Shown here: in pieces, positions 1 through 64,000 of the stretch
Position numbering within the stretch: position 1 is the stretch's first letter
Layout of the letters: every line of letters begins with the position of its first letter
Source of the DNA: Bacteroides neonati
GTDB lineage: Bacteria > Bacteroidota > Bacteroidia > Bacteroidales > Bacteroidaceae
Length of the DNA stretch: 64,000 nucleotides
Reading direction: 5' to 3'
NCBI RefSeq assembly: GCF_000499785.1
Contig: NZ_HG726023.1
Location: 188,534 to 252,533, forward strand
Made by a program: the position numbers and the translations under genes
The notes under the pieces: generated by a model
Seen by the model: only the letters and a program-made list of their open reading frames with translations
Told to the model about the DNA's origin: nothing
Database searches by the model: none

Positions 1-938
1 TAGCCACCATTGTGTCGACAAAGGTACTTACCCCTTTTCAAGCTGTGCTTTGGGCTGCCTTTTTTAATTTCGTTGCCTTCTTCATCGCCAAATACATTAT
101 TGGTGGTTTTGGTATTGCCAATACGGTGTCAAAGACTGTAATTGAACAATACATTACGCTACCCATCATCTTGGCAGGTATCATTGCTGCCATCGCCTGG
201 AACTTGATAACCTGGTGGAAGGGTATCCCGTCTTCTTCCTCTCATACCCTCATCGGTGGATTTGCCGGAGCAGCCATTATGGCCAACGGCTTCGAAGCCA
301 TTCAGCTTAATATTATTCTGGTTATTGCAGCCTTTATTTTCTTGGCTCCCCTCATCGGAATGGTTATAGCCTTTGGCTTTACGCTGCTGTTGCTGAATAT
401 GTGCCGACGCCTACATCCGCATACGGCCGAAGTCTGGTTCAAGCGAATGCAATTGGTCTCTTCGGCCATGTTCAGTATCGGACACGGCTTGAATGATTCT
501 CAGAAAGTAATGGGTATTATTGCGGCAGCCATGATAGCCGGGCACTCAATGGGATTGGGCATGGGTATTAACAACATCTCCGACCTGCCTGACTGGGTGG
601 CATTCTCCTGCTTTACGGCCATTTCTCTCGGAACGATGTCCGGTGGATGGAAGATTGTGAAAACGATGGGTACGAAGATCACCAAAGTGACTCCTCTCGA
701 AGGGGTGATTGCCGAAACGGCCGGTGCATTTACACTTTATATTACCGAAATGCTGAAAATACCCGTGAGTACTACACATACCATAACGGGAGCTATTATC
801 GGTGTGGGGGCTACCAAACGCCTCTCGGCTGTTCGCTGGGGAGTCACCAAAAGCCTGATGACGGCTTGGGTATTGACCATTCCGGTGAGTGGGCTTCTGG
901 CAGCAGGTATCTACTGCATCGTTTCTCTGTTTTTATAA
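1..938 (+). CDS. inorganic phosphate permease, PiT family (5' truncated by window)
   Basis: Inner-membrane phosphate permease of the PiT/PHO-4 family. The frame is already open at base 3 (A-T-I-V-S-T-K-V-L-T-P), which is the continuation of the family's first signature, so about 20-30 N-terminal residues lie outside the window. The second signature, GHGLNDSQKV, is seen about 160 residues in. The duplicated half-motifs GIPSSSSHTLIGG and PVSTTHTITGAIIG mark the internal repeat of the family. At least eight hydrophobic segments are evident and the protein ends in a membrane helix. A tRNA on the opposite strand follows. The ion coupled (H+ or Na+) cannot be told from sequence. Confidence 0.93.
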   Translation, partial: ATIVSTKVLTPFQAVLWAAFFNFVAFFIAKYIIGGFGIANTVSKTVIEQYITLPIILAGIIAAIAWNLITWWKGIPSSSSHTLIGGFAGAAIMANGFEAIQLNIILVIAAFIFLAPLIGMVIAFGFTLLLLNMCRRLHPHTAEVWFKRMQLVSSAMFSIGHGLNDSQKVMGIIAAAMIAGHSMGLGMGINNISDLPDWVAFSCFTAISLGTMSGGWKIVKTMGTKITKVTPLEGVIAETAGAFTLYITEMLKIPVSTTHTITGAIIGVGATKRLSAVRWGVTKSLMTAWVLTIPVSGLLAAGIYCIVSLFL

Positions 939-954
939 TAAATATTCGAAAAAT

Positions 955-1004
955 CATACGCACCTACAGGATAGATGTCTCAATGGACGTTTAGGGTGCG
1001 TATG
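955..1004. repeat. inverted repeat downstream of phosphate permease
   Basis: CATACGCACC at 955-964 is the exact reverse complement of GGTGCGTATG at 995-1004, with a 30-nt loop that has a small internal GTC/GAC pairing. It lies 17 nt after the permease stop codon. No T-run follows it on the plus strand, so it is not a classical intrinsic terminator. It could protect the mRNA 3' end. Confidence 0.5.
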
Positions 1005-1059
1005 CTTGCTGAGCGTAGTGTTGCGATGTAGCGTCAACTATAGCTTGACCTACCTATAT

Positions 1060-1099
1060 AAAAAAGAAAAACGCCCAGAGGTGGAAGCCCTCCAAACGT
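1060..1099 (-). terminator. intrinsic terminator of tRNA-Met
   Basis: Read on the minus strand, an 11-bp stem (ACGTTTGGAGG with CCTCTGGGCGT, four G-T wobbles) with a 7-nt loop is followed by TTTTTCTTTTTT. It lies just downstream of the tRNA 3' end. Confidence 0.7.
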
Positions 1100-1121
1100 C
1101 TTATCTGTAAGTCTTTCGACT

Positions 1122-1198
1122 TGGTAGCGGGACCCGGGATTGAACCGGGGACCTCATGATTATGAATCATGCGCTCTAACCAGCTGAGCTATCCCGCC
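1122..1198 (-). tRNA. tRNA-Met (CAT)
   Basis: A 77-nt cloverleaf on the minus strand, starting GGCGGGATAGCTCAGC and ending CCCGCTACCA with CCA encoded. The anticodon stem CATGA/TCATG encloses loop TTCATAA, giving anticodon CAT. The T-arm contains GGTTCAATCC. The first acceptor pair is G-T, unlike the unpaired position 1-72 of bacterial initiator tRNA, so elongator Met is favoured. tRNA-Ile with a modified CAT anticodon cannot be fully excluded. Confidence 0.93.
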
Positions 1199-1219
1199 AT
1201 CATTTCTCGATTGCGGGTG

Positions 1220-1250
1220 CAAAGATATAGGTTTTTCTGTAATCACCAAA
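1220..1250 (-). promoter_or_regulatory. Bacteroides-type promoter of tRNA-Met
   Basis: On the minus strand TTTG (1250-1247), 19 nt, then TATCTTTG (1227-1220), an exact match to the TTTG-N19-TAnnTTTG pattern of Bacteroides primary sigma factor promoters. It sits 21 nt upstream of the mature tRNA 5' end. Confidence 0.8.
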
Positions 1251-1425
1251 ACTTTTTGCGAAAAAACTCTCTATTCTGTTACAATTTTCATCCAAATAGC
1301 TCTTGCAAAGGTCGTTTTACGTATAGAAATAAGAATGTATAGAATAAAGTGATCGAATGATGGCGTGTAATCAGAAAAAAGTGTCTATCTTGGTGCACAC
1401 AAAAGTTAATAAAGTAAATAAAGCT

Positions 1426-1812
1426 ATGAAAAGAGAGAAAATACATTTGGAGTATCCTCTGAGTGCGACTTCTAAAAATATACTTTGGGCTGCTATCAGT
1501 ACACCAACCGGGTTGGAAGATTGGTTTGCCGATAAAGTAGTTTCAGATGAGAAAAACGTTGTGTTTCATTGGGGAAAGACGGAAGAGAGAGAGGCTGAAA
1601 TAATAGCCATACGCGCTTTTTCTTTTATTCGCTTCCATTGGTTGGACGATGATAACGAACGTGATTATTTCGAGTTGAAAATGAACTACAACGAGTTAAC
1701 CGGCGACTTTGTTCTAGAAATTACCGACTTTACAGAGCCGGATGAAATGGACGATATGGAAGACCTGTGGAACTCGCAAGTAGCTAAATTAAGAAGAACT
1801 TGTGGTTTTTAG
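1426..1812 (+). CDS. START-like domain protein (AHSA1-related)
   Basis: A 128-residue soluble protein resembling the START-like/AHSA1 helix-grip family common in Bacteroidales. The pattern of an early helix with a W-A-A-I-S-T-P-x-G-L-x-x-W-F-A-D stretch followed by alternating strands (V-V-F-H-W-G, S-F-I-R-F-H-W) fits a ligand- or chaperone-binding helix-grip fold. The ATG at 1426 is chosen rather than the upstream in-frame ATG at 1357, because the conserved core begins right after it (MKREKIHLEYPL) and the upstream 23 codons look non-coding. It is followed at 80 bp by lptG, which has its own promoter. No ligand or partner can be named. Confidence 0.75.
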   Translation: MKREKIHLEYPLSATSKNILWAAISTPTGLEDWFADKVVSDEKNVVFHWGKTEEREAEIIAIRAFSFIRFHWLDDDNERDYFELKMNYNELTGDFVLEITDFTEPDEMDDMEDLWNSQVAKLRRTCGF

Positions 1813-1854
1813 TTAACTTTCAGTCAAAAATTTCCTACGCTCCTTTTTTTGTGC

Positions 1855-1862
1855 TAATTTTG
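1855..1862 (+). promoter_or_regulatory. -7 box of lptG
   Basis: TAATTTTG matches TAnnTTTG, 29 nt upstream of the lptG start. The -33 region (TTTC around 1831) is weak. Confidence 0.55.
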
Positions 1863-1891
1863 CATCTTAATCGCATGAACTTGATTATAAG

Positions 1892-3790
1892 ATGCTACGC
1901 ATAAAAAAACTAGATATATTTATCATAAAGAGTTTCTCGACACTCTTTATAGGCACATTTTTCATTTGTCTCTTTATCTTCATGATGCAGTTTCTGTGGA
2001 GATATGTGGACGAATTGGTGGGAAAAGGTCTTGAGATGAGCGTGTTGGCTCAGTTCTTCTTCTACTCGGCACTTAGCTTGGTTCCGGTGTCATTGCCATT
2101 GGCGGTATTGTTGGCATCGCTTATCACGTTCGGTAACTTCGGTGAGCGTTATGAGCTATTGGCCATGAAAGCAGCGGGTATCTCGTTGATCAAGATCATG
2201 CGTCCGTTGATTGTCTTTGTCTGCGTATTGGTTGGTATCTCCTTTTATTTCCAGAATGTAATCGGTCCGATAGCGCAGGTAAAATTGGGTACCTTATTGA
2301 TTTCGATGAAACAGAAGTCGCCCGAGGTGGATATCCCCGAAGGGGTCTTTTACTCTGAAATACCCGGTTATAACCTGAAGGTCGATCATAAAGACCGTAA
2401 AACAGGTATGCTGTATGATGTGCTTATCTATAACTTGGCGGATGGTTTTGAGAATACACGTGTTATTTATGCCGACTCGGGTCGCCTTGAAATGACCTCT
2501 GATAAGCAGCACCTCTACCTGCACCTCTATAGCGGTGAACTATTCGAGAACCTGAAGAGCCAGAATATGAGTTCGCAGAATGTGCCTTATCGCCGCGAAA
2601 CCTTCAAAGAGAAGCACTCCATCATTCAGTTTGATTCCGACTTCAACATGGCCGATGCCGGCATCATGGGTAGTCAGGCCTCGGCCAAAGACATGAAGGT
2701 GCTACAGACCTCAATCGACTCGATGGTAGTGCTGGGTGATAGTATCGGGCGTCAGTATTATAACGAAGCATCGACAGGTGCTTATCGCAAACAGACCGGA
2801 TTGACAAAAGAAGACACCTTGAAAATAGAGACTGCTGCTATAGCATCCTATAATCTGGACAGTCTTTATCAAGCGGCAACCTTGATGCAAAAGCAACGCA
2901 TCATCTCCTCGGCAGTGACTCGCGCCGAGAATCTGGCAAGTGATTATAGCTTTAAGAGTTTCTCTATGGAGTCAAATGATTATAGTATCCGCAAGCATCA
3001 AACCGAATGGCATAAAAAAATAACTATCTCCCTCTCTTGTCTGCTCTTTTTCTTTATCGGTGCACCTCTGGGAGGAATTATCCGAAAAGGTGGATTGGGT
3101 ATGCCTGTCATCGTTTCGATATTGGTTTTTATCATCTACTACATCATTGATAATAGCGGTTATAAGATGGCTCGTGACGGCAAATGGATTGTATGGATGG
3201 GTATGTGGATGAGCTCTGCCGTATTGGCACCGTTGGGCGTATTTCTTACCTACAAATCCAACAAAGACTCTGTGGTGCTTAATGCCGATGCTTATGTTGC
3301 TTGGTTCAGGAAGGTTTCGGGTATTCGCAGTTTGCGTAACCTCTTCAAGAAAGAAGTAATCATTCACGATCCCGACTATTTGCGTATCCCTAACGAACTC
3401 ACTGCACTCTCGGAAGATTGCCGTATGTATGCTCAAGCTCGCCGGTTGACGAAAGCGCCTAACTATTTCCGTCTTTGGATGGAGAGTGGCGAGGATCGCG
3501 ATATCGTGCAGATCAACGATCGGTTGGAGCTGTTGGTTGAGCAACTCTCGAATGCCGAATCGATTACCTTGCTGAATGCGGTAAACCGATATCCAATCAT
3601 ACCCGTTGCGGCTCACTTACGCCCGTTTCACCAGCATTGGCTGAACATTTTAACAGGCTTAGTGGTTCCTATCGGACTCTTTTTCTATTTTAGAATCTGG
3701 GCATTTCGCATTCGCCTGAACAAAGATATGGAGCGGATTATCCAAAACAATGAAGAAATTAAATACATCATACAGACTAACATTAAATGA
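1892..3790 (+). CDS. LptF/LptG family lipopolysaccharide export permease
   Basis: YjgP/YjgQ (LptF/LptG) family permease subunit, which with LptB would extract LPS from the inner membrane. It has 632 residues against about 360 in E. coli. The N-terminal block has three membrane helices (roughly residues 10-35, 50-80, 95-125) with the family motif G[12 protein letters not shown]. A periplasmic beta-rich domain follows, then three more helices (about 375-450), then a roughly 130-residue soluble stretch and a further membrane helix near 585-605. The long C-terminal extension is of the kind seen in Bacteroidota homologues. Its stop overlaps the ribBA start (ATGA), so the two are probably translationally coupled. 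Confidence 0.88.
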
Positions 3791-5007
3791 TCATGGAAAA
3801 AATAAAATTGAATACAATAGAAGAGGCAATTGCCGAATTCAAAGAAGGCAATTTCGTTATTGTTGTTGACGACGAAGACCGTGAAAATGAGGGCGATTTC
3901 ATTATCGCCGCCGAAAAGATAACTCCCGAGAAAGTAAACTTTATGATGACTCACGGTCGTGGTGTGCTTTGTGCACCCATCACCGAGGAGCGTTGTGCCG
4001 AACTGGAACTGGATATGCAGGTGTCTGCGAATACATCTATCTACGAAACACCGTTTACAGTGACGGTCGATTTGCTCGAAGGATGCACCACCGGTGTTTC
4101 TATGCACGACCGTGCAGCCACCATTCGTGCATTGGCCGACCCTACATTGCAACCCACTGCACTCGGACGCCCGGGACACGTGAATCCCCTGCGCGCCCGT
4201 TCGCGTGGTGTACTTCGCCGTGCCGGACATACCGAAGCAACCGTCGATCTGGCTCGCTTGGCAGGACTCTATCCGGCAGGTGCCTTGATCGAGATCATCA
4301 ACGAAGATGGTACCATGGCTCGCCTTCCGCAACTGATTGAGGTTGCCCAACGTTTTGATATGAAAATAATCTCTATCAAAGACCTGATTGCCTATCGCTT
4401 GCGTATGGAATCGATTGTAGAGAAAGGGGTAGAGGTTGATATGCCTACACACCACGGACATTTCCGCTTGATTCCGTTCCGTCAGAAATCGAACGGCTTA
4501 GAGCACGTAGCTCTGATTAAAGGCGAATGGACCGAAGATGAATCGATTCTGGTACGCGTACATTCCTCTTGTGCTACCGGCGATATCTTCGGATCGTGCC
4601 GTTGCGAGTGTGGCGAGCAGCTTCACAAAGCCATGGAGATGATCAATGCAGCCGGCAAGGGTGTAATTGTATATATGAATCAAGAAGGCCGCGGTATCGG
4701 TCTGATGAATAAAATGGCTGCCTATAAACTTCAGGAAGAAGGTTACGATACGGTAGATGCTAATTTGCATTTAGGCTTTAATGCTGATGAACGCGATTAT
4801 GGAGTGGGCGCGCAGATCTTGCGCGATTTGGGTGTGAAGAAAATGAAGTTGATCTCCAACAATCCGGTGAAGCGTATCGGTCTCGAAGGATATGGGCTGG
4901 AGATAACCGAAAACGTAGCCATCGAAATTAAACCTAACGAGTACAACGAGCGTTACTTAAAGACAAAAAAAGAACGAATGGGACATACGTTGCATTTCAA
5001 TAAGTAA
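3787..5007 (+). CDS. ribBA: bifunctional 3,4-dihydroxy-2-butanone-4-phosphate synthase / GTP cyclohydrolase II
   Basis: Makes both precursors of riboflavin. The N-terminal RibB domain (about residues 1-200) carries [10 protein letters not shown] and [21 protein letters not shown]. The C-terminal RibA domain (about 205-400) carries zinc ligands in [18 protein letters not shown] and the motifs [14 protein letters not shown] and [14 protein letters not shown]. An extra cysteine sits between the usual zinc positions. The length of 406 residues is normal for the fusion. The ATG at 3787 overlaps the lptG stop; a second ATG at 3793 is an equally plausible start. Confidence 0.96.
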
Positions 5008-5089
5008 AATATCGAATTGCTTTTATATGTCAATTATTATAGCTTATTTTGCAACTAATATCACCAAATAACAATAAAAGAGATACAAA

Positions 5090-6283
5090 ATGAACCAATT
5101 ATCAGACCGTTTGAACAGTTTGTCTCCGTCAGAGACGCTGGCGATGTCGCAAAAGAGCGCTGAGCTAAAGGCACAGGGCATTGATGTAATTAACTTGAGT
5201 GTAGGAGAGCCCGATTTTAATACTCCCGAACACATCAAGGAGGCTGCTAAGAAGGCTATTGACGATAACTTCTCGCGCTACTCTCCGGTCCCGGGCTATC
5301 CCGGCTTACGTAATGCCATCGTAGAGAAACTTAAGAAAGAGAATGGTTTAGAGTATACAGCCACTCAAATCTCTTGTGCCAATGGTGCCAAGCAATCTGT
5401 TTGCAATGCGGTTTTGGCGTTGGTTAATGCAGGCGACGAAGTCATCATTCCGGCTCCCTACTGGGTAAGCTACCCCGAGATGGTGAAACTCGCCGAAGGT
5501 ACTCCTGTGATTGTTTCGGCTGGTATTGAGCAAGACTTTAAGATCACTCCCGCTCAGCTCGAAGCGGCGATTACTCCTAAAACCAAAGCGATGATCCTCT
5601 GCTCTCCGTCCAATCCTACCGGATCGGTGTACAGCAAAGAAGAGTTGGCAGGTTTGTGCGAGGTATTGAACAAACATCCGCAAGTGATTGTGATTGCCGA
5701 CGAAATCTACGAGCACATTAATTACATTGGCAAGCACCAAAGCATTGCCCAGTTCCCCGGTATGCAGGAACGTACGGTGATTGTAAACGGTGTGTCAAAA
5801 GCATATGCGATGACAGGCTGGAGAATTGGTTTCATTGCCGGCCCGCAGTGGTTGGTGAGCGCTTGCAATAAGTTGCAGGGACAATACACATCGGGTCCTT
5901 GTTCCGTATCGCAAAAGGCTGCCGAAGCGGCTTACACCGGCACCCAAGCTCCGGTCGAAGAGATGCGTGTCGCCTTCGAACGCCGTCGCAACCTGATTGT
6001 ACAGTTGGCAAAGGAAGTTCCCGGATTTGAAGTAAACATGCCCGAAGGTGCTTTCTACCTTTTCCCTAAATGCGATTATTACTTCGGTAAGTCTGCCGGC
6101 GATCGTAAGATTGAGAATGCCGGCGATCTGGCTATGTATCTGCTCGAAGTGGGCCATGTAGCCTGTGTAGGCGGTGCTGCTTTTGGTGCTCCCGACTGCA
6201 TCCGTATGAGCTATGCTACCAGTGATGAAAACATCGTAGAAGCCATTCGTCGTATCAAAGAGGCTTTGGCTAAATTGAACTAA
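5090..6283 (+). CDS. aspC: aspartate aminotransferase, class I PLP-dependent
   Basis: Cytosolic PLP-dependent transaminase, most like the subgroup I-beta aspartate aminotransferases that interconvert aspartate and oxaloacetate. Visible motifs are the N-P-T-G loop (SPSNPTGSV, about 172-180), D-E-I-Y (204-207), and the Schiff-base lysine in SKAYAMTGWRIGF at about residue 237. The length of 397 is usual. It follows ribBA by 82 bp and ends at a strong terminator. Aspartate produced here would feed the ThrA pathway encoded downstream. Substrate specificity beyond aspartate (for example prephenate) is not decidable here. Confidence 0.9.
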   Translation: MNQLSDRLNSLSPSETLAMSQKSAELKAQGIDVINLSVGEPDFNTPEHIKEAAKKAIDDNFSRYSPVPGYPGLRNAIVEKLKKENGLEYTATQISCANGAKQSVCNAVLALVNAGDEVIIPAPYWVSYPEMVKLAEGTPVIVSAGIEQDFKITPAQLEAAITPKTKAMILCSPSNPTGSVYSKEELAGLCEVLNKHPQVIVIADEIYEHINYIGKHQSIAQFPGMQERTVIVNGVSKAYAMTGWRIGFIAGPQWLVSACNKLQGQYTSGPCSVSQKAAEAAYTGTQAPVEEMRVAFERRRNLIVQLAKEVPGFEVNMPEGAFYLFPKCDYYFGKSAGDRKIENAGDLAMYLLEVGHVACVGGAAFGAPDCIRMSYATSDENIVEAIRRIKEALAKLN

Positions 6284-6305
6284 AGACCATTAGGTCTATA
6301 TATAA

Positions 6306-6339
6306 AAAAGGCTGCTTTCCGTAAGGAGAGCAGCCTTTT
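6306..6339. terminator. bidirectional terminator between aspC and ferredoxin
   Basis: An 11-bp perfect stem (AAAAGGCTGCT with AGCAGCCTTTT) continues through four more pairs to a GTAA tetraloop. T-rich tracts flank it on both strands, so it can serve the two convergent genes. Confidence 0.88.
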
Positions 6340-6362
6340 ACTTTCTTTTGAGTCTGATTGAA

Positions 6363-6533
6363 TTATTCAGCAGGGTGAATTGCTTCAGAAGGACAAACAT
6401 CAGCGCAAGTACCGCAGTCAGTACATACGTCTGGGTTGATTACATAGATATCACCTTCAGAGATAGCTTCAACGGGACACTCGTCGATACAAGTTCCGCA
6501 AGCAATACAATCGTCATTAATTACGTAAGCCAT
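6363..6533 (-). CDS. 2[4Fe-4S] ferredoxin
   Basis: A 56-residue clostridial-type ferredoxin and small cytosolic electron carrier. Two C-x2-C-x2-C-x3-C-P clusters are visible: CIACGTCIDECP and CTDCGTCADVCP. The start is placed at MAYVINDD (6533). An upstream extension of 14 codons is rejected because it is not conserved-looking and the classical ferredoxin N terminus begins here. A TATTTTTG box lies on the minus strand at 6574-6581, giving a short leader. It is a single-gene unit, convergent with aspC. The redox partner is unknown, though pyruvate:ferredoxin oxidoreductase is typical in Bacteroides. Confidence 0.95.
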   Translation of the reverse strand: MAYVINDDCIACGTCIDECPVEAISEGDIYVINPDVCTDCGTCADVCPSEAIHPAE

Positions 6534-6762
6534 TTTGTTATTATTTAAAATTATTAGTACTAATTTCTGAGACAAAAATACATGTTTTATTCATTACTTG
6601 GTATCAAACTCTCTTAAAATGCTTTAATTCGTATTCATTCTAAATAAGAAGGATGTTCTTCACTCATCGGTCATCTGTTAACGAAGTTTGCGCAATTGGT
6701 AGAATAAGATAAACTCCTGTATGATTGTGTTAACTTTCTACACCGGATAGCTTCTTTTTTAT

Positions 6763-6770
6763 TACTTTTG
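6763..6770 (+). promoter_or_regulatory. -7 box of the metA operon
   Basis: TACTTTTG fits TAnnTTTG, 39 nt upstream of the metA start. No recognisable SAM riboswitch is seen in the 230-bp upstream region. Confidence 0.55.
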
Positions 6771-6809
6771 CAGGAGATATAGTAAACAGATCATATAGTA
6801 AATAGTCAC

Positions 6810-7727
6810 ATGCCATTAAATTTGCCCGATAAGCTACCTGCGATAGAATTGCTCAAGGAAGAGAATATCTTCGTAATCGATAATTCGCGTGCCACGCAAC
6901 AAGACATCCGTCCGTTGCGTATTGCGATTCTTAACCTCATGCCGTTGAAGATAACAACCGAAACCGACTTGGTACGCTTGCTTTCTAATACGCCTTTGCA
7001 GGTCGAGATATCCTTTATGAAACTCAAAAGCCATACCTCTAAGAATACGTCGGTCGAACACATGGAGACGTTCTACACCGATTTCGAAGAGATGTGCAAC
7101 GATAAGTACGACGGTATGATTATTACCGGCGCACCGGTCGAGCAGATGGACTTCGAGGAGGTGGGGTATTGGGAGGAGATTACCAAAGTATTCAACTGGG
7201 CGCGTACGCACGTCACCTCTACGCTTTACATTTGTTGGGCGGCACAGGCGGGGCTTTACCACCACTACGGTGTGCCCAAGCATGCGTTGGAGCAGAAGAT
7301 GTTCGGTATCTTCCGCCACCGTACGCTCGATCCGTTGCATCCCATTTTCCGCGGGTTCGACGATTTGTTCTACGTTCCCCACAGCCGTCATACCGAGGTA
7401 CGCAAAGAGGATATACTGAAAGTGCCCGAACTGACCCTGCTCTCCGAGTCCGATGAATCGGGGGTGTACCTGGTGATGGCCCGCGGCGGACGCGAGTTCT
7501 TCGTGACCGGACACTCCGAATATTCTCCGCTCACACTCGATGCTGAGTACCGGCGCGATCTCGAAAAGGGCCTCCCGATAGAGGTTCCGTATCACTATTA
7601 CCTCGATAACGATCCCGACAAAGGACCCGTAGTTTGCTGGCGCGGGCATGCCAACCTGCTGTTCTCGAACTGGCTCAACTACTTCGTTTATCAGGAAACT
7701 CCCTATAATATTGACGACATCAAATGA
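6810..7727 (+). CDS. metA: homoserine O-acyltransferase (probably acetyl-CoA dependent)
   Basis: First committed step of methionine synthesis from homoserine. It has 305 residues, the usual MetA length. The catalytic cysteine is C142 in YICWAAQAG, with the His/Glu of the triad in GHSEY near the C terminus. Residue 111 is glutamate (GAPVEQMDF); in this family Glu at 111 has been linked to acetyl-CoA and Gly to succinyl-CoA use, so O-acetyltransferase activity is inferred despite the common succinyltransferase label. The stop overlaps the next gene's start (ATGA). Confidence 0.93.
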
Positions 7728-9550
7728 TAAAGCAACGTAAAATAGAATTGCTGGCTCCGGCCAAGAACCTCGAGTGTGGCATCGAAGCCATCAACCACGG
7801 AGCCGATGCGGTGTACATCGGTGCGCCCAAGTTCGGCGCGCGTGCGGCAGCGGTCAACTCGCTCGAAGATATCGCCGCTCTCGTAGCCCACGCCCACCTG
7901 TATAATGCCCGCATCTACGTCACCATCAATACCATTCTCAAAGAAGAGGAGTTGAAGGAGACGGAAGAGATGATTCACGAGCTTTACCGCATCGGTGTCG
8001 ATGCGCTGATTGTGCAAGACATGGGTATCACCACCCTCAACCTACCCCCCATCCCCCTGCACGCTAGTACGCAGATGGACAACCGCACGCCTGAGAAGGT
8101 TCGCTTCCTTGCCGATGCCGGATTCCGTCAGGTTGTGTTGGCGCGCGAACTTTCCCTACGCGAGATTCGGGGCATTCACACTGCCTGCCCCGAAGTGCCG
8201 CTCGAAATCTTTGTGCACGGTGCGCTTTGCGTGAGTTACAGCGGCCAGTGCTACGTCAGTCAGGCGTGCTTCAATCGCAGTGCCAACCGAGGATCTTGCG
8301 CACAGTTCTGCCGCATGCCTTTCAACCTGGTCGATGCCGACGGAAAGGTTATTGCCCAAGAGAAGCACCTCTTATCGCTCAAAGATCTCAATCAGATAGA
8401 TGAACTCGAACAACTGCTCGATGCAGGCGCCTCTTCCTTTAAGATCGAAGGACGGTTGAAGGATGTTTCGTACGTCAAGAACGTTACGGCCGCCTATCGT
8501 CAGAAGCTCGACAGCATTCTGTCGCGCCGTCCGGAGTACGTGCGTGCCTCGTCGGGAACGACCCGTTTCGACTTTACACCGCAGCTCGACAAGAGCTTCA
8601 GCCGTGGTTTTACCTCTTACTTCCTTCACGGACGGGGAGGCGAAGTGGCTTCGTTCGATACGCCTAAATCGCTGGGCGAGGAGATGGGTACGATGAAAGA
8701 GGCACGGGGCAACTACCTTACCGTAGCCGGACTGAAGTCGTTCAACAACGGTGATGGCGTTTGCTACATCGACGAGCAAGGCAAGCTGCAGGGCTTCCGC
8801 ATCAATCGGGTCGATGGCAACAAGCTCTATCCGCAGGAGATGCCTCGCATCAAACCGCGCACGGTGCTGTACCGTAACTTTGATCAGGAGTTTGAACGCT
8901 CGCTGGCACGTAAGTCCGCCGAACGGAAAATCGGCGTAGCCATGACGCTGGGAGAGACTGAAAACGGATTCTCGCTCGTACTCACCGATGAGGATGCCAA
9001 CAGCGTGACCCTTGCTTTGCCGCGCGAGAAAGAGCCGGCTCGCACACCGCAAGCTGACAACCTGCGCACGCAACTGTCCAAACTCGGCAATACTCCCTTT
9101 GAGGCTACGCAGATCGATATTGACTGGACCGACAACTGGTTCCTGCCCGCTTCGGCGTTGGCCGACCTGCGCCGTCAGGCTGTCGACGAGTTATTGGCTG
9201 TGCGGCAAGCCAACTACCCGCGCGAGGTAGCGGTGCTTCAACCCACCACCCACGCGTTTCCGCAAACCACACTGACCTATCTGGGCAATGTGATGAATCC
9301 GCAAGCGGCCTCTTTCTATGCCGCCCACGGGGTACAATCCATTGCTCCGGCTTTCGAGAAAGAGCCCGTAGAGGATGCCGTACTGATGTTCTGCAAGCAC
9401 TGCCTGCGCCATAGCATGGGTTGGTGTCCGATTCATCAGCGTCAGCGTTCGCCCTACAAAGAGCCTTACTATTTGGAGTCGACGGATGGCAAGCGTTACC
9501 GCCTGACGTTCGATTGTAAGAATTGCCAGATGAAAGTGAGTGCAGTATGA
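7724..9550 (+). CDS. U32 family peptidase / RlhA-TrhP-like RNA hydroxylation protein
   Basis: A 608-residue member of the U32 (YegQ/RlhA/TrhP) family. The N-terminal TIM-barrel-like part starts [13 protein letters not shown] and contains the family signature [19 protein letters not shown] (about residues 165-183) with further conserved cysteines in SCAQFC. Two more cysteine pairs lie near the end (CKHCLRH and CKNCQ), suggestive of an Fe-S or metal site. E. coli relatives hydroxylate 23S rRNA C2501 or tRNA U34, so the peptidase name may mislead. It is coupled by ATGA overlaps to metA upstream and the lipoprotein gene downstream. Confidence 0.85.
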
Positions 9551-10584
9551 AAAACGATAGTCACCATAGCGTACACACAGGGCACAGAGGTTTTCGAGGC
9601 ATAACCTCCGTGACTTCTGCATACGCTATGGTGAACACTCTTGCAGGCATACTCCTTGTTTTGCTGCTTACCGCCTGCCACTATCCGCTCCCCGATCTTT
9701 CGTCCGATACACTGACCGAGCATACCAAAGATTCGCTGACCTATCTCCACGAACGCCACTATACGTACAACACTAACTTTGAGGTACAAGCCGACTCGGT
9801 TGTGCTTGAACGCTTGCCGATCAAGGACTCCTTCTTCAGTCTTCACAAAGGCGATAGGGTCGTGGTGGCGGAGTTTGCTGTTCATCCGGCGGACAGTGTC
9901 GACAGCATTTGGGTGAAGCTGGCGCACACGCAAGAGGAGCAGGGCTGGGTGCGCGAGAAGGAGCTTATTCACTCTTTTGTGCCTACCGATAGCATTTCGC
10001 AGTTCATCTACCTTTTTAGCGATACCCATGCGTCGTACTTCGTGGTTATCTTCGCCCTGTTTGTGGGTGTGTATCTGTTTCGCGCTTTCAGGCGTAAGCA
10101 GTTGCAATTGGTCTATTTCAATGACATCGATAGCCTCTATCCGCTACTGCTCTGCCTACTGATGGCTTTCAGTGCTACGCTTTACGAGAGTATGCAGGTG
10201 TTCGTGCCCGATACGTGGCAGCACTTCTACTTCAATCCCACGCTGTCGCCTTTCAAGGTTCCGCTCGTGCTGTCTATCTTTCTGCTCAGTATCTGGTGTT
10301 TTATCGTACTGGTGCTTGCCGTGCTCGACGACCTGTTCCGGCAGCTCACCCCGGCAGCGGCGGTGTTTTATCTGCTGGGCTTGATGTCGTGCTGTATATT
10401 CTGTTATTTCTTCTTCATCCTGACCACGCACATCTACATCGGCTACCTCTTTCTCGGATGCTTTCTATGGCTGTTTGTAAGCCGCTTGCGCACACACAAA
10501 GGGTATATGTACCGTTGTGGCAACTGTGGAGGCAAGTTACGCGAGAAAGGTGTATGCCCACACTGCGGAGCTATCAACGAATAA
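9547..10584 (+). CDS. lipoprotein-like membrane protein with C-terminal zinc ribbon
   Basis: Function unknown. The ATG at 9547 overlaps the upstream stop (ATGA) and gives 345 residues. An in-frame ATG at 9628 gives MVNTLAGILLVLLLTAC, a textbook lipoprotein signal with lipobox L-T-A-C. The 27 codons between the two starts are made of a 74-bp palindromic repeat (see 9561-9634), so the natural start has probably been disturbed. A periplasmic SH3-like stretch follows (about 70-150, with HKGDRVVVAEF and GWVREKEL), then five or so membrane helices, then a cytoplasmic zinc ribbon CGNCGGKLREKGVCPHCG at the very end. Which start is used is undecided. Confidence 0.7.
   Translation: MKNDSHHSVHTGHRGFRGITSVTSAYAMVNTLAGILLVLLLTACHYPLPDLSSDTLTEHTKDSLTYLHERHYTYNTNFEVQADSVVLERLPIKDSFFSLHKGDRVVVAEFAVHPADSVDSIWVKLAHTQEEQGWVREKELIHSFVPTDSISQFIYLFSDTHASYFVVIFALFVGVYLFRAFRRKQLQLVYFNDIDSLYPLLLCLLMAFSATLYESMQVFVPDTWQHFYFNPTLSPFKVPLVLSIFLLSIWCFIVLVLAVLDDLFRQLTPAAAVFYLLGLMSCCIFCYFFFILTTHIYIGYLFLGCFLWLFVSRLRTHKGYMYRCGNCGGKLREKGVCPHCGAINE
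9561..9634. repeat. 74-bp palindromic MITE-like repeat related to the GxxExxY cassette ends
   Basis: TCACCATAGCGTA (9561-9573) and its exact reverse complement TACGCTATGGTGA (9622-9634) bracket a second imperfect inverted pair (GCACAGAGGTT and AACCTCCGTG). Each arm resembles the terminal repeat of the 15.3-15.8 kb cassette (TTCACCACAGAGGACACAGA...), about 26 of 31 positions for the left arm. The ATG at 9628 used by the lipoprotein signal peptide lies inside the right arm. Confidence 0.7.
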
Positions 10585-10629
10585 ACCATACGGATATCTG
10601 TCGGCTGCTGTGAACTATGCACACAAAAA

Positions 10630-10659
10630 AAGAGAGAAAGCCAACGAGCTTTCTCTCTT
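10630..10659 (-). terminator. intrinsic terminator of the TonB receptor operon
   Basis: AAGAGAGAAAG (10630-10640) pairs perfectly with CTTTCTCTCTT (10649-10659) around an 8-nt loop. On the minus strand the stem runs straight into a T-tract (10624-10631), so it terminates transcription from the receptor gene. Confidence 0.75.
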
Positions 10660-10713
10660 GATACGGTTCTGTCTCAACCTAATTCATGGTTGCGATAACA
10701 AATATGGAGTATA

Positions 10714-10749
10714 AAAGAGGAAAAGTCAAGCTTTTGCCTCTTTCTTTTT
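10714..10749 (+). terminator. intrinsic terminator of the metA operon
   Basis: AAAGAGG-AAAAG pairs with CTTTT-G-CCTCTTT (one bulged G, 5-nt loop), followed by TCTTTTT. It overlaps the stop codon of the convergent receptor gene. Confidence 0.65.
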
Positions 10750-13036
10750 AGAATCGGCAGCGAATATCTATGCCCAATTGCATGGGGCGACCTCGCTGTT
10801 CGAACCCGTTGCCCATTGACTCGAAGTAGAATGCTTCGTACTTCTTGTCGAGCGCATTGCGCACCCAGAGAGCAATTGCTCCATTACCCTTCTCGAAGCT
10901 GACCCGTCCGTTGAGCGTGCCGTAGAAGGCTTGGCTGGCTGCATTGTTCTCCGTCCAGTAGATGCGTCCGGCTGCGTTGTAGTTGGCGTTGAGCTGTACG
11001 CGGTCCAGCCAGTAGCGCGGAGCCAGCGTAAACAGGTACTGTGCACCCAGATTGAAGGTGTGCTTGGGCACGAAAGGCACGTAGTTGCCGTTGTAGTTCT
11101 CTTTCTCTTGGAGCGTGCCGCTTGGATCTTTCTTATAAATGACATAATCAGTAAACGTTGCATACGTATATCCATAACTACCGCTTAGGCTTAGTGCATC
11201 GGTGAGGTTGGTGCGTAAGGCCGCTTCCATACCGTAACTACGGCTTTTGCCGGCATTCACCGTGGTGCGTCCTAGTCCGCTGGCAGCAAATTGCGCTACC
11301 TGTTGGTCGCGAGTGTCCATATAAAACGCAGCAAGATCGGCTTGCAGCTTTCCGTCCCAAAGGGTGAGGTGGCTTCCCACTTCGTAGTTCCAGGAGTATT
11401 CTGGTTTGTAGCTGATGGTAGCTTCAATCTCTTCGGCGGTAGGCTTAGTAGGGCGGGCCTGCATCAACTGTCCGCTGATAAGATCCGAGAACATCTGAAT
11501 ATTATACCCCCCCGAGCGGTATCCGCGACTGGCCGAGGCATAGATGTTGTTCAATCTGTCGAAGTTATATTTCAGGGCAAATTTAGGCAATAGTTGCAGA
11601 TAATCGTTGGAGGCATTGCCGATGAACTCGGCGTTGCGAGCTCCGGGACGTCCCATCATGACGTAGTTTAGTGCAGCTGATGAGTTGTAGTCGATCTTTA
11701 TCTTTTCGTAGTCGAGTCGCAACCCAACGGTAGCAGATAGCCCTTCGAAAAGTACATCGTTGAATACCGACTGATGAAAAAGGGCAGTACCCATGGACGG
11801 GGTGCCAAATTGTCCCGGGATGGGCATTGCGCTGTCGGTAAGCTTAATTTTTACCGGTGATTCTGCCATGGCCTGATCCATCAACTGTTGAATCATGCCG
11901 ATGCCGTCTTTCTTGAACGTAACCGGTGCGTTCGTATCGAGCCATTGGTAGAATCCGAAAGCACCCGTCACCCAATCCCACCGGCGGTTGTTGCCACTGC
12001 TCTTGAAGGTTATTTCCTCGGTTAGTGTGTTTTGACGCTGCTTCTGTTCGAGCGTATAGGTATCGTCGCGCAAGAAGTCCTGATCGATGAACATCCGGTC
12101 TTTGAGGTGCTGAAATCCGGTGACCGAACTCAGCACGAACCCGTTGCCCTGATACTCGAGGTTCAATCCCGCATTGAGCAGGTTGCGGTAGTAACTGCTG
12201 GCATCGTTGTTGGTTATCTTGCCGATGTCGTCGGCGTGTCTCTCTGCCTTGGGGTTGGTGGCTCCGGTGTAGAAATACGGGTATCCGCCCTGATCGCTGT
12301 ATTCGTAGCTCACGTTGAGGTCGAGCTTGAGGTTTTCGGTAGGTAGATAAATGCCGCGGAAGCGTCCGCCTGCCGCATTGATTTTGTCCACTCGCTTGCC
12401 CGTATCGCTGTGCTTGAAGAATCCGCCCGCATGCTCGTAGAACCCTCCGGTCGAGAATGCGAATTTATCCGACGAGCGGTGATAATGTGTCACCGATGCA
12501 TTGTAGTTGTTGTACGTTCCTGCGCTCAGTCTCAGATCGGTTCCCTGATAGGTGAAGGGTGATTTGGTGTGTACTTTGATGAGTCCCCCCATCGTGTTGC
12601 GTCCGTAGAGCGTGCCCTGCGGTCCGCGAAGCACGTCGATACGCTCGATGTCGGAGTAGTTGAAGTCGAAAGCCGATTTGTCGATGTATGGCACATTGTC
12701 TACGTACAGCCCTACCGAAGGTGTGTTGATGCGCGACCCGATGCCGCGGATGTAGATGGCCGAGGTGAGCTTCGATCCGTAGTCGGGGATGAAGATATTG
12801 GGAACTACCGAGGTGAGGTCTTTGATCGATTTCACCTGATTGGCTTGCATGTCTTTTTGCGACAGCAGCGTCACGGCTGTGGGTTGTTGGCGTAGCTTGC
12901 GGTTCTCTTTGGGCGAGGCTATTACTACAATCTCTTCCACGTCTACCACTTTGAGGGTGTCTTTGGGAAGGTCTTCGGCCCATGCGCTTCCTGTCGCCAG
13001 AAGCGTAAGCCCAATAAGCAATGTGTTTCTTTTCAT
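10748..13036 (-). CDS. TonB-dependent outer-membrane receptor
   Basis: A 762-residue TonB-dependent receptor of the siderophore/FecA-like kind rather than SusC-like. A cleavable signal peptide (MKRNTLLIGLTLLATGSAWA) is followed by a TonB-box-like E-E-I-V-V-I-A-S. The plug domain has P-T-A-V-T-L-L-S and IERIDVLRGPQGTLYGRNT, and a 22-strand-type barrel ends in the aromatic residue F (G-I-D-I-R-C-R-F). The start is set at MKRN (13036); the in-frame extension upstream reads through the intergenic region. It lies 66 bp behind the LuxR-type gene and is probably co-transcribed with it and the oxidoreductase. The substrate (iron chelate, haem or other) is unknown. Confidence 0.92.
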   Translation of the reverse strand: MKRNTLLIGLTLLATGSAWAEDLPKDTLKVVDVEEIVVIASPKENRKLRQQPTAVTLLSQKDMQANQVKSIKDLTSVVPNIFIPDYGSKLTSAIYIRGIGSRINTPSVGLYVDNVPYIDKSAFDFNYSDIERIDVLRGPQGTLYGRNTMGGLIKVHTKSPFTYQGTDLRLSAGTYNNYNASVTHYHRSSDKFAFSTGGFYEHAGGFFKHSDTGKRVDKINAAGGRFRGIYLPTENLKLDLNVSYEYSDQGGYPYFYTGATNPKAERHADDIGKITNNDASSYYRNLLNAGLNLEYQGNGFVLSSVTGFQHLKDRMFIDQDFLRDDTYTLEQKQRQNTLTEEITFKSSGNNRRWDWVTGAFGFYQWLDTNAPVTFKKDGIGMIQQLMDQAMAESPVKIKLTDSAMPIPGQFGTPSMGTALFHQSVFNDVLFEGLSATVGLRLDYEKIKIDYNSSAALNYVMMGRPGARNAEFIGNASNDYLQLLPKFALKYNFDRLNNIYASASRGYRSGGYNIQMFSDLISGQLMQARPTKPTAEEIEATISYKPEYSWNYEVGSHLTLWDGKLQADLAAFYMDTRDQQVAQFAASGLGRTTVNAGKSRSYGMEAALRTNLTDALSLSGSYGYTYATFTDYVIYKKDPSGTLQEKENYNGNYVPFVPKHTFNLGAQYLFTLAPRYWLDRVQLNANYNAAGRIYWTENNAASQAFYGTLNGRVSFEKGNGAIALWVRNALDKKYEAFYFESMGNGFEQRGRPMQLGIDIRCRF

Positions 13037-13102
13037 TGATTTATTCTTTTGTTTGCAAAGTAACAAGAAAAGTACGGGTTGCACAATCCTCATTTATTAG
13101 GA

Positions 13103-13708
13103 TTATATACGATCGGCTTCAATGTATCCATTCATTACCGCGTAGATGGTTAGTCCCGACACCGACTTGATGCCGAGCTTCTCGGTGATGTTCTTGCGGT
13201 GAGTGATGACGGTGGTGAGACTGATATTTAGCTTGTCGGCAATCTCTTTGTTGATTAACCCTTTGGTTAGTAGTGCCAATACCTCTATCTCGCGGGCAGA
13301 GAGATCGTGCTCGCCCGTGCCCGAACCACCGTGCGGATGTCCGGTTGCGGTGGTGTGCTCGTTGTGGTGTGCATGCTGATGCAGTTTGAGAATATCCTTT
13401 ACCAGTTGCTCTTCGGTTTGATAGATGTTGAGCGTCGGTACATTGGCCAGTTGCAACGGCTGACTCTCTCCGCCTGCTAACACAATGGTCTTGGGTCGGC
13501 GGGGCAGGAAGAAGGCCGTATGCTCTATGTAGATCTGTGCCGAGATGAAGTAGTGTGCATACATATCGGGCGTGTCGTCCATCAGCTCTGCGAAGCTGCT
13601 GAACGACCGTATTGTTGCCACCGGAATCATCCGTTCCAGAATACCGGTCAGTCCGATGGTCGTCAGTGTGTTAGGCTCTACGATAGCAATTTCGGGTGCG
13701 TGTTTCAT
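13103..13708 (-). CDS. LuxR/NarL-type regulator with degenerate receiver and His-rich linker
   Basis: A 201-residue DNA-binding regulator. The N-terminal ~100 residues look like a response-regulator receiver (EIAIVEPNTLTTIGL), but the usual phospho-acceptor Asp position near residue 55 reads H-Y-F-I-S-A-Q, so canonical phosphorylation is unlikely. Residues 110-134 hold eight histidines (H-Q-H-A-H-H-N-E-H ... G-H-P-H-G-G). The C-terminal GerE/LuxR helix-turn-helix is intact (LSAREIEVLALLTKGLINKE, then TVITHRKNITEKLGI). It sits 4 bp after the oxidoreductase and before the TonB receptor, so control of that receptor by a metal or haem signal is a reasonable inference, not shown. Confidence 0.85.
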   Translation of the reverse strand: MKHAPEIAIVEPNTLTTIGLTGILERMIPVATIRSFSSFAELMDDTPDMYAHYFISAQIYIEHTAFFLPRRPKTIVLAGGESQPLQLANVPTLNIYQTEEQLVKDILKLHQHAHHNEHTTATGHPHGGSGTGEHDLSAREIEVLALLTKGLINKEIADKLNISLTTVITHRKNITEKLGIKSVSGLTIYAVMNGYIEADRI

Positions 13709-13712
13709 GTTG

Positions 13713-15281
13713 TTATTTAGTTAAGTAAGTAGCTGCTGCTTCGGCACATCGCTCGCCGTCGATGCCTGCCGATACGATTCCTCCGGCATAACCGGCTCCT
13801 TCGCCGCAAGGGAATAGTCCGCTTAGGTCGACGTGTTGCAAGGTATCCTTATCGCGCACAATGCGTACGGGCGAGGAGGTACGTGTTTCTACGCCGATCA
13901 TCACCGCCTCGTTGGTGAGGAAGCCGTGGCTCATTCGTCCGAACTGCTGGAAGCCTTGTTGCAGTCGACGGCTCACGAAGTCGGGCAAACAGAAGTGCAG
14001 CGGCGAAGAGATCAATCCCGGGCTGTACGATGTTTCGGGCAGGTCGTAGCTTAGTTTCTTGCGGGTGAAGTCGGTCATGCGCTGTGCCGGAGCCGTTTGG
14101 CGCATACCGCCCTGCAACCAGCTCTGCCGTTCCATCTCCTCCTGAAAGCGGAGTACCGAAAGCACGTCCCCTTGGGTAGCTCCCTCGCCGAGGGGGATGT
14201 CTTCGGGGCGCACCTCGACTACCATGCCGGAGTTGCTCCATTTCGATCCACGGTTCGAGGGCGACATACCGTTGACCACCACCTGCTCCGGGCCGCTTGC
14301 CGCAGGAACTACAAAGCCGCCGGGGCACATACAGAAGCTGTACACGCCGCGCTCCTCGACCTGAGTCACGAAGCTGTATTCGGCAGCAGGCAGAAACTCG
14401 CCACGCCCCTTGCTGCGGTGATACTGTATCTGGTCGATCAGCTCGGCGGGATGCTCCAGACGCACGCCTACGGCAATACCCTTGGGTTCCATCGCTACGT
14501 TGTGGTCAGCCAGCCAGCGGTACACATCGCGTGCCGAGTGTCCGGTAGCCAGAATTACCGGGCCGAGGAAGGTTTTGCCGGTGTTGGTTTCGATTCCTGC
14601 CACCTTGTTTTTGTCGATGATGAGGCTCTCCATCCGCGTTTCGAAGTGCACCTCGCCACCACAACCGATGATGGTGTTGCGCATATTCTCGATGACGCGC
14701 GGCAGCTTGTCGGTTCCGATATGCGGATGCGCATCGGCAAGGATAGCCGTCGAGGCTCCGTGCTGACAGAATACGTGCATGATCTTGTCCGTATTGCCGC
14801 GCTTCTTGCTCCTTGTGTAGAGTTTTCCGTCCGAGTATGCGCCGGCACCGCCCTCTCCGAAGCTGTAGTTCGATTCGGGGTTCACGCTGTGCTCGCGGCT
14901 GATGAGCGCAAGGTCTTTCTTGCGTTCGCGCACATCTTTGCCTCGCTCCACCACCACGGGGCGCAGACCGAGTTCGATCAGGCGCAGGGCGGCAAACAGT
15001 CCGCCGGGTCCGGCACCGACCACAATCACTTGCGGCTTGCCCTCGACGTTGGGATATACGGTTTGGGGATACTCGTCGTCGGTAGGGGTTTCGTTCAGAT
15101 AAACACGCACTTTCAGGTTCACGTAGATGATGCGTTGGCGCGCATCGATGCTTCGTTTCAGTACCCGAATGGCGGTAATCTCTTTGGGGTCGATCCCTTT
15201 TTCTTTGCCTAAGTAAGTTTTCAGGGTTTGCTCCTGAGCTGCAATCTCGGGGAGAATGCGTAGTTGGTATTCTTGTATCAT
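13713..15281 (-). CDS. FAD-dependent dehydrogenase (COG2509-type)
   Basis: A 522-residue flavoprotein. The central Rossmann motif VIVVGAGPGGLFAALRL (about residues 85-101) binds FAD. Y-S-F-G-E-G-G-A-G-A-Y-S-D-G-K-L and VILATGHSARDVYRWL are typical of the family of uncharacterised NAD(P)/FAD dehydrogenases. A ~80-residue N-terminal domain precedes the nucleotide fold. Substrate unknown. It is first of a three-gene run with the LuxR-type regulator and the TonB receptor. The ATG lies only 3 nt from the end of the GxxExxY cassette, so the cassette now supplies its 5' leader. Confidence 0.87.
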   Translation of the reverse strand: MIQEYQLRILPEIAAQEQTLKTYLGKEKGIDPKEITAIRVLKRSIDARQRIIYVNLKVRVYLNETPTDDEYPQTVYPNVEGKPQVIVVGAGPGGLFAALRLIELGLRPVVVERGKDVRERKKDLALISREHSVNPESNYSFGEGGAGAYSDGKLYTRSKKRGNTDKIMHVFCQHGASTAILADAHPHIGTDKLPRVIENMRNTIIGCGGEVHFETRMESLIIDKNKVAGIETNTGKTFLGPVILATGHSARDVYRWLADHNVAMEPKGIAVGVRLEHPAELIDQIQYHRSKGRGEFLPAAEYSFVTQVEERGVYSFCMCPGGFVVPAASGPEQVVVNGMSPSNRGSKWSNSGMVVEVRPEDIPLGEGATQGDVLSVLRFQEEMERQSWLQGGMRQTAPAQRMTDFTRKKLSYDLPETSYSPGLISSPLHFCLPDFVSRRLQQGFQQFGRMSHGFLTNEAVMIGVETRTSSPVRIVRDKDTLQHVDLSGLFPCGEGAGYAGGIVSAGIDGERCAEAAATYLTK

Positions 15282-15284
15282 ACG

Positions 15285-15762
15285 TTCACCACAGAGGACA
15301 CAGAGGTCACAGAGTGTTTTTGTTTTTAATGTTTATACTATAAAACGTTTAATGCCATGTCTCAAACTCGGTACGTTGAAGTTGAGAAGCAGGCCATAAT
15401 TGATTTTGCTGAGCTTCATGTAAGTGAGGATTTGGGCAGCGTGTACCGGCAAGAGCTGTTCCACGCTTTTCAGCTCGATGATTAATTGGTTATCGACCAG
15501 TAGGTCAATCCTGTAACCATCATCCAGTATCATCTCTTTATAATGAATAGGGAGTTTCTTCTGACGCTCTATGATGATACCGTGTTCTTTGAGCTCCTGA
15601 AACAGACAGGCTTCGTAGATACTCTCTAATAAACCGGCTCCTAATTGAGTATGTACCTCAAAGGCTAATCCGAGTACCTTGTTCGTCAGTTCATTTATTT
15701 CTCTCATATCTCCTTGTTTTACTTATTATACCCTCTGTGCCCTCTGTGTCCTCTGTGGTGAA
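15285..15762 (-). mobile_element. GxxExxY cassette with ~30-bp terminal inverted repeats
   Basis: A 478-bp unit. The left end 15285-15314 begins TTCACCACAGAGGACACAGA. The right end, on the opposite strand from 15762 down to 15731, begins with the same 20 bases; overall 29 of 30 bases agree. Each arm is itself three imperfect copies of an ACAGAGG-type heptamer-octamer. The only gene inside encodes a GxxExxY protein. One end is 1 bp from the radA stop and the other 3 bp from the oxidoreductase ATG, as if the unit dropped between two adjacent genes. No clear target duplication is seen and no transposase is encoded. Confidence 0.7.
15333..15707 (-). CDS. GxxExxY family protein
   Basis: A 124-residue protein of the GxxExxY family (PF13366-type), named for the motif visible here as G-L-L-E-S-I-Y at about residues 24-30. 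The rest is also typical: RQKKLPIHYKEMILDDGYRI, D-L-L-V-D-N-Q-L-I-I-E-L-K, and a terminal LLLNFNVPSLRHGIKR. The D...E-x-K pattern within a short beta-rich core resembles PD-(D/E)xK nucleases, which is an inference. No function has been firmly established for the family. It is enclosed by terminal inverted repeats, which suggests it travels as a small cassette. Confidence 0.88.
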   Translation of the reverse strand: MREINELTNKVLGLAFEVHTQLGAGLLESIYEACLFQELKEHGIIIERQKKLPIHYKEMILDDGYRIDLLVDNQLIIELKSVEQLLPVHAAQILTYMKLSKINYGLLLNFNVPSLRHGIKRFIV

Positions 15763-15763
15763 G

Positions 15764-17134
15764 TCATCCGAACAGCGCCCTGAAAGCCTCTTCAACTTTC
15801 CGCACCGGCACCAGTTCGATCTTCATCTTCTTCGTATCAACTCCTTGCAGGTTGTGCTTGGGCAAGATAATCCGTTTAAATCCCAGCTTCTCTGCCTCGC
15901 CAATGCGCTGCTCAATGCGATTCACCGGACGGATCTCGCCCGATAGCCCGATCTCTCCCGCCATGCAAATGCCCGGCTCGATGGCGGCATCCATGTTCGA
16001 CGAAAGAATGGCACTGATTACGGCGAGGTCGATGGCAGGGTCGTTCACCTTCAGTCCGCCGGCAATGTTGAGGAATACATCCTTCTGTGCCAGCTTAAAA
16101 CCGACCCGCTTTTCGAGCACGGCGAGCAACATATTCATGCGTCGCAGGTCGAAGCCGGTTGCCGAACGTTGCGGATTGCCGTACACAGCCGAGCTGACCA
16201 GTGCCTGCGTCTCGATTAGAAACGGGCGTACGCCTTCGATGGCCGAGGCGATGGCGACACCGCTCATGCCTTCGTGGTCTTGCGACAGCAGCAGTTCGGA
16301 TGGGTTACTCACTTGCCGCAGCCCGTCTTGCCGCATCTCGTAGATGCCCAGCTCGGCCGTACTGCCGAAGCGGTTCTTGATGCTGCGCAAGATGCGGTAT
16401 AGGTGGTGCTGATCGCCTTCGAACTGCAACACCGTGTCTACGATGTGTTCCAGTACCTTGGGGCCGGCAATGCTTCCTTCCTTATTAATATGTCCGATCA
16501 GCAGCACGGCGGTATGCGTCTCCTTGGCAAACCGCAGAATCGATGCCGCACATTCGCGCACCTGAGCGATGCTTCCGGGCGACGATTCGATGCTCTCGGT
16601 CGAGATGGTCTGTATCGAGTCGATAATAATCAGGTCGGGGGTGGTATTCTTGATGTGTACGTAAATCTGTTCGAGCGATGTTTCGCAAACAATGAGGCAG
16701 TTGCCGTGGTGCTGCGCTTGCAGACGGTCGGCACGCAGTTTCAATTGTCGGGCACTCTCTTCGCCCGAGATATACAGAATACGCTTCTCGGGTATGCGCA
16801 AGATGGTTTGCAACACCAAGGTCGATTTGCCGATGCCCGGCTCGCCGCCGATCAGCACCAGAGAACCTTGCACCAGTCCGCCGCCGAGTACACGGTTCAG
16901 CTCCTCGTCGTGCAGGTCGATGCGCGGTTCGTCGTCCGCTTCAATCTCGTTGAGGGTGATGGGTTTGGGCTTGGCCGTTTCGATGCCCGATACGGGACGC
17001 TTGTTCGGTACTTCTTTGCGCACGATCTCTTCTACGTACGTATTCCATTCTCCGCACGAGAGGCATTTGCCCACCCACTTGGGCGAATCTTGTCCGCAGT
17101 TACTGCATACATAAACGGTTTTCTCTTTGGCCAT
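15764..17134 (-). CDS. radA: DNA repair protein RadA (Sms)
   Basis: RecA-related branch-migration ATPase for recombination intermediates. The N-terminal zinc finger is CSNCGQDSPKWVGKCLSCGEW. The Walker A is GGEPGIGKST (about residues 98-107) and the RadA-specific motif KNRFGST is at about 250. The C-terminal Lon-like domain contains DVFLNIAGGLKVNDPAIDLA. The start is put at MAKEKTVYVC (17134), giving 456 residues, the family norm. It is followed directly by the inserted GxxExxY cassette. Confidence 0.96.
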   Translation of the reverse strand: MAKEKTVYVCSNCGQDSPKWVGKCLSCGEWNTYVEEIVRKEVPNKRPVSGIETAKPKPITLNEIEADDEPRIDLHDEELNRVLGGGLVQGSLVLIGGEPGIGKSTLVLQTILRIPEKRILYISGEESARQLKLRADRLQAQHHGNCLIVCETSLEQIYVHIKNTTPDLIIIDSIQTISTESIESSPGSIAQVRECAASILRFAKETHTAVLLIGHINKEGSIAGPKVLEHIVDTVLQFEGDQHHLYRILRSIKNRFGSTAELGIYEMRQDGLRQVSNPSELLLSQDHEGMSGVAIASAIEGVRPFLIETQALVSSAVYGNPQRSATGFDLRRMNMLLAVLEKRVGFKLAQKDVFLNIAGGLKVNDPAIDLAVISAILSSNMDAAIEPGICMAGEIGLSGEIRPVNRIEQRIGEAEKLGFKRIILPKHNLQGVDTKKMKIELVPVRKVEEAFRALFG

Positions 17135-17260
17135 GGAGGGATCAATTTGATAAATAGCCTCCAAAAGTACTTAATTTCTCCTATTCTACCATCATGATCG
17201 GTGAGATAACTGCCGATGAGTGAGTAAATAACCTCCGATCTGCCGGGTAAAAGGAAAAAG

Positions 17261-17295
17261 GGTCGGAACCTTTGCCCCGAATGGTCGGAACCTTT
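17261..17295. repeat. 22-bp-spaced direct repeat between radA and asparaginase
   Basis: GGTCGGAACCTTT occurs at 17261-17273 and again at 17283-17295. The copies contain a near-palindromic GGTCGGAACC. Placement just after the asparaginase stop on the minus strand suggests a 3'-end or regulatory repeat. Function unknown. Confidence 0.45.
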
Positions 17296-17321
17296 AGGTA
17301 CGATGCTCCGATGCGTTGAAC

Positions 17322-18362
17322 TTACGGTATGCTAATCTCTCCGGCTATCGACCGGCTCATGCGTTCGCGTACCTCTTCGGGTGCATAGCCATGCCCCAGG
17401 AGGAACATCAACTTGGTGACGGCCGATTCGGTAGTACTGTCGTATCCGCTCACCACGCCTGCCTGTAGCAACTGATAGCCAGTTTCGTATCGCTCCATCT
17501 CGACCATTCCCGCTTTGCATTGGGTGATGTTGACGATGACGATGCCCCGTTCGCTGGCTTCGCGAAGCAGTCGGGCGAACCAAACCTTGCGCGGTGCATT
17601 GCCCGAACCATAGGTTTCGAGCACTACGGCCTTCAATCCGTCGATGGAGAGCGTGGCGGCTACCACATTCTCGTGAATGCCGGGAAAGAGTTTGAGCACG
17701 GCAATGTTGGTATCTAATAGGTAATGAGGGGTAAGTACCTGACTGTCGTTGGCGGCATGGGTGACGGCGGGGTTGTATTTGATATGAATACCCGCCTCGG
17801 CCAGCAGCGGATAGTTGAACGAGCGAAAGGCGTTGAAGTTCTCGGCATTCATCTTCGTGGTGCGGTTGCCCCGCATGAGGTGATTCTCGAAGAAGATGCA
17901 CACCTCGGGCACGAGCGGATGTCCGCCCGTATCGACTGCAGCGGCAATCTCGATGCTGGTCATCAGGTTTTCCTTGCCGTCGGTACGGAGCACGCCGATG
18001 GGAAGCTGCGACCCGGTAAGAATGACCGGCTTGTTCAGCCCCTCGAGCATGAAGCTCAATGCCGAGGCTGTATAAGCCATGGTATCGGTGCCATGCAATA
18101 TGACGAAGCCGGTGTAGCGCTCGTAGTTGTCGAAGATGATGCGTACCAACTTGCGCCATGCTTCGGGCTCCATGTCCGAAGAGTCCATTGGCGGGTCGAA
18201 CTGGAGAGAGTCGATGGTAAAGGTGAACTTCTGAAGTTCGGGTATATGTTTTTGCAACTGCTCGAAGTTGAAGCTCTCGAGCGCACCGGTTTCGGCATTT
18301 TCAATCATTCCAATGGTTCCACCGGTGTATATTAACAATACGGAAGCATTTAAGGCAGTCAT
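17322..18362 (-). CDS. ansA: type I L-asparaginase
   Basis: Cytoplasmic L-asparaginase I-like amidohydrolase. The first catalytic threonine lies in YTGGTIGM near the N terminus and the second in HGTDTMAYTASAL at about residue 95. It has 346 residues from the chosen ATG at 18362 (MTALNASVLLIYTGGT). No signal peptide is apparent, which fits the type I enzyme. An upstream in-frame start at 18431 is rejected because it would run through the promoter. A TATCTTTG box lies 28 nt upstream on the minus strand. It supplies aspartate, the substrate of the divergent thrA operon. Confidence 0.92.
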   Translation of the reverse strand: MTALNASVLLIYTGGTIGMIENAETGALESFNFEQLQKHIPELQKFTFTIDSLQFDPPMDSSDMEPEAWRKLVRIIFDNYERYTGFVILHGTDTMAYTASALSFMLEGLNKPVILTGSQLPIGVLRTDGKENLMTSIEIAAAVDTGGHPLVPEVCIFFENHLMRGNRTTKMNAENFNAFRSFNYPLLAEAGIHIKYNPAVTHAANDSQVLTPHYLLDTNIAVLKLFPGIHENVVAATLSIDGLKAVVLETYGSGNAPRKVWFARLLREASERGIVIVNITQCKAGMVEMERYETGYQLLQAGVVSGYDSTTESAVTKLMFLLGHGYAPEEVRERMSRSIAGEISIP

Positions 18363-18389
18363 ACTCGTTGTTTTTGCAGATGTTTTTTG

Positions 18390-18397
18390 CAAAGATA
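18390..18397 (-). promoter_or_regulatory. -7 box of ansA
   Basis: TATCTTTG on the minus strand fits TAnnTTTG. A TTTG at 18424-18421 lies slightly too far away (23 nt) to be an ideal -33 element. Confidence 0.5.
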
Positions 18398-18526
18398 GAT
18401 ATATATCTGATAGTTCATAACAAAATGTCAAAAAAGTGTGTGCCCGTCTCGGTGAATGTTTGCGCGGTGATAATCTTTTTATCAGAAATTAATCGTAAAA
18501 AGTGATAGTTTGAATGATTTTATTGT

Positions 18527-18534
18527 TACTTTTG
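18527..18534 (+). promoter_or_regulatory. -7 box of the threonine operon
   Basis: TACTTTTG matches TAnnTTTG. It would start transcription near 18541, about 30 nt before the leader peptide and 225 nt before thrA, leaving a long regulatory 5' UTR. The TTTG at 18509-18512 is closer than the usual 19 nt. Confidence 0.6.
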
Positions 18535-18570
18535 CGACATCTTATCAAAACACCGATAGAAACCAGGACT

Positions 18571-18636
18571 ATGATGCAGTACTATCCACATACAGTCACA
18601 TCCATGTGCTCAATGACCATGACCCTTTGGGGTTGA
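18571..18636 (+). CDS. Thr/Met-rich leader peptide upstream of thrA
   Basis: A 21-codon open frame starting ATG ATG and ending TGA. It holds four Thr (ACA, ACA, ACC, ACC) and five Met codons, ending ...S-M-T-M-T-L-W-G. It lies between a promoter-like box and thrA, whose pathway makes precisely threonine and (through homoserine) methionine. ATCCAT (about 18599-18604) can pair with ATGGAT just after the stop, closing a loop around the Thr/Met codons. This is what a translation-monitoring attenuator looks like. That it is translated is inferred. Confidence 0.6.
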   Translation: MMQYYPHTVTSMCSMTMTLWG

Positions 18637-18767
18637 TGGATAGTATTTGTGTTTCTACGTGATTCACGCTTACGGAAGGTAAGCAATAAACATTTTCAAG
18701 TCATCTTATTTAAAAACATAGAACCATTGCCCGGCAAAGGGGAAGTGGTATTAAATTTATATCTGCA
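18637..18767 (+). promoter_or_regulatory. putative attenuator region between leader peptide and thrA
   Basis: It contains a GCTTAC/GTAAGC hairpin (18668-18684) and a CAAAGGG (18735-18741) complementary to CCCTTTG inside the leader peptide (18623-18629), so alternative pairings depending on leader translation are possible. A strong T-tract terminator is not obvious, so control could be translational (masking of the thrA ribosome entry region) rather than transcriptional. Confidence 0.4.
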
Positions 18768-21203
18768 ATGAAAGTAATGAAATTCGGCGGAACATCCGTA
18801 GGTTCCGTGAACAGCATTTTGAGCGTAAAGAAAATCGTTGAGTCGGCACAAGAACCGGTCATCGTCATTGTTTCTGCCTTGGGTGGCATCACCGATAAAC
18901 TAATCAATACCTCGAAGATGGCGGCAGCCGGAGACGCGGCTTACGAAGCTGAGTTCCGCGAGATCGTATACCGTCACGTAGAGATGGTCAAGGAGGTGAT
19001 TCCGGCAGGAGAGGAGCAAACCGCACTGCAACGTCAGGTGGGCGAACTGCTCAACGAGCTGAAAGACATCTTTCAGGGTATCTACCTGATTAAAGACCTT
19101 TCGGCCAAGACATCCGATACGATTGTGAGCTATGGCGAGCGGTTATCGTCGATCATTGTGGCGTGTCTTATCAAGGATGCCCGGTGGTTCGATTCGCGCA
19201 GCTTCATCAAAACAGAGTCGAAGCATACCAAGCATACGCTCGACAAGGAGCTGACCAACCAATTGATAAAGAAAACCTTCCGTGATATTCCGCAGGTGTC
19301 GCTCGTGCCGGGCTTCATCTCGTCGGACAAGCTGACGGGCGACGTCACAAACCTCGGACGTGGCGGTTCGGACTATACCGCAGCCATTATTGCTGCTGCA
19401 CTGGATGCCGACAGCCTTGAGATTTGGACCGATGTAGACGGCTTCATGACCGCCGATCCGCGCGTTATCTCTACCGCCTATACCATCAGCGAACTGAGCT
19501 ACGTTGAGGCGATGGAGCTGTGTAACTTCGGTGCCAAGGTGGTGTATCCGCCTACCATCTATCCGGTGTGCCATAAGAACATCCCGATCCTTATCAAGAA
19601 TACCTTCAACCCAGAAGGAGCCGGAACGGTGATTAAGAAAACTGTCGATAGCTCTCGTTGCAAGGCGATCAAGGGTATTTCGTCGATCAACGACACGAGC
19701 CTGATTACCGTGCAGGGACTCGGTATGGTGGGCGTGATCGGGGTTAACTACCGCATCTTTAAGGCATTGGCCAAGAATGGCATCAGTGTGTTCTTGGTGT
19801 CGCAGGCCTCGTCGGAAAACAGTACCTCGATCGGTGTGCGCAATGCCGATGCCGATCTGGCGTGCGAGATGCTCAACGAGGAGTTCGAGAAAGAGATCGA
19901 GATGGGAGAGATATCGCCCATACTCGCCGAGAAGAATCTGGCTACGGTAGCCATCGTAGGCGAGAATATGAAGCATACGCCCGGCATTGCCGGCAAGCTG
20001 TTCGGAACGCTGGGGCGCAACGGTATCAACGTCATCGCCTGTGCGCAGGGGGCTTCGGAGACGAACATCTCGTTCGTGGTCGATAGCAAGTCGTTGCGCA
20101 AGTCGCTCAACGTTATTCACGATTCGTTCTTCCTCTCCGAGTATCAGGTACTGAACCTCTTCATCTGCGGAGTGGGTACGGTAGGGGGCAGCCTGATCGA
20201 ACAGATTCGCCAGCAACAACAGAAACTCAAGCAGGAGAACGGGCTGAAGCTGCACGTGGTCGGTATCGCCGATGCCGAGCGCGCCATGTTCAGCCGTGCC
20301 GGATTCGATCTGGCCAACTACCGCGAAGAGCTTAAAGAGAAGGGCGAACCGAGCACCATCGAAACCCTGCGCGACGAGATTATCGGCATGAACATCTTCA
20401 ATTCCGTATTCGTAGACTGTACCGCCAGTGCAGGCGTGGCATCGCTCTATAAGGAGCTGCTCGACCACAACGTGTCGGTCGTAGCTGCCAATAAGATTGC
20501 CGCCTCGTCGGCCTATGACAACTACCGCGAACTCAAACAGATTGCCCGCCTGCGCGGTGTCAAGTTCCTGTTCGAGACCAATGTAGGAGCGGGATTGCCC
20601 ATCATCAACACCATCAACGACCTGATTCATAGCGGCGACAAGATCTTGAAGATCGAAGCCGTGCTGTCGGGCACACTCAACTACATCTTCAATAAGATCA
20701 GTGCCGACATCCCCTTCAGCCGCACCATCAAGATGGCGCAGGAAGAGCGTTACTCGGAGCCCGATCCACGTATCGACCTAAGCGGTAAGGACGTGATCCG
20801 CAAGCTCGTGATCTTGGCGCGTGAGGCCGGATACCGCCTCGAACAGGAGGATGTGGAGAAGAATCTCTTCGTGCCTGCCGACTTCTTCGAGGGTACACTC
20901 GATGCCTTCTGGCAGCGTGTGCCCAGCCTCGATGCCGACTTCGAAGCCCGCCGCCAAGTGCTCGAAAGCGAACACAAACACTGGCGGTTCGTGGCGAAGC
21001 TGGAGAATGGAAAAGCCTCGGTCGGCTTGCAGGAGGTAGACCGCAACCATCCGTTCTACGGACTGGAGGGAAGCAACAACATCATTCTGCTGACCACCGA
21101 ACGCTATAAAGAGTACCCGATGATGATTCAGGGATACGGTGCCGGAGCCGGAGTGACGGCCGCGGGCGTATTTGCCGACATCATGAGTATTGCCAATGTG
21201 TAA
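18768..21203 (+). CDS. thrA: bifunctional aspartokinase / homoserine dehydrogenase
   Basis: Catalyses the first and third steps of the aspartate pathway to threonine and methionine. The 811-residue fusion starts with the aspartokinase motif M-K-V-M-K-F-G-G-T-S-V-G-S. It has two ACT regulatory segments (about 300-455, e.g. VQGLGMVGVIGVNYRIF and VAIVGENMKHTPGIAGKLF). The C-terminal homoserine dehydrogenase shows NAD-binding G-V-G-T-V-G-G-S (about 465) and the catalytic region N-K-I-A-A-S ... GAGLPIINTINDLIHSGD. It is first gene of thrA-apgM-thrC with gaps of 15 bp each. Feedback control through ACT domains is expected for the family. Confidence 0.97.
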   Translation: MKVMKFGGTSVGSVNSILSVKKIVESAQEPVIVIVSALGGITDKLINTSKMAAAGDAAYEAEFREIVYRHVEMVKEVIPAGEEQTALQRQVGELLNELKDIFQGIYLIKDLSAKTSDTIVSYGERLSSIIVACLIKDARWFDSRSFIKTESKHTKHTLDKELTNQLIKKTFRDIPQVSLVPGFISSDKLTGDVTNLGRGGSDYTAAIIAAALDADSLEIWTDVDGFMTADPRVISTAYTISELSYVEAMELCNFGAKVVYPPTIYPVCHKNIPILIKNTFNPEGAGTVIKKTVDSSRCKAIKGISSINDTSLITVQGLGMVGVIGVNYRIFKALAKNGISVFLVSQASSENSTSIGVRNADADLACEMLNEEFEKEIEMGEISPILAEKNLATVAIVGENMKHTPGIAGKLFGTLGRNGINVIACAQGASETNISFVVDSKSLRKSLNVIHDSFFLSEYQVLNLFICGVGTVGGSLIEQIRQQQQKLKQENGLKLHVVGIADAERAMFSRAGFDLANYREELKEKGEPSTIETLRDEIIGMNIFNSVFVDCTASAGVASLYKELLDHNVSVVAANKIAASSAYDNYRELKQIARLRGVKFLFETNVGAGLPIINTINDLIHSGDKILKIEAVLSGTLNYIFNKISADIPFSRTIKMAQEERYSEPDPRIDLSGKDVIRKLVILAREAGYRLEQEDVEKNLFVPADFFEGTLDAFWQRVPSLDADFEARRQVLESEHKHWRFVAKLENGKASVGLQEVDRNHPFYGLEGSNNIILLTTERYKEYPMMIQGYGAGAGVTAAGVFADIMSIANV

Positions 21204-21218
21204 CTAAATCGAACGTGA

Positions 21219-22433
21219 ATGAAACATATCATTATTCTCGGTGACGGAATGGCCGACTGGCCTGTTCCGTCGCTGGGCAACCAAACCCTGTTGCAACACG
21301 CCCACACGCCGAACATGGATCGGCTGGCGCGGCTGGGACGCAACGGGATGCTCACCACCGTAGCCCCCGGCTTTCACCCCGGTAGCGAGGTAGCCAATCT
21401 GTCGGTGCTGGGCTACGACCTGCCTACGGTGTACGAAGGACGCGGCCCGCTCGAAGCCGCCAGCATCGGTGTGGAGCTGCAACCGGGCGAGATGGCCATG
21501 CGCTGCAACCTCGTCTGCATCGAAGGCGAGCTACTCAAGAACCACTCTGCCGGACACATCACCACCGCAGAGGCAGACATCCTCATCCGATACTTGCAAG
21601 AAGAGTTGGGCGACGACCGCGTGCGCTTCCACACCGGTGTGCAGTACCGCCACCTGCTGGTCGTTAAAGGCGGCAACAAACAGCTCGACTGCACCCCGCC
21701 CCACGATGTGCCGTTGAAACCCTTCGCCCCGCTGATGGTTAAACCCCTTGCGAGCGAGGCCGAAGAGACTGCCGCGTGCATCAACGACCTCATCCTGCGC
21801 TCGCAAGCGCTGCTCGCCAACCACCCCGTCAACCTTGCGCGTGTGGCGGCAGGCAAAGACCCTGCCAACAGCATCTGGCCGTGGAGTCCCGGCTACCGTC
21901 CGCAGATGGTGCGCCTGAGCGAAACCTTTCCGCAGATCAAGCGCGGTGCGGTGATCTCGGCTGTCGATCTCATCAACGGAATCGGCGTGTATGCCGGTCT
22001 GCGACGCATCGACGTAGAGGGTGCTACGGGATTGTATGACACCAACTACGAGAACAAGCTCGCCGCCGCCCTCGATGCCCTGCGCACCGACGACTTTGTG
22101 TACCTGCACATCGAGGCTAGCGACGAGGCGGGACATGAAGGCGACATCGACCTGAAGCTGCGCACCATCGAGAACCTCGACCGACGCATCGTAGGGCCGC
22201 TGCTCGATGCCCTCACCCAATGGAGCGAACCTGTGGCCGTGGCCCTGCTGCCCGACCATCCTACGCCCTGCGCCCTGCGCACGCATACGTCCGACCCTGT
22301 GCCCTTCGCCCTCTGGCATCCCGGCATCGAGCCCGACGAGGTGCAGACCTACGACGAACTTGCCGCGCGCAACGGAGCGTGCGGATGGCTGAAAGAGGCC
22401 GAATTTATCAACCTATTCATCAACAACGAATAA
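21219..22433 (+). CDS. ApgM-type cofactor-independent phosphoglycerate mutase, proposed homoserine kinase
   Basis: A 404-residue alkaline-phosphatase-superfamily protein with the archaeal-type iPGM start I-I-L-G-D-G-M-A-D-W (metal-binding Asp) and G-F-H-P-G-S-E-V-A-N-L-S-V-L-G-Y containing the nucleophile Ser region. Late metal ligands are in EASDEAGHEGD and L-L-P-D-H-P-T-P. It sits between thrA and thrC exactly where homoserine kinase (thrB) is expected, and no GHMP-type ThrB is present in this operon. This family-in-context is known as a proposed homoserine kinase. The activity is inferred from position. Confidence 0.85.
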   Translation: MKHIIILGDGMADWPVPSLGNQTLLQHAHTPNMDRLARLGRNGMLTTVAPGFHPGSEVANLSVLGYDLPTVYEGRGPLEAASIGVELQPGEMAMRCNLVCIEGELLKNHSAGHITTAEADILIRYLQEELGDDRVRFHTGVQYRHLLVVKGGNKQLDCTPPHDVPLKPFAPLMVKPLASEAEETAACINDLILRSQALLANHPVNLARVAAGKDPANSIWPWSPGYRPQMVRLSETFPQIKRGAVISAVDLINGIGVYAGLRRIDVEGATGLYDTNYENKLAAALDALRTDDFVYLHIEASDEAGHEGDIDLKLRTIENLDRRIVGPLLDALTQWSEPVAVALLPDHPTPCALRTHTSDPVPFALWHPGIEPDEVQTYDELAARNGACGWLKEAEFINLFINNE

Positions 22434-22448
22434 CAACCTCTACTCCTC

Positions 22449-23750
22449 ATGAACTACTACAGCACCAACCACCAAGCCCCCATCGCCTCGCTCAGAGAAG
22501 CAGTGGTCAAGGGATTGGCTTCCGATAAGGGGCTATTCATGCCCACAACGATCAAACCCCTGCCACAGGAGTTTTTCGACACGATCGACACCCTCTCGTT
22601 TCAAGAGATAGCCTGCCGCGTGGCGGATGCCTTCTTTGGCGACGACCTGCCCGAAGAGACCCTGCGCGAGATCGTCTGCGATACCCTTTCGTTCGACGTG
22701 CCCCTCGTACCCGTCACCCACCGCATCTACGCCCTCGAACTCTTTCACGGGCCTACGCTGGCGTTCAAAGACGTCGGGGCGCGCTTCATGGCGCGGTTGC
22801 TGGGCTACTATATTAAGAAGGAGGGACAGACGAAGGTCAACGTCCTCGCCGCCACCTCGGGCGATACGGGCAGTGCCGTTGCCAACGGGTTTCTGGGCGT
22901 AGAGGGCATCCACGTCTACGTGCTTTACCCCAAGGGGAAGGTGAGCGAGATACAGGAGAAGCAGTTCGCCACGCTGGGGCAGAACATTACGGCGTTGGAG
23001 GTCGACGGCACGTTCGACGACTGTCAGGCACTCGTCAAGTCCGCCTTCATGGATGCCGAGCTCAACGAACACCTGCTGCTCACCAGTGCCAACTCCATCA
23101 ACGTGGCGCGCTTCCTGCCGCAGGCCTTCTATTACTTCTACGCCTACGCGCAGCTCAAACGGTTGGGAAAGGCGGAGAACGTCGTATTCAGCGTGCCCAG
23201 CGGCAACTTCGGCAACCTCACCGCCGGGCTCTTTGCCCGCCGCATGGGGCTTCCGGTCAAACGGTTCATCGCTGCCAACAACCGCAACGACATCTTCTAC
23301 CAATACCTGCATACGGGCGAGTACCGCCCCCGTGCCTCGGTGACGACCGTTGCCAATGCCATGGACGTAGGCGACCCGAGCAATTTTGCCCGCGTGCTGG
23401 CACTCTACGAGGGTTCGCACGAAGCCATCCGAGCCGACGTCAGCGGCGAAACCTATACCGACGAGCAGATCTGCCACACGGTGAAAGAGACGTGGGAGCT
23501 CTTCGGCTACCTGCTCGACCCCCACGGAGCGTGCGCCTATCGGGCGCTGCAACACGATTTGCGGTCGGGCGAGACGGGCGTACTGCTCGAAACGGCACAC
23601 CCCGCCAAGTTCCTCGAAACGGTCGAGGGCATCATCGGGGAGCCCGTTGCCGTGCCCGAAAAGCTGCAAGCCTTCCTTGGGCGCGAGAAGCAGAGCGTGC
23701 CGCTCTCGAAGGCGTTTGCCGACTTCAAACAGTATTTGCTGGCGCGTTGA
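22449..23750 (+). CDS. thrC: threonine synthase
   Basis: PLP enzyme converting O-phosphohomoserine to threonine. The start MNYYSTNHQAP is family-typical. The PLP lysine is K107 in HGPTLAFKDVGARFM, the phosphate-binding loop is ATSGDTGSAV, and VPSGNFGN is present. It has 433 residues and is the last gene of the threonine operon, with tandem hairpins and a strong terminator directly downstream. Confidence 0.96.
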   Translation: MNYYSTNHQAPIASLREAVVKGLASDKGLFMPTTIKPLPQEFFDTIDTLSFQEIACRVADAFFGDDLPEETLREIVCDTLSFDVPLVPVTHRIYALELFHGPTLAFKDVGARFMARLLGYYIKKEGQTKVNVLAATSGDTGSAVANGFLGVEGIHVYVLYPKGKVSEIQEKQFATLGQNITALEVDGTFDDCQALVKSAFMDAELNEHLLLTSANSINVARFLPQAFYYFYAYAQLKRLGKAENVVFSVPSGNFGNLTAGLFARRMGLPVKRFIAANNRNDIFYQYLHTGEYRPRASVTTVANAMDVGDPSNFARVLALYEGSHEAIRADVSGETYTDEQICHTVKETWELFGYLLDPHGACAYRALQHDLRSGETGVLLETAHPAKFLETVEGIIGEPVAVPEKLQAFLGREKQSVPLSKAFADFKQYLLAR

Positions 23751-23798
23751 GGGGAGATGCATCCGCAGTTGGCAGATTCTCTTTCTTAAACAAACTCA

Positions 23799-23900
23799 GG
23801 TAGGAGCTGCGATGCTCCTACCATCAGCCTTAGGGTGAGGTAGGATCACCTATACCTTGATGTACCATCACCCTTACCTTGATGGTACATCAGTCCTACC
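23799..23900 (+). repeat. tandem hairpins after thrC
   Basis: Three nested perfect inverted pairs are present. GGTAGGAGC (23799-23807) pairs with GCTCCTACC (23814-23822). TGATGTACCATCA (23858-23870) pairs with TGATGGTACATCA (23880-23892). An outer GGTAGGA (23839-23845) pairs with TCCTACC (23894-23900). No gene is seen in 23751-24021. Confidence 0.6.
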
Positions 23901-23905
23901 CTTTT

Positions 23906-23951
23906 CTATCCCCCCTGTACAGATAGCTGTAGAGGGGGGATAGCTTTTTTT
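23906..23951 (+). terminator. intrinsic terminator of the threonine operon
   Basis: CTATCCCCCCT pairs perfectly with AGGGGGGATAG (11 bp). After one mismatch the stem continues as TACAG/CTGTA with an ATAG loop. It is followed by CTTTTTTT. Confidence 0.92.
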
Positions 23952-24021
23952 AGGGTGATGGTTAAAATGTTCTACAAAAACGGTTGGGTAGAAGATCGAT
24001 CTGTTATCGAGGAGATGAGGC

Positions 24022-24654
24022 TTAACGCCCCTCGTCGTGCGTCTGAAAGAGAAGATAATAGCCCGTAGCGCAGATGGTGAGCTGCGTTTGGGTCGACTCG
24101 TTGAGTGTGCCCTGCCACCAGCGGTCGAAGTCGCTGAGGGGATAGATCAGCCCTTCGCTCCGCAGCCCCGTAGCTCCGAAGTTGAAGAGAGACACCTGCT
24201 GCCCCGGGTGCGAGGCAAATGTGCGCGTGCCGCAGGCGGGGGTGAAGATGCCGTAGTCGGTCACCATCACCACTTCGAGCCCCTGACGGCTATACTCCAT
24301 CAGCAGACTGATGTTGCCCAGCGTATGATCCTCGCGCTTGCCCGTAGCACCGAGGATGGCGATGCGCCTCATCCCCCGTTCGTGCAGAAAAGCAATCGCC
24401 TTCGTCTGGTCGTTCGTCTCCTGATCGGCTACGGGGTGAAAGAACCCCTCCGCTGCCGCGCGGTACTCAACGGAAAGCGAGTCGCCATCGCCTACAATGG
24501 CATCGGGACGGAAGCCGCGAGCCAGGTATTCGTTTGCCGCCCCGTCGCAACACACCACGTAGGGGGCATTGTGCAAGATGGCCAGCGGAGTGGCGTGGGT
24601 CGGGAAATCGCCGTTGGCAAGCACCACGGCATCGAAGTCGGAGGTAGTTTTCAT
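24022..24654 (-). CDS. thiamine pyrophosphokinase
   Basis: Converts salvaged thiamine to TPP. It has 210 residues from the ATG at 24654, which overlaps the PnuT stop (ATGA). Family motifs in order: VCCDGAANEYL, I-V-G-D-G-D-S-L-S, DQETNDQTKAIAFL and GATGKREDHTLGNISLL, which are the ATP/Mg and thiamine site residues. It is last gene of a TPP-riboswitch-controlled operon, so import (receptor, PnuT) and trapping by pyrophosphorylation are encoded together. Confidence 0.95.
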   Translation of the reverse strand: MKTTSDFDAVVLANGDFPTHATPLAILHNAPYVVCCDGAANEYLARGFRPDAIVGDGDSLSVEYRAAAEGFFHPVADQETNDQTKAIAFLHERGMRRIAILGATGKREDHTLGNISLLMEYSRQGLEVVMVTDYGIFTPACGTRTFASHPGQQVSLFNFGATGLRSEGLIYPLSDFDRWWQGTLNESTQTQLTICATGYYLLFQTHDEGR

Positions 24655-25205
24655 ATCATCAATCGTTTCCATTTGTAATAACCGAACAGGGCAATAACCG
24701 CATACAGCCCGTAGAGCGTGGCGGTGAAGGGCAGCTCTTTGTAGAAGTAGAGGCCGCAGCACACCACGTCGACCGCTATCCAGACCACCCACTGCTCAAG
24801 GTATTTCTGTGCCAGCATCCACATTCCGACGATGCTCAGGGCGGTGGTGAACGAGTCGAGCCACGGCACGGTGCTGTCGGTAAAGTCGATCAGCAGCCAC
24901 GCGATGGCGAAGAAGGAGGCCGCGAACACCCCCGTCAGCGGCAAGTAGCGGCGCAGGGGCATACGCGTGATGGGCAGTTGTTGCGATGCCCGGTGCCCGT
25001 ATCGCCATCGCCACCAGCCGTACACGGCCGCCAGCAGATAGTAAACGTTGATGCCTACATCGGCATACAGCCCGGCATCGTAGTAAACGAAGAGGTAGAT
25101 GGCAGGCATCACCATCCCCGCTATCCAGAGATGGATGCTGGCGCGGTATTCGAGCCAGAGGTAGACGAGGCCGACGAGCGTGCCGATTATTTCGAGGTAA
25201 TTCAT
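24651..25205 (-). CDS. pnuT: PnuC-family vitamin transporter, probably PnuT (thiamine)
   Basis: A 184-residue, seven-helix inner-membrane facilitator of the PnuC family. Conserved W-L-E-Y-R and Y-G-W-W-R-W and a late W-I-A-V-D-V-V are seen. Family members carry nicotinamide riboside, thiamine or riboflavin. Its place between a TPP-riboswitch-controlled receptor and thiamine pyrophosphokinase makes thiamine the best inference. The start at 25205 (MNYLEIIGTL) is chosen because the longer frame would include the intercistronic hairpin. Confidence 0.88.
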   Translation of the reverse strand: MNYLEIIGTLVGLVYLWLEYRASIHLWIAGMVMPAIYLFVYYDAGLYADVGINVYYLLAAVYGWWRWRYGHRASQQLPITRMPLRRYLPLTGVFAASFFAIAWLLIDFTDSTVPWLDSFTTALSIVGMWMLAQKYLEQWVVWIAVDVVCCGLYFYKELPFTATLYGLYAVIALFGYYKWKRLMI

Positions 25206-25243
25206 CCGGTTGTTTCGTTCTTTTGTTTCATTCAGATCATCAT

Positions 25244-25267
25244 CCGCACGGGAACTTCCCCGTGCGG
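25244..25267 (-). repeat. intercistronic hairpin between thiamine receptor and PnuT
   Basis: CCGCACGGG (25244-25252) and CCCGTGCGG (25259-25267) form a perfect 9-bp GC-rich stem with a 6-nt loop, 7 bp after the receptor stop. No T-run follows on the minus strand, so attenuation or mRNA stabilisation is more likely than termination. Confidence 0.6.
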
Positions 25268-25274
25268 GAAGCAC

Positions 25275-27581
25275 TTAGAAGCGCAGCGTGAGGTGTGCCA
25301 GCACGTTCGTTCCCGCCATCGGGTAGAAGCGTGGGTCGTACTCAAATACGGGCGCTGCTCCGCTCATGTCGACACTCGTCTGCGAATATCCGTTGGTTTC
25401 GTAGCGCGTGTTGAAGAGGTTGTACACGCTCGCTCCCAGCGTGACGGCCTTGACCGAGCGCAGGGCGAAGGTGTAGCTCGCGTGCAGGTGGCTCACGCAG
25501 TAGGCGTCGAGCGAGTTTTCGCGGATGCCGAAGTTGTCGAGGTACTGGCGGCTGACGTATTGCGTTTGCAGCGACGCGCTCCATCCCTTGTGCGAGAAGC
25601 CGATGTTGCTGTTGGCCATGAGCGAGGGCGAGAGGGCGATGGGGGTGTTGCCGCGCTCGAAGGGGTGCGACGTCCAGTCTTTATCAGATACGTAGCCCAC
25701 GTAGTTTTTGATGCGGTTCTTGCTCCACGTCGCGTTCACGTCCCACCGCAGAAAGTCGGTAAGGCGCGCACCGAGCGATGCTTCGATGCCCATGCGGTAG
25801 CTGTCTTTCACGTTCTCGGCCAGGGGCTCGCCAATCTCGTTGACGTTTCCGTTGAGCACCAGTTGGTCGGTATAGTCCATGTAATACAGGTTGAGGCCTG
25901 CGTTGAAGCGGGGTGTGCGGAAGCTGTATCCCACCTCGTAGTCGAACATTTTCTCGGGGCGGGGGCGTTCGTCGAAGTGTCCGTCGGTGTAGTTGTTGCG
26001 CGTAGGCTCTTTCTGTGCCACGGCAAAGGAGGCATAGGCGCTGTGTGCCGGAGCGATTTGCCAGAACAGTCCCGCCTTGGGGTTGAAGAATCCGAAGGGC
26101 TCGTCGACGTTGAGCACCTGCATCTGTGCAGGGTCGGCAGTCCAGTCCCACTTATCGTTTGTGCCCTCGATGCGGTAATCGATGTAGCGGTATTGCAGGT
26201 CGGCATAGGCACTCAGGGCATCGGTGATGCGGTAGTTGGCCTTGGCGTATAGGTTGGCGTCGACCTTGCTGCCGGTGTTGCGGTAGTACTCATGGTCGGG
26301 GTCGAGGTTGCCGATGTAGTTCTTCACCCAGATCACCTGTCCGTAGTGGTCGTTGCTGTAATAGTTGGCACCGCCTCCGAGCGAGGCCGTCAGTCGGTCG
26401 TTGTTGTAGTTGACCGAGAAGATGCCGCCGCCGAATCCGCTGTCGACCATCTTCTTGCGCACCAGGTCCGCCTTCTTGACGAGTGTCTGCCCGTCGGGCG
26501 TTCCGTCTCCATCCGTGTCGTTGGTCTGGTAGAAGGGTTTGAGTCCGTACTCCTTCAGTGTGCGTTGGTTCTTATACTCCTGATAGAAGCCCGATCCGTC
26601 GGTATAGTGCAGTGCCGCGTTCACGCTCCAAGCAGGCGAGAACGTGTGCGACAGGTGCAGTTGATAATGCGTCTGCCGGTAGTTGTCCGTCTGGTCGTTG
26701 TAGAATCCGACGGGCACCTCTATATCATTTCCTTTCGCGTCTTTCCCGGGCACGGTAATCTCTCCGCTGGGATTGTACGTGCGGTTGTCCTCCAGTTGTT
26801 CGCGGCTGATGCCGTTCCAGGCGTGGTACGTCTTCTCGTTTCCGCCGAAGGTGATGAATTTCAGCGTGGTGCGTTCGCCGTAGTATCCGCCTTGCACGAA
26901 GTACGACTTCATGTCTGCCCACGCACGGTCGCGATACCCGTCGCTCTGTATGTTCGACACCCGGGCATCAAACGCCCAGCGTCCGCCGATGAGTCCCGAA
27001 CCCACTTTGACCGTCTCTTTATGGGTGTTGAACGATCCGTACGACCCCGATACCTCGGCATAGGGAGTCGAAGGAATGCCCTGCGTGCGCATATTGATCG
27101 ATGCCCCGAAGGCTCCCGAACCGTTGGTCGAGGTGCCTGCCCCCCGCTGAATCTGCATATCCTCGAGTGATGAGGCAAAGTCGGGCGTGTTCACCCAGAA
27201 GATCGAGTGGCTCTCGGCATCGTTCATCGGAATACCGTTGGCGGTGATATTGATGCGTGTGGCATCGGTTCCGCGCACGCGAATACCGGTATATCCGATA
27301 CCCGCCCCGGCATCGCTGGTGGTAAGTACCGATGGAGTGGAGGAGAGCAGGAACGGAATGTCCTGTCCGAAGTTCTGTTTACGGATCGTCTCTTTGGATA
27401 CATTGCTGAAGGCGATGGGTGTACGTGCGCCTGCCCGGGTCGAAACGACCTCTACCTCTTGCAGGTTGACGATGCGCAAACTGTCTTTTTCATGGATACG
27501 TGTCTCTTTTGCACCCGTCTGCGCATAGGCAGAGGCGCAGGTTGCCAACACGATGGCTACCGTTACTACATTCTTTTTCAT
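25275..27581 (-). CDS. TonB-dependent receptor for thiamine (OMthi-type)
   Basis: A 768-residue outer-membrane receptor. The signal peptide MKKNVVTVAIVLATCASAYA is followed by a TonB-box-like L-Q-E-V-E-V-V-S-T. The plug has GIRVRGTDATRINITANGIP and QIQRGAGTSTNGSGAFG, and the large beta-barrel ends T-L-R-F (terminal aromatic). It is the first gene behind a TPP riboswitch and is followed by PnuT and thiamine pyrophosphokinase. Thiamine or a phosphorylated form is therefore the likely ligand. Similar operons in Bacteroides serve thiamine uptake. Confidence 0.9.
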   Translation of the reverse strand: MKKNVVTVAIVLATCASAYAQTGAKETRIHEKDSLRIVNLQEVEVVSTRAGARTPIAFSNVSKETIRKQNFGQDIPFLLSSTPSVLTTSDAGAGIGYTGIRVRGTDATRINITANGIPMNDAESHSIFWVNTPDFASSLEDMQIQRGAGTSTNGSGAFGASINMRTQGIPSTPYAEVSGSYGSFNTHKETVKVGSGLIGGRWAFDARVSNIQSDGYRDRAWADMKSYFVQGGYYGERTTLKFITFGGNEKTYHAWNGISREQLEDNRTYNPSGEITVPGKDAKGNDIEVPVGFYNDQTDNYRQTHYQLHLSHTFSPAWSVNAALHYTDGSGFYQEYKNQRTLKEYGLKPFYQTNDTDGDGTPDGQTLVKKADLVRKKMVDSGFGGGIFSVNYNNDRLTASLGGGANYYSNDHYGQVIWVKNYIGNLDPDHEYYRNTGSKVDANLYAKANYRITDALSAYADLQYRYIDYRIEGTNDKWDWTADPAQMQVLNVDEPFGFFNPKAGLFWQIAPAHSAYASFAVAQKEPTRNNYTDGHFDERPRPEKMFDYEVGYSFRTPRFNAGLNLYYMDYTDQLVLNGNVNEIGEPLAENVKDSYRMGIEASLGARLTDFLRWDVNATWSKNRIKNYVGYVSDKDWTSHPFERGNTPIALSPSLMANSNIGFSHKGWSASLQTQYVSRQYLDNFGIRENSLDAYCVSHLHASYTFALRSVKAVTLGASVYNLFNTRYETNGYSQTSVDMSGAAPVFEYDPRFYPMAGTNVLAHLTLRF

Positions 27582-27593
27582 CTTGTTTATTTA

Positions 27594-27674
27594 TTCGTTC
27601 TCTACGCCGGCATTACCCGGTTCAGGTTCTATGGGTATGTTCTCAGCCCGTCATGTTAAGGCACCCCTATCTGT
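27594..27674 (-). ncRNA. TPP riboswitch (THI element)
   Basis: On the minus strand the hallmark blocks appear in order: GGGGTGCC, then GGGCTGAGA, then ACCC, GAACCTGAACCGGGTAATG and CCGGCGTAGAGAACG. They lie 13 bp upstream of the receptor ATG. The spacing and conserved CUGAGA and ACCUGA pieces are those of the TPP aptamer. Being so close to the start codon, it probably acts on translation initiation, repressing the operon when TPP is plentiful. Confidence 0.95.
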
Positions 27675-27685
27675 GATATGAGCTG

Positions 27686-27717
27686 CAAAAATAGCTGTTT
27701 TTGGCGAGGAGTGCAAG
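27686..27717 (-). promoter_or_regulatory. promoter of the thiamine operon
   Basis: TATTTTTG (27693-27686) with CTTG (27717-27714) about 20 nt upstream on the minus strand. Transcription would begin just before the riboswitch. Confidence 0.65.
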
Positions 27718-27722
27718 AAATA

Positions 27723-27753
27723 TTTGGTATTTAGCCAAAACGTTGTAGCTTTG
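27723..27753 (+). promoter_or_regulatory. promoter of mscS
   Basis: TTTG (27723-27726), 19 nt, TAGCTTTG (27746-27753): an exact Bacteroides consensus, 28 nt upstream of the MscS ATG. Confidence 0.8.
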
Positions 27754-27781
27754 CAAACTCTAAATTCAATATGATATACTT

Positions 27782-28633
27782 ATGCAAATAACCGAAACCA
27801 TCGTTGCCCCCGAGGGCCTCGATAAATTATCCGTATTTACTCAACAACTATTCGACTTCGGCATTACGGCCGGCGGGCGTATATTGGGCGCTATTATTGT
27901 ATTTGTAGTAGGCCGTTTCCTTATCTCGATTGTGAAGCGATTTATTAATCGCCTGATGGAGAAACGTAAGGTCGAAATCAGTGTGAAAACATTCGTTCAG
28001 AGCTTGGTCAGTATCCTGCTTAACGTTCTGCTGGTTGTAGCAGTGATCGGAAAGCTGGGGGTCGAGACGACCTCGTTTGCCGCGTTGCTTGCCTCTGCCG
28101 GTGTGGCCATCGGTATGGCGCTCTCGGGCAACCTGCAAAACTTTGCCGGTGGACTGGTCGTGCTGTTGTTCAAACCCTATAAGGTAGGCGACTTTATCGA
28201 GAGCCAGAACTACAGCGGCACGGTGCGCGAGATCCAGATCTTTCATACCATCCTGACAACACCCGACAACAAGGTTATCTACATTCCCAACGGTGCGCTA
28301 AGTAGCGGTGTGGTAATTAACTACAGTCACCAGGTAAACCGTCGTATCGAATGGGTGTTCGGTGTAGAGTATGGCGAAGATTATGAGCGGGTAGCAGCCG
28401 TGGTACGTGGTATCATTAACAGCGAAAAGCGTATTCTGTCCGATCCCGAACCCACGGTGGCACTCCATGCATTGGCTGCTAGCAGCGTTAATGTGGTGGT
28501 GCGTGTGTGGGTTAAAAGTGAGGATTACTGGGATGTTTACTTCCACATCAACAAAACCGTGTATGCTACTTTCAACGAACAGGGCATTGCCTTCCCATTC
28601 CCTCAGCTGACGGTGCATCAGGCTCCGAACTAA
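27782..28633 (+). CDS. mscS: small-conductance mechanosensitive channel, MscS family
   Basis: A 283-residue inner-membrane osmotic safety valve, the size of E. coli MscS. Three N-terminal helices end in the Gly/Ala-rich pore helix ALLASAGVAIGMALSGNLQNF (about residues 97-117). V-V-L-L-F-K-P-Y-K-V-G-D-F-I-E and the beta domain with V-I-Y-I-P-N-G-A-L follow, then the C-terminal alpha/beta cage. It is monocistronic, with its own promoter and terminator. Confidence 0.95.
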   Translation: MQITETIVAPEGLDKLSVFTQQLFDFGITAGGRILGAIIVFVVGRFLISIVKRFINRLMEKRKVEISVKTFVQSLVSILLNVLLVVAVIGKLGVETTSFAALLASAGVAIGMALSGNLQNFAGGLVVLLFKPYKVGDFIESQNYSGTVREIQIFHTILTTPDNKVIYIPNGALSSGVVINYSHQVNRRIEWVFGVEYGEDYERVAAVVRGIINSEKRILSDPEPTVALHALAASSVNVVVRVWVKSEDYWDVYFHINKTVYATFNEQGIAFPFPQLTVHQAPN

Positions 28634-28686
28634 ATTCACTTCGTCTCGTCCGGTTCAGGCAACGGACGAGGCTCGTAGCAAGAAGA

Positions 28687-28726
28687 GCAAAGGGCGCGAT
28701 TTACCAAAGTAAATCGCGCCCTTTGC
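28687..28726. terminator. bidirectional terminator between mscS and the 79-residue gene
   Basis: An 18-bp perfect stem (28687-28704 with 28709-28726, core GGGCGCGATTTAC) with a CAAA loop. It touches the stop codon of the convergent small gene at 28728. Confidence 0.88.
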
Positions 28727-28727
28727 T

Positions 28728-28967
28728 TTAGCAAGCTCCAAACTCCTCTTCGGGATCGTAGGTGTTGTCTATGATTCCGAGCAGGTTATTCATTTTCTTC
28801 CGTTTCGAGGGGTCGGTCAGGTAGGTTTCTATTACCTTATAAAGATCGAAGCTGTGGGCGGTTCCCTCTGCGAGGTCGAGCGACTCAACTAGTTTTTCGA
28901 CTCCTTGATGTATCTTCTCTTTCTCAATCAGATGTAGCTCGTAGCTGTGAATCAGTTTCTTTTCCAT
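28728..28967 (-). CDS. small acidic protein, paralogue of the gene at 29113
   Basis: A 79-residue soluble protein of unrecognised family. It starts MEKKLIHSYELHLIEKEKIH and contains F-D-L-Y-K-V-I-E-T-Y and NNLLGI, closely matched at the same positions by the 78-residue protein encoded divergently at 29113. Both have predicted helical character and an acidic tail (Y-D-P-E-E-E-F). The pair shares the 145-bp intergenic region between them. No signal peptide or membrane helix. Function unknown. Confidence 0.75.
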   Translation of the reverse strand: MEKKLIHSYELHLIEKEKIHQGVEKLVESLDLAEGTAHSFDLYKVIETYLTDPSKRKKMNNLLGIIDNTYDPEEEFGAC

Positions 28968-29112
28968 GTTGTGATATGAATTATATGTTTCCTTAATAAA
29001 CAGTTGGCTCGGGTATAAAGTTCGGTAAATATATGCGCCCGCGAGGTTCGTTTAAGGGCGAACATTCTAGCCGTCGGCTTGTTATAGTAGTATCATCTTA
29101 ATACTTCTTATC

Positions 29113-29349
29113 ATGGAGAAATATCTAATTCATAGCAATGAGTTTCATTTGATTGCACCCGAGAAAATCCATACGGCAGTAGAGCAAATGGTCGATACAT
29201 TGGGGTTAGCAGCCGGTTCCACTTATCACTTTGACCTGTATCGGGTAGTCGAAACCTATTTTTCTGATTTAGAACGTCGAAAGGAAATGAATATGCTCTT
29301 AGGCATTACCGATCCTGATACCGACAGTATCGATGATTATGATGGCTAA
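29113..29349 (+). CDS. small acidic protein, paralogue of the gene at 28728
   Basis: 78 residues beginning MEKYLIHSNEFHLIAPEKIH. It aligns without gaps for ~65 residues to the divergent neighbour, sharing F-D-L-Y-(K/R)-V-(I/V)-E-T-Y and LLGI, with about half the residues identical. The acidic tail D-S-I-D-D-Y-D-G differs. Its TAA shares two bases with the TAG of the convergent glycerate kinase gene, so no terminator separates the two. Function unknown. Confidence 0.75.
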   Translation: MEKYLIHSNEFHLIAPEKIHTAVEQMVDTLGLAAGSTYHFDLYRVVETYFSDLERRKEMNMLLGITDPDTDSIDDYDG

Positions 29350-30494
29350 GCCCCTGATTTGCTCCCTTGTATGATCCTCATGAGTTGAGTAACCGTTCGC
29401 TCAATGTTGGCTTGCGTATACCCGGGCATCATGGCTTGAGACAGGCTAACCGGCTCGGGCAGTATGGGAAATACAGCCAGAAAGCCAGCATGATTGAGCG
29501 TTTCCGCCTCTTGCAATTGCCCTGTCAACGCAACAACGGGCACATGGCATTGCCGAGCGATGCGAAGTATACCCTCGGGTGCTTTGCCCATGACGGTTTG
29601 TGCATCCATTTTTCCCTCTCCGGTAATGATGAGATCTGTCTGTTGAATACGGCTCTCAAAGTCAATCGCAGACAATAGTGTATCTATGCCCGATTGTAGC
29701 TTGGCAGACAAGAAGGCAACCAATCCTCCACCCATTCCTCCGGCGGCACCGGCTCCCGGAAGTTTATCGATGTCGATGCCCAACGACTCTTTCAGAACAG
29801 CCGACAGGTGTCGAAGGCCTGCATCCAGTTCATCGACCATGCGATCGTCGGCTCCTTTCTGCCGGGCAAAGATGTGCGCTGCTCCTTGCGCTCCCGAGAA
29901 GGGATTGGCTACGTCGCACGCAATGGTGAACGTTGCTTCATGCAGCTCCGGCAGTACCCCGCTGGCATCTATCCGGGTAATTTGCGACAAGATCTGTCCG
30001 CCATATCCTAATTCATTGCCTTTGCTGTCGAAAAAGCGGTAGCCCAATGCCTGCATCATGCCAAGGCCTGCATCGTTGGTGGCACTTCCTCCGATTCCCA
30101 TCATGAAGCGGCGGTATCCTCTTTTAAGTGCGTCTTTCACCAACTCTCCGGTTCCGAAGGTAGTGGTCAGCATCGGATTTCGCTCCTCGTCGGACAATAA
30201 CATGAGTCCGCTGGCAGTAGCCATCTCTATGACGGCGGTTTGCGTGGCCTCGATCAAACCGTACGTTGCTTCTATCGGCCGCATCAACGGGTCGTGGGCG
30301 GATGCGGTGACGTAGGTGCCGCCCAGCGAACTGAGCAAGGCTGTTGTGGTGCCTTCGCCACCATCGGCAATGGATAACTTAACGACGTCGCAGTTAGGAA
30401 ATACGTGCCGGATGCCACGCTCAACGGCATGCGCTACTTCGATGGAGGTAAGAGATCCTTTAAACGAATCGGCTGCAATGACAATTCTCTTCAT
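29346..30494 (-). CDS. glycerate kinase, type I
   Basis: A 382-residue glycerate kinase of the GarK/GlxK family, phosphorylating glycerate with ATP. The N-terminal signature is IAADSFKGSLTSIEVA, followed by S-I-A-D-G-G-E-G-T-T. G-I-G-G-S-A-T-N-D-A-G-L-G-M (about residue 135) and GAGAAGGMGGGLVAFL (about 250) form the nucleotide and substrate loops. D-L-I-I-T-G-E-G-K-M-D-A-Q-T is the late conserved block. Whether the product is 2- or 3-phosphoglycerate cannot be told. The start ATG at 30494 follows a TAACTTTG promoter box. Confidence 0.94.
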   Translation of the reverse strand: MKRIVIAADSFKGSLTSIEVAHAVERGIRHVFPNCDVVKLSIADGGEGTTTALLSSLGGTYVTASAHDPLMRPIEATYGLIEATQTAVIEMATASGLMLLSDEERNPMLTTTFGTGELVKDALKRGYRRFMMGIGGSATNDAGLGMMQALGYRFFDSKGNELGYGGQILSQITRIDASGVLPELHEATFTIACDVANPFSGAQGAAHIFARQKGADDRMVDELDAGLRHLSAVLKESLGIDIDKLPGAGAAGGMGGGLVAFLSAKLQSGIDTLLSAIDFESRIQQTDLIITGEGKMDAQTVMGKAPEGILRIARQCHVPVVALTGQLQEAETLNHAGFLAVFPILPEPVSLSQAMMPGYTQANIERTVTQLMRIIQGSKSGA

Positions 30495-30545
30495 ACTGTG
30501 AATGGGGTTAATCGGTTCAGAATGAACGATTCACTCTGCTGCTCA

Positions 30546-30553
30546 CAAAGTTA
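30546..30553 (-). promoter_or_regulatory. -7 box of glycerate kinase
   Basis: TAACTTTG on the minus strand, 52 nt upstream of the start. Confidence 0.5.
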
Positions 30554-30881
30554 ATAGATATTTAGTAGAAAGAAAGGGTAGTGTGTTGAAGGAGTTGTTG
30601 AAAAGTTATCAACAGGTTAATTTGCTTATAAATAGCGTTTTCGCTGTTTTATGAGACCTGTTATTAACAGGCTGTATCGCGAATTGTGAATAATGGGCAA
30701 GAGGGAGATGGTGTGTTTCTGGATATCGGCTTGTTTCGTTTGTGTAAAAGCCGACTACACTTTATGGAAAAGGCCACCGACTTTTATTTTTTTCCCGCCG
30801 TCTTTTTCAAAAAGCCCGCCGCCTTTTTTTAAAAGACGGTCAGCTTTTCGTCGGCCTTCTGCGGCTTGTGAAGCCATCGGT
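30554..30881. other. gene-free stretch with nested inverted repeats
   Basis: No convincing gene. CCGTCTTTT (30798-30806) pairs with AAAAGACGG (30831-30839). An outer AAGGCC...GAC (30770-30781) pairs with GTC-GGCCTT (30850-30858), giving a cruciform-like unit with several CCGnCTTTT repeats. Two similar sequences, TTATCAACAGG and TTATTAACAGG, lie around 30606-30675. An open frame across this area on the plus strand reads as low-complexity Pro/Phe and is not believed. Confidence 0.45.
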
Positions 30882-31214
30882 TTATTTCTTCAGGAAGCAT
30901 GTTTTCAGCACGATGCTGCTTCCGTCTATTTTGCAATCTACTTCTTCCGCGTTCTCGGTCAAACGGATGCTTTTTACTTTGGTACCTCTTTTGATAACCA
31001 TCGAAGATCCTTTTACTTTTAAATCCTTGATTACGGTTACAGCATCGCCGTCTGCCAGCTCTGCTCCGTTACTGTCGCGAGGTACATCGGGTGTTGCATC
31101 TGCTGTTACACTTTCGGGGTTGAATTCGTGCGCGCAGTCAGGACACACGTATAGAGAACCGTCAAAGTAAGTGTTCTCACCTTTGCAGCTCGGACAATTT
31201 GGAATTTCGTTCAT
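30882..31214 (-). CDS. PhnA/YjdM-like zinc-ribbon protein
   Basis: A 110-residue protein of the PhnA/YjdM family. The N-terminal zinc ribbon is CPSCKGENTYFDGSLYVCPDC. The C-terminal SH3-like PhnA domain includes G-D-A-V-T-V-I-K-D-L-K-V-K-G and I-K-R-G-T-K-V-K-S-I-R-L-T. Although historically tied to phosphonate use, the family has no proven phosphonate role. It is flanked by the tRNA-Lys terminator upstream and no phn genes are nearby. Confidence 0.93.
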   Translation of the reverse strand: MNEIPNCPSCKGENTYFDGSLYVCPDCAHEFNPESVTADATPDVPRDSNGAELADGDAVTVIKDLKVKGSSMVIKRGTKVKSIRLTENAEEVDCKIDGSSIVLKTCFLKK

Positions 31215-31260
31215 CTGTTGTTGTTGATTTTTAAATATGAGATAGATATAGAAATAATAT

Positions 31261-31296
31261 AAAAAAAGAAAAGAGACAGCTTATCGTTGTCTCTTT
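31261..31296 (-). terminator. terminator of tRNA-Lys
   Basis: AAAGAGACA (31270-31278) pairs with TGTCTCTTT (31288-31296), 9-nt loop, followed on the minus strand by TTCTTTTTTT. Confidence 0.78.
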
Positions 31297-31305
31297 CTTT
31301 TCAAG

Positions 31306-31378
31306 TGATCCAGCTGGGGCTCGAACCCAGGACCCCAACATTAAAAGTGTTGTGCTCTACCTGCTGAGCTACTGAATC
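31306..31378 (-). tRNA. tRNA-Lys (TTT)
   Basis: A 73-nt cloverleaf on the minus strand starting GATTCAGTAGCTCAGC. The anticodon stem CAACA/TGTTG encloses CTTTTAA, anticodon TTT. The T-arm is GGGTTCGAGCCCC and the acceptor GATTCAG/CTGGATC. CCA is not encoded, unlike the tRNA-Met at 1122. Confidence 0.94.
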
Positions 31379-31404
31379 AATCTGTTATTGCGGTTAAGCG
31401 GGTG

Positions 31405-31434
31405 CAAAGATAGGTACTTTTATTTAAAATGCAA
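31405..31434 (-). promoter_or_regulatory. promoter of tRNA-Lys
   Basis: On the minus strand TTG, 19 nt, TATCTTTG (31412-31405), followed by CACCCGC. The 15-base string TATCTTTGCACCCGC is identical to that upstream of tRNA-Met. Confidence 0.75.
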
Positions 31435-31458
31435 GCAATACGAGGTAAAAAAATCAAT

Positions 31459-32586
31459 TTATTTTTCTTCGGTCTGATTATCAGTGGTTTCTGAAATGTC
31501 ATTTTCTATGCTCTCTCGATTGATTATAAAGCGTTGGTAATACGAAAGCATGAGCGTAGTAAGCGGAAGTGCTATAATCATGCCCAACATTCCCATCAAA
31601 GAGCCCCAAATGGAGAGTGAAAGTAGAATAATAGCCGGATTGAGTCCCGTAATCTTGCCCATGACTTTGGGAACGATCAACGTATCTTGTATGATTTGTA
31701 CAACACAGAAGACAATGAGAGCCGAGAGAATGATGATCCAGAAGTTCTGTCCGGTATCGGCTGCTTTCAGAATGGCGAGCAAGATGGTTGGTACGAAACC
31801 GATCAATTGTAGATAAGGTACCATATTCAACGCTCCGATAAAAAGCCCGAGCCCGATGGCCAAGGGGAAGTCGATAATAAGGAAACCAATGCTGAACAGA
31901 ATACCGACGCATAAGGCCACGAAGGCTTGCCCGCGGAAATACTTATTCATACCATTCTGCACATCATTTACCAACGTACGTGTGAAACGGCGGTATTTGA
32001 GGGGTAATAGGTGAATCCATCCTTCGGCGATGGCTTCATAATCGAGAAGAATAAAGATGATATAAAGTAAGATAATAAATGAAGCAAATATACTAAAGAG
32101 AACACTCACCGACTGCGACAGCAAGGCCCATAGCTTCGGAGCTGTGCTTTGAATAGCGTTCAGCAGGTTCTCTTCGCTTAACAATCGATTCAGCGCTTCA
32201 ATATCTATGTTTTCGTGGATGAATTGAGAAAGGCTGTGAGGTATGTTATGATCGCCCGAGAATCCGTTGGTGAAATAGGTAACCAGGAGCGTATTAACCT
32301 TATTGAACTCCGTCAGCATGGGAGGCACGATTAAATAAAAAGCCCCTACGCCTATGGCTAAAAGAGTTAACAAGGCACAGAAGATAGCCGCAATTCGACT
32401 TTTTAGCCGCAGTTTATACTGAAAGAACTTAACCAACGGATATATCAGGTAAGCGATGAGCCAAGCGATAAAGAAAGGTAATAGTACACCACTCAACCTT
32501 TCAACCAACATGAGCGCGCCTATTATTAACAGAAAGCCCAAGGTGCCACGTATAAAACTGTCGAACGTAATCTTCTTCTTTTCCAT
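31459..32586 (-). CDS. AI-2E family transporter (PerM-like permease)
   Basis: A 375-residue inner-membrane protein of the AI-2E/PerM family with about eight hydrophobic segments. It starts with two helices (GTLGFLLIIGALMLVERL, V-L-L-P-F-F-I-A-W-L-I-A-Y) followed by a soluble loop. The conserved block G-A-L-N-M-V-P-Y-L-Q-L-I-G-F-V-P lies about two-thirds in, and S-I-W-G-S-L-M-G-M-L-G-M-I-I-A-L-P late. The transported substrate is unknown; the AI-2 name rests on one member. It begins 6 bp after the thymidine kinase stop, so the two form an operon. Confidence 0.92.
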   Translation of the reverse strand: MEKKKITFDSFIRGTLGFLLIIGALMLVERLSGVLLPFFIAWLIAYLIYPLVKFFQYKLRLKSRIAAIFCALLTLLAIGVGAFYLIVPPMLTEFNKVNTLLVTYFTNGFSGDHNIPHSLSQFIHENIDIEALNRLLSEENLLNAIQSTAPKLWALLSQSVSVLFSIFASFIILLYIIFILLDYEAIAEGWIHLLPLKYRRFTRTLVNDVQNGMNKYFRGQAFVALCVGILFSIGFLIIDFPLAIGLGLFIGALNMVPYLQLIGFVPTILLAILKAADTGQNFWIIILSALIVFCVVQIIQDTLIVPKVMGKITGLNPAIILLSLSIWGSLMGMLGMIIALPLTTLMLSYYQRFIINRESIENDISETTDNQTEEK

Positions 32587-32592
32587 AATATT

Positions 32593-33192
32593 TTATCCTT
32601 TTTCTTCGTCTTCAATAAGTGCATTTTGATAACAAACCCTGCACAATGGTTCGTATTCGGCCGTCTCACCCAGTAACACCTGCTTGTCATTCTTTACTGT
32701 GCGGTGCGAAAAGGAGGCTAGCTGTCCACACTTCATGCAGATGGCGTGCACTTTTGATACCTCGTCGGCGATGGCACACAAGGCAGGCATCGGGCCAAAC
32801 GGGTTTCCTTTAAAGTCCATGTCGAGCCCGGCAATAATAACCCGCGTACCATTATTGGCAAGCTGGTTGCAAACATCCACCAATCCGGCATCAAAGAACT
32901 GTGCCTCGTCGATACCCACCACATCGACCTCGGATGTGAAGAGCAGAATCGTGGCCGAAGAGTCTATGGGAGTCGACGCAATGGTGCTGCTGTCGTGCGA
33001 TACCACATCTGCCTCTGAGTATCGTGTATCAATGGCCGGCTTGAATATTTCGACCCGTTGACGAGCAAATTTGGCACGTTTCAATCGTCGGATCAGCTCT
33101 TCGGTTTTGCCCGAGAACATCGATCCGCAAATAACTTCAATTCTTCCTCTTCTTTTCGTTTCCTGTATGTGGTCTTCTGAGAATAATACCAT
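32593..33192 (-). CDS. tdk: thymidine kinase (type II)
   Basis: Phosphorylates thymidine in the salvage pathway. 199 residues from ATG 33192 ([17 protein letters not shown]). The Walker A is [13 protein letters not shown], the catalytic-region D-E-A-Q-F-F follows, and the lasso zinc site is C-M-K-C ... C-R-V-C near the C terminus. The further-upstream in-frame start is rejected because it would include the promoter (TATTTTTG at 33224-33217 on this strand). Confidence 0.95.
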
Positions 33193-33216
33193 GATTAAGT
33201 GTGTTATATTTGATTG

Positions 33217-33224
33217 CAAAAATA
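33217..33224 (-). promoter_or_regulatory. -7 box of tdk
   Basis: TATTTTTG on the minus strand, 25 nt upstream of the start. Confidence 0.5.
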
Positions 33225-33266
33225 ATACTTTTAGCGGCTTCGCCATGTTATTTCATTATTTATTTC

Positions 33267-33274
33267 TACATTTG
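33267..33274 (+). promoter_or_regulatory. -7 box of the 33305 gene and rsmI
   Basis: TACATTTG fits TAnnTTTG, 31 nt upstream of the ATG at 33305. Confidence 0.5.
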
Positions 33275-33304
33275 CGACATTATTGGGTAAGTTATAAAAG
33301 GAAT

Positions 33305-33967
33305 ATGCAAGGATTACTGACTGACATAGAATTGGATATCCAGGAGCTGAGATACTTAACTGAAGCTTTTCTGCGAGAACCTAATGCAATGCTGCGTGAG
33401 GTGCTCAAACGCAATATCTTGCAAATGCGTGGTCGCCTGGACTCAATGCTACAACAACTCGACGTTGTAGAGCCTGTACAAGAAAAACGACCTATAGTAA
33501 AAGAGGCTATAGCCAAAGAACCTGTTGTAAAGGAAGAGGTAGCGGTAGCTGTGGTGCCGGTGGAAGCCCCGGTTATTGAAGCCCCGATTGCCGAAGCCCG
33601 AACTGTGGAAGCTCCGGTTATTGAAGCCCGAATTGTGGAAACCCCCGTTGCCGAAGAGAAGGTTATTGAAGAGCCGATCGTTGAAGAACCACTCGATAAG
33701 GACTGTGTGGAACCGACACCTATTTTGGCCGAACGCATTCGGACAGGTGCCGATTTGCGTCGTTCCATCAGCTTGAACGACTCCTTTCGCTTTTCGCGCG
33801 AGTTATTTGGACATGATCCGGAATTGATGAATCGCGTCTTGCAACAGATAGGAGAGATGAGCTCATATCAGGCGGCCGTTTCATTTCTTACCTCCAAAGT
33901 ACATGTGGAAGAAGAAAACGAAGCGATGAATGATTTGCTCGAACTCCTCAAAAAATATTTTAATTAA
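33305..33967 (+). CDS. hypothetical protein with Val/Glu/Pro/Ala repeat region
   Basis: 220 residues, function unrecognised. The N-terminal helical part (about 1-55, L-L-T-D-I-E-L-D-I-Q-E-L-R-Y-L-T-E-A) is followed by a 70-residue low-complexity segment of degenerate V-(I/V)-E-A-P/V-E-T-P-V-A-E-E repeats. A helical C-terminal domain follows (about 145-220) with L-R-R-S-I-S-L-N-D-S-F-R-F-S-R-E-L-F and S-S-Y-Q-A-A-V-S-F-L. No signal peptide or membrane helix. The start at 33305 is favoured by the promoter just upstream. It precedes rsmI by 17 bp, so they are co-transcribed. Confidence 0.8.
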   Translation: MQGLLTDIELDIQELRYLTEAFLREPNAMLREVLKRNILQMRGRLDSMLQQLDVVEPVQEKRPIVKEAIAKEPVVKEEVAVAVVPVEAPVIEAPIAEARTVEAPVIEARIVETPVAEEKVIEEPIVEEPLDKDCVEPTPILAERIRTGADLRRSISLNDSFRFSRELFGHDPELMNRVLQQIGEMSSYQAAVSFLTSKVHVEEENEAMNDLLELLKKYFN

Positions 33968-33984
33968 TCAGATAAGCCGATTAT

Positions 33985-34659
33985 ATGGGAAAGTTATACG
34001 TTGTACCCACACCTGTGGGCAATCTGGAAGATATGACCTTTCGGGCCATCAGGGTGTTGAAGGAAGCCGATTTAATATTGGCCGAAGACACACGTACTTC
34101 CGGCATTCTACTGAAACATTTTGAAATCAAGAATTCAATGCAATCGCACCATAAATTTAATGAACATAAGATGGTAGAGAGCGTTGTTAATAGAATAAAG
34201 GCAGGCGAAACAATCGCTTTGATATCCGATGCAGGTACCCCCGGTATATCCGATCCCGGATTTCTGGTTGTTCGCGAATGTGTGCGCAACGGTATCGAAG
34301 TTCAGTGCCTTCCGGGTGCTACTGCTTTTGTTCCTGCTTTGGTTGCCTCGGGGCTGCCCAATGAGAAGTTCTGCTTTGAAGGCTTTTTGCCGCAAAAGAA
34401 AGGACGAATGACCAAACTCAAATCATTGGTTGAGGAGCCCCGGACGATGGTTTTTTATGAATCACCCCATCGGTTATTAAAAACATTGACTCAGTTTGCC
34501 GAGTATTTTGGTGCCGACAGACAAGCAACCGTATCGCGCGAAATATCCAAGATGTACGAGCAAACCGTACGCGGTAGTTTGGCCGAGCTGATAGAACACT
34601 TTACCGCCACCGATCCTCGTGGCGAGATTGTGATTGTAGTAGGAGGAATAGACAATTAA
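33985..34659 (+). CDS. rsmI: 16S rRNA (cytidine1402-2'-O)-methyltransferase
   Basis: SAM-dependent methyltransferase modifying C1402 of 16S rRNA. The start is V-V-P-T-P-V-G-N-L-E-D-M-T-F-R-A-I, with L-I-L-A-E-D-T-R-T-S and A-L-I-S-D-A-G-T-P-G-I-S-D-P-G, then L-P-G-A-T-A-F-V-P-A-L and F-Y-E-S-P-H-R. All are hallmark RsmI/tetrapyrrole-methylase-fold motifs. 224 residues, slightly shorter than E. coli RsmI (286), as common in Bacteroidota. Confidence 0.95.
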   Translation: MGKLYVVPTPVGNLEDMTFRAIRVLKEADLILAEDTRTSGILLKHFEIKNSMQSHHKFNEHKMVESVVNRIKAGETIALISDAGTPGISDPGFLVVRECVRNGIEVQCLPGATAFVPALVASGLPNEKFCFEGFLPQKKGRMTKLKSLVEEPRTMVFYESPHRLLKTLTQFAEYFGADRQATVSREISKMYEQTVRGSLAELIEHFTATDPRGEIVIVVGGIDN

Positions 34660-34696
34660 AATAACTTCATTAACAAAAAACGTAAAACGTAAGCGT

Positions 34697-35554
34697 ATGA
34701 AAAAGTTAGCAGTTTTATTTGTGTGTGTAGCCACTTTGGCTTCGTGTGATAGTTTTAAGGGTGGAAATAAAGACCTTAAAGCTGAGAATGATTCTCTTTT
34801 ATTAGAGTTGAGTCAACGTAATTCAGAATTGGACGAGATGATGGGTACTTTCAATGAGATTCAAGAAGGTTTCCGTCAGATAAATGTAGCCGAAAGCCGT
34901 GTTGACTTGCAGCGAGGCACCATAACCGAGAATGCAGCAACCGCTAAACAACAGATTGCTTCGGATATCGAGTTCATCACTAAGCAGATGGAAGAGAACA
35001 AAGCGCAGATTGCAAAGTTACAGTCGATGCTTAAAAACAGCAAGAACAGCTCAGCTCAGTTGAAAAAGGCTGTTGAGTCTCTTACTGCCGAGTTGGCTTC
35101 TAAGCAACAACGTATCGAAGAACTTCAAACAGAGTTGGCATCGAAGAATATCCGTATTCAAGAGTTAGATGCTGCCGTTAGCGGTCTGTCTGCCGATAAA
35201 GAATCACTGACTGCCGAGAATGAGGCAAAAGCTAAAACAGTTGCAGCCCAGGATAAGGACTTGAATGCAGCTTGGTTTGTATTCGGAACAAAATCTGAAT
35301 TGAAATCTCAGAAGATTCTTCAGAGCGGAGACGTATTGAAGAGTGCCGATTTCAACAAGGATTATTTTACTCAGATCGATATTCGTACAACGAAAGAGAT
35401 CAAGTTGTATTCTAAACGTGCCGAACTGTTGACCACCCATCCTACCGGTTCTTACGAATTGGTAAAAGATGATAAGGGACAACTGATTCTGAAAATAACT
35501 AATCCGAAAGAATTCTGGAGTGTATCCAAGTATTTGGTGATCCAAGTAAGATAA
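34697..35554 (+). CDS. coiled-coil lipoprotein
   Basis: 285 residues, function unrecognised. The signal peptide MKKLAVLFVCVATLASC has lipobox L-A-S-C (Cys17). Residues ~25-190 are dominated by heptad-rich, Leu/Glu/Lys/Gln sequence (e.g. ELASKQQRIEELQTELASKN) predicting a long coiled coil. A compact C-terminal domain (about 195-285) contains F-V-F-G-T-K-S-E-L and ends L-V-I-Q-V-R. It shares one base with the start of the next gene (TAATG), implying coupling. Confidence 0.85.
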   Translation: MKKLAVLFVCVATLASCDSFKGGNKDLKAENDSLLLELSQRNSELDEMMGTFNEIQEGFRQINVAESRVDLQRGTITENAATAKQQIASDIEFITKQMEENKAQIAKLQSMLKNSKNSSAQLKKAVESLTAELASKQQRIEELQTELASKNIRIQELDAAVSGLSADKESLTAENEAKAKTVAAQDKDLNAAWFVFGTKSELKSQKILQSGDVLKSADFNKDYFTQIDIRTTKEIKLYSKRAELLTTHPTGSYELVKDDKGQLILKITNPKEFWSVSKYLVIQVR

Positions 35555-36246
35555 TGAAATACAAAAACCTCTTTTTTGATTTAGACGATACATTGTGGGC
35601 ATTTTCGGCCAATGCACGCGATACATTTGAAGAAATGTATTTTAAACATGGGTTGGATGCACTGTTTGATTCCTTCACACACTTCTACTCGCTCTATCAG
35701 AAGCGAAACCACGAATTGTGGGTGGAATATGGAAACGGACAAATCACCAAAGAGGAACTCAATTGCCAACGCTTTCTGTATCCTCTCGAGGCAGTAGGCG
35801 TTGGCAATTCTGCTTTAGCAAAGCAGTATTCCGATGATTTCTTTGCCGTTATTCCTACCAAGAAACGGTTGATGCCTCATGCAATAGAGGTACTCGAATA
35901 CCTTTCGGGTCACTATAACCTCTATATCTTATCCAATGGCTTTCGGGAGCTGCAAGCCAAAAAGATGCATTCGGGAGGCATTCATCACTATTTTAAGAAG
36001 GTGATTCTCTCTGATGATCTGGGTGTAATGAAGCCTTGGCCCGATATCTTTCACTTTGCTCTTTCGGCTACCCAGTCCGAACTCAAAGAATCGCTCATGA
36101 TTGGCGATAGCTGGGATGCCGATATGGTAGGAGCCCATGGCGTGGGCATGCATCATGCTTTTTACAACGTATCCGGACGCACCGAATACCCTTTTCAGCC
36201 GACTTATCAACTAAACGACCTCAAAGAGTTAATCGAACTGTTGTAG
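35554..36246 (+). CDS. YjjG-type HAD hydrolase (nucleotidase)
   Basis: 230-residue HAD phosphatase of the YjjG subgroup. Motif I is F-F-D-L-D-D-T-L-W, motif II L-S-N-G-F, and motif III/IV V-M-K-P-W-P-D-I-F ... M-I-G-D-S-W-D-A-D. E. coli YjjG removes phosphate from non-canonical pyrimidine nucleotides, and a similar house-cleaning role is inferred. It is coupled to the upstream lipoprotein gene through a shared base. Confidence 0.88.
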   Translation: MKYKNLFFDLDDTLWAFSANARDTFEEMYFKHGLDALFDSFTHFYSLYQKRNHELWVEYGNGQITKEELNCQRFLYPLEAVGVGNSALAKQYSDDFFAVIPTKKRLMPHAIEVLEYLSGHYNLYILSNGFRELQAKKMHSGGIHHYFKKVILSDDLGVMKPWPDIFHFALSATQSELKESLMIGDSWDADMVGAHGVGMHHAFYNVSGRTEYPFQPTYQLNDLKELIELL

Positions 36247-36271
36247 CATTAATAGAATAATTGTAATTTTG
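36241..36271 (+). promoter_or_regulatory. promoter of marC
   Basis: TTG (36241-36243), 20 nt, TAATTTTG (36264-36271). Confidence 0.7.
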
Positions 36272-36302
36272 CATATATTATCAATCGTATAAACATGCAA
36301 TT

Positions 36303-36947
36303 ATGGATGCTCTATTACCTTTTTTCCTACTTTGCTTCACTTCTTTTTTCACGTTGACCAACCCACTCGGAACGATGCCCGTGTTCTTAACCATGACCAA
36401 TGGCATGAACAACAAAGAGCGTCAGGCCATTGTGCGCCGGGCTACCATTGTTTCCTTTATCACACTGATGGTATTTGTCTTTGCCGGTCAGTTTCTTTTC
36501 AAGTTTTTCGGTATCTCTACCAATGGTTTTCGCATTGCAGGCGGAGTCATTATCTTCAAGATCGGTTTTGATATGTTGCAGGCTCGCTATACTCCCATGA
36601 AGCTAAAAGACGAAGAGATTAAAACGTATGCCGATGATATTTCCATAACCCCCTTGGGTATTCCGATGCTCTGTGGTCCGGGTGCTATTGCCAACGCCAT
36701 TGTGCTGATGCAAGATGCTACCTCGTATGAAATGAAAGGTGTACTTATTGGTACCATCGCCCTTATTTACTTTATTACGTTCCTGATTCTTCGCGCCTCG
36801 ACGCGTTTGGTGAAACTACTTGGCGAAACGGGCAATAATGTCATGATGCGATTGATGGGACTTATCTTGATGGTAATAGCCGTAGAATGTTTCGTGAGTG
36901 GATTGCGGCCTATCTTGGTTGGGATATTGAAAGAGGGATTATTGTAG
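36303..36947 (+). CDS. MarC family integral membrane protein
   Basis: 214 residues, six predicted helices, MarC/YchE family of the inner membrane, function unproven (the link to multiple antibiotic resistance in E. coli was withdrawn). Typical motifs are T-N-P-L-G-T-M-P-V-F, F-R-I-A-G-G-V-I-I-F-K-I-G-F-D-M-L and TPLGIPMLCGPGAI. It is a single gene, converging on the left-hand SusD gene with a shared terminator. Confidence 0.93.
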   Translation: MDALLPFFLLCFTSFFTLTNPLGTMPVFLTMTNGMNNKERQAIVRRATIVSFITLMVFVFAGQFLFKFFGISTNGFRIAGGVIIFKIGFDMLQARYTPMKLKDEEIKTYADDISITPLGIPMLCGPGAIANAIVLMQDATSYEMKGVLIGTIALIYFITFLILRASTRLVKLLGETGNNVMMRLMGLILMVIAVECFVSGLRPILVGILKEGLL

Positions 36948-37012
36948 CTAATACAGGCTCACCAAGAAAGCAATACAGTTTTTCCTATGTAAAACTCTTC
37001 TAATAGTAAGAA

Positions 37013-37070
37013 TATAACAAAACCAATTAAATTGATCTTCAATAAATCAATTTAACTGGTTTTTGTTATA
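37013..37070. terminator. bidirectional terminator between marC and silent SusD1
   Basis: Arms 37013-37036 and 37046-37070 pair over ~24 bp with one bulge and one mismatch (core TTAAATTGAT/ATCAATTTAA), ending in T-rich tracts on both strands. Confidence 0.85.
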
Positions 37071-37115
37071 TTCAAGATACTGCTAGCCTCTTTTTATTTA
37101 AAAGAGTGTATTGTT

Positions 37116-38612
37116 TTAATATCCTGGATTCTGTTGAGCTTTTAGATTCGCATTTACATTTGTTTCTGTAACAGGAATAGGAAGGATAGCTCTAAAATAC
37201 TTTCTATCAAACTTCCGTGATTCAACATTTAATGAATAATGATATCCCTGATCCTTAGAATCGGTATAGCGTGTTATCGTTTCATTGTTTCTCATTGCAT
37301 CGAAGAAACGTTGTCCCTCACCAATCAGCTCTTTTCTTCTTTCAATTAAAATACGTTCTAAGGTAACGTTAGCGGCTTCTATAGCAACTGCATCCGGGTT
37401 AGCCCTTTGTACAATAGCATTCAAATACAATGCTGCTTTATCTTGGCTATTTCCTAATTTCACAGCAGCTTCTGCCGCGTTTAGGTAAACTTCAGACAAT
37501 CGGAGCAATGGTAATGAATTAAGGCGCATTTCACCCGATTTTGGATCAGCGGGAAACTTGTTTATGAAGATCTTGGCTTTTCCGTATTGCTTGATTAAAC
37601 CCGCGTCGCTTAGAGCTGGTAAAATAACATCCAGACGTATGTCTTTCGGGTCTTTGCTTAACATTTCAGTGAAGCTTTTAGTTACAATGGCATCTGCATA
37701 CCCATCTTCGTTGAGCAAATAAGCAATTCCTTCACGGTCTGTCCAGTCATCATTACTATTATTCAATACTTCAAAAATCATTTCATTAGTATGACTTCCG
37801 TTTTCTTTCTGCCAAGCATCCACGTATTCTTCTGTAGTCCATAATTTGTAAGGAGAATTTTTGATGATATCTTCAGCTGTTGCCAGTGCATTTACATTAT
37901 CTCCTTTAGTTAAATATACTCTTGCTAATAAGGCTTTAGCCGACCAAAGATTGATGTACCCTTGTGTTTTTCCCGTTGCTAGAAAAGTTGAATTAATAGC
38001 ACTGTTTAAGTCTTTAATTACCTGAGTATATACCTCCGCTACCGTATTTCTTGAGGGAAGTGCCTCTTTTTCTAAGGGTTCTAATATAATTGGTATTCCT
38101 AGTGATGCACCATTGTCAGCAGTATATGGCATGCTATAGATCCTCACCAGATCAAAATGAACCAATGCTCTGACAACCAATGCTTCCGAGTAAATTTTCC
38201 CAATCTGCTCTTCTTTTGCATCCGTAACCTTTTTATTATCAATAGCTTGGATTAATCGATTAGCACGACGAAGAACATTATACGGTACATTCCACATATT
38301 GGGTGCATCATCTACTGTATAACGCATTTCATAACACGATGATGAACGCATGCCTTGCGTTCTTGCCTGCATGTCTTCTCCGCGTACATCGCCATAGTAA
38401 AACATTCGTGCTGCATAATAACTTGTATAGGTAGAGTTTCCCTGTAAACCATCGTACATACCGGTACGAGCTGTAAGTGCATCATTGTAGTTAGTGATAG
38501 CTTCGCTAGTGGGAATACCGTCCGCTGGCTTAGTATCTAGCCAATCGTTACCGCATGAGACTAGTCCCAGTATAGTAACCGTTAATGCGATTGATTTATA
38601 TATCTTTTTCAT
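37116..38612 (-). CDS. SusD/RagB lipoprotein of silent module 1
   Basis: 498-residue outer-membrane surface glycan/nutrient-binding lipoprotein. The signal peptide is MKKIYKSIALTVTILGLVSC (Cys20), then G-N-D-W-L-D-T-K-P. The TPR-like N-terminal half has A-L-V-V-R-A-L-V-H-F-D-L-V-R-I-Y, and the C-terminal SusD part has E-V-Y-L-N-A-A-E-A, E-R-R-K-E-L-I-G-E-G-Q-R-F-F-D and ends NLKAQQNPGY. It lies 32 bp behind the beheaded SusC1 and is probably unexpressed unless inversion supplies a promoter. Confidence 0.92.
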   Translation of the reverse strand: MKKIYKSIALTVTILGLVSCGNDWLDTKPADGIPTSEAITNYNDALTARTGMYDGLQGNSTYTSYYAARMFYYGDVRGEDMQARTQGMRSSSCYEMRYTVDDAPNMWNVPYNVLRRANRLIQAIDNKKVTDAKEEQIGKIYSEALVVRALVHFDLVRIYSMPYTADNGASLGIPIILEPLEKEALPSRNTVAEVYTQVIKDLNSAINSTFLATGKTQGYINLWSAKALLARVYLTKGDNVNALATAEDIIKNSPYKLWTTEEYVDAWQKENGSHTNEMIFEVLNNSNDDWTDREGIAYLLNEDGYADAIVTKSFTEMLSKDPKDIRLDVILPALSDAGLIKQYGKAKIFINKFPADPKSGEMRLNSLPLLRLSEVYLNAAEAAVKLGNSQDKAALYLNAIVQRANPDAVAIEAANVTLERILIERRKELIGEGQRFFDAMRNNETITRYTDSKDQGYHYSLNVESRKFDRKYFRAILPIPVTETNVNANLKAQQNPGY

Positions 38613-38644
38613 AATTATTTCTGAATACTTTGTTTTTACTAAAA

Positions 38645-41476
38645 TTAGAAACCAATCTCGAAACCAAATGTTACAGTTCTAAGTGCTGGGGTTTCGAAAG
38701 TGCTAAGACCATTCGCTGGTACTTCAGGATCAATGTACATGCCTTTTGCCTTCCATGTAAGCAGATTATTACCAGATACATATGCTCTTAACTTGTTAAT
38801 ACCTGCTTTCTCTGACCATTTTGCTGGCAAGGTAAAACCGAGAGACATGTTCTTGAGGCGTAAGTGATCGGTCGACAATAACCAGCGAGAAGAGGCTATA
38901 TTCCTATTTCCATAAGCGAATTGAGGTAATTTAGCATTATCACCCTCTTTCTGCCATGTATCTTCTATCTTATAGTAGCTTGGGATGTTACCTAAATAAT
39001 GATAGGTACCACCATTTGATTGCAACCAACTAGCTCTATCATACACATGACCGCCCAATGAATATGTCAGGGTAAAATTAAAGTCTATAAATTTCCAGCT
39101 GATATAATTGGTTAAACCACCTTGTAGCGTTGGTTGAATAGAGCCTATGATTGTCTTATTAGCTTTTGAAGAAACAGTTGTAGTTTCACGGCTTCCGTCT
39201 TCGCCATTAATGTAATACGACTCCTTACCTGTTTTAGGGTCAACTCCTGCATATTCGTAAGCGTAGATAGAGTAATAGGGTTCGCCAACACGATTAATCA
39301 TAACGCCACTTATTACTTCTTGCTGCTCACCATCTAATTTTGTTAGAGTATTATTATTGTGTCCCACATTTAACGCTGTAGTCCACAGTAATTCTTTATT
39401 TTGTATATTAGTTGATTTTATTTCTAGCTCGAAACCACGATTTCTCATAGATCCTACGTTTACCAACATATTACTAACACCATCAGAGTCGATAACGCCA
39501 ATAGCAGCGGAAATGGGTTTATCCATTAATAAGTCCTTGGTGTCACGATTATACCATTCAGCAGAAATCGACAATCTGTTGAACAATGTAACATCAATAC
39601 CAATGTTAGTAGCATAATTTTTCTCCCATTTCAATTGAGGGTTATAAAAACGAGCTTCCGCAGAGCCACCACTACCATTATAGTTGTAACCAAATTCGTA
39701 AACTCCCATATATCCATAATAATCGGCTGGCTGTGTACCGTTTACGCCATAAGATGCGCGTATTTTGGCATCAGTAATGATGTCTGATACAGATTCCATG
39801 AATTTCTCTTGCGAAAGTCTCCAAGATCCTGACACAGACCAGAAATCGCCCCAACGACTTTCTCTTGCCAGACGAGAACTTCCATCACGACGGAAGCTGG
39901 CACTAGCATAATATCTTCCACTAAAATCATAATTCAAGCGACCCAAATAAGAGGTCATACGATAGCTTTGAATATTACTTGAACCTTTCGATACTCCTGC
40001 ATTTGTTATCTCAGGCAAGAAAGAAGGATACGTATTACCATTGGTATATGTATAATCATACTTATAGTCTTCTGTTTCAAATCCAAGTAAGAAGTCAATA
40101 TTGTGCCGGTTGAATGTTTTAACATACGACAATTGAGTCTGCGTATTCAATTTGCTCCGATTCATCATATAGCGTTGGAATACACCTTTTGAAGAGCGGC
40201 CATCGTTGCTACGTGGATCCCACCATACACGATTGTTGGTTTGATTAAAATCGTAACCCAAAGTTTCTTTTAGGTTTAAATTATCCCAAACATTCCAAGT
40301 TGCGGACAATGAATTCATCGTACGAATAATGCCGCTGCGGTCGTAATTGTAAGTTGCTGTCTGTAAAGGATTTGCGCCATTTAAAGCGGGGAAAACATTA
40401 CTGAAAGTTCCATCTTCATTGTAGGGATAAGTAGAGGGAGAGGCAGTCATTGCCACACACATAATGGGGCTAGAAAAGCTTGTACCCTCTGAATTAACAT
40501 TCTGATTAGAACTAGTAAACATGGTACTTGCTTCTAACGTTACTCTGTCTGCTTTGTGAGTAAGATTAGCACGTCCAGTTATACGTTCATAGCCAGAATT
40601 TAATGTAATACCCTCTTGTTTTGTATACCCCAGAGAAGTATAGAATTTAGTCTTTTCACTTCCACCTTGAGCATTTACTTCGTAGTTTTGGTGACTACCA
40701 TTCTTAAATAGAATACTTTCCCAATCGGTGTATCCATTTTTAGGTTTAGCAGCAAATCCATCAATCTTACTGTCTGCATAAGCCTGAGCTTCTGCCTCAG
40801 AATTTCCACTGTTTTTTGCATAATTAACCAACCCTAAATGAAGCAACTCACGCCTATCTTCACCGTTAAGAGTTGGACGATAATCAATGGCTCTATTGGA
40901 AAACCCCCAGTCTGCTCTGAGATTGATCTTCATTTTGCCAGAAGAACCCTTCTTAGTTGTAATAACAATCACACCATTAGCAGCACGTGAACCGTAAAGA
41001 GAAGCTGCTGCAGCATCTTTAATCACAGTCATCGATTCAATATCATTGCTATTGATTGTAGATAATAAACTATTACCTGCATCAGAGTAACTAAATCCAC
41101 TGGCATTACCAACCATAACGGGCACTCCATCAATAACATACAGTGGATTATTCCCTGCGTTGATCGATCCCATACCACGTATGCGAACAGACTCAACAGC
41201 ACCCGGTTGTCCCGAGGTAGATGTGACTTGAACTCCCGCTACAGCACCTGCTAATTTGTCTTGCACGCTTAATGAAGGTATGTCTTGAAGTTTTTCAGTC
41301 GTGATACTCGAAGCAGCTCCTGTAAACGATGATTTCTTGAAGTTACCATAACCTGTAACAACGACCTCGTCAAGCATCTCATTATCAGGCTTAAGCGATG
41401 CTTTTACGTAGCTTTTAATACCCACTTCTTGAGTCATCATACCGATGTAAGAAATTTGCAAAGTTTTTGCAGAACT
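38645..41476 (-). CDS. SusC-like TonB receptor body, module 1 (5' end missing, silent)
   Basis: 944 codons of a SusC/RagA receptor, from S-S-A-K-T-L-Q-I-S-Y-I-G to the C-terminal aromatic end (T-F-G-F-E-I-G-F). It lacks signal peptide, start codon and the first ~67 residues (most of the CarboxypepD-regulatory-like domain). An in-frame TAA lies 15 codons upstream of the break. Present are the TonB-box-like L-D-E-V-V-V-T-G-Y-G, the plug (V-R-I-R-G-M-G-S-I-N-A-G-N-N-P-L-Y-V-I-D-G) and N-G-V-I-V-I-T-T-K-K-G. The break coincides with the shared AGTTCTGCAA site. Apparently a promoterless cassette awaiting inversion rather than a decaying gene, since the frame is intact. Confidence 0.88.
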   Translation of the reverse strand, partial: SSAKTLQISYIGMMTQEVGIKSYVKASLKPDNEMLDEVVVTGYGNFKKSSFTGAASSITTEKLQDIPSLSVQDKLAGAVAGVQVTSTSGQPGAVESVRIRGMGSINAGNNPLYVIDGVPVMVGNASGFSYSDAGNSLLSTINSNDIESMTVIKDAAAASLYGSRAANGVIVITTKKGSSGKMKINLRADWGFSNRAIDYRPTLNGEDRRELLHLGLVNYAKNSGNSEAEAQAYADSKIDGFAAKPKNGYTDWESILFKNGSHQNYEVNAQGGSEKTKFYTSLGYTKQEGITLNSGYERITGRANLTHKADRVTLEASTMFTSSNQNVNSEGTSFSSPIMCVAMTASPSTYPYNEDGTFSNVFPALNGANPLQTATYNYDRSGIIRTMNSLSATWNVWDNLNLKETLGYDFNQTNNRVWWDPRSNDGRSSKGVFQRYMMNRSKLNTQTQLSYVKTFNRHNIDFLLGFETEDYKYDYTYTNGNTYPSFLPEITNAGVSKGSSNIQSYRMTSYLGRLNYDFSGRYYASASFRRDGSSRLARESRWGDFWSVSGSWRLSQEKFMESVSDIITDAKIRASYGVNGTQPADYYGYMGVYEFGYNYNGSGGSAEARFYNPQLKWEKNYATNIGIDVTLFNRLSISAEWYNRDTKDLLMDKPISAAIGVIDSDGVSNMLVNVGSMRNRGFELEIKSTNIQNKELLWTTALNVGHNNNTLTKLDGEQQEVISGVMINRVGEPYYSIYAYEYAGVDPKTGKESYYINGEDGSRETTTVSSKANKTIIGSIQPTLQGGLTNYISWKFIDFNFTLTYSLGGHVYDRASWLQSNGGTYHYLGNIPSYYKIEDTWQKEGDNAKLPQFAYGNRNIASSRWLLSTDHLRLKNMSLGFTLPAKWSEKAGINKLRAYVSGNNLLTWKAKGMYIDPEVPANGLSTFETPALRTVTFGFEIGF
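41467..41476 (-). repeat. shufflon crossover site 1 (silent SusC1)
   Basis: AGTTCTGCAA on the minus strand, identical to the sites at 46629 and 50694. It is followed by an imperfect palindrome TGCAAA-AAC-TTTGCA. Confidence 0.75.
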
Positions 41477-42057
41477 GTATTGGTGTGTATTTTGCTGGTT
41501 ATTAGGTGATTAGTTTTTGTCTTTGAAACTGAATGATATTTTTTGAAAAAAATGCAACGTGCTTATTTATAAATGAATAAAATTCTTATCGACCTTTAAA
41601 GAGGCTGGATTCTTATGCTCGGAGATACCGCCTACCTTGCCGTTAAGAGGCTGTACAACAGTGTTGGTAAGTATGTTTTCGTGCAGCGTATATATCGAAA
41701 TGAAGTACTAAAGTCTACTTTATGTATTTTAATGTGAGTTTTAAGTATATAAATTTTACCTATTGCTCAGAAGTATGGTTATAGGTGAAAGGATAATCCG
41801 ATATATTTGAATAAAAAAATAATCGTAATAAAAAAAGATTTTTATTTTTGAGTGTTTTTTTGTTTTCATAGGATTCTTTATATGCAGCTATCATACCTGT
41901 AAAGTATCCCTTATCAAGAATATTACAAAATGAAAGTATAAAGAAAATGGAATGAGTAGATTTCAAACCCTTCGATTCGAAATCTATTCATTCCATCTCT
42001 CTGAATAGTAAAAAAAATACGCAGAATTACTGAGCTGTCATATTCTTCTTTTATTGA
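41477..42057. other. gene-free stretch between silent modules
   Basis: 581 bp, AT-rich, no supported gene. Around 41580-41690 a minus-strand frame of about 38 codons (contains N-T-V-V-Q-P-L-N-G-K-V-G-G) may be a coding remnant that I cannot identify. A hairpin lies near the right-hand end (listed separately). Confidence 0.5.
41948..41995 (-). terminator. hairpin terminator after silent SusD2
   Basis: TGGAATGAGTAGATTTC (41948-41964) and GAAATCTATTCATTCCA (41979-41995) match at 16 of 17 pairs. It lies ~60 bp past the SusD2 stop on the minus strand and is followed by a T-rich tract. Confidence 0.7.
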
Positions 42058-43644
42058 TTAACGGCTTCCACCAGCCCACCATACGGGCTCTGAATAAACA
42101 TATTGTCCATTACCATAAGCAGCCTCCACTTTCGGGTTAGCACTTACGTCCTCAGATCCATAAGGAGCGCGTAAGGGGAATTTGAATGGATTGTCCAGCT
42201 TGATATAGTCTTCATTCATTGCTTTCAAGCGACGAACGTCATTATAACACTCTGTTGATTCTCCAAATGCACCAAAGAAAGCGATATATTTCTGTATCAT
42301 AACCTCTTTCACTGCATTAGCGGCAAATAATGGTTTTACTGAAGCATCGAAGTAAGCATCTACATCGGTAGCAGTAAGAGGAGCGCTTGTTGCAATAACA
42401 CCACCATATTTTGCTACGGTAGTCGATGAGAATGCAGCAGCAATACCTACTTCTGCATTGGCAACGGCAGCTTTGATAGCTTCTCTTAATGCCAATTCAG
42501 CATCTGCATGCTTCAAACGTGCTTTTGCTTCTGCTTTTAAGAACAACAGTTCATGAAAGCTCATCAGCATTGTTGGGCAAGTTTGCGAATATACAAAAAT
42601 CGGTGTGTTATACTTATACTTCACCGGTTCTCCTGTACCATTCGGAGATACTCTAAATCTTCTGTCGTCAGCTCCTTTTATTTGAATAGATACGGTATCG
42701 CGCCCCATATATCCTTGTCCGACTGCGAATACGCGATGCATTCTTGGGTCGTTACGTTCAATCAGCTTATCGGCATAACTTTTGCTAGCTGCCAAACCAT
42801 CACGACTCCACTGGAGGTCAAACAAAGGATTCAGGTTGGTCTCGTTGTACATTGAAAAGGCTGCTTGTTCGCTAATAGAGGCAAATGACTTATCTACGTA
42901 TTCAATAACCTTTTGCAAATCGGCCTCTTTTGTTGAAGAGCGTGCCAATAAGCGCATTGTATAGCGTGCTTTAAGTCCATAAGCCAATTTCAGCCATTTG
43001 TTGGCATTGCCTTTGTACAGAAAATCATAAGAGCCAATCTTATCCGATTTATCTCCTTTGGGTAGGTCGACAATTGCAGCATCCAGATACTCCATGATGG
43101 CTGCATAAATAGCCTCTTGCTTATCAATATCCGGTGACATATAAGGAGGCAGACCATTTGTCAACTCGCCAGAGGCGGCTTGGCTAAAAGGAGTGTCGCC
43201 AAATGAATCGGCTATTAGACCTGCGTTGATAGCAGCCAACACCTCGGCAATACCTTTCGTAGTGTAATTGGCAGTAACCTCGTTTGAGCTGAGGTTAATG
43301 GCAATACGAGCATTCTTCAATGTTGAGTAGAGGTTTCCCCATACATTATTGAAGGTAGAGGCTGATGAAGGCTCACCGTTTCTAGTTTCCGCGTTAGCTA
43401 ACTGATTGTCAACTCCTACAGAGTGCTCTACATAGATTGAATAGTATGTATTCAGATCACCTCCGATGTTGCTGAATGCAGTAGAAGTAATAACATCGGC
43501 CAAAATAAACTTGGCTGGAACACTTGTTGTATGATCGTTGTCTGCATTGACGCGATCCATTGCATCCTCCGAGCAAGAGGTAAATGCAACAGAAATCAAT
43601 GCCATCGACAGAATCCCTTTTGATATATTCAATATTGATTTCAT
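42058..43644 (-). CDS. SusD/RagB-like lipoprotein of silent module 2
   Basis: 528 residues. The signal peptide ends V-A-F-T-S-C (Cys23), then S-E-D-A-M-D-R-V-N. It looks like the SusD-like_2 subgroup: L-I-A-D-S-F-G-D-T-P-F-S-Q-A and Y-K-G-N-A-N-K-W-L-K-L-A-Y-G-L-K-A-R-Y and late L-M-S-F-H-E-L-L-F-L-K-A-E-A are typical. It starts 12 bp after the beheaded SusC2 stop and is a partner of that receptor. No promoter of its own is seen. Confidence 0.9.
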   Translation of the reverse strand: MKSILNISKGILSMALISVAFTSCSEDAMDRVNADNDHTTSVPAKFILADVITSTAFSNIGGDLNTYYSIYVEHSVGVDNQLANAETRNGEPSSASTFNNVWGNLYSTLKNARIAINLSSNEVTANYTTKGIAEVLAAINAGLIADSFGDTPFSQAASGELTNGLPPYMSPDIDKQEAIYAAIMEYLDAAIVDLPKGDKSDKIGSYDFLYKGNANKWLKLAYGLKARYTMRLLARSSTKEADLQKVIEYVDKSFASISEQAAFSMYNETNLNPLFDLQWSRDGLAASKSYADKLIERNDPRMHRVFAVGQGYMGRDTVSIQIKGADDRRFRVSPNGTGEPVKYKYNTPIFVYSQTCPTMLMSFHELLFLKAEAKARLKHADAELALREAIKAAVANAEVGIAAAFSSTTVAKYGGVIATSAPLTATDVDAYFDASVKPLFAANAVKEVMIQKYIAFFGAFGESTECYNDVRRLKAMNEDYIKLDNPFKFPLRAPYGSEDVSANPKVEAAYGNGQYVYSEPVWWAGGSR

Positions 43645-43656
43645 CTTTTGTTCTTT

Positions 43657-46638
43657 TTAAAATTTAACTGTTAAACCGAAGCCATAGCTAGAAGTTCCCG
43701 GTAGAGAAAAACGCTCAAAGGCTCCTGCCATGTTGTTGTTTCCTTGTGATGACTCAGGATCGATACCGTTGTTCATCTCAGACCAAAGCAGAATGTTGCG
43801 GGCAAACACGTTGGCTGTTACCTTCAGGAATGATTTATTCAACACAGGATAGCTCAATGCGATTTCGCGTAACTTCAAGAAAGACGAGCCGAATACACCT
43901 GCTTCAGAGATAGTACTTAAGCGATCGAAATAATCATATGCGGCCGATCCTTTGATGTTGATGTCATTAGGTGCATAGCTGCCATCTGCCAATTGTTTTA
44001 CTGCATATTTCTCAAAAAGGAATGATTCCATGTTACGATAATCTGCCGATTTTTGAGTTACTCCATAATAATCAAGCGTAGAAACGGTACCGGCATACAT
44101 AACACCCCCTTGTTTCCAATCTAAAACAGCCGAAAGACGGAACTTATAGAGCTCCAAAGCTGTATTGAATCCTAATCTGAAATCGGGAGAAACGTTACCA
44201 AGCACTCTGTCTTCACCTTTAATAGGCAAACCATTCTTGTCTACAACAATGTCGCCATTATCATTACGCTCATAGCTTGTACCGTAGATTACAGGGAATT
44301 TATCTCCGGCGCTCAATCGTACTTGTGGGTCAACAAAACCACCCAGCATAATGCTTGATACACCCGGAGCCAACTTGTCTACGTAGTTATCAATTTTAGA
44401 GAAGTTGAATGCAAAATCCCAATTGATATTTTTAGTTTTGATAGGGTTTACACTCACGGTAAATTCATGAGCATTGGTATGAACAGATCCGCCATTTGTT
44501 ACCAATACACCATATCCGGTCGAAGCAGCCAAAGGCACTTCAAAGATCTGATCTTTTACATTTTGGCGAGAATAAGTATAGTTCAACGAAACCAATCCGT
44601 TCCAGAAAGCAAAGTCAGTACCAATTTCGTACGAACGCGTGTTTTGAGGTCTCAAGCTTGGATCATAAAGTCTTGAAGAAGGAGTAAATGCCATAATTCC
44701 ACCAAGAGGATATTGGATAGGAGTACCTGAAGAGAAACCACCACCATATCCTGGTGTACGATAGTATGAAGGATAATATGTACCGGCCTGTCCTACTTCC
44801 GCGTACGAAACACGAAGCTTACCAAAAGTCAATACGTCATTCTGCAATGCCTCTAATTCGGTAAAGATGAATCCAAGTGAAACAGAGGGGTAAGTGAACG
44901 AACGATTGTTGCGAGGCATTGACGAAACGATATCGTTACGAACAGTTGCATTGAAATACAACATATTCAAGTACGACAATGATAGATTGGCAAAATTACC
45001 AACTGTACGCTCGCGATGGTAGGTGCTTATGGATGTATACACCGATGCATTGGAGATATGGTTCCAACCAGGGAAGTTGAAGTTGTTTCCAATGTTATCT
45101 TTGTATTTAGTGGCTTTCTCTACCAACTCATTACCATACAAGAAGTTTAGGTCTAAGTCCTGAGTGATTTTCCAATCATAGGCAACTGTAAACAATGAGT
45201 TCATTTCATTGCTTGTTACAGTCTGCTCTTCGGCACTACCTGTTCCATTAGAATGTCCGTATCCCCAGATATCGGTATAGTTGGTCGTGTATGCGTCTAC
45301 ACCTAATTGGTATTTTACATCTAATTTATGATTCTCAGTACCAAACTTGGTTGAATATTGAGCGAAAGCGTTTCCAAAGAAACGTTGTGTACGCTCCGTA
45401 AACGAGTTGTTATCTACTGCCCAGTATGCGCCGTCAAAACCACCGGTTGAACGGTATGTGTTTTGCTTATAAGGCTGTCCTTCAACAAATGAAGGAATAC
45501 CTCCTAAATCATAGCTGGCAGGTGCACCATACACAGTTGCCATAATACCGTTGTTGGCGCCGGTTTGTTTCTTAATCTTAGAATAAACAAAGTTACCGTT
45601 GAAACCGGTCGACCAGTTCTTGTTCAGTTGAGTTTGAGCAGTCATTTTTGCATTATAGCGATCCATTCCTGTAGAAGGAACAATACCCGATGCGTTTGTA
45701 TTTCCCAAAGAAAAAGAGTAGCTTCCCTTATCCAGGCTTTGTGCTACGTTCACACTGCTATTCCAAGTTGCAGCTGTATTAAAGAAATCTTTGGCGTTAT
45801 TATATACCCGTGGAGTAGCCCAAGGATCTAAACCGGCAGTAGCCCGTTGAGGAACATAATATTGTCCTTCGCGCTTACCAAACTGATCTGTATACTTATT
45901 CTGAGTATTACCACCATAATTCGGGTCATTAGCCAAGTCGCTAATTTTGGGTCCCCATGAACGAGAGTCGGTTGGTCCGAATGCTCCCTTAAAACCCTGT
46001 GCAAATTCTGTTTGGAAATCAGGCATCGTAGATACTTTGTCGAAAGAAAGTCCAGTGTTTATAGTCACATCAGGTTTTCCTTGACCAGCACCTTTTCCGC
46101 TTTTAGTTGTGATAATTATCACACCATTCGACGCGCGCATACCATACAACGCCGAGGCAGCTTGCCCTTTCAAGATATTGATGCTTTCAATATCGTTCGG
46201 ATCAATATCCACTGCGCGGTTGGCATAATCGGAACCAGTTACTGAGTTGTTCGTGCTCAAGTCTGCAGATGACGAAATGGGCATTCCATCTACCACATAA
46301 AGTGGGGTGTTGTCTCCCGTAAACGAACGTGATCCGCGAATTGTCATTTTTGACGAAGCTCCGGGCATACCTGATGAAGGTGAAATTTCGACTCCCGAAA
46401 CCTTACCTTGCAACGCACTTGCCAAGTTTGTACTTGACGCTTGTGTAAGTTTATCTCCTTTTACGTCTTGAACTGCATACCCGAGTGCCTTCTTCTCTTT
46501 CGAAATACCCATGGCTGTCACAACAACCTCATCAAGCACCTCTGCGTCAGTCTTTAATATAACCTTCACATTGGGGGCAATAACCACCTCTTGGGCTACC
46601 ATTCCGATGTATGAAACCTGCAAGGTCCTTGCAGAACT
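43657..46638 (-). CDS. SusC-like TonB receptor body, module 2 (5' end missing, silent)
   Basis: 994 codons from S-S-A-R-T-L-Q-V-S-Y-I-G to the terminal G-L-T-V-K-F. No signal peptide or start; an in-frame TGA sits two codons upstream of the break (TGA ATT AGT TCT GCA). Present are L-D-E-V-V-V-T-A-M-G, a plug with T-I-R-G-S-R-S-F-T-G-D-N-T-P-L-Y-V-V-D-G, and a full barrel. The break is at the same codon as in module 1 and at the same position where the intact SusC has its AGTTCTGCAA. TATTTTTG and TATATTTG boxes lie within 35 bp upstream, but a transcript from them would encode a receptor without signal peptide. Confidence 0.88.
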   Translation of the reverse strand, partial: SSARTLQVSYIGMVAQEVVIAPNVKVILKTDAEVLDEVVVTAMGISKEKKALGYAVQDVKGDKLTQASSTNLASALQGKVSGVEISPSSGMPGASSKMTIRGSRSFTGDNTPLYVVDGMPISSSADLSTNNSVTGSDYANRAVDIDPNDIESINILKGQAASALYGMRASNGVIIITTKSGKGAGQGKPDVTINTGLSFDKVSTMPDFQTEFAQGFKGAFGPTDSRSWGPKISDLANDPNYGGNTQNKYTDQFGKREGQYYVPQRATAGLDPWATPRVYNNAKDFFNTAATWNSSVNVAQSLDKGSYSFSLGNTNASGIVPSTGMDRYNAKMTAQTQLNKNWSTGFNGNFVYSKIKKQTGANNGIMATVYGAPASYDLGGIPSFVEGQPYKQNTYRSTGGFDGAYWAVDNNSFTERTQRFFGNAFAQYSTKFGTENHKLDVKYQLGVDAYTTNYTDIWGYGHSNGTGSAEEQTVTSNEMNSLFTVAYDWKITQDLDLNFLYGNELVEKATKYKDNIGNNFNFPGWNHISNASVYTSISTYHRERTVGNFANLSLSYLNMLYFNATVRNDIVSSMPRNNRSFTYPSVSLGFIFTELEALQNDVLTFGKLRVSYAEVGQAGTYYPSYYRTPGYGGGFSSGTPIQYPLGGIMAFTPSSRLYDPSLRPQNTRSYEIGTDFAFWNGLVSLNYTYSRQNVKDQIFEVPLAASTGYGVLVTNGGSVHTNAHEFTVSVNPIKTKNINWDFAFNFSKIDNYVDKLAPGVSSIMLGGFVDPQVRLSAGDKFPVIYGTSYERNDNGDIVVDKNGLPIKGEDRVLGNVSPDFRLGFNTALELYKFRLSAVLDWKQGGVMYAGTVSTLDYYGVTQKSADYRNMESFLFEKYAVKQLADGSYAPNDINIKGSAAYDYFDRLSTISEAGVFGSSFLKLREIALSYPVLNKSFLKVTANVFARNILLWSEMNNGIDPESSQGNNNMAGAFERFSLPGTSSYGFGLTVKF
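46629..46638 (-). repeat. shufflon crossover site 2 (silent SusC2)
   Basis: AGTTCTGCAA on the minus strand, extending into the near-perfect palindrome CTGCAAGG-A-CCTTGCAG (46634-46618). Confidence 0.78.
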
Positions 46639-47259
46639 AATTCAAAAATAACAAATTGATTATCAAATATATAGCAATTTTTAAAAGACGCTTCCTTTGC
46701 CATTAAATAAATTACATAATCATCTGTTTTACAGAAAGATAATAAGTTAACTAATATGAAATCACACTCAAAAAAAATGGTATAAATCTACCATAATAAT
46801 CTTTATTATACTTACTTTATATAGCTGATATACAAATATAAATCTAAATATATTATGTTATTAAACACATTAAATGTGATACCCAATAGATACTATTAGT
46901 TTTATTACCATGCTTTTTGTTTGCTATTTTTACTTTTCAAAAACACATATTAATTAAGACTTTCTATTACTCTAACAATAGATCAATTTGTAAAGATAAT
47001 ATATTTGCAATATTGAATTTTAAGCTATATATAGTATTCGTTTACACATCAACAACATACTATATTGAATAACGTATACGAGTACGGCCTCACTTACTAT
47101 CAATAGATAAAAAACATCCGGATGTTCTATATCAAAACACCCGGATGTTATGTACTAAAACATCCGGGTGTTTGTATGGTAAGTAATATATATAATGAAA
47201 GGAGATAGCTATATTTTATTCTATATAAAACAACTTAAACATGTATAGCAAGCCATCAA
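46639..47259. other. AT-rich gene-free stretch left of the recombinase
   Basis: 621 bp with no supported gene. It contains the triple palindromic repeat at 47113-47172 and promoter-like boxes near 46643-46671 on the minus strand. Confidence 0.6.
47113..47172. repeat. three 14-bp palindrome-related repeats, exact 23-bp period
   Basis: AACATCCGGATGTT (47113-47126, a perfect palindrome), AACACCCGGATGTT (47136-47149) and AACATCCGGGTGTT (47159-47172). Copies 2 and 3 are exact reverse complements and can form a stem; copy 1 is followed on the minus strand by TTTTTT. They could be the recombinase gene's terminator or protein-binding sites spaced about two helical turns apart. Confidence 0.7.
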
Positions 47260-48085
47260 TTAAGGTAAATGCAGCACTCCCTTACTCTTTTCAAGATCAT
47301 TCACAATAGTTATATCCATAATATTGGTATATACCTGGGTTGTTTTAACACTACGGTGCCCTAATAGTTTTTGAACGGTAGTAATACTCACTCCACTATA
47401 TATTAATAAGGTGGCATTGGTATGGCGAGCGGTATGGAACGAGAAATGCTTGTGCACACCAGCCAGTTTTGCAATCACCAATAACTCTTTATTAATGTTT
47501 GAGTTATCTCGAATATTAAAAAGATCACTAAGATTATCGCGATATTTATTTAGGATATGAATACTTTTTCCACCAAACAACAGGTACAATGGTAACCGAA
47601 CTTCCGTTCTGGTTTTTACAGAACGATAAATCAGCCATGTTTCCTGATGAATCTCCACTATATTATCCGGTTTAAGGTTTACAAAATCAGAGTATCTCAA
47701 ACCAGCATAGCAACAGAATAAAAATGCATCAATTGTCTTTTGCAAACGAGCATATCGTCCTTCAAGCTTCAGGTTCTCAATGCGTGCGAGTTCCTCTGGG
47801 GACAGATGAGTATGGTTGTTCTCTATTGATTTAATCTTATACTTTCTGAAAGCATACTTCTGTATCTCCATATGGTCTTTATTTATAGCCACATTAATAT
47901 ATTTTTTGAGATGCTTCATATGCTTTCCTATCGTATTAACATGGTACTTTTTGGATTGCAGGAAGTAATCAAAAGAAGATATAAAATCAAAAGTTAGCTC
48001 ATGAAAGGCAATGTCTTTCTTATATTCCTTCAACAACTCAAGAGTTGATTGATGATTACGCTTAGTGCTTTCTTTTAAAGAAGAG
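47260..48085 (-). pseudogene. tyrosine recombinase, 3' fragment (catalytic domain), split by IS
   Basis: C-terminal part of a Bacteroides Tsr-type tyrosine site-specific recombinase, the expected SusC-shufflon invertase. In the rebuilt 392-residue protein the catalytic set is complete: R248 (C-Y-A-G-L-R-Y-S-D), K275 (S-V-K-T-R-T), H335-x-x-R338 (F-H-T-A-R-H-T), H361 (L-L-G-H-R-S) and nucleophile Y370 (T-Q-V-Y-T-N). The frame is intact from the IS border (G-S-S-L-K-E-S-T-K-R-N-H) to the stop. Alone it lacks the arm-binding domain and a proper start codon, so it is probably inactive. Confidence 0.9.
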
Positions 48086-49672
48086 CCTCAAATCCGCAGC
48101 TAATTTATAACTGATTCAAATAGCGATTTAATTCACCTAATAGTTCCTACTCGTAGCTTTTCCCCCTGCTTTTCTCCTTGATTTCAGGTTATAGGGCATA
48201 GCTTCCCCTTTCCCCAGTTAGCTGAAGGCATAAGTAATCCCACGAAAAGTTGTTTTTACGGACTCCAAAGCAACTTGTATGGTTTGTCGGAATAAATATT
48301 GAGTACCCATTGTCTGCCTGTCTTTACCCATTTCGCAGGAACTGTAATGAATCGAAAGATAAATCGTTTGACTCGGCTTACCGGTTCAATATCTTCAAAC
48401 ACGGCTGCAACCTTCTCAATAAGGTAAGCATAAAAGTTTTTAGCCATGGCTGTAAGTAGCAGGAATACTGTATTCTCTTTGAGGAATGAACAGGGAAGAT
48501 GACTCCACCCGAAATCGTTATTCATCATGTCGAATGTTCTTTCACAGGCTCCACGAGCATTGTAGAAGAGTACAATGTCTTTTTCAGAACTTTCATGGTC
48601 ATTGGTTAAGATGCACCGATAGGTGTATTCACCATCAAATAGGTCCAATTGGTTGTCCTTACGCTTTTGCCTTTGAATAACAAGTCGGTAGTTTTCTTCT
48701 TGCAAAAAGGAAGTAAAAGGTATGGAGGTCACTTCATAATTCTCGAAGTTGATTTCTTCTTTTTTCCAATCTGTGATTTTCGTCATTTCTTCATACAGAG
48801 ACTGACATTTGCCGGCTCGTATGTAGAACTTGTTGCAGTAGCCATGTGTCATACGGATAATCTCTTCCGAATAAGAACCACAGTCCATCCGGCAACGGTC
48901 TATGAATATTCCCCTATCGGCCAAACGACGAAAAGTCCGTTGGAGCGTATCCGCTTGACGAAAACGGACATTTGCGTTTGCGGCCCGATTTTCCACACCA
49001 ACAATGTTACCACCAATAGTTGCCGTGCCGGGGAAATAACCACGTTTTTTCTTGTAAGAATACTGAGTGTCATACTTTTCTGTGGGAATAAACTGGTGGT
49101 CGAAGTCCAAGTTATAAAGCGTGTTTGGCTTGAGTTGTTCTGTTTGAAGGAGCATATCGAGCATCAAACTATTAAGCTGTTCCGCCTTATTGAAAGCATA
49201 GCTTGCTCCTTTTTGGGAAGTATAGTGGATATCCAATTCTGCGAGTTCTTTTATGCCTCTCAATAAAGTATCCGGACTGGGGATTTCAGTATCCGGGCGT
49301 AATTCAAGATGTTTGCCAAGGTGTTTGCCGATATCTTCGATGTGGTCACCGCCGCAATAGTAGATCCAAAATAGGCTCGAAATAATTTCGCTATATTGGT
49401 AACCGGCGTAGGAAGAACGTAATCCTAAAGATTTATCGATCACGGAATTCAGTCCTAAACGAGAAAATTCATCCATTGCGTAAAATATACCCCCAAAAGG
49501 AGTGATATTATCTGATTTTATGGCTATTTTTGTTGTCATATGCACAAGTACCTTTATGGTTTGTTTGGTAGCACTAATTTAGGTGAATCTTGTGACATAA
49601 CCAAACCTTGAGGATGTTATTCATCCTCAAGTGTTTGGATTCTCTGAAAATAATATGACTGCGGATTTAAGG
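48086..49672 (-). mobile_element. IS1380-family insertion sequence
   Basis: 1587 bp. The left end CCTCAAATCCGCAG (48086-48099) and right end CCTTAAATCCGCAG (minus strand, 49672-49659) are terminal inverted repeats matching at 13 of 14 bases. The direct target duplication AAGAG is at 48081-48085 and 49673-49677. It carries a single transposase gene. It interrupts a tyrosine recombinase gene in the codon region for S-S-S-L. Deleting the element plus one AAGAG restores the frame exactly. Perfect duplications suggest a recent insertion. Confidence 0.93.
48256..49539 (-). CDS. IS1380-family transposase
   Basis: 427 residues from ATG 49539 (MTTKIAIKSDNITPFGGI); a GTG two codons earlier is also possible. 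It is a DDE transposase of the type found in Bacteroides IS1380-like elements. N-L-D-F-D-H-Q-F-I likely holds the first Asp, C-R-M-D-C-G-S-Y-S-E-E the second, and A-R-G-A-C-E-R-T-F-D-M-M-N-N-D-F-G-W the Glu block. Full length without frameshift, so the element is probably still mobile. Confidence 0.93.
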   Translation of the reverse strand: MTTKIAIKSDNITPFGGIFYAMDEFSRLGLNSVIDKSLGLRSSYAGYQYSEIISSLFWIYYCGGDHIEDIGKHLGKHLELRPDTEIPSPDTLLRGIKELAELDIHYTSQKGASYAFNKAEQLNSLMLDMLLQTEQLKPNTLYNLDFDHQFIPTEKYDTQYSYKKKRGYFPGTATIGGNIVGVENRAANANVRFRQADTLQRTFRRLADRGIFIDRCRMDCGSYSEEIIRMTHGYCNKFYIRAGKCQSLYEEMTKITDWKKEEINFENYEVTSIPFTSFLQEENYRLVIQRQKRKDNQLDLFDGEYTYRCILTNDHESSEKDIVLFYNARGACERTFDMMNNDFGWSHLPCSFLKENTVFLLLTAMAKNFYAYLIEKVAAVFEDIEPVSRVKRFIFRFITVPAKWVKTGRQWVLNIYSDKPYKLLWSP

Positions 49673-50030
49673 AAGAGCTCTCTACTTCTTTTTTATAAAA
49701 AGAGAGAAAAGAGCCCGAGTCTTCGACCGTTGTCGTTAATGCATCTTTTAGGATATCTAGACTAATGGGTTTGCCCTGCTGCCACAACGCCAGTTCTTCT
49801 TTCTCAATAGCAGCAATGCGTTCATACATCATCCTGTTCAATGCTTCTGCGTTTGGGTGGTTTTTAACCAACCTCTTTTTATTATCCCACTGATCGGGTC
49901 TTAAGTAGACTTTAGTCGAAAAATATTTCTTTTTTCTTTGCAAATAAGCTTCAATTTGCACTAAAGCCATTCCTCTTTCATTTAGACACTTCTTTCTGTT
50001 AAAAACTAAACTGTAAACTATTTTATCCAT
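49673..50030 (-). pseudogene. tyrosine recombinase, 5' fragment (DNA-arm-binding domain), split by IS
   Basis: N-terminal 119 codons of the recombinase: MDKIVYSLVFNRKKCLNERG, then V-Q-I-E-A-Y-L-Q-R-K-K-K-Y-F-S-T-K-V-Y-L-R-P-D-Q-W-D, typical of the arm-DNA-binding domain of Bacteroides integrases, then the start of the SAM-like core-binding domain (F-L-S-F-Y-K-K-E-V-E-S-S-S). Translation would run ~17 codons into the IS and stop. The start at 50030 agrees with the promoter at 50068-50098; an upstream start at 50063 would precede the expected transcript. Confidence 0.88.
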
Positions 50031-50067
50031 TGCCCTCGGTTTAAGTTGGTGTAGCAAATACATAACA

Positions 50068-50097
50068 CAAAATTAAGCATAATCTCAAAATGCCCAA
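50068..50097 (-). promoter_or_regulatory. promoter of the recombinase gene
   Basis: Minus strand TTG (50097-50095), 19 nt, TAATTTTG (50075-50068), about 37 nt before the start codon. A second TATTTTTG lies at 50193-50186. Confidence 0.65.
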
Positions 50098-50406
50098 TAA
50101 TGCTCATATTTCTTTTTATGCGCTCTTTCGTATCACGTCTCCGTTTGTTTGCTTTGATAAAATTGCAGAAAATTAATTTATGTAGCAAAAATAGGGAGTG
50201 AAAAAGAATTGTTTTTAGTGCATTTTAATGCTATACAACAGAAAATATCTATTTTTCGGCGTTTTTGGTTTCATTTTTCTATTTCAGAAAGTAAGCGCCC
50301 ACACCCCCTTTTAACGTTTATATGCAGCAAATATATGCTGTTAAGCATAAAATGAATATGTTTAATAACAGTTTGTTATATTTATGAGGTTTTTTTGATA
50401 AAATAG

Positions 50407-50436
50407 TTGTCCATTTCATATTTATTAATATATTTG
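50407..50436 (+). promoter_or_regulatory. promoter of the expressed SusC operon
   Basis: TTG (50407-50409), 19 nt, TATATTTG (50429-50436), 57 nt upstream of the ATG at 50493. It is the only good promoter placed in front of a complete SusC head in the locus. Confidence 0.75.
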
Positions 50437-50492
50437 CATTTTGTTAGAGTAAAGAAACAATTAATGTGAAGTTAAACTTTAAGAGAGAATTT

Positions 50493-53400
50493 ATGAAAAG
50501 AAAATTAATGCTGTTATTGACCTGCCTTTTTGTTGGTATAGGTCTAGTAACTGCCCAAACTCAGAAGGTTACAGGTGTTGTGATTTCTGAAGAAGATGGG
50601 CAACCAGTTGTTGGAGCCTCTGTATTAGTAAAAGGTACTACTGTAGGTACTATCACTGATATAGATGGTAAATTTACTTTGTCGAATGTGCCAAGTTCTG
50701 CAAGAACTCTACAGGTTTCGTTTATTGGTATGAAATCTCAAGATGTGGGCATAAAATCTATTCTAAAAATTGTGCTAGATCCCGACTCTGAGTTACTTGA
50801 TGAAGTAGTTGTAACAGGTATGACAAAGGTTGATAAGCGTCTGTTTACCGGTGCAGCTGCTAGCTTAAATGCTGATAATGTAAAATTAGATGGTATTGCT
50901 GAGATTAGTAGAGGTCTTGAAGGACGTGCTGCTGGCGTATCAGTGCAGAATGTATCAGGTACTTTTGGTACAGCTCCCAAAATACGTGTACGTGGTGCCA
51001 CCTCCATTTATGGTAGTTCAAAGCCACTTTGGGTCGTTGATGGAGTGGTAATGGAAGATGTTATAGAGGTTAGCGCCGATCAGCTTTCGTCCGGAGATGC
51101 TACCACTTTGATTAGTTCGGCTATTGCCGGATTAAACTCGGATGATATTGAAAGCTTTCAGATCCTTAAAGATGGTTCTGCTACCTCAATTTATGGTGCT
51201 CGTGCTATGGCTGGTGTAATTGTTGTTACCACCAAAAAAGGAAAATCCGGGCAAAGCCGTATTAGTTATACTGGCGAATTTACCTATCGTCTTAAACCCC
51301 GTTATTCTGAATTCAATATTATGAACTCACAAGATCAAATGGGAGTATATCAAGAAATGCAGCAAAAGGGTTTTCTCACCCTTGCTGATGTAGGTACCGC
51401 AAGTGAAAGCGGGGTTTATGGCAAGATGTACGATTTGATTGCTAAAGGTAAATTGCTTAATACAGAGGCTGCGCGAAATGAATACCTTCGTGAAGCTGAG
51501 TTTCGTAATACTAATTGGTTTGATGAATTGTTTCAAAGTAATCTAATGCAAACACATTCGGTCAGTGTGACGTCAGGTAATGAAAAGGCCAATTATTACG
51601 CTTCGCTGAGTGCATTGATTGATCCGGGATGGTCTAAGCAAAGTAAGGTAAACCGCTATACGGCTAACTTGAATGCTACGTATAATATATTGGATAATCT
51701 ATCAATAAACCTTATTTCGGGAGCATCCTATCGTAAGCAAAATGCACCGGGTACACTATCATCCAATATTGATGCCGTCAATGGGGAAGTGAAACGTGAT
51801 TTCGATATTAATCCGTATTCTTATGCATTGAATACATCGCGGGCACTTGATCCTTCTGTATTTTATAATCGTAATTATGCGGAGTTTAATATTTTACATG
51901 AATTGCAGAATAATACAATGGATATCAACCTTACTGATTTGAAGTTTCAAGGTGAGATGAAGTGGAAGCCGATTAAAGGTTTGGAAGCATCCATTCTAGG
52001 TGCGGTGAAGTATCAATCGACCTCGCAAGAGCATCATATTTCTGATTTTTCAAATCAAGCTATGGCATATCGTGCAATGCCTACGACGACTATTCGTGAT
52101 AAAAACCCTTTTTTGTATACAGACCCCGATAATATTTATTCTGTACCCATTACAGTGCTACCTCAAGGTGGTATTTATGAGCGCAGTGATTACAGCATGT
52201 TGTCGTACGACTTTCGTGGAGCACTGTCTTATAATACGGTCATTGATGATAAACATATCATAAACCTTTATGGAGGAACTGAAGTGAACTCGGCAGATAG
52301 ACATAAGACATGGTTTCGTGGTTGGGGAATGCAATATGCTATGGGCGAGATTCCTTTTTATGCATACCAAGTATTTAAAAAGGGGGCTGAAGAAGGATCT
52401 GATTATTATAACATGACAAATATGCATTCGCGAAATATTGCTTTCTTTGGCAATACTACTTATTCATATCAAGGAAGATATATTGTCAATGGAACGATTC
52501 GTTATGAGGGTTCAAATAAATTGGGACGTACTACTTCTTCTCGCTGGCTGCCTACATGGAATGTTTCTGCTGCTTGGAATGCACATGAAGAGGCTTTCTT
52601 TAAAAGTATAACCCCCGCCGTATCGCATCTGACACTCAAGGCTTCTTATAGTTTAACTGCCGATAGAGGCCCTGCCAATGTAACCAACTCGAGAGTTGTT
52701 ATTGGCAGCTACAATCCGTGGCGTCCTACAAGCGGTGTTTCCGAATCAGGGCTAAATATTGTGAATTTAGAGAATGGTGCGCTTACCTATGAGAAGAAAC
52801 ATGAGCTAAATATTGGAATTGATCTTGGATTTATAGATAATCGCATTGGAGTAGCTGCAGATTGGTATAAACGTAATAATTATGATTTGATTGGTATCGT
52901 CAATACGCAAGGCCTTGGAGGCGAAATTCAGAAATATGGAAATGTGGCTTCTATGAAATCTAGTGGGTTTGAATTGACTTTATCCACTAAGAATATTCAG
53001 ACCAAAGACTTCTCATGGAGTACTGATTTTATCTATTCGCACAATAAAAATGAAGTGACTGAATTGGAGACTACCTCACGTGTTATTGATCTGGTTTCTG
53101 GTACCGGGTTTGCTAAACAAGGGTATCCGGTTCGCTCTATTTTTTCAATTCCCTTTGAAGGGTTAAATAATGAAGGTTTACCTACATTTACAAATCAAAA
53201 AGGGGAAAAGACGGTTTCAGGGGTTTATTTTCAAGAACGTAAAAATCACGACTTTTTGGTTTACTCCGGCTCGGCTGATCCTACAGATATGGGTAGCTTA
53301 GGTAACATCTTTTCGTATAAAAATTTTCGGTTAAACGTGTTTATTACCTATTCTTGGGGAAATGTTATTCGTCTCGACCCTGTATTTAAGAGCTCTTATA

Positions 53401-53795
53401 GCGACCTTACATCAATGCCGAAAGAGTATCGTAACCGTTGGGTGGTTCCCGGAGATGAAAATATAACGACCATACCTGTCATTGCAAGTGTTCGTCAACG
53501 TAAAAATGACTCAAACTTAGGGGTGGCGTATAATTCCTATAATTATTCAACTGAGCGAATTGCCGATGGTGATTTTATTCGTATGAAAGAAGTTTCGCTG
53601 GTTTATGATTTTCCCAAAGGGACGATTAGTAAATGGAAATTGTCTAATCTCTCACTTAAATTGCAGGCGACTAATCTTTTTTTGATATATGCTGATAAGA
53701 AACTGAATGGACAAGATCCTGAGTTCTTTAATACGGGCGGTGTAGCTGCTCCTGTTCCTAAACAATTTACACTCACGTTACGATTGGGATTATAA
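50493..53795 (+). CDS. SusC/RagA TonB-dependent receptor, expressed module 3
   Basis: 1100 residues. The signal peptide (MKRKLMLLLTCLFVGIGLVTAQ) is followed by a CarboxypepD-regulatory-like domain (V-T-G-V-V-I-S-E-E-D-G-Q-P-V-V-G-A-S-V, about 25-95), TonB-box-like L-D-E-V-V-V-T-G-M, plug and barrel ending L-T-L-R-L-G-L. Imports a ligand captured by the partner SusD; ligand unknown. The crossover site AGTTCTGCAA falls at codons 68-71 (S-S-A-R), so the first ~67 codons and the promoter form an exchangeable head. The ATG at 50493 is preferred over one 9 codons upstream because the signal peptide starts here. Confidence 0.94.
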   Translation: MKRKLMLLLTCLFVGIGLVTAQTQKVTGVVISEEDGQPVVGASVLVKGTTVGTITDIDGKFTLSNVPSSARTLQVSFIGMKSQDVGIKSILKIVLDPDSELLDEVVVTGMTKVDKRLFTGAAASLNADNVKLDGIAEISRGLEGRAAGVSVQNVSGTFGTAPKIRVRGATSIYGSSKPLWVVDGVVMEDVIEVSADQLSSGDATTLISSAIAGLNSDDIESFQILKDGSATSIYGARAMAGVIVVTTKKGKSGQSRISYTGEFTYRLKPRYSEFNIMNSQDQMGVYQEMQQKGFLTLADVGTASESGVYGKMYDLIAKGKLLNTEAARNEYLREAEFRNTNWFDELFQSNLMQTHSVSVTSGNEKANYYASLSALIDPGWSKQSKVNRYTANLNATYNILDNLSINLISGASYRKQNAPGTLSSNIDAVNGEVKRDFDINPYSYALNTSRALDPSVFYNRNYAEFNILHELQNNTMDINLTDLKFQGEMKWKPIKGLEASILGAVKYQSTSQEHHISDFSNQAMAYRAMPTTTIRDKNPFLYTDPDNIYSVPITVLPQGGIYERSDYSMLSYDFRGALSYNTVIDDKHIINLYGGTEVNSADRHKTWFRGWGMQYAMGEIPFYAYQVFKKGAEEGSDYYNMTNMHSRNIAFFGNTTYSYQGRYIVNGTIRYEGSNKLGRTTSSRWLPTWNVSAAWNAHEEAFFKSITPAVSHLTLKASYSLTADRGPANVTNSRVVIGSYNPWRPTSGVSESGLNIVNLENGALTYEKKHELNIGIDLGFIDNRIGVAADWYKRNNYDLIGIVNTQGLGGEIQKYGNVASMKSSGFELTLSTKNIQTKDFSWSTDFIYSHNKNEVTELETTSRVIDLVSGTGFAKQGYPVRSIFSIPFEGLNNEGLPTFTNQKGEKTVSGVYFQERKNHDFLVYSGSADPTDMGSLGNIFSYKNFRLNVFITYSWGNVIRLDPVFKSSYSDLTSMPKEYRNRWVVPGDENITTIPVIASVRQRKNDSNLGVAYNSYNYSTERIADGDFIRMKEVSLVYDFPKGTISKWKLSNLSLKLQATNLFLIYADKKLNGQDPEFFNTGGVAAPVPKQFTLTLRLGL
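50694..50703 (+). repeat. shufflon crossover site 3 (expressed SusC)
   Basis: AGTTCTGCAA, inverted relative to the copies at 46629 and 41467. It contains GTTCT-GCA-AGAAC, a 5-bp-arm palindrome. Upstream sequence has no resemblance to that upstream of the silent copies, while downstream sequence is homologous SusC coding, as expected for the exchange point. Confidence 0.78.
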
Positions 53796-53818
53796 TTAAT
53801 TTTAATAAAGAAAATAAG

Positions 53819-55387
53819 ATGAAAAGAAAATATATATTGCCGATACTTACCATTGCAGGTGTTCTTAGCTGCACCTCGTGCAATGATTACTTAGATGAAA
53901 TGCCCGATAACCGTGCCGAACTTAATACAGAGGCTAAAATCATTAGTTTATTAGTTTCGGCTTATCCGAAAAATGACTATGTAATGTGTGCGGAAATGGC
54001 TTCGGATAATACCGATGATTATGGAGAAACAAATCCTTACGGTGGTCGCTTCTACGAGCAACTTTACAATTGGATGGATGTGACAGAGTCTAATAATGAA
54101 AGCCCGGCTCGTGTGTGGGAAGCTTGCTATGGTGCTATTGCTGCAGCCAATCAAGCCTTATCTGCTATCGAAGAAATGGGTAATCCCGCGTCTCTGAACC
54201 CTGCTAGAGGGGAAGCACTGGTCTGTCGTGCTTATGGGCATTTTATTCTTGTTAATATTTTTTCGCAACACTATACTAAGCAATATGCCGACAAAGATTT
54301 AGGTATCACCTATATGGAGAAGCCTGAAACAGCACTTAGCCCAAAGTATGAGCGTGGTACGGTAGCGCAAGTTTATGAAAAAATAGAAGCCGATTTGTTG
54401 GCCGGAATCCCATTAATAAATGATGCCATATATTCAGTTCCTAAGTATCACTTTAATATGAAAGCTGCCAATGCTTTTGCATCCCGCTTTTTTCTCTATT
54501 ATCAGAAATGGGATGAAGCGATCAAGTATGCTTCTCTGGCTTTAAGTAGTGCTCCTCAGACGGTGTTGCGTAATAATGTAGAGCTTGCTAAATTACCACG
54601 TGATCCGCTGGCTAAAGTATCTACACAATACATTAGCGCAGCACATAAATGTAACTTTCTTCTTTTAACAGCCTATTCTCAGTTAGGTACGGTTTATGGT
54701 GCTTACTATACCGGCTCACGCTATGCGCATGGTGCTGTAATCTCAAAGACTGAAACATTGCAGGCAGAAGGTCCTTGGGGGACTTATTCGGCTAATACAT
54801 TTTATCTCGCTCCATGGGTATATGGGGGTACTAACTTGGATAAAGTTTTGCTGCCACGTGTGCCTTATTTGTTCGAATATACCGATCCTGTGGCAGGAAC
54901 AGGTTATACCCGCTCGGTTTATACCGGTTTTACTGCAGAGGAAACGTTGCTGAATCGTGCTGAGGCTTATATTATGAAGAAGGATTATGTAAATGCCACA
55001 GCTGATATGAAGCTATGGGCTGACAATACGGTGAAAACAGGTGCCAAGTTGACTGAAGCTTCAATAGAGGCTTGGGCTAATAAATTTAATTACTATACGC
55101 CTACTGTTCCTACACCGAAGAAGAAGTTGGCTCCTGACTTTGTTATCGAAGAAGGTAAGCAAGAGAACTTTATTCAGTGTTTACTCTTTATCCGTCGTCA
55201 TGAAACCATGCATTCCGGATTGAGGTGGTTTGATACGAAGCGTTATGGTATTGAATTGACGCGACGTATTATTCAGAGTGGAAAGGTCGCTTCTACAGGT
55301 GATGTACTGAAACCGCGTGACAATCGCTGTGCTATGCAGATACCAGCCGATGTTGTAGCTGCAGGATTGACTCCAAATCCGAGATAA
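53819..55387 (+). CDS. SusD/RagB lipoprotein, expressed module 3
   Basis: 522-residue surface lipoprotein partner of SusC3. The signal peptide MKRKYILPILTIAGVLSC has lipobox cysteines at 18 or 21, then N-D-Y-L-D-E-M-P-D-N-R-A. TPR-like A-L-V-C-R-A-Y-G-H-F-I-L-V-N-I-F and the C-terminal F-I-Q-C-L-L-F-I-R-R-H-E-T are SusD-typical. 23 bp behind SusC3 and followed by two further lipoprotein genes in the same operon. Confidence 0.92.
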   Translation: MKRKYILPILTIAGVLSCTSCNDYLDEMPDNRAELNTEAKIISLLVSAYPKNDYVMCAEMASDNTDDYGETNPYGGRFYEQLYNWMDVTESNNESPARVWEACYGAIAAANQALSAIEEMGNPASLNPARGEALVCRAYGHFILVNIFSQHYTKQYADKDLGITYMEKPETALSPKYERGTVAQVYEKIEADLLAGIPLINDAIYSVPKYHFNMKAANAFASRFFLYYQKWDEAIKYASLALSSAPQTVLRNNVELAKLPRDPLAKVSTQYISAAHKCNFLLLTAYSQLGTVYGAYYTGSRYAHGAVISKTETLQAEGPWGTYSANTFYLAPWVYGGTNLDKVLLPRVPYLFEYTDPVAGTGYTRSVYTGFTAEETLLNRAEAYIMKKDYVNATADMKLWADNTVKTGAKLTEASIEAWANKFNYYTPTVPTPKKKLAPDFVIEEGKQENFIQCLLFIRRHETMHSGLRWFDTKRYGIELTRRIIQSGKVASTGDVLKPRDNRCAMQIPADVVAAGLTPNPR

Positions 55388-55413
55388 TGAATCGTTAGTA
55401 ATAAACTTTAATA

Positions 55414-56301
55414 ATGAAAACAATGATAAGAAATATAACTAATATTTTATTTGTGGCACTAATGTTTGCCCTCATTTCGGCTTGTGGCGAAGATGGGTTG
55501 AATGCTGATAGTGTTATTAAAGAGTCTCAACGAGAAGAAAATGATTTTGATCGTTGGATTATTCAAAAGTATGTAACTCCTTACAATATTGATTTTAAAT
55601 ATCGTATGGAGGATATTGAATCTGATCGGGACTATAATTTAGTTCCTGCTAACTATACAAAGTCTGTTCAAATGGCAAAATTAGTCGATTTTCTTTGTCT
55701 TCAAGTATATGATGAAGTTACTGGTAGCAAAGAGTTTATTCGAAGCTATTTCCCTAAAATGATTCACTTAGTGGGTTCACCCGCCTATCGTAATAATAAC
55801 ACGATGGTATTGGGTACTGCCGAAGGGGGACTGAAGATTACTTTGTATAATGTAAATGCAGTAAAGGTTACGGATGTGGAAGAGCTTAATCGCTTTTATT
55901 TCAAAACGATTCATCATGAGTTTGCTCACATATTGCACCAAACAATTCCTTATACGACCGATTTTAAGGAAATTACCGGAAGCTCTTATGTTAAAGATAG
56001 TTGGAATACAACCTATAGTAGTGAAAATGAATCTCTTCCAAAAGGATTTATCAGTCCTTATGCATCAAGTGCTCCCGATGAGGATTTTGTAGAGCTAATT
56101 TCAATTTATGTTACTAGTTCTCCGGAAGTATGGGCTGAAAAGATGAAAAAGGCAGGTGAAGGATTAGGGCTGGTGACTGCGAAGTTTGAAATAGTATATA
56201 ACTATATGTTGAATTCTTGGAATATTGATTTAAATAAATTACGCGAATTGGTATTGAGGAATGAAAGTAAGATCGGAGATTTAGATTTAGATAAACTTTA
56301 A
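55414..56301 (+). CDS. substrate import-associated zinc metallohydrolase lipoprotein (HExxH)
   Basis: 295 residues. Signal peptide with lipobox I-S-A-C (Cys24). The zinc-binding motif H-H-E-F-A-H-I-L-H (HEFAH at 168-172) sits in F-K-T-I-H-H-E-F-A-H-I-L-H-Q. It matches the family of HExxH lipoproteins that accompany SusC/SusD pairs, thought to act on the imported polymer or peptide; the actual substrate is unknown. It belongs to the SusC3 operon (26 bp after SusD3). An alternative start at 55423 is possible. Confidence 0.87.
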   Translation: MKTMIRNITNILFVALMFALISACGEDGLNADSVIKESQREENDFDRWIIQKYVTPYNIDFKYRMEDIESDRDYNLVPANYTKSVQMAKLVDFLCLQVYDEVTGSKEFIRSYFPKMIHLVGSPAYRNNNTMVLGTAEGGLKITLYNVNAVKVTDVEELNRFYFKTIHHEFAHILHQTIPYTTDFKEITGSSYVKDSWNTTYSSENESLPKGFISPYASSAPDEDFVELISIYVTSSPEVWAEKMKKAGEGLGLVTAKFEIVYNYMLNSWNIDLNKLRELVLRNESKIGDLDLDKL

Positions 56302-56313
56302 TAAGAAGATGTT

Positions 56314-57600
56314 ATGAAGAAAAAATATTTAATATGGATATTGTTACCTTTTATTTTCCAATCATGTTTGATGGACGATAAGGATTTATTTCCGGAGTCA
56401 GCTGCCGATCGTATGAATACGGTACTCAAACATCATCAGGAGATATTAATGGGTGCCACCAACGGATGGATTCTTGAGTATTTCCCTGAGAAAAAACAAT
56501 CTTATGGTGGGTATACGTTGTTTGTGAAATTCGAGCCTCATGATATGGTGACTGTTGCTTCAGAGTTATATAAAGCAGACCAAACGGAGACAAGTATGTA
56601 TCAACTGATTGGCGATAGCGGACCAGTACTGACCTTTAATACGCATAATACGTTGTTACATTATTTTTCAGATCCTCATAATCCGGATGGTATTGGTCCT
56701 GGTGACAGTGGAATGGGTGGTGATTATGAGTTTCTGATGCTGGAATCAACCCCAGAAAAAGTAACAATGAAAGGAAAAAAGACGGGTAATCGTATTGTTA
56801 TGACTCCTATTGCATCCGATGCCAATTGGACCGATTTGATGAAAGATTACCAACTGGCTGCAGCTAAGATAAAAGGGAAAAAGTATAAACTGAGTATGGG
56901 GGAATTAGAAGGAACAGCACTTGCTTCCTATCGTACATTCAATATTACTTATCCAGGAGATAATGCTGCAATTGAGATGATAATGGCTTCCTATCGAGTG
57001 CTTTCGAGTAATGAAATTGAATTTTACGAACCTTTGAAAATAGGTGGTAAAGAGATTACTAAAATGAAATTCAGTGTTGATGCCGACGGGGTTATAACTT
57101 TTACCGATGTTCAATCAGGGTTGAGTTTAGTTGAATTACTGCCTGTTTTGAATCAAGAACTAGTGAAGGGTAGCTGGTATTTTGCTTATAGCAAATTAGG
57201 TACCTATGGTAAACAGTGCTGGGATTTAGCAAAGACCGGACTTGATGCTATCGGTGAGCAATTATATTCGGCAGCGTTAACTAATGGAATTTCGTTTGCG
57301 TTTGGTTGTGTACCCAATGGGGCAAGTACAAATTATAAAGGAATTCTTGGGTTTAGTTATCAACTGATAGATATAGATCAAATAAAGCTATCTTACACGG
57401 GAACATCTGATAATAATGGAGGCTATTATTATAAAAACTCACCAAATTTTCCACAATTAATTAATCCGTTAGTGGGGCAATTTAAATTAATCGCGAATGA
57501 TAAAAAGAATCCAACAACGATTCAGCTACAAGATATTGCAAAACCTGAAAATGTATATGTACTATCTCGTAGTGCTGTGTACTGGCCATATAATAAATAG
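56314..57600 (+). CDS. DUF4302 lipoprotein
   Basis: 428 residues. Signal peptide ending F-Q-S-C (Cys18), then L-M-D-D-K-D-L-F-P-E-S-A-A-D-R-M. The block G-A-T-N-G-W-I-L-E-Y-F-P and L-E-S-T-P-E-K-V-T-M-K-G-K-K-T-G-N identify the DUF4302 family, recurrently found next to SusC/SusD/HExxH lipoprotein genes. Probably a surface-exposed beta-rich binding protein, by context only. Last gene of the operon, followed by a terminator. Confidence 0.87.
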   Translation: MKKKYLIWILLPFIFQSCLMDDKDLFPESAADRMNTVLKHHQEILMGATNGWILEYFPEKKQSYGGYTLFVKFEPHDMVTVASELYKADQTETSMYQLIGDSGPVLTFNTHNTLLHYFSDPHNPDGIGPGDSGMGGDYEFLMLESTPEKVTMKGKKTGNRIVMTPIASDANWTDLMKDYQLAAAKIKGKKYKLSMGELEGTALASYRTFNITYPGDNAAIEMIMASYRVLSSNEIEFYEPLKIGGKEITKMKFSVDADGVITFTDVQSGLSLVELLPVLNQELVKGSWYFAYSKLGTYGKQCWDLAKTGLDAIGEQLYSAALTNGISFAFGCVPNGASTNYKGILGFSYQLIDIDQIKLSYTGTSDNNGGYYYKNSPNFPQLINPLVGQFKLIANDKKNPTTIQLQDIAKPENVYVLSRSAVYWPYNK

Positions 57601-57697
57601 TGCCGAAAGAAAAGCGAGCGAGCTTCAAGCTAAAATTCTCTCAATGTAACCTGTAACTTAGAATAAATAGAGATTTAGCTTTATATTAATTGTTTCG

Positions 57698-57733
57698 GAA
57701 GGATACTATTGAGAGATAGTATCCTTCTTTTTT
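57698..57733 (+). terminator. terminator of the SusC3 operon
   Basis: GAAGGATACTAT (57698-57709) pairs perfectly with ATAGTATCCTTC (57716-57727), 6-nt loop, followed by TTTTTT. It overlaps the last codons of the convergent thioesterase gene. Confidence 0.9.
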
Positions 57734-58155
57734 CTAACATCTCTGCCCTCATAGGCACAAATAGCCTCTATCCACTCTTCCGAAAGTGGTTTCGACTCAT
57801 GCTTCTCCAGATCGAAAGCTACCATAACCGAGGTGCCGATGCATTTTACCTCTCCCGTATCCGTATCGATCATTCGCTGAATGAGGTGGAAGCTCTTGGT
57901 TCCAATTTCCGAAACGGCAGTTTGTACGGCAATATGATCGGTTGCAAATATCTGCGACAGAAAGTTAGCTTCGATGTGTACTACCACAATACCATCTTTT
58001 TCCCAGTCTACTCCGGGGCATACCGAAGCGAAGTATTCTGTCTTGCCTAAATCATAAAAACAGAAGTATACCGTGTTGTTAACATGCCCGAATTTATCTA
58101 CGTCATTGAAGCGTAGTTGTATAGGGAGGGTGTGGCGAAATTTAATTTCTTCCAT
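57706..58155 (-). CDS. acyl-CoA thioesterase, 4HBT hot-dog family
   Basis: 149 residues, YbgC/4HBT-type hot-dog thioesterase. The active-site region is R-F-N-D-V-D-K-F-G-H-V-N-N-T-V-Y (Asp17-like position and H-V-N-N helix). Later strands are E-I-G-T-K-S-F-H-L-I-Q-R-M. The substrate chain length is unknown. Divergent from tsaC with overlapping promoter boxes; its 3' end carries the neighbouring operon's terminator. Confidence 0.9.
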   Translation of the reverse strand: MEEIKFRHTLPIQLRFNDVDKFGHVNNTVYFCFYDLGKTEYFASVCPGVDWEKDGIVVVHIEANFLSQIFATDHIAVQTAVSEIGTKSFHLIQRMIDTDTGEVKCIGTSVMVAFDLEKHESKPLSEEWIEAICAYEGRDVRKKKDTISQ

Positions 58156-58186
58156 TTGTTTTCACTTAATCTTTTATATTGTGATG

Positions 58187-58203
58187 CAAAATTAGTATTT
58201 TTG
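58187..58203. promoter_or_regulatory. back-to-back -7 boxes of thioesterase and tsaC
   Basis: TAATTTTG on the minus strand (58194-58187) and TATTTTTG on the plus strand (58196-58203) are separated by a single base, so the two genes may compete for polymerase. Confidence 0.6.
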
Positions 58204-58221
58204 CGGTTCATCTCAACAGAT

Positions 58222-58797
58222 ATGAAGCAAGAAATGATAGAAGATGTTAAAAAAGCCTGTCAGGTGATGAGCGAAGGGGGAGTGATTCTCTATCCTACTG
58301 ACACGGTATGGGGGCTTGGTTGCGATGCAACGAACCCCGAAGCAGTGCAGCGTGTGTACGAAATAAAACAACGCGCCGATAGTAAGGCGATGTTGGTGTT
58401 GGTTGATTCGGCAGTAAAAGTTGACTTTTATGTGGGAGATGTGCCACCTATTGCATGGGATTTGATTGAGTTGGCAGACAAACCGATGACGATTATATAT
58501 TCGGGTGCACGCAATCTGGCACCCAATTTACTTGCCGAGGATGGCAGTGTGGGGATTCGTGTCACCAGCGAAGCTTTCTCGAATCGCCTTTGTCAACGGT
58601 TTCGTAAGGCTATTGTTTCTACTTCGGCCAATATAAGTGGTCAGCCCGGAGCTGCCAACTTCAACGAAATATCCGAAGATATTAAAAGTGCAGTCGATTA
58701 CATTGTTACTTATCGACAAGACGATCTAAGTCGTCCAAAGCCGTCGAGCATCATTAAGTTGGAGCCGGGGGGAGTTATCAAGATTATCCGCGAATAA
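58222..58797 (+). CDS. tsaC: threonylcarbamoyl-AMP synthase (TsaC/Sua5/YwlC)
   Basis: Makes threonylcarbamoyl-AMP for the t6A37 modification of tRNAs reading ANN codons. 191 residues from ATG 58222 (MKQEMIEDVKKACQ). YrdC-domain motifs: Y-P-T-D-T-V-W-G-L-G-C-D, K-Q-R-A-D-S-K-A-M, I-V-S-T-S-A-N-I-S-G and late S-S-I-I-K-L. The next ATG follows its stop without a gap. Confidence 0.94.
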   Translation: MKQEMIEDVKKACQVMSEGGVILYPTDTVWGLGCDATNPEAVQRVYEIKQRADSKAMLVLVDSAVKVDFYVGDVPPIAWDLIELADKPMTIIYSGARNLAPNLLAEDGSVGIRVTSEAFSNRLCQRFRKAIVSTSANISGQPGAANFNEISEDIKSAVDYIVTYRQDDLSRPKPSSIIKLEPGGVIKIIRE

Positions 58798-60588
58798 ATG
58801 GAAAAAGAAAAAATAAGTTTATTACAACGCTTTATTAGTTGGCGAGAGAACAAGATTAAAGAAAAGCATTTTATATTGATACTGAGTTTTTTAGTAGGTA
58901 TCTTTACAGCCACTGCTGCCTTATTACTGAAATTTTTTATTCATACCGTACAGAATTTCCTGACCGATAATTTTAATGCCACACAGGCCAACTACCTTTA
59001 CCTGGTTTATCCGGTGGTCGGTATCTTCTTGGCAGGGTGGTTTGTGCGCAATATTGTAAAAGACGATATCAGCCACGGAGTTACCAAGATACTCTATGCT
59101 ATTTCGCGCAGGCAGGGGCGTATCAAACGACACAATGTTTGGTCGTCGACCATTGCGAGTGCCATTACCATTGGGTTTGGTGGTTCGGTAGGAGCAGAGG
59201 CACCTATTGTGCTAACCGGTTCGGCGATTGGCTCTAACCTAGGAAGTGTCTTTAAAATGGAACACCGCACACTGATGTTGCTCGTCGGTTGTGGTGCGGC
59301 AGGTGCTATTGCAGGTATCTTCAAAGCGCCTATTGCCGGTTTGGTCTTTACGCTCGAAGTGTTGATGATCGACCTTACCATGTCTTCGTTGCTCCCCTTG
59401 CTTATCTCGTCGGTTACCGCTGCCACACTCTCTTATATCGTAACCGGGCAACAGGCTATGTTTAAGTTCAACCTAGATCAGCCTTTTGAGCTGGAGCGTA
59501 TCCCTTATGTGATTTTGCTCGGTATTTTCTGCGGACTGGTTTCATTATACTTTACGCGGGCTATGAACTCTGTCGAAGGCGTTTTTGGTAAATTATCCAA
59601 TCCTTATAAGAAACTCGCGCTTGGCGGTGTTATGCTGAGTGTGCTCATCTTCCTCTTTCCGCCGCTATATGGCGAAGGGTACGATACTATTGAGATGCTG
59701 CTCAACGGGACCAGCAATGTAGAATGGGATACCGTGCTTAATAACTCCATGTTCTACGGTTATGGCAACCTATTGTTGGTATATCTGATGCTGATTCTTT
59801 TATTGAAAGTCTTTGCCTCGAGTGCCACAAACGGTGGTGGCGGTTGTGGTGGTATTTTTGCACCTTCTCTTTATTTGGGCTGTATTGCCGGATTTATATT
59901 CTCCCACTTCAGCAACGAGATGGGAATATCATCTTTCTTGCCCGAAAAGAACTTTGCCTTGATGGGTATGGCCGGAGTGATGAGTGGTGTCATGCATGCT
60001 CCACTTACCGGTGTCTTTCTGATAGCCGAGCTTACCGGTGGTTATGACCTGTTTCTGCCGTTGATGATCGTATCGGTAAGTGCTTACTTAACGATTATCG
60101 TTTTCGAACCCCATAGTATCTATTCGATGCGTTTGGCCAAGAAAGGACAACTCATTACGCACCACAAAGACCGTGCTGTACTGACTTTGATGAAAATGGA
60201 GAATGTAGTCGAAAAAGACTTTGTGACGGTGCATCCCGAAATGGAATTGGGAGAGTTAGTCAAAGCGATTGCCTCTTCGCATCGTAATATCTTTCCGGTG
60301 ACCGATGAGGATGGTACCTTTCAAGGTATTGTGCTGCTCGATGATATACGAAACATCATGTTCAGACAAGAGCTTTATCACCGTTTTCGAGTTAGCAAAC
60401 TGATGACTTCCGCCCCCGCCAAACTATTTGATACGGACGGTATGGAGCAGGTGATGCAAACTTTTGATGATACGAAAGCATGGAATCTGCCCGTTGTGAA
60501 TAGCGAAGGCAAATACCTGGGATTTGTATCGAAGTCGAAAATCTTTAACTCGTATCGTCAAGTACTGGTGCACTTCTCGGAAGATTAG
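58798..60588 (+). CDS. CLC family chloride channel/transporter with CBS domains
   Basis: 596-residue CLC protein. Selectivity-filter segments are G-S-V-G-A-E-A-P-I-V-L-T-G (about 122-134, Glu at the gating position, in place of the usual G-x-E-G-P), G-G-G-G-C-G-G-I-F-A-P-S-L-Y-L-G (about 343) and G-M-A-G-V-M-S-G-V-M-H-A-P-L-T. The C-terminal ~140 residues form a CBS pair (V-T-D-E-D-G-T-F-Q-G-I-V and V-V-N-S-E-G-K-Y-L-G-F-V), a likely nucleotide sensor. Channel versus H+/Cl- exchanger is not decided. Same operon as tsaC and fmt. Confidence 0.93.
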   Translation: MEKEKISLLQRFISWRENKIKEKHFILILSFLVGIFTATAALLLKFFIHTVQNFLTDNFNATQANYLYLVYPVVGIFLAGWFVRNIVKDDISHGVTKILYAISRRQGRIKRHNVWSSTIASAITIGFGGSVGAEAPIVLTGSAIGSNLGSVFKMEHRTLMLLVGCGAAGAIAGIFKAPIAGLVFTLEVLMIDLTMSSLLPLLISSVTAATLSYIVTGQQAMFKFNLDQPFELERIPYVILLGIFCGLVSLYFTRAMNSVEGVFGKLSNPYKKLALGGVMLSVLIFLFPPLYGEGYDTIEMLLNGTSNVEWDTVLNNSMFYGYGNLLLVYLMLILLLKVFASSATNGGGGCGGIFAPSLYLGCIAGFIFSHFSNEMGISSFLPEKNFALMGMAGVMSGVMHAPLTGVFLIAELTGGYDLFLPLMIVSVSAYLTIIVFEPHSIYSMRLAKKGQLITHHKDRAVLTLMKMENVVEKDFVTVHPEMELGELVKAIASSHRNIFPVTDEDGTFQGIVLLDDIRNIMFRQELYHRFRVSKLMTSAPAKLFDTDGMEQVMQTFDDTKAWNLPVVNSEGKYLGFVSKSKIFNSYRQVLVHFSED

Positions 60589-60622
60589 CGCGCTTGTATC
60601 TTAATTAATTAGTCCATTTGTC

Positions 60623-61597
60623 ATGAAGAAAGAAGATTTAAGAATCGTTTATATGGGGACTCCCGACTTTGCTGTCGAGGGCCTTCGATGTTTGGTAGAA
60701 GGCGGTTACAATGTAGTGGGTGTGATAACCATGCCCGATAAACCTGCCGGACGCGGACATCAAATTCAATACTCGCCTGTCAAACAATATGCACTCGAAC
60801 AGAACCTGCCCCTGTTGCAGCCTGAGAAACTGAAAGAAGAAGGGTTTGTAGAGGAGTTGCGCGCACTGAAAGCCGATCTTCAGATTGTTGTTGCTTTTCG
60901 TATGTTGCCCGAGGTCGTGTGGAATATGCCTCGCTTGGGAACATTCAACCTCCACGCCTCCTTGCTTCCACAGTACCGCGGAGCGGCTCCCATTAATTGG
61001 GCTGTGATTAATGGAGATACCCAGACCGGTATCACTACCTTCTTTTTGCAACATGCAATTGATACCGGCGAAGTGATTCAGCAGGTGGCTGTACCTATTG
61101 CAGATACCGACAACGTAGAGGTGGTACACGATAAACTCATGCAGTTGGGTGGTCGGTTGGTACTCGAAACGGTCGATGCCATTATAGCCGGAACGGTAAA
61201 GCCCATTCCTCAGGAGAAGATGGAGGTGGTAGGCGAGCTTCGTCCTGCTCCGAAGATATTCAAAGAAACCTGTCGCATAGACTGGAACCGCTCTGTGAAG
61301 CAGGTGTACGACTTTGTTCGCGGGCTGTCGCCTTATCCTGCTGCCTGGGGAGAATTGGTCGATCCCGACGGTAAAACCGTTGTCGTAAAGATCTTCGAGA
61401 CGGAGAAGATTGTTGAACCTCATTCATTGGCAGCGGGTACACTGCTGACCGATGGTAAAACCTATATGAAGATCGCTGTATCTGACGGGTTTATCGGAGT
61501 GTTGGCATTGCAGCTTCCCGGCAAGAAACGTTTGAAAATCGAAGAACTCTTACGTGGCTTTCGACTGACCGAAACTTATCGAATGAAAGCGGATTAA
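60623..61597 (+). CDS. fmt: methionyl-tRNA formyltransferase
   Basis: Formylates initiator Met-tRNA. 324 residues. N-terminal Rossmann start R-I-V-Y-M-G-T-P-D-F-A-V. Catalytic N-x-H and Asp are seen in F-N-L-H-A-S-L-L-P-Q-Y-R-G-A-A-P-I-N-W and H-A-I-D-T-G. The C-terminal OB-like domain contains R-G-L-S-P-Y-P-A-A-W. Starts 34 bp after the CLC gene. Confidence 0.96.
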   Translation: MKKEDLRIVYMGTPDFAVEGLRCLVEGGYNVVGVITMPDKPAGRGHQIQYSPVKQYALEQNLPLLQPEKLKEEGFVEELRALKADLQIVVAFRMLPEVVWNMPRLGTFNLHASLLPQYRGAAPINWAVINGDTQTGITTFFLQHAIDTGEVIQQVAVPIADTDNVEVVHDKLMQLGGRLVLETVDAIIAGTVKPIPQEKMEVVGELRPAPKIFKETCRIDWNRSVKQVYDFVRGLSPYPAAWGELVDPDGKTVVVKIFETEKIVEPHSLAAGTLLTDGKTYMKIAVSDGFIGVLALQLPGKKRLKIEELLRGFRLTETYRMKAD

Positions 61598-61612
61598 ATA
61601 ATCCGCTTTTCT
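61585..61612 (+). terminator. terminator of tsaC-clc-fmt
   Basis: AAAGCGGATT pairs with AATCCGCTTT around AAAT, followed by TCTTTT. The stop codon of fmt lies in the loop. Confidence 0.78.
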
Positions 61613-61716
61613 TTTGGCTTTTTCACTTGAATTCTGTTACTTTGTGCCTTGTTGACTTTGATAATCCAGTAAAGCCTATTGACACAACATTACGCTACTA
61701 CTCAAAAAATCACGTA

Positions 61717-62307
61717 ATGAATACACGAATCAGCAGAACCGACGAAGCGTTGGTAACTCTCTATGCAAACGGAGAGAATGAAGCCTTTGATGAACTACTG
61801 AACCGTTATAGGGATCGGTTGTATTACTATATATATTATATAGTGCGCAACGTTGAGCAAACGGAAGACATTTTTCAGGAAACATTCATCAAAGCCATTA
61901 TTACCATACGGCAGGGACGTTATAATGAAAACGGAAAGTTTTCTGCCTGGTTGCGCCGCATTGCTCATAATTTGATTATAGACTCTTACCGACAAGACAA
62001 ACAAGAGAACCTCGTGTCTTGTGATGAACCCGATATTAATATCCTCAACACCATTCAACTGGCCGAAGATACTATTGAAACGGCTATGGTTAGTCAGCAA
62101 ATACTCGATGATGTGCGTCGGTTGATGAACGCATTGCCCGATGAACAACGCGAAGTACTGCAAATGCGCTTCTATCAGGATTTGAGTTTTAAAGAAATAG
62201 CCGAACAGACCGGTGTGAGTATCAACACCTCATTGGGGCGGATGCGGTATGCTATCCTGAATATCCGTCGCTTAGCCTCTAAAAATGGTGTCGAACTAAC
62301 TCTTTAG
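61717..62307 (+). CDS. ECF-type RNA polymerase sigma factor
   Basis: 196 residues from ATG 61717. Region 2 is L-Y-Y-Y-I-Y-Y-I-V-R-N-V-E-Q-T-E-D-I-F-Q-E-T-F-I-K-A, then W-L-R-R-I-A-H-N-L-I-I-D-S-Y-R. Region 4 is L-P-D-E-Q-R-E-V-L-Q-M-R-F-Y-Q-D-L-S-F-K-E-I-A and the HTH G-V-S-I-N-T-S-L-G-R-M-R-Y-A. No anti-sigma gene follows, which sets it apart from the FecI/FecR-type regulators often found with SusC. It is of the type found in Bacteroidota core genomes. Target regulon unknown. Confidence 0.92.
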   Translation: MNTRISRTDEALVTLYANGENEAFDELLNRYRDRLYYYIYYIVRNVEQTEDIFQETFIKAIITIRQGRYNENGKFSAWLRRIAHNLIIDSYRQDKQENLVSCDEPDINILNTIQLAEDTIETAMVSQQILDDVRRLMNALPDEQREVLQMRFYQDLSFKEIAEQTGVSINTSLGRMRYAILNIRRLASKNGVELTL

Positions 62308-62387
62308 CAAGATAAATGCATTGGTTTATATACTAAATCGTCCGTTTCGTTCGTTCTTAACAGAGAAATAGATGATTTAACTCATAA

Positions 62388-62576
62388 ATGGATAAGCCTA
62401 TGTCTAAAAAAACGACTCATCGCTCTTCTTCTCTCCCTATCAATCAAAAGCATTCGCCGGGCAATAAACAAACCGGACCCAGTGCACAAACGCTGAATTT
62501 TCTTCGCGCTTTTGCCCGCAACTATCATACCGATATGCAGTTACCTCAGGGCATACAGGGCATTATACTGGGATAA
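62388..62576 (+). CDS. small basic protein after the sigma factor
   Basis: 62 residues (possibly 58 from the second ATG at 62400). The N-terminal half is basic, Ser/Lys-rich and disordered-looking; the C-terminal half reads T-L-N-F-L-R-A-F-A-R-N-Y-H-T-D-M-Q-L-P, one amphipathic helix, then G-I-Q-G-I-I-L-G. Lying 80 bp after the sigma gene and before rpe, it may be co-transcribed with the sigma factor and could modulate it, but nothing in the sequence proves that. Family not recognised. Confidence 0.6.
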   Translation: MDKPMSKKTTHRSSSLPINQKHSPGNKQTGPSAQTLNFLRAFARNYHTDMQLPQGIQGIILG

Positions 62577-62637
62577 ATTTGCTACTTTCGTTTATTCACG
62601 CTACTTTTGCACTATAATTCATTAATAAACGAAGCGT

Positions 62638-63294
62638 ATGAAACCAATAATATCTCCCTCTATTCTTTCGGCAGATTTTGCCCACTTAGCTAAAGATATT
62701 GATATGATAAACCGTAGCGAAGCTGCGTGGGTACACATTGATATCATGGATGGAGTATTTGTTCCCAATATTTCGTTTGGCTTTCCGGTATTGAAATACG
62801 TGGCAGAGTTGAGCGAAAAACCACTGGATGTACACTTGATGATTGTGCAGCCCGAGAAGTTTATTCCCGAAGTAAAAGCACTGGGTGCCCACGTGATGAA
62901 TGTGCACTATGAGGCTTGCCCGCATTTGCACCGCGTGCTGCAACAGATTAGAGAAGCCGGTATGGAACCGGCCGTAACGATCAATCCGGCTACACCGGTA
63001 GCCTTGTTGCAGGATATTATCTGTGATGTATACATGGTGTTGATTATGAGTGTTAATCCGGGGTTTGGCGGACAGAAGTTTATTGAACATTCGATTCAAA
63101 AAGTTCGTGAGCTTCGTGAACTCATTGACCGTACCGGGTCTAAGGCATTGATCGAAGTAGACGGTGGGGTGAACAGCGAAACTGCCCCTCGACTGATCGC
63201 TGCAGGAGCGGATGTATTGGTAGCCGGAAATGCGATCTTTGCTGCCGATAAGCCGGAAGAAATGATTAAACTGCTGATGAATGGTCAGCCATAA
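62638..63294 (+). CDS. rpe: ribulose-phosphate 3-epimerase
   Basis: Interconverts ribulose-5-P and xylulose-5-P. 218 residues, TIM barrel. S-P-S-I-L-S-A-D-F-A-H-L, H-I-D-I-M-D-G-V-F-V-P-N-I-S-F-G (metal-binding His/Asp), V-H-L-M-I, M-S-V-N-P-G-F-G-G-Q-K-F and E-V-D-G-G-V-N are all present. Confidence 0.97.
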   Translation: MKPIISPSILSADFAHLAKDIDMINRSEAAWVHIDIMDGVFVPNISFGFPVLKYVAELSEKPLDVHLMIVQPEKFIPEVKALGAHVMNVHYEACPHLHRVLQQIREAGMEPAVTINPATPVALLQDIICDVYMVLIMSVNPGFGGQKFIEHSIQKVRELRELIDRTGSKALIEVDGGVNSETAPRLIAAGADVLVAGNAIFAADKPEEMIKLLMNGQP

Positions 63295-63297
63295 GAA

Positions 63298-64000
63298 GTG
63301 ATAAGGGCGCTTCATCGCTACCCGTTTTTACGTCTGTTGCTACCATTGGCAATGGGTGTTTATGTGGGCGATGAATTGTTTTACAAGGGTGTAGAAATCT
63401 CCATGCAAGATGCATTATGGGGTCTCTGCACTCTTTTTGTTTTACTGACTTTTTCGCTCCTGCTCAGACGCTATGCGTTGCGTTGGGTTTTCGGCGTTCT
63501 TCTTTTCCTGTTTTGTTTTTTCGGCGGATTGAGTTGCATGATGCATCAGTTGCAAGAAACAACAGTCGCCTTTGCGGATAAAGAAACCATTTATCGTGTT
63601 TGTATAACCGAGAAGCCTCTGGTTAAGGAGAAAAGCATGCTTTGTACTGCCGAGCTCGATGGGAAGAACATCTTGTTGTACCTGACAAAAGATTCGCTTA
63701 GCCAACGCCTCAGAAGTGGGGATGAGCTGTTAATCAACAGTCTTCTTTCGGTTCCGGCAGGCTATGGAAATCCCGATGAGTTCGATTATCCCCGTTATTT
63801 GTTGCGCCGCCGGATAAGTGGCGTAGGCTTTTGCTCAAGTGGCGATTGGAAACTTCTGGCACACCATCGGTCGCTTTCTCTTTCTCAACGTGCTTTGGTG
63901 TGGCGCGAGCGGGTACTCGGTTTATATCGCGAATTGGGCTTTCGTGGCGATGAACTGGCTGTGCTGTCTGCCCTCACTGTTGGGTATAAAGAAGAATTAA
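63298..64000 (+). CDS. comEC: ComEC/Rec2 family membrane protein (3' truncated by window)
   Basis: The frame opens with GTG at 63298 (one codon after the rpe stop, same frame) and stays open to the window end, 234 codons. The N-terminal part has two or three hydrophobic segments (F-L-R-L-L-L-P-L-A-M-G-V-Y-V-G and V-F-G-V-L-L-F-L-F-C-F-F-G-G-L). Next is the DUF4131-like beta domain (V-C-I-T-E-K-P-L-V-K-E-K-S-M, then G-D-E-L-L-I-N). The diagnostic N-P-D-E-F-D-Y-P-R-Y-L block and A-L-T-V-G-Y-K-E follow, as in ComEC channel proteins for DNA uptake. The competence and metallo-beta-lactamase-like domains lie beyond the window. The GTG start is inferred from spacing. Confidence 0.88.
   Translation, partial: MIRALHRYPFLRLLLPLAMGVYVGDELFYKGVEISMQDALWGLCTLFVLLTFSLLLRRYALRWVFGVLLFLFCFFGGLSCMMHQLQETTVAFADKETIYRVCITEKPLVKEKSMLCTAELDGKNILLYLTKDSLSQRLRSGDELLINSLLSVPAGYGNPDEFDYPRYLLRRRISGVGFCSSGDWKLLAHHRSLSLSQRALVWRERVLGLYRELGFRGDELAVLSALTVGYKEEL

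Follow-up and report, generated by a model that had tools for sequence, protein, structure and literature searches.

Leaders of amino-acid operons and the region upstream of thrA

The closest described counterpart of the locus analysed here is the thr attenuator of Escherichia coli (thrL; Rfam family Thr_leader), in which a short Thr-rich open reading frame with Thr and Ile control codons precedes thrA and hairpins lie over and behind it. A comparative study by Vitreschak et al. in 2004 reportedly predicted amino-acid attenuators, Thr included, with Bacteroidetes/Chlorobi among the groups covered, and in Bacteroidetes the Bacteroid-trp RNA sits before trp genes. This RNA (RF01692) was presented by Weinberg et al. 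in 2010 as a candidate cis-regulatory RNA of Bacteroidetes (PMC2864571). Putative leader-peptide sORFs have been reported in 5'UTRs of B. thetaiotaomicron (PMC7366714), and attenuation in the leaders of amino-acid operons for F. psychrophilum (PMC9723704); the term thrA does not occur in the main text of either paper. The available parts of PMC4833913 and PMC1262725 name no thrA leader, and none of the papers among the matches listed deals with a Bacteroides thrA leader, with most subscription papers outside reach.

We analysed a 64,000-nt stretch of Bacteroides neonati contig NZ_HG726023.1 (the window), in which region 18540-18690, comprising a leader ORF and several RNA elements, precedes a thrA-apgM-thrC operon. 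Like thrL, it holds a short Thr-rich ORF before thrA with hairpins over and behind. Unlike thrL, its putative control codons are for Thr and Met, a long-range helix (P2) joins early codons of the frame to bases 3' of its stop codon, no GC-rich terminator was recognised, and the same RNA can precede apgM-thrC. No Rfam family, Bacteroid-trp RNA included, matched over 18440-18800 at E<=10, and the families found at gathering score in the window were two tRNAs only. We give a probability of roughly 0.78 to the reading that region 18540-18690 is a ribosome-controlled leader of thrA-apgM-thrC in which stalling at Thr and Met codons sets read-through, judging from comparative sequence evidence on the following features.

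18527-18534, plus strand: box TACTTTTG, of the form TAnnTTTG (from the sequence)
18554-18563, plus strand: 5' box of P1, CGATAGAAAC, complementary with one bulge to GTTTCTACG (18651-18659)
18571-18636, plus strand: leader ORF MMQYYPHTVTSMCSMTMTLWG with putative Thr/Met control codons (from the sequence)
18580-18588, plus strand: 5' arm of P2, TACTATCCA, leader codons 4-6 (covariation with 18637-18645)
18587-18608, plus strand: P2a within the ORF, CACAT (18587-18591) with ATGTG (18604-18608) (two-sided changes)
18622-18633, plus strand: hairpin H, ACCC-TTTG-GGGT, on the last four codons (alignments A1 and A2)
18637-18645, plus strand: 3' arm of P2, TGGATAGTA, directly 3' of the stop codon (covariation)
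18649-18667, plus strand: hairpin P3, GTGTTTC-TACGT-GATTCAC (stem pairing, loop conservation)
18668-18684, plus strand: hairpin P4, GCTTAC-GGAAG-GTAAGC (covariation)
18768-21203, plus strand: thrA, bifunctional aspartokinase/homoserine dehydrogenase (NF006959, 1060 bits; PF00742/PF00696)
21219-22433, plus strand: apgM/thrB2, proposed homoserine kinase (TIGR02535, 563 bits)
22449-23750, plus strand: thrC, threonine synthase (TIGR00260, 298 bits)

The threonine operon and its leader frame

Homoserine dehydrogenase (PF00742) has a single match in the genome, within thrA, so that thrA should serve both threonine and methionine synthesis. The role of apgM was rated uncertain by GapMind (PMC7311316), and a later survey based it on co-occurrence and co-localization (PMC9026213), as far as the accessible portions of the two papers go. 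An asparaginase gene (PF00710) lies divergently from the thr operon at 17325-18338 on the minus strand.

The leader ORF starts with the ATG at 18571, ends with a TGA stop (18634-18636) after 21 codons and leaves 131 nt to the thrA start at 18768; its four Thr and five Met codons, two of the latter start-like, as well as a promoter box upstream had been pointed out in the preliminary description and are indeed present in the sequence. This box, TACTTTTG, stands 36 nt before the leader ATG and matches TAnnTTTG, which we take to be the Bacteroides -7 promoter box and which is found 50-150 nt 5' of H in 131 of 132 loci. When frames 12-40 codons long were surveyed over both window strands (752 ATG starts), at least four Thr and at least three Met in the last 21 residues were found for the leader frame alone (three nested starts), making its composition unique within the window. 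By eye, boxes TTTTTATC, GTGATAG and TTATCA recur around the thrA promoter in many species of the genus (18440-18550 and relatives) and possibly constitute a transcription factor site.

Coding signal and distribution

Among relatives, leader length changes are frequent but come mostly in threes and keep the frame, and the TACTATC motif of the P2 arm has the same phase as H in 119 of 138 loci. We rely on this motif-based count for the phase of P2; a complement-based search gave 60/40/32 of 132 loci and no clear answer, and we think that it caught chance helices. Single-step codon differences among 46 same-length distinct leaders are synonymous in 35% of cases in the true frame versus 25% and 23% in the others and an expected 21-22%, which is a mild excess. 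Outside H, whose Thr is fixed by the search pattern, one position of these leaders is Thr in 46/46 and two others in 41 and 43, while one is Met in 42/46 and another Met in 41 and Thr in 5; a codon amid these control positions encodes Cys, Arg, Trp or Gly. Taken as a whole, the sequence comparisons indicate that the leader frame is real, conserved and part of a conserved folded RNA.

Protein searches gathered 240 loci, 238 of them with a thrA start and 208 distinct in their upstream region. An ORF ending in T[LPR][RW]G is present in 140 of these 208 regions, the remaining 68 including many from Prevotella-like and more distant genomes and also a few off-pattern leaders (e.g., L154). The P3 loop pattern follows 3' of the ORF in 132 of the 140, the other eight being L079 and seven loci from other families. 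We trained a covariance model (R1) on 102 of the ORF-chosen loci with a P3 loop; it matched upstream of thrA in 129 of 139 genomes of the genus (54/60 and 75/79), many of whose loci are R1 training loci; these 139 are the subset of 158 genomes in the genus search for which the thrA upstream region was examined, and one miss, L175, has an upstream region of just 73 nt. Across the family, R1 matched in 95 of 399 genomes and 11 of 30 genera, and a second model (R2) in 96 genomes and 12 genera with 303 genomes lacking a match, while an order sample of 393 genomes under strict filters yielded 4 matches, all within the same family. Neither a second copy of the whole RNA below E 6 nor a second P3-pattern site was found in the window's genome, which leaves one such site in total. 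The RNA precedes apgM instead of thrA in genera g36, g44 and g50 and in one g37 genome (G508), and in all nine apgM-leader loci inspected over a longer stretch, thrC comes next after apgM and no thrA lies within the sequence retrieved.

Control codons and the gene behind the leader

We defined the control segment as up to 12 codons up to H with the first three residues excluded. Met occurs in 105 of 110 distinct thrA segments versus 0 of 12 distinct apgM segments (Fisher 4.8e-13, a p-value that overstates the evidence because the rows are related and hold 1-3 independent pairs) and, with a longer segment, in 125 of 129 versus 0 of 13. On the apgM tree (32 labelled rows; the apgM leaders L275, L349 and L351 unlabelled), the leader types need three changes, and a phylogenetically independent test of the Met contrast on so few pairs is too small for a sign test and has no power. 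With the forced Thr of H excluded, Thr makes up 32% of thrA and 46% of apgM segments and Met 19% and 0%, respectively; the operon's own proteins contain 5.3% Thr and 1.8% Met. In genome G508, where the RNA stands before thrA as well as before apgM, the apgM leader has no Met and the thrA-side leader, which we excluded from the Met counts, is degenerate (MCRAAISMPGRARN, or two Thr and two Met from an upstream TTG), so that the within-genome contrast is weak.

The leaders are hence rich in codons for the end products of the operon, as is typical of trp/thr-type attenuators, and these codons are kept in relatives and track the pathway, with few independent events. The preliminary description had proposed a leader peptide with Thr and Met control codons and had raised their loss in relatives as an argument against it. 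This peptide holds up as conserved and mostly frame-keeping, with Met codons that track the gene behind; of 110 distinct thrA leaders, 108 have two or more Thr codons 5' of H, and 5 have no Met in the control segment. Since Met codons stand only where the gene behind also feeds methionine synthesis, this leader very probably lets ribosomes sense both Thr and Met.

A conserved fold over and behind the leader frame

Two alignments were used, A1 without fitting (loci picked by an ORF pattern overlapping H) and A2 with 76 selected loci, ten other genera included, fitted to R1. P2 covaries clearly on A2 (0.365 vs 0.171 shuffled and <=0.122 slid) with two-sided changes at 6/6 pairs, and the weaker P2a has two-sided changes at 5/5 pairs with 70.6% of cells paired, both values coming from a fit that favours P2, P2a, H and P3. 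P4, which lies outside the model fitted, covaries clearly as well (0.269 vs 0.166 shuffled, <=0.128 slid). P3 does so moderately (0.132 vs 0.105 shuffled), and a register slid by +2 scored higher (0.166).

On the unfitted A1, the whole structure reached 0.109 versus 0.096 shuffled and <=0.059 slid. Cells with two-sided change numbered 50 versus 30.5 shuffled (0/500 as high), pairs with two-sided change 11 versus 9.0 (76/500 as high) and further pair types 28 versus 26.3 (125/500 as high), the latter two measures giving no clear excess over the shuffles. RNAalifold on this plain MAFFT alignment proposed 7 pairs only with a covariation term of -0.07, a shortfall that we put down to P2 and ORF indels being out of register.

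The fold is three-way-junction-like. The inner three C-G pairs of H are invariant in both alignments, whereas the base that makes the loop codon Arg or Trp varies, so H seems to be preserved for the sake of the RNA and not of the peptide. The patterns behind A1 and the 186-locus set fix a Thr-[LPR]-[RW]-Gly end or an ACC-start H as well as the P3 loop, and that of the 186-locus set also the closing pair of P3, so that the invariance of the H Thr, the P3 closing pair and the P3 loop is partly by construction. Less biased than these pattern-chosen sets are the 132 of 140 ORF-chosen loci with a P3 loop and the loop T[AG]CG[TC] in 51 of 52 covariance-model matches from other genera.

In most loci hairpin P3 is A-U rich and contains internal mismatches. 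Five to seven of the seven stem positions pair in 184 of 186 distinct loci, and 170 of these 186 have 10-15 nt between the leader stop and P3. P4 directly follows P3 in 107 of the 186, of which 35 have at least six T in an 8-nt window and most lack a strong U-run close to the stem. Where P4 is missing (79 loci), the sequence behind P3 is mostly T-rich (at least six T in 8 nt in 70 of them), and a TTTTTCAGCAGTTTTT-like stretch recurs there, for example in L010, L013 and L019. Information per position is 1.3 bits at P3, drops to 0.47 just behind and has reached 0.07 by 55 nt; thrA starts between 38 and 223 nt after P3.

The P1 box lies 8-17 nt 5' of the leader ATG and is complementary to the 5' arm and loop of P3; its pairing with GTTTCTACG makes P1 and P3 mutually exclusive. 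P1 has 88.1% of cells paired versus 32-69% slid, with two-sided change in 2 cells only, and was seen in the genus only, none having been noticed by eye in the other genera viewed.

Three helices had been listed in the preliminary description, and their letters are all present in the window, but conservation with covariation was found only for GCTTAC/GTAAGC, the P4 stem. ATCCAT and ATGGAT occur together in 15 of 132 loci, where they compete with the stronger covarying TACTATCCA/TGGATAGTA that this description lacked.

Proposed mechanism and alternatives

On our preferred reading, a ribosome would translate the short leader ORF and, when threonyl- or methionyl-tRNA is scarce, stall at Thr or Met codons, most of which lie within the P2 loop. 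The first Thr codon lies at most 12 nt from the end of the P2 5' arm in 62 of 75 leaders (the 76 rows of A2 minus one without the H Thr), and 466 Thr codons fall inside the P2 loop versus 88 between the preceding stop and the arm end. Given the size of its footprint, a stalled ribosome would cover the P2 5' arm and keep P2 open; with amino acids plentiful, the ribosome would instead reach the stop codon, usually 10-15 nt before P3. The choice of state would set the amount of transcription past P3/P4 into the operon, on when starved and off when fed. By this layout, P2 would play the part that the 1:2 helix has in classical attenuators. In the genus Bacteroides, the P1 box in the ribosome-binding region of the leader would provide a candidate anti-P3 strand and could thereby fill the place of the antiterminator.

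Codon sensing is the likely part of this scheme and a transcriptional output our better guess. No canonical intrinsic terminator was recognised, P3 not looking like a strong one, and a mutual-information covariation scan of A2 found no covarying 2:3 antiterminator helix. Since no such classical pair was found, we infer the last step, transcription read-through with intrinsic or Rho-assisted termination; stalling and the direction of control are likewise inferred. We also count against the scheme that P3, where P1 is missing, can form in every ribosome state that can be drawn.

The alternative that survives best keeps the same codon sensing and places the output in Rho-dependent termination or mRNA decay within the unconserved stretch behind P3/P4. 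We regard it as a serious, if somewhat less than even, possibility: no canonical terminator was recognised, most P4-type loci have no strong U-run and conservation is lost behind P3, all of which it would accommodate, whereas the T-rich stretch behind P3 in 70 of the 79 P4-less loci is what an intrinsic terminator would have. Rather doubtful as a whole is a more far-reaching version of the ribosome-controlled leader, namely a class of attenuators in Bacteroidaceae that does without the classical pair of terminator and antiterminator. The terminating ribosome would there sit at an almost constant 10-15 nt before a hairpin whose U[AG]CG[UC] loop hardly varies, the anti-P3 strand in the ribosome-binding region of Bacteroides would let initiation and stalling be read together, and codons would have been retuned from Thr and Met to Thr alone on the move from thrA to apgM-thrC.

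That the amino-acid sequence itself matters, as a functional or arrest peptide, rather than tRNA supply would agree with the long genus-wide consensus YYPHTVTSMCTMTLRG but is improbable, given that several positions outside the control codons are variable (C/R/W/G; in the H loop R/W) and that the peptide differs among genera while the enrichment in Thr, and in Met before thrA, stays. At least as improbable is a riboswitch or protein-bound RNA with an incidental ORF: it could account for the highly conserved H and P3 loop and the junction-like fold, yet length changes mostly in threes, a Thr/Met content that tracks the gene and the exchange of Met for Thr at a control position all speak against it.

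Very little remains of the translational mechanism that the preliminary description had suggested, in which the leader would pair with or expose the thrA start region through CCCTTTG/CAAAGGG. This helix is present in the window, but a 7-base complement of the H 5' side within 70 nt of the thrA start exists in 1 of 132 loci, that of the window itself (a 6-base complement near the start in 3 of 132), and we rejected it as private to this species. The drop of information behind P3, the variable distance of P3 to thrA, the unconserved surroundings of the start codon and the occurrence of the same RNA before apgM likewise argue against it. Least probable of all is P3 as a DNA operator for a transcription factor, for which its commonest form GTGTTTCTACGTGTTACAC (45 of 132 loci) is near-palindromic but compensatory stem changes around a 5-nt loop, the single pattern site in the genome and the narrow spacing to the leader stop are not what one would expect.

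Other leader forms in the order

Five thrA leaders from Parabacteroides and one other member of the Tannerellaceae (L099, L100, L102, L118 and L121) share the peptide YYTWALM, with codons that differ synonymously, but have few codons for Thr; this gives the impression that selection acts on the amino-acid sequence and not on Thr codons. A degenerate YYTWALM pattern turned up in 2 genomes, both of one family, among the 393 of the order sample. Upstream of thrA in L046 (G058, another family), a leader MKHQLHTIITITTTRPQTS is followed, as seen by eye, by a GC-rich stem with a T-run and has a competing helix GAGTTGAG/CTCAACT, resembling a textbook attenuator, and the classical form may thus exist beside the Bacteroidaceae form within the order. 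Leaders of L037, L043 and L047 (other families) contain Thr and end in TPWG with an ACCCC..GGGGG hairpin, one with Ile (IITIT), as in the E. coli leader, and none with Met in the Thr run.

Implications

For common gut bacteria, i.e., Bacteroides, Phocaeicola and relatives, the leader would provide a concrete, testable amino-acid sensor for the shared threonine and methionine pathway, and its gene-dependent Met codons would amount to a natural experiment on codon sensing. The Thr-only leader before apgM-thrC would further place apgM (TIGR02535, BT2402) in the threonine branch on regulatory grounds, independently of its adjacency to thrA.
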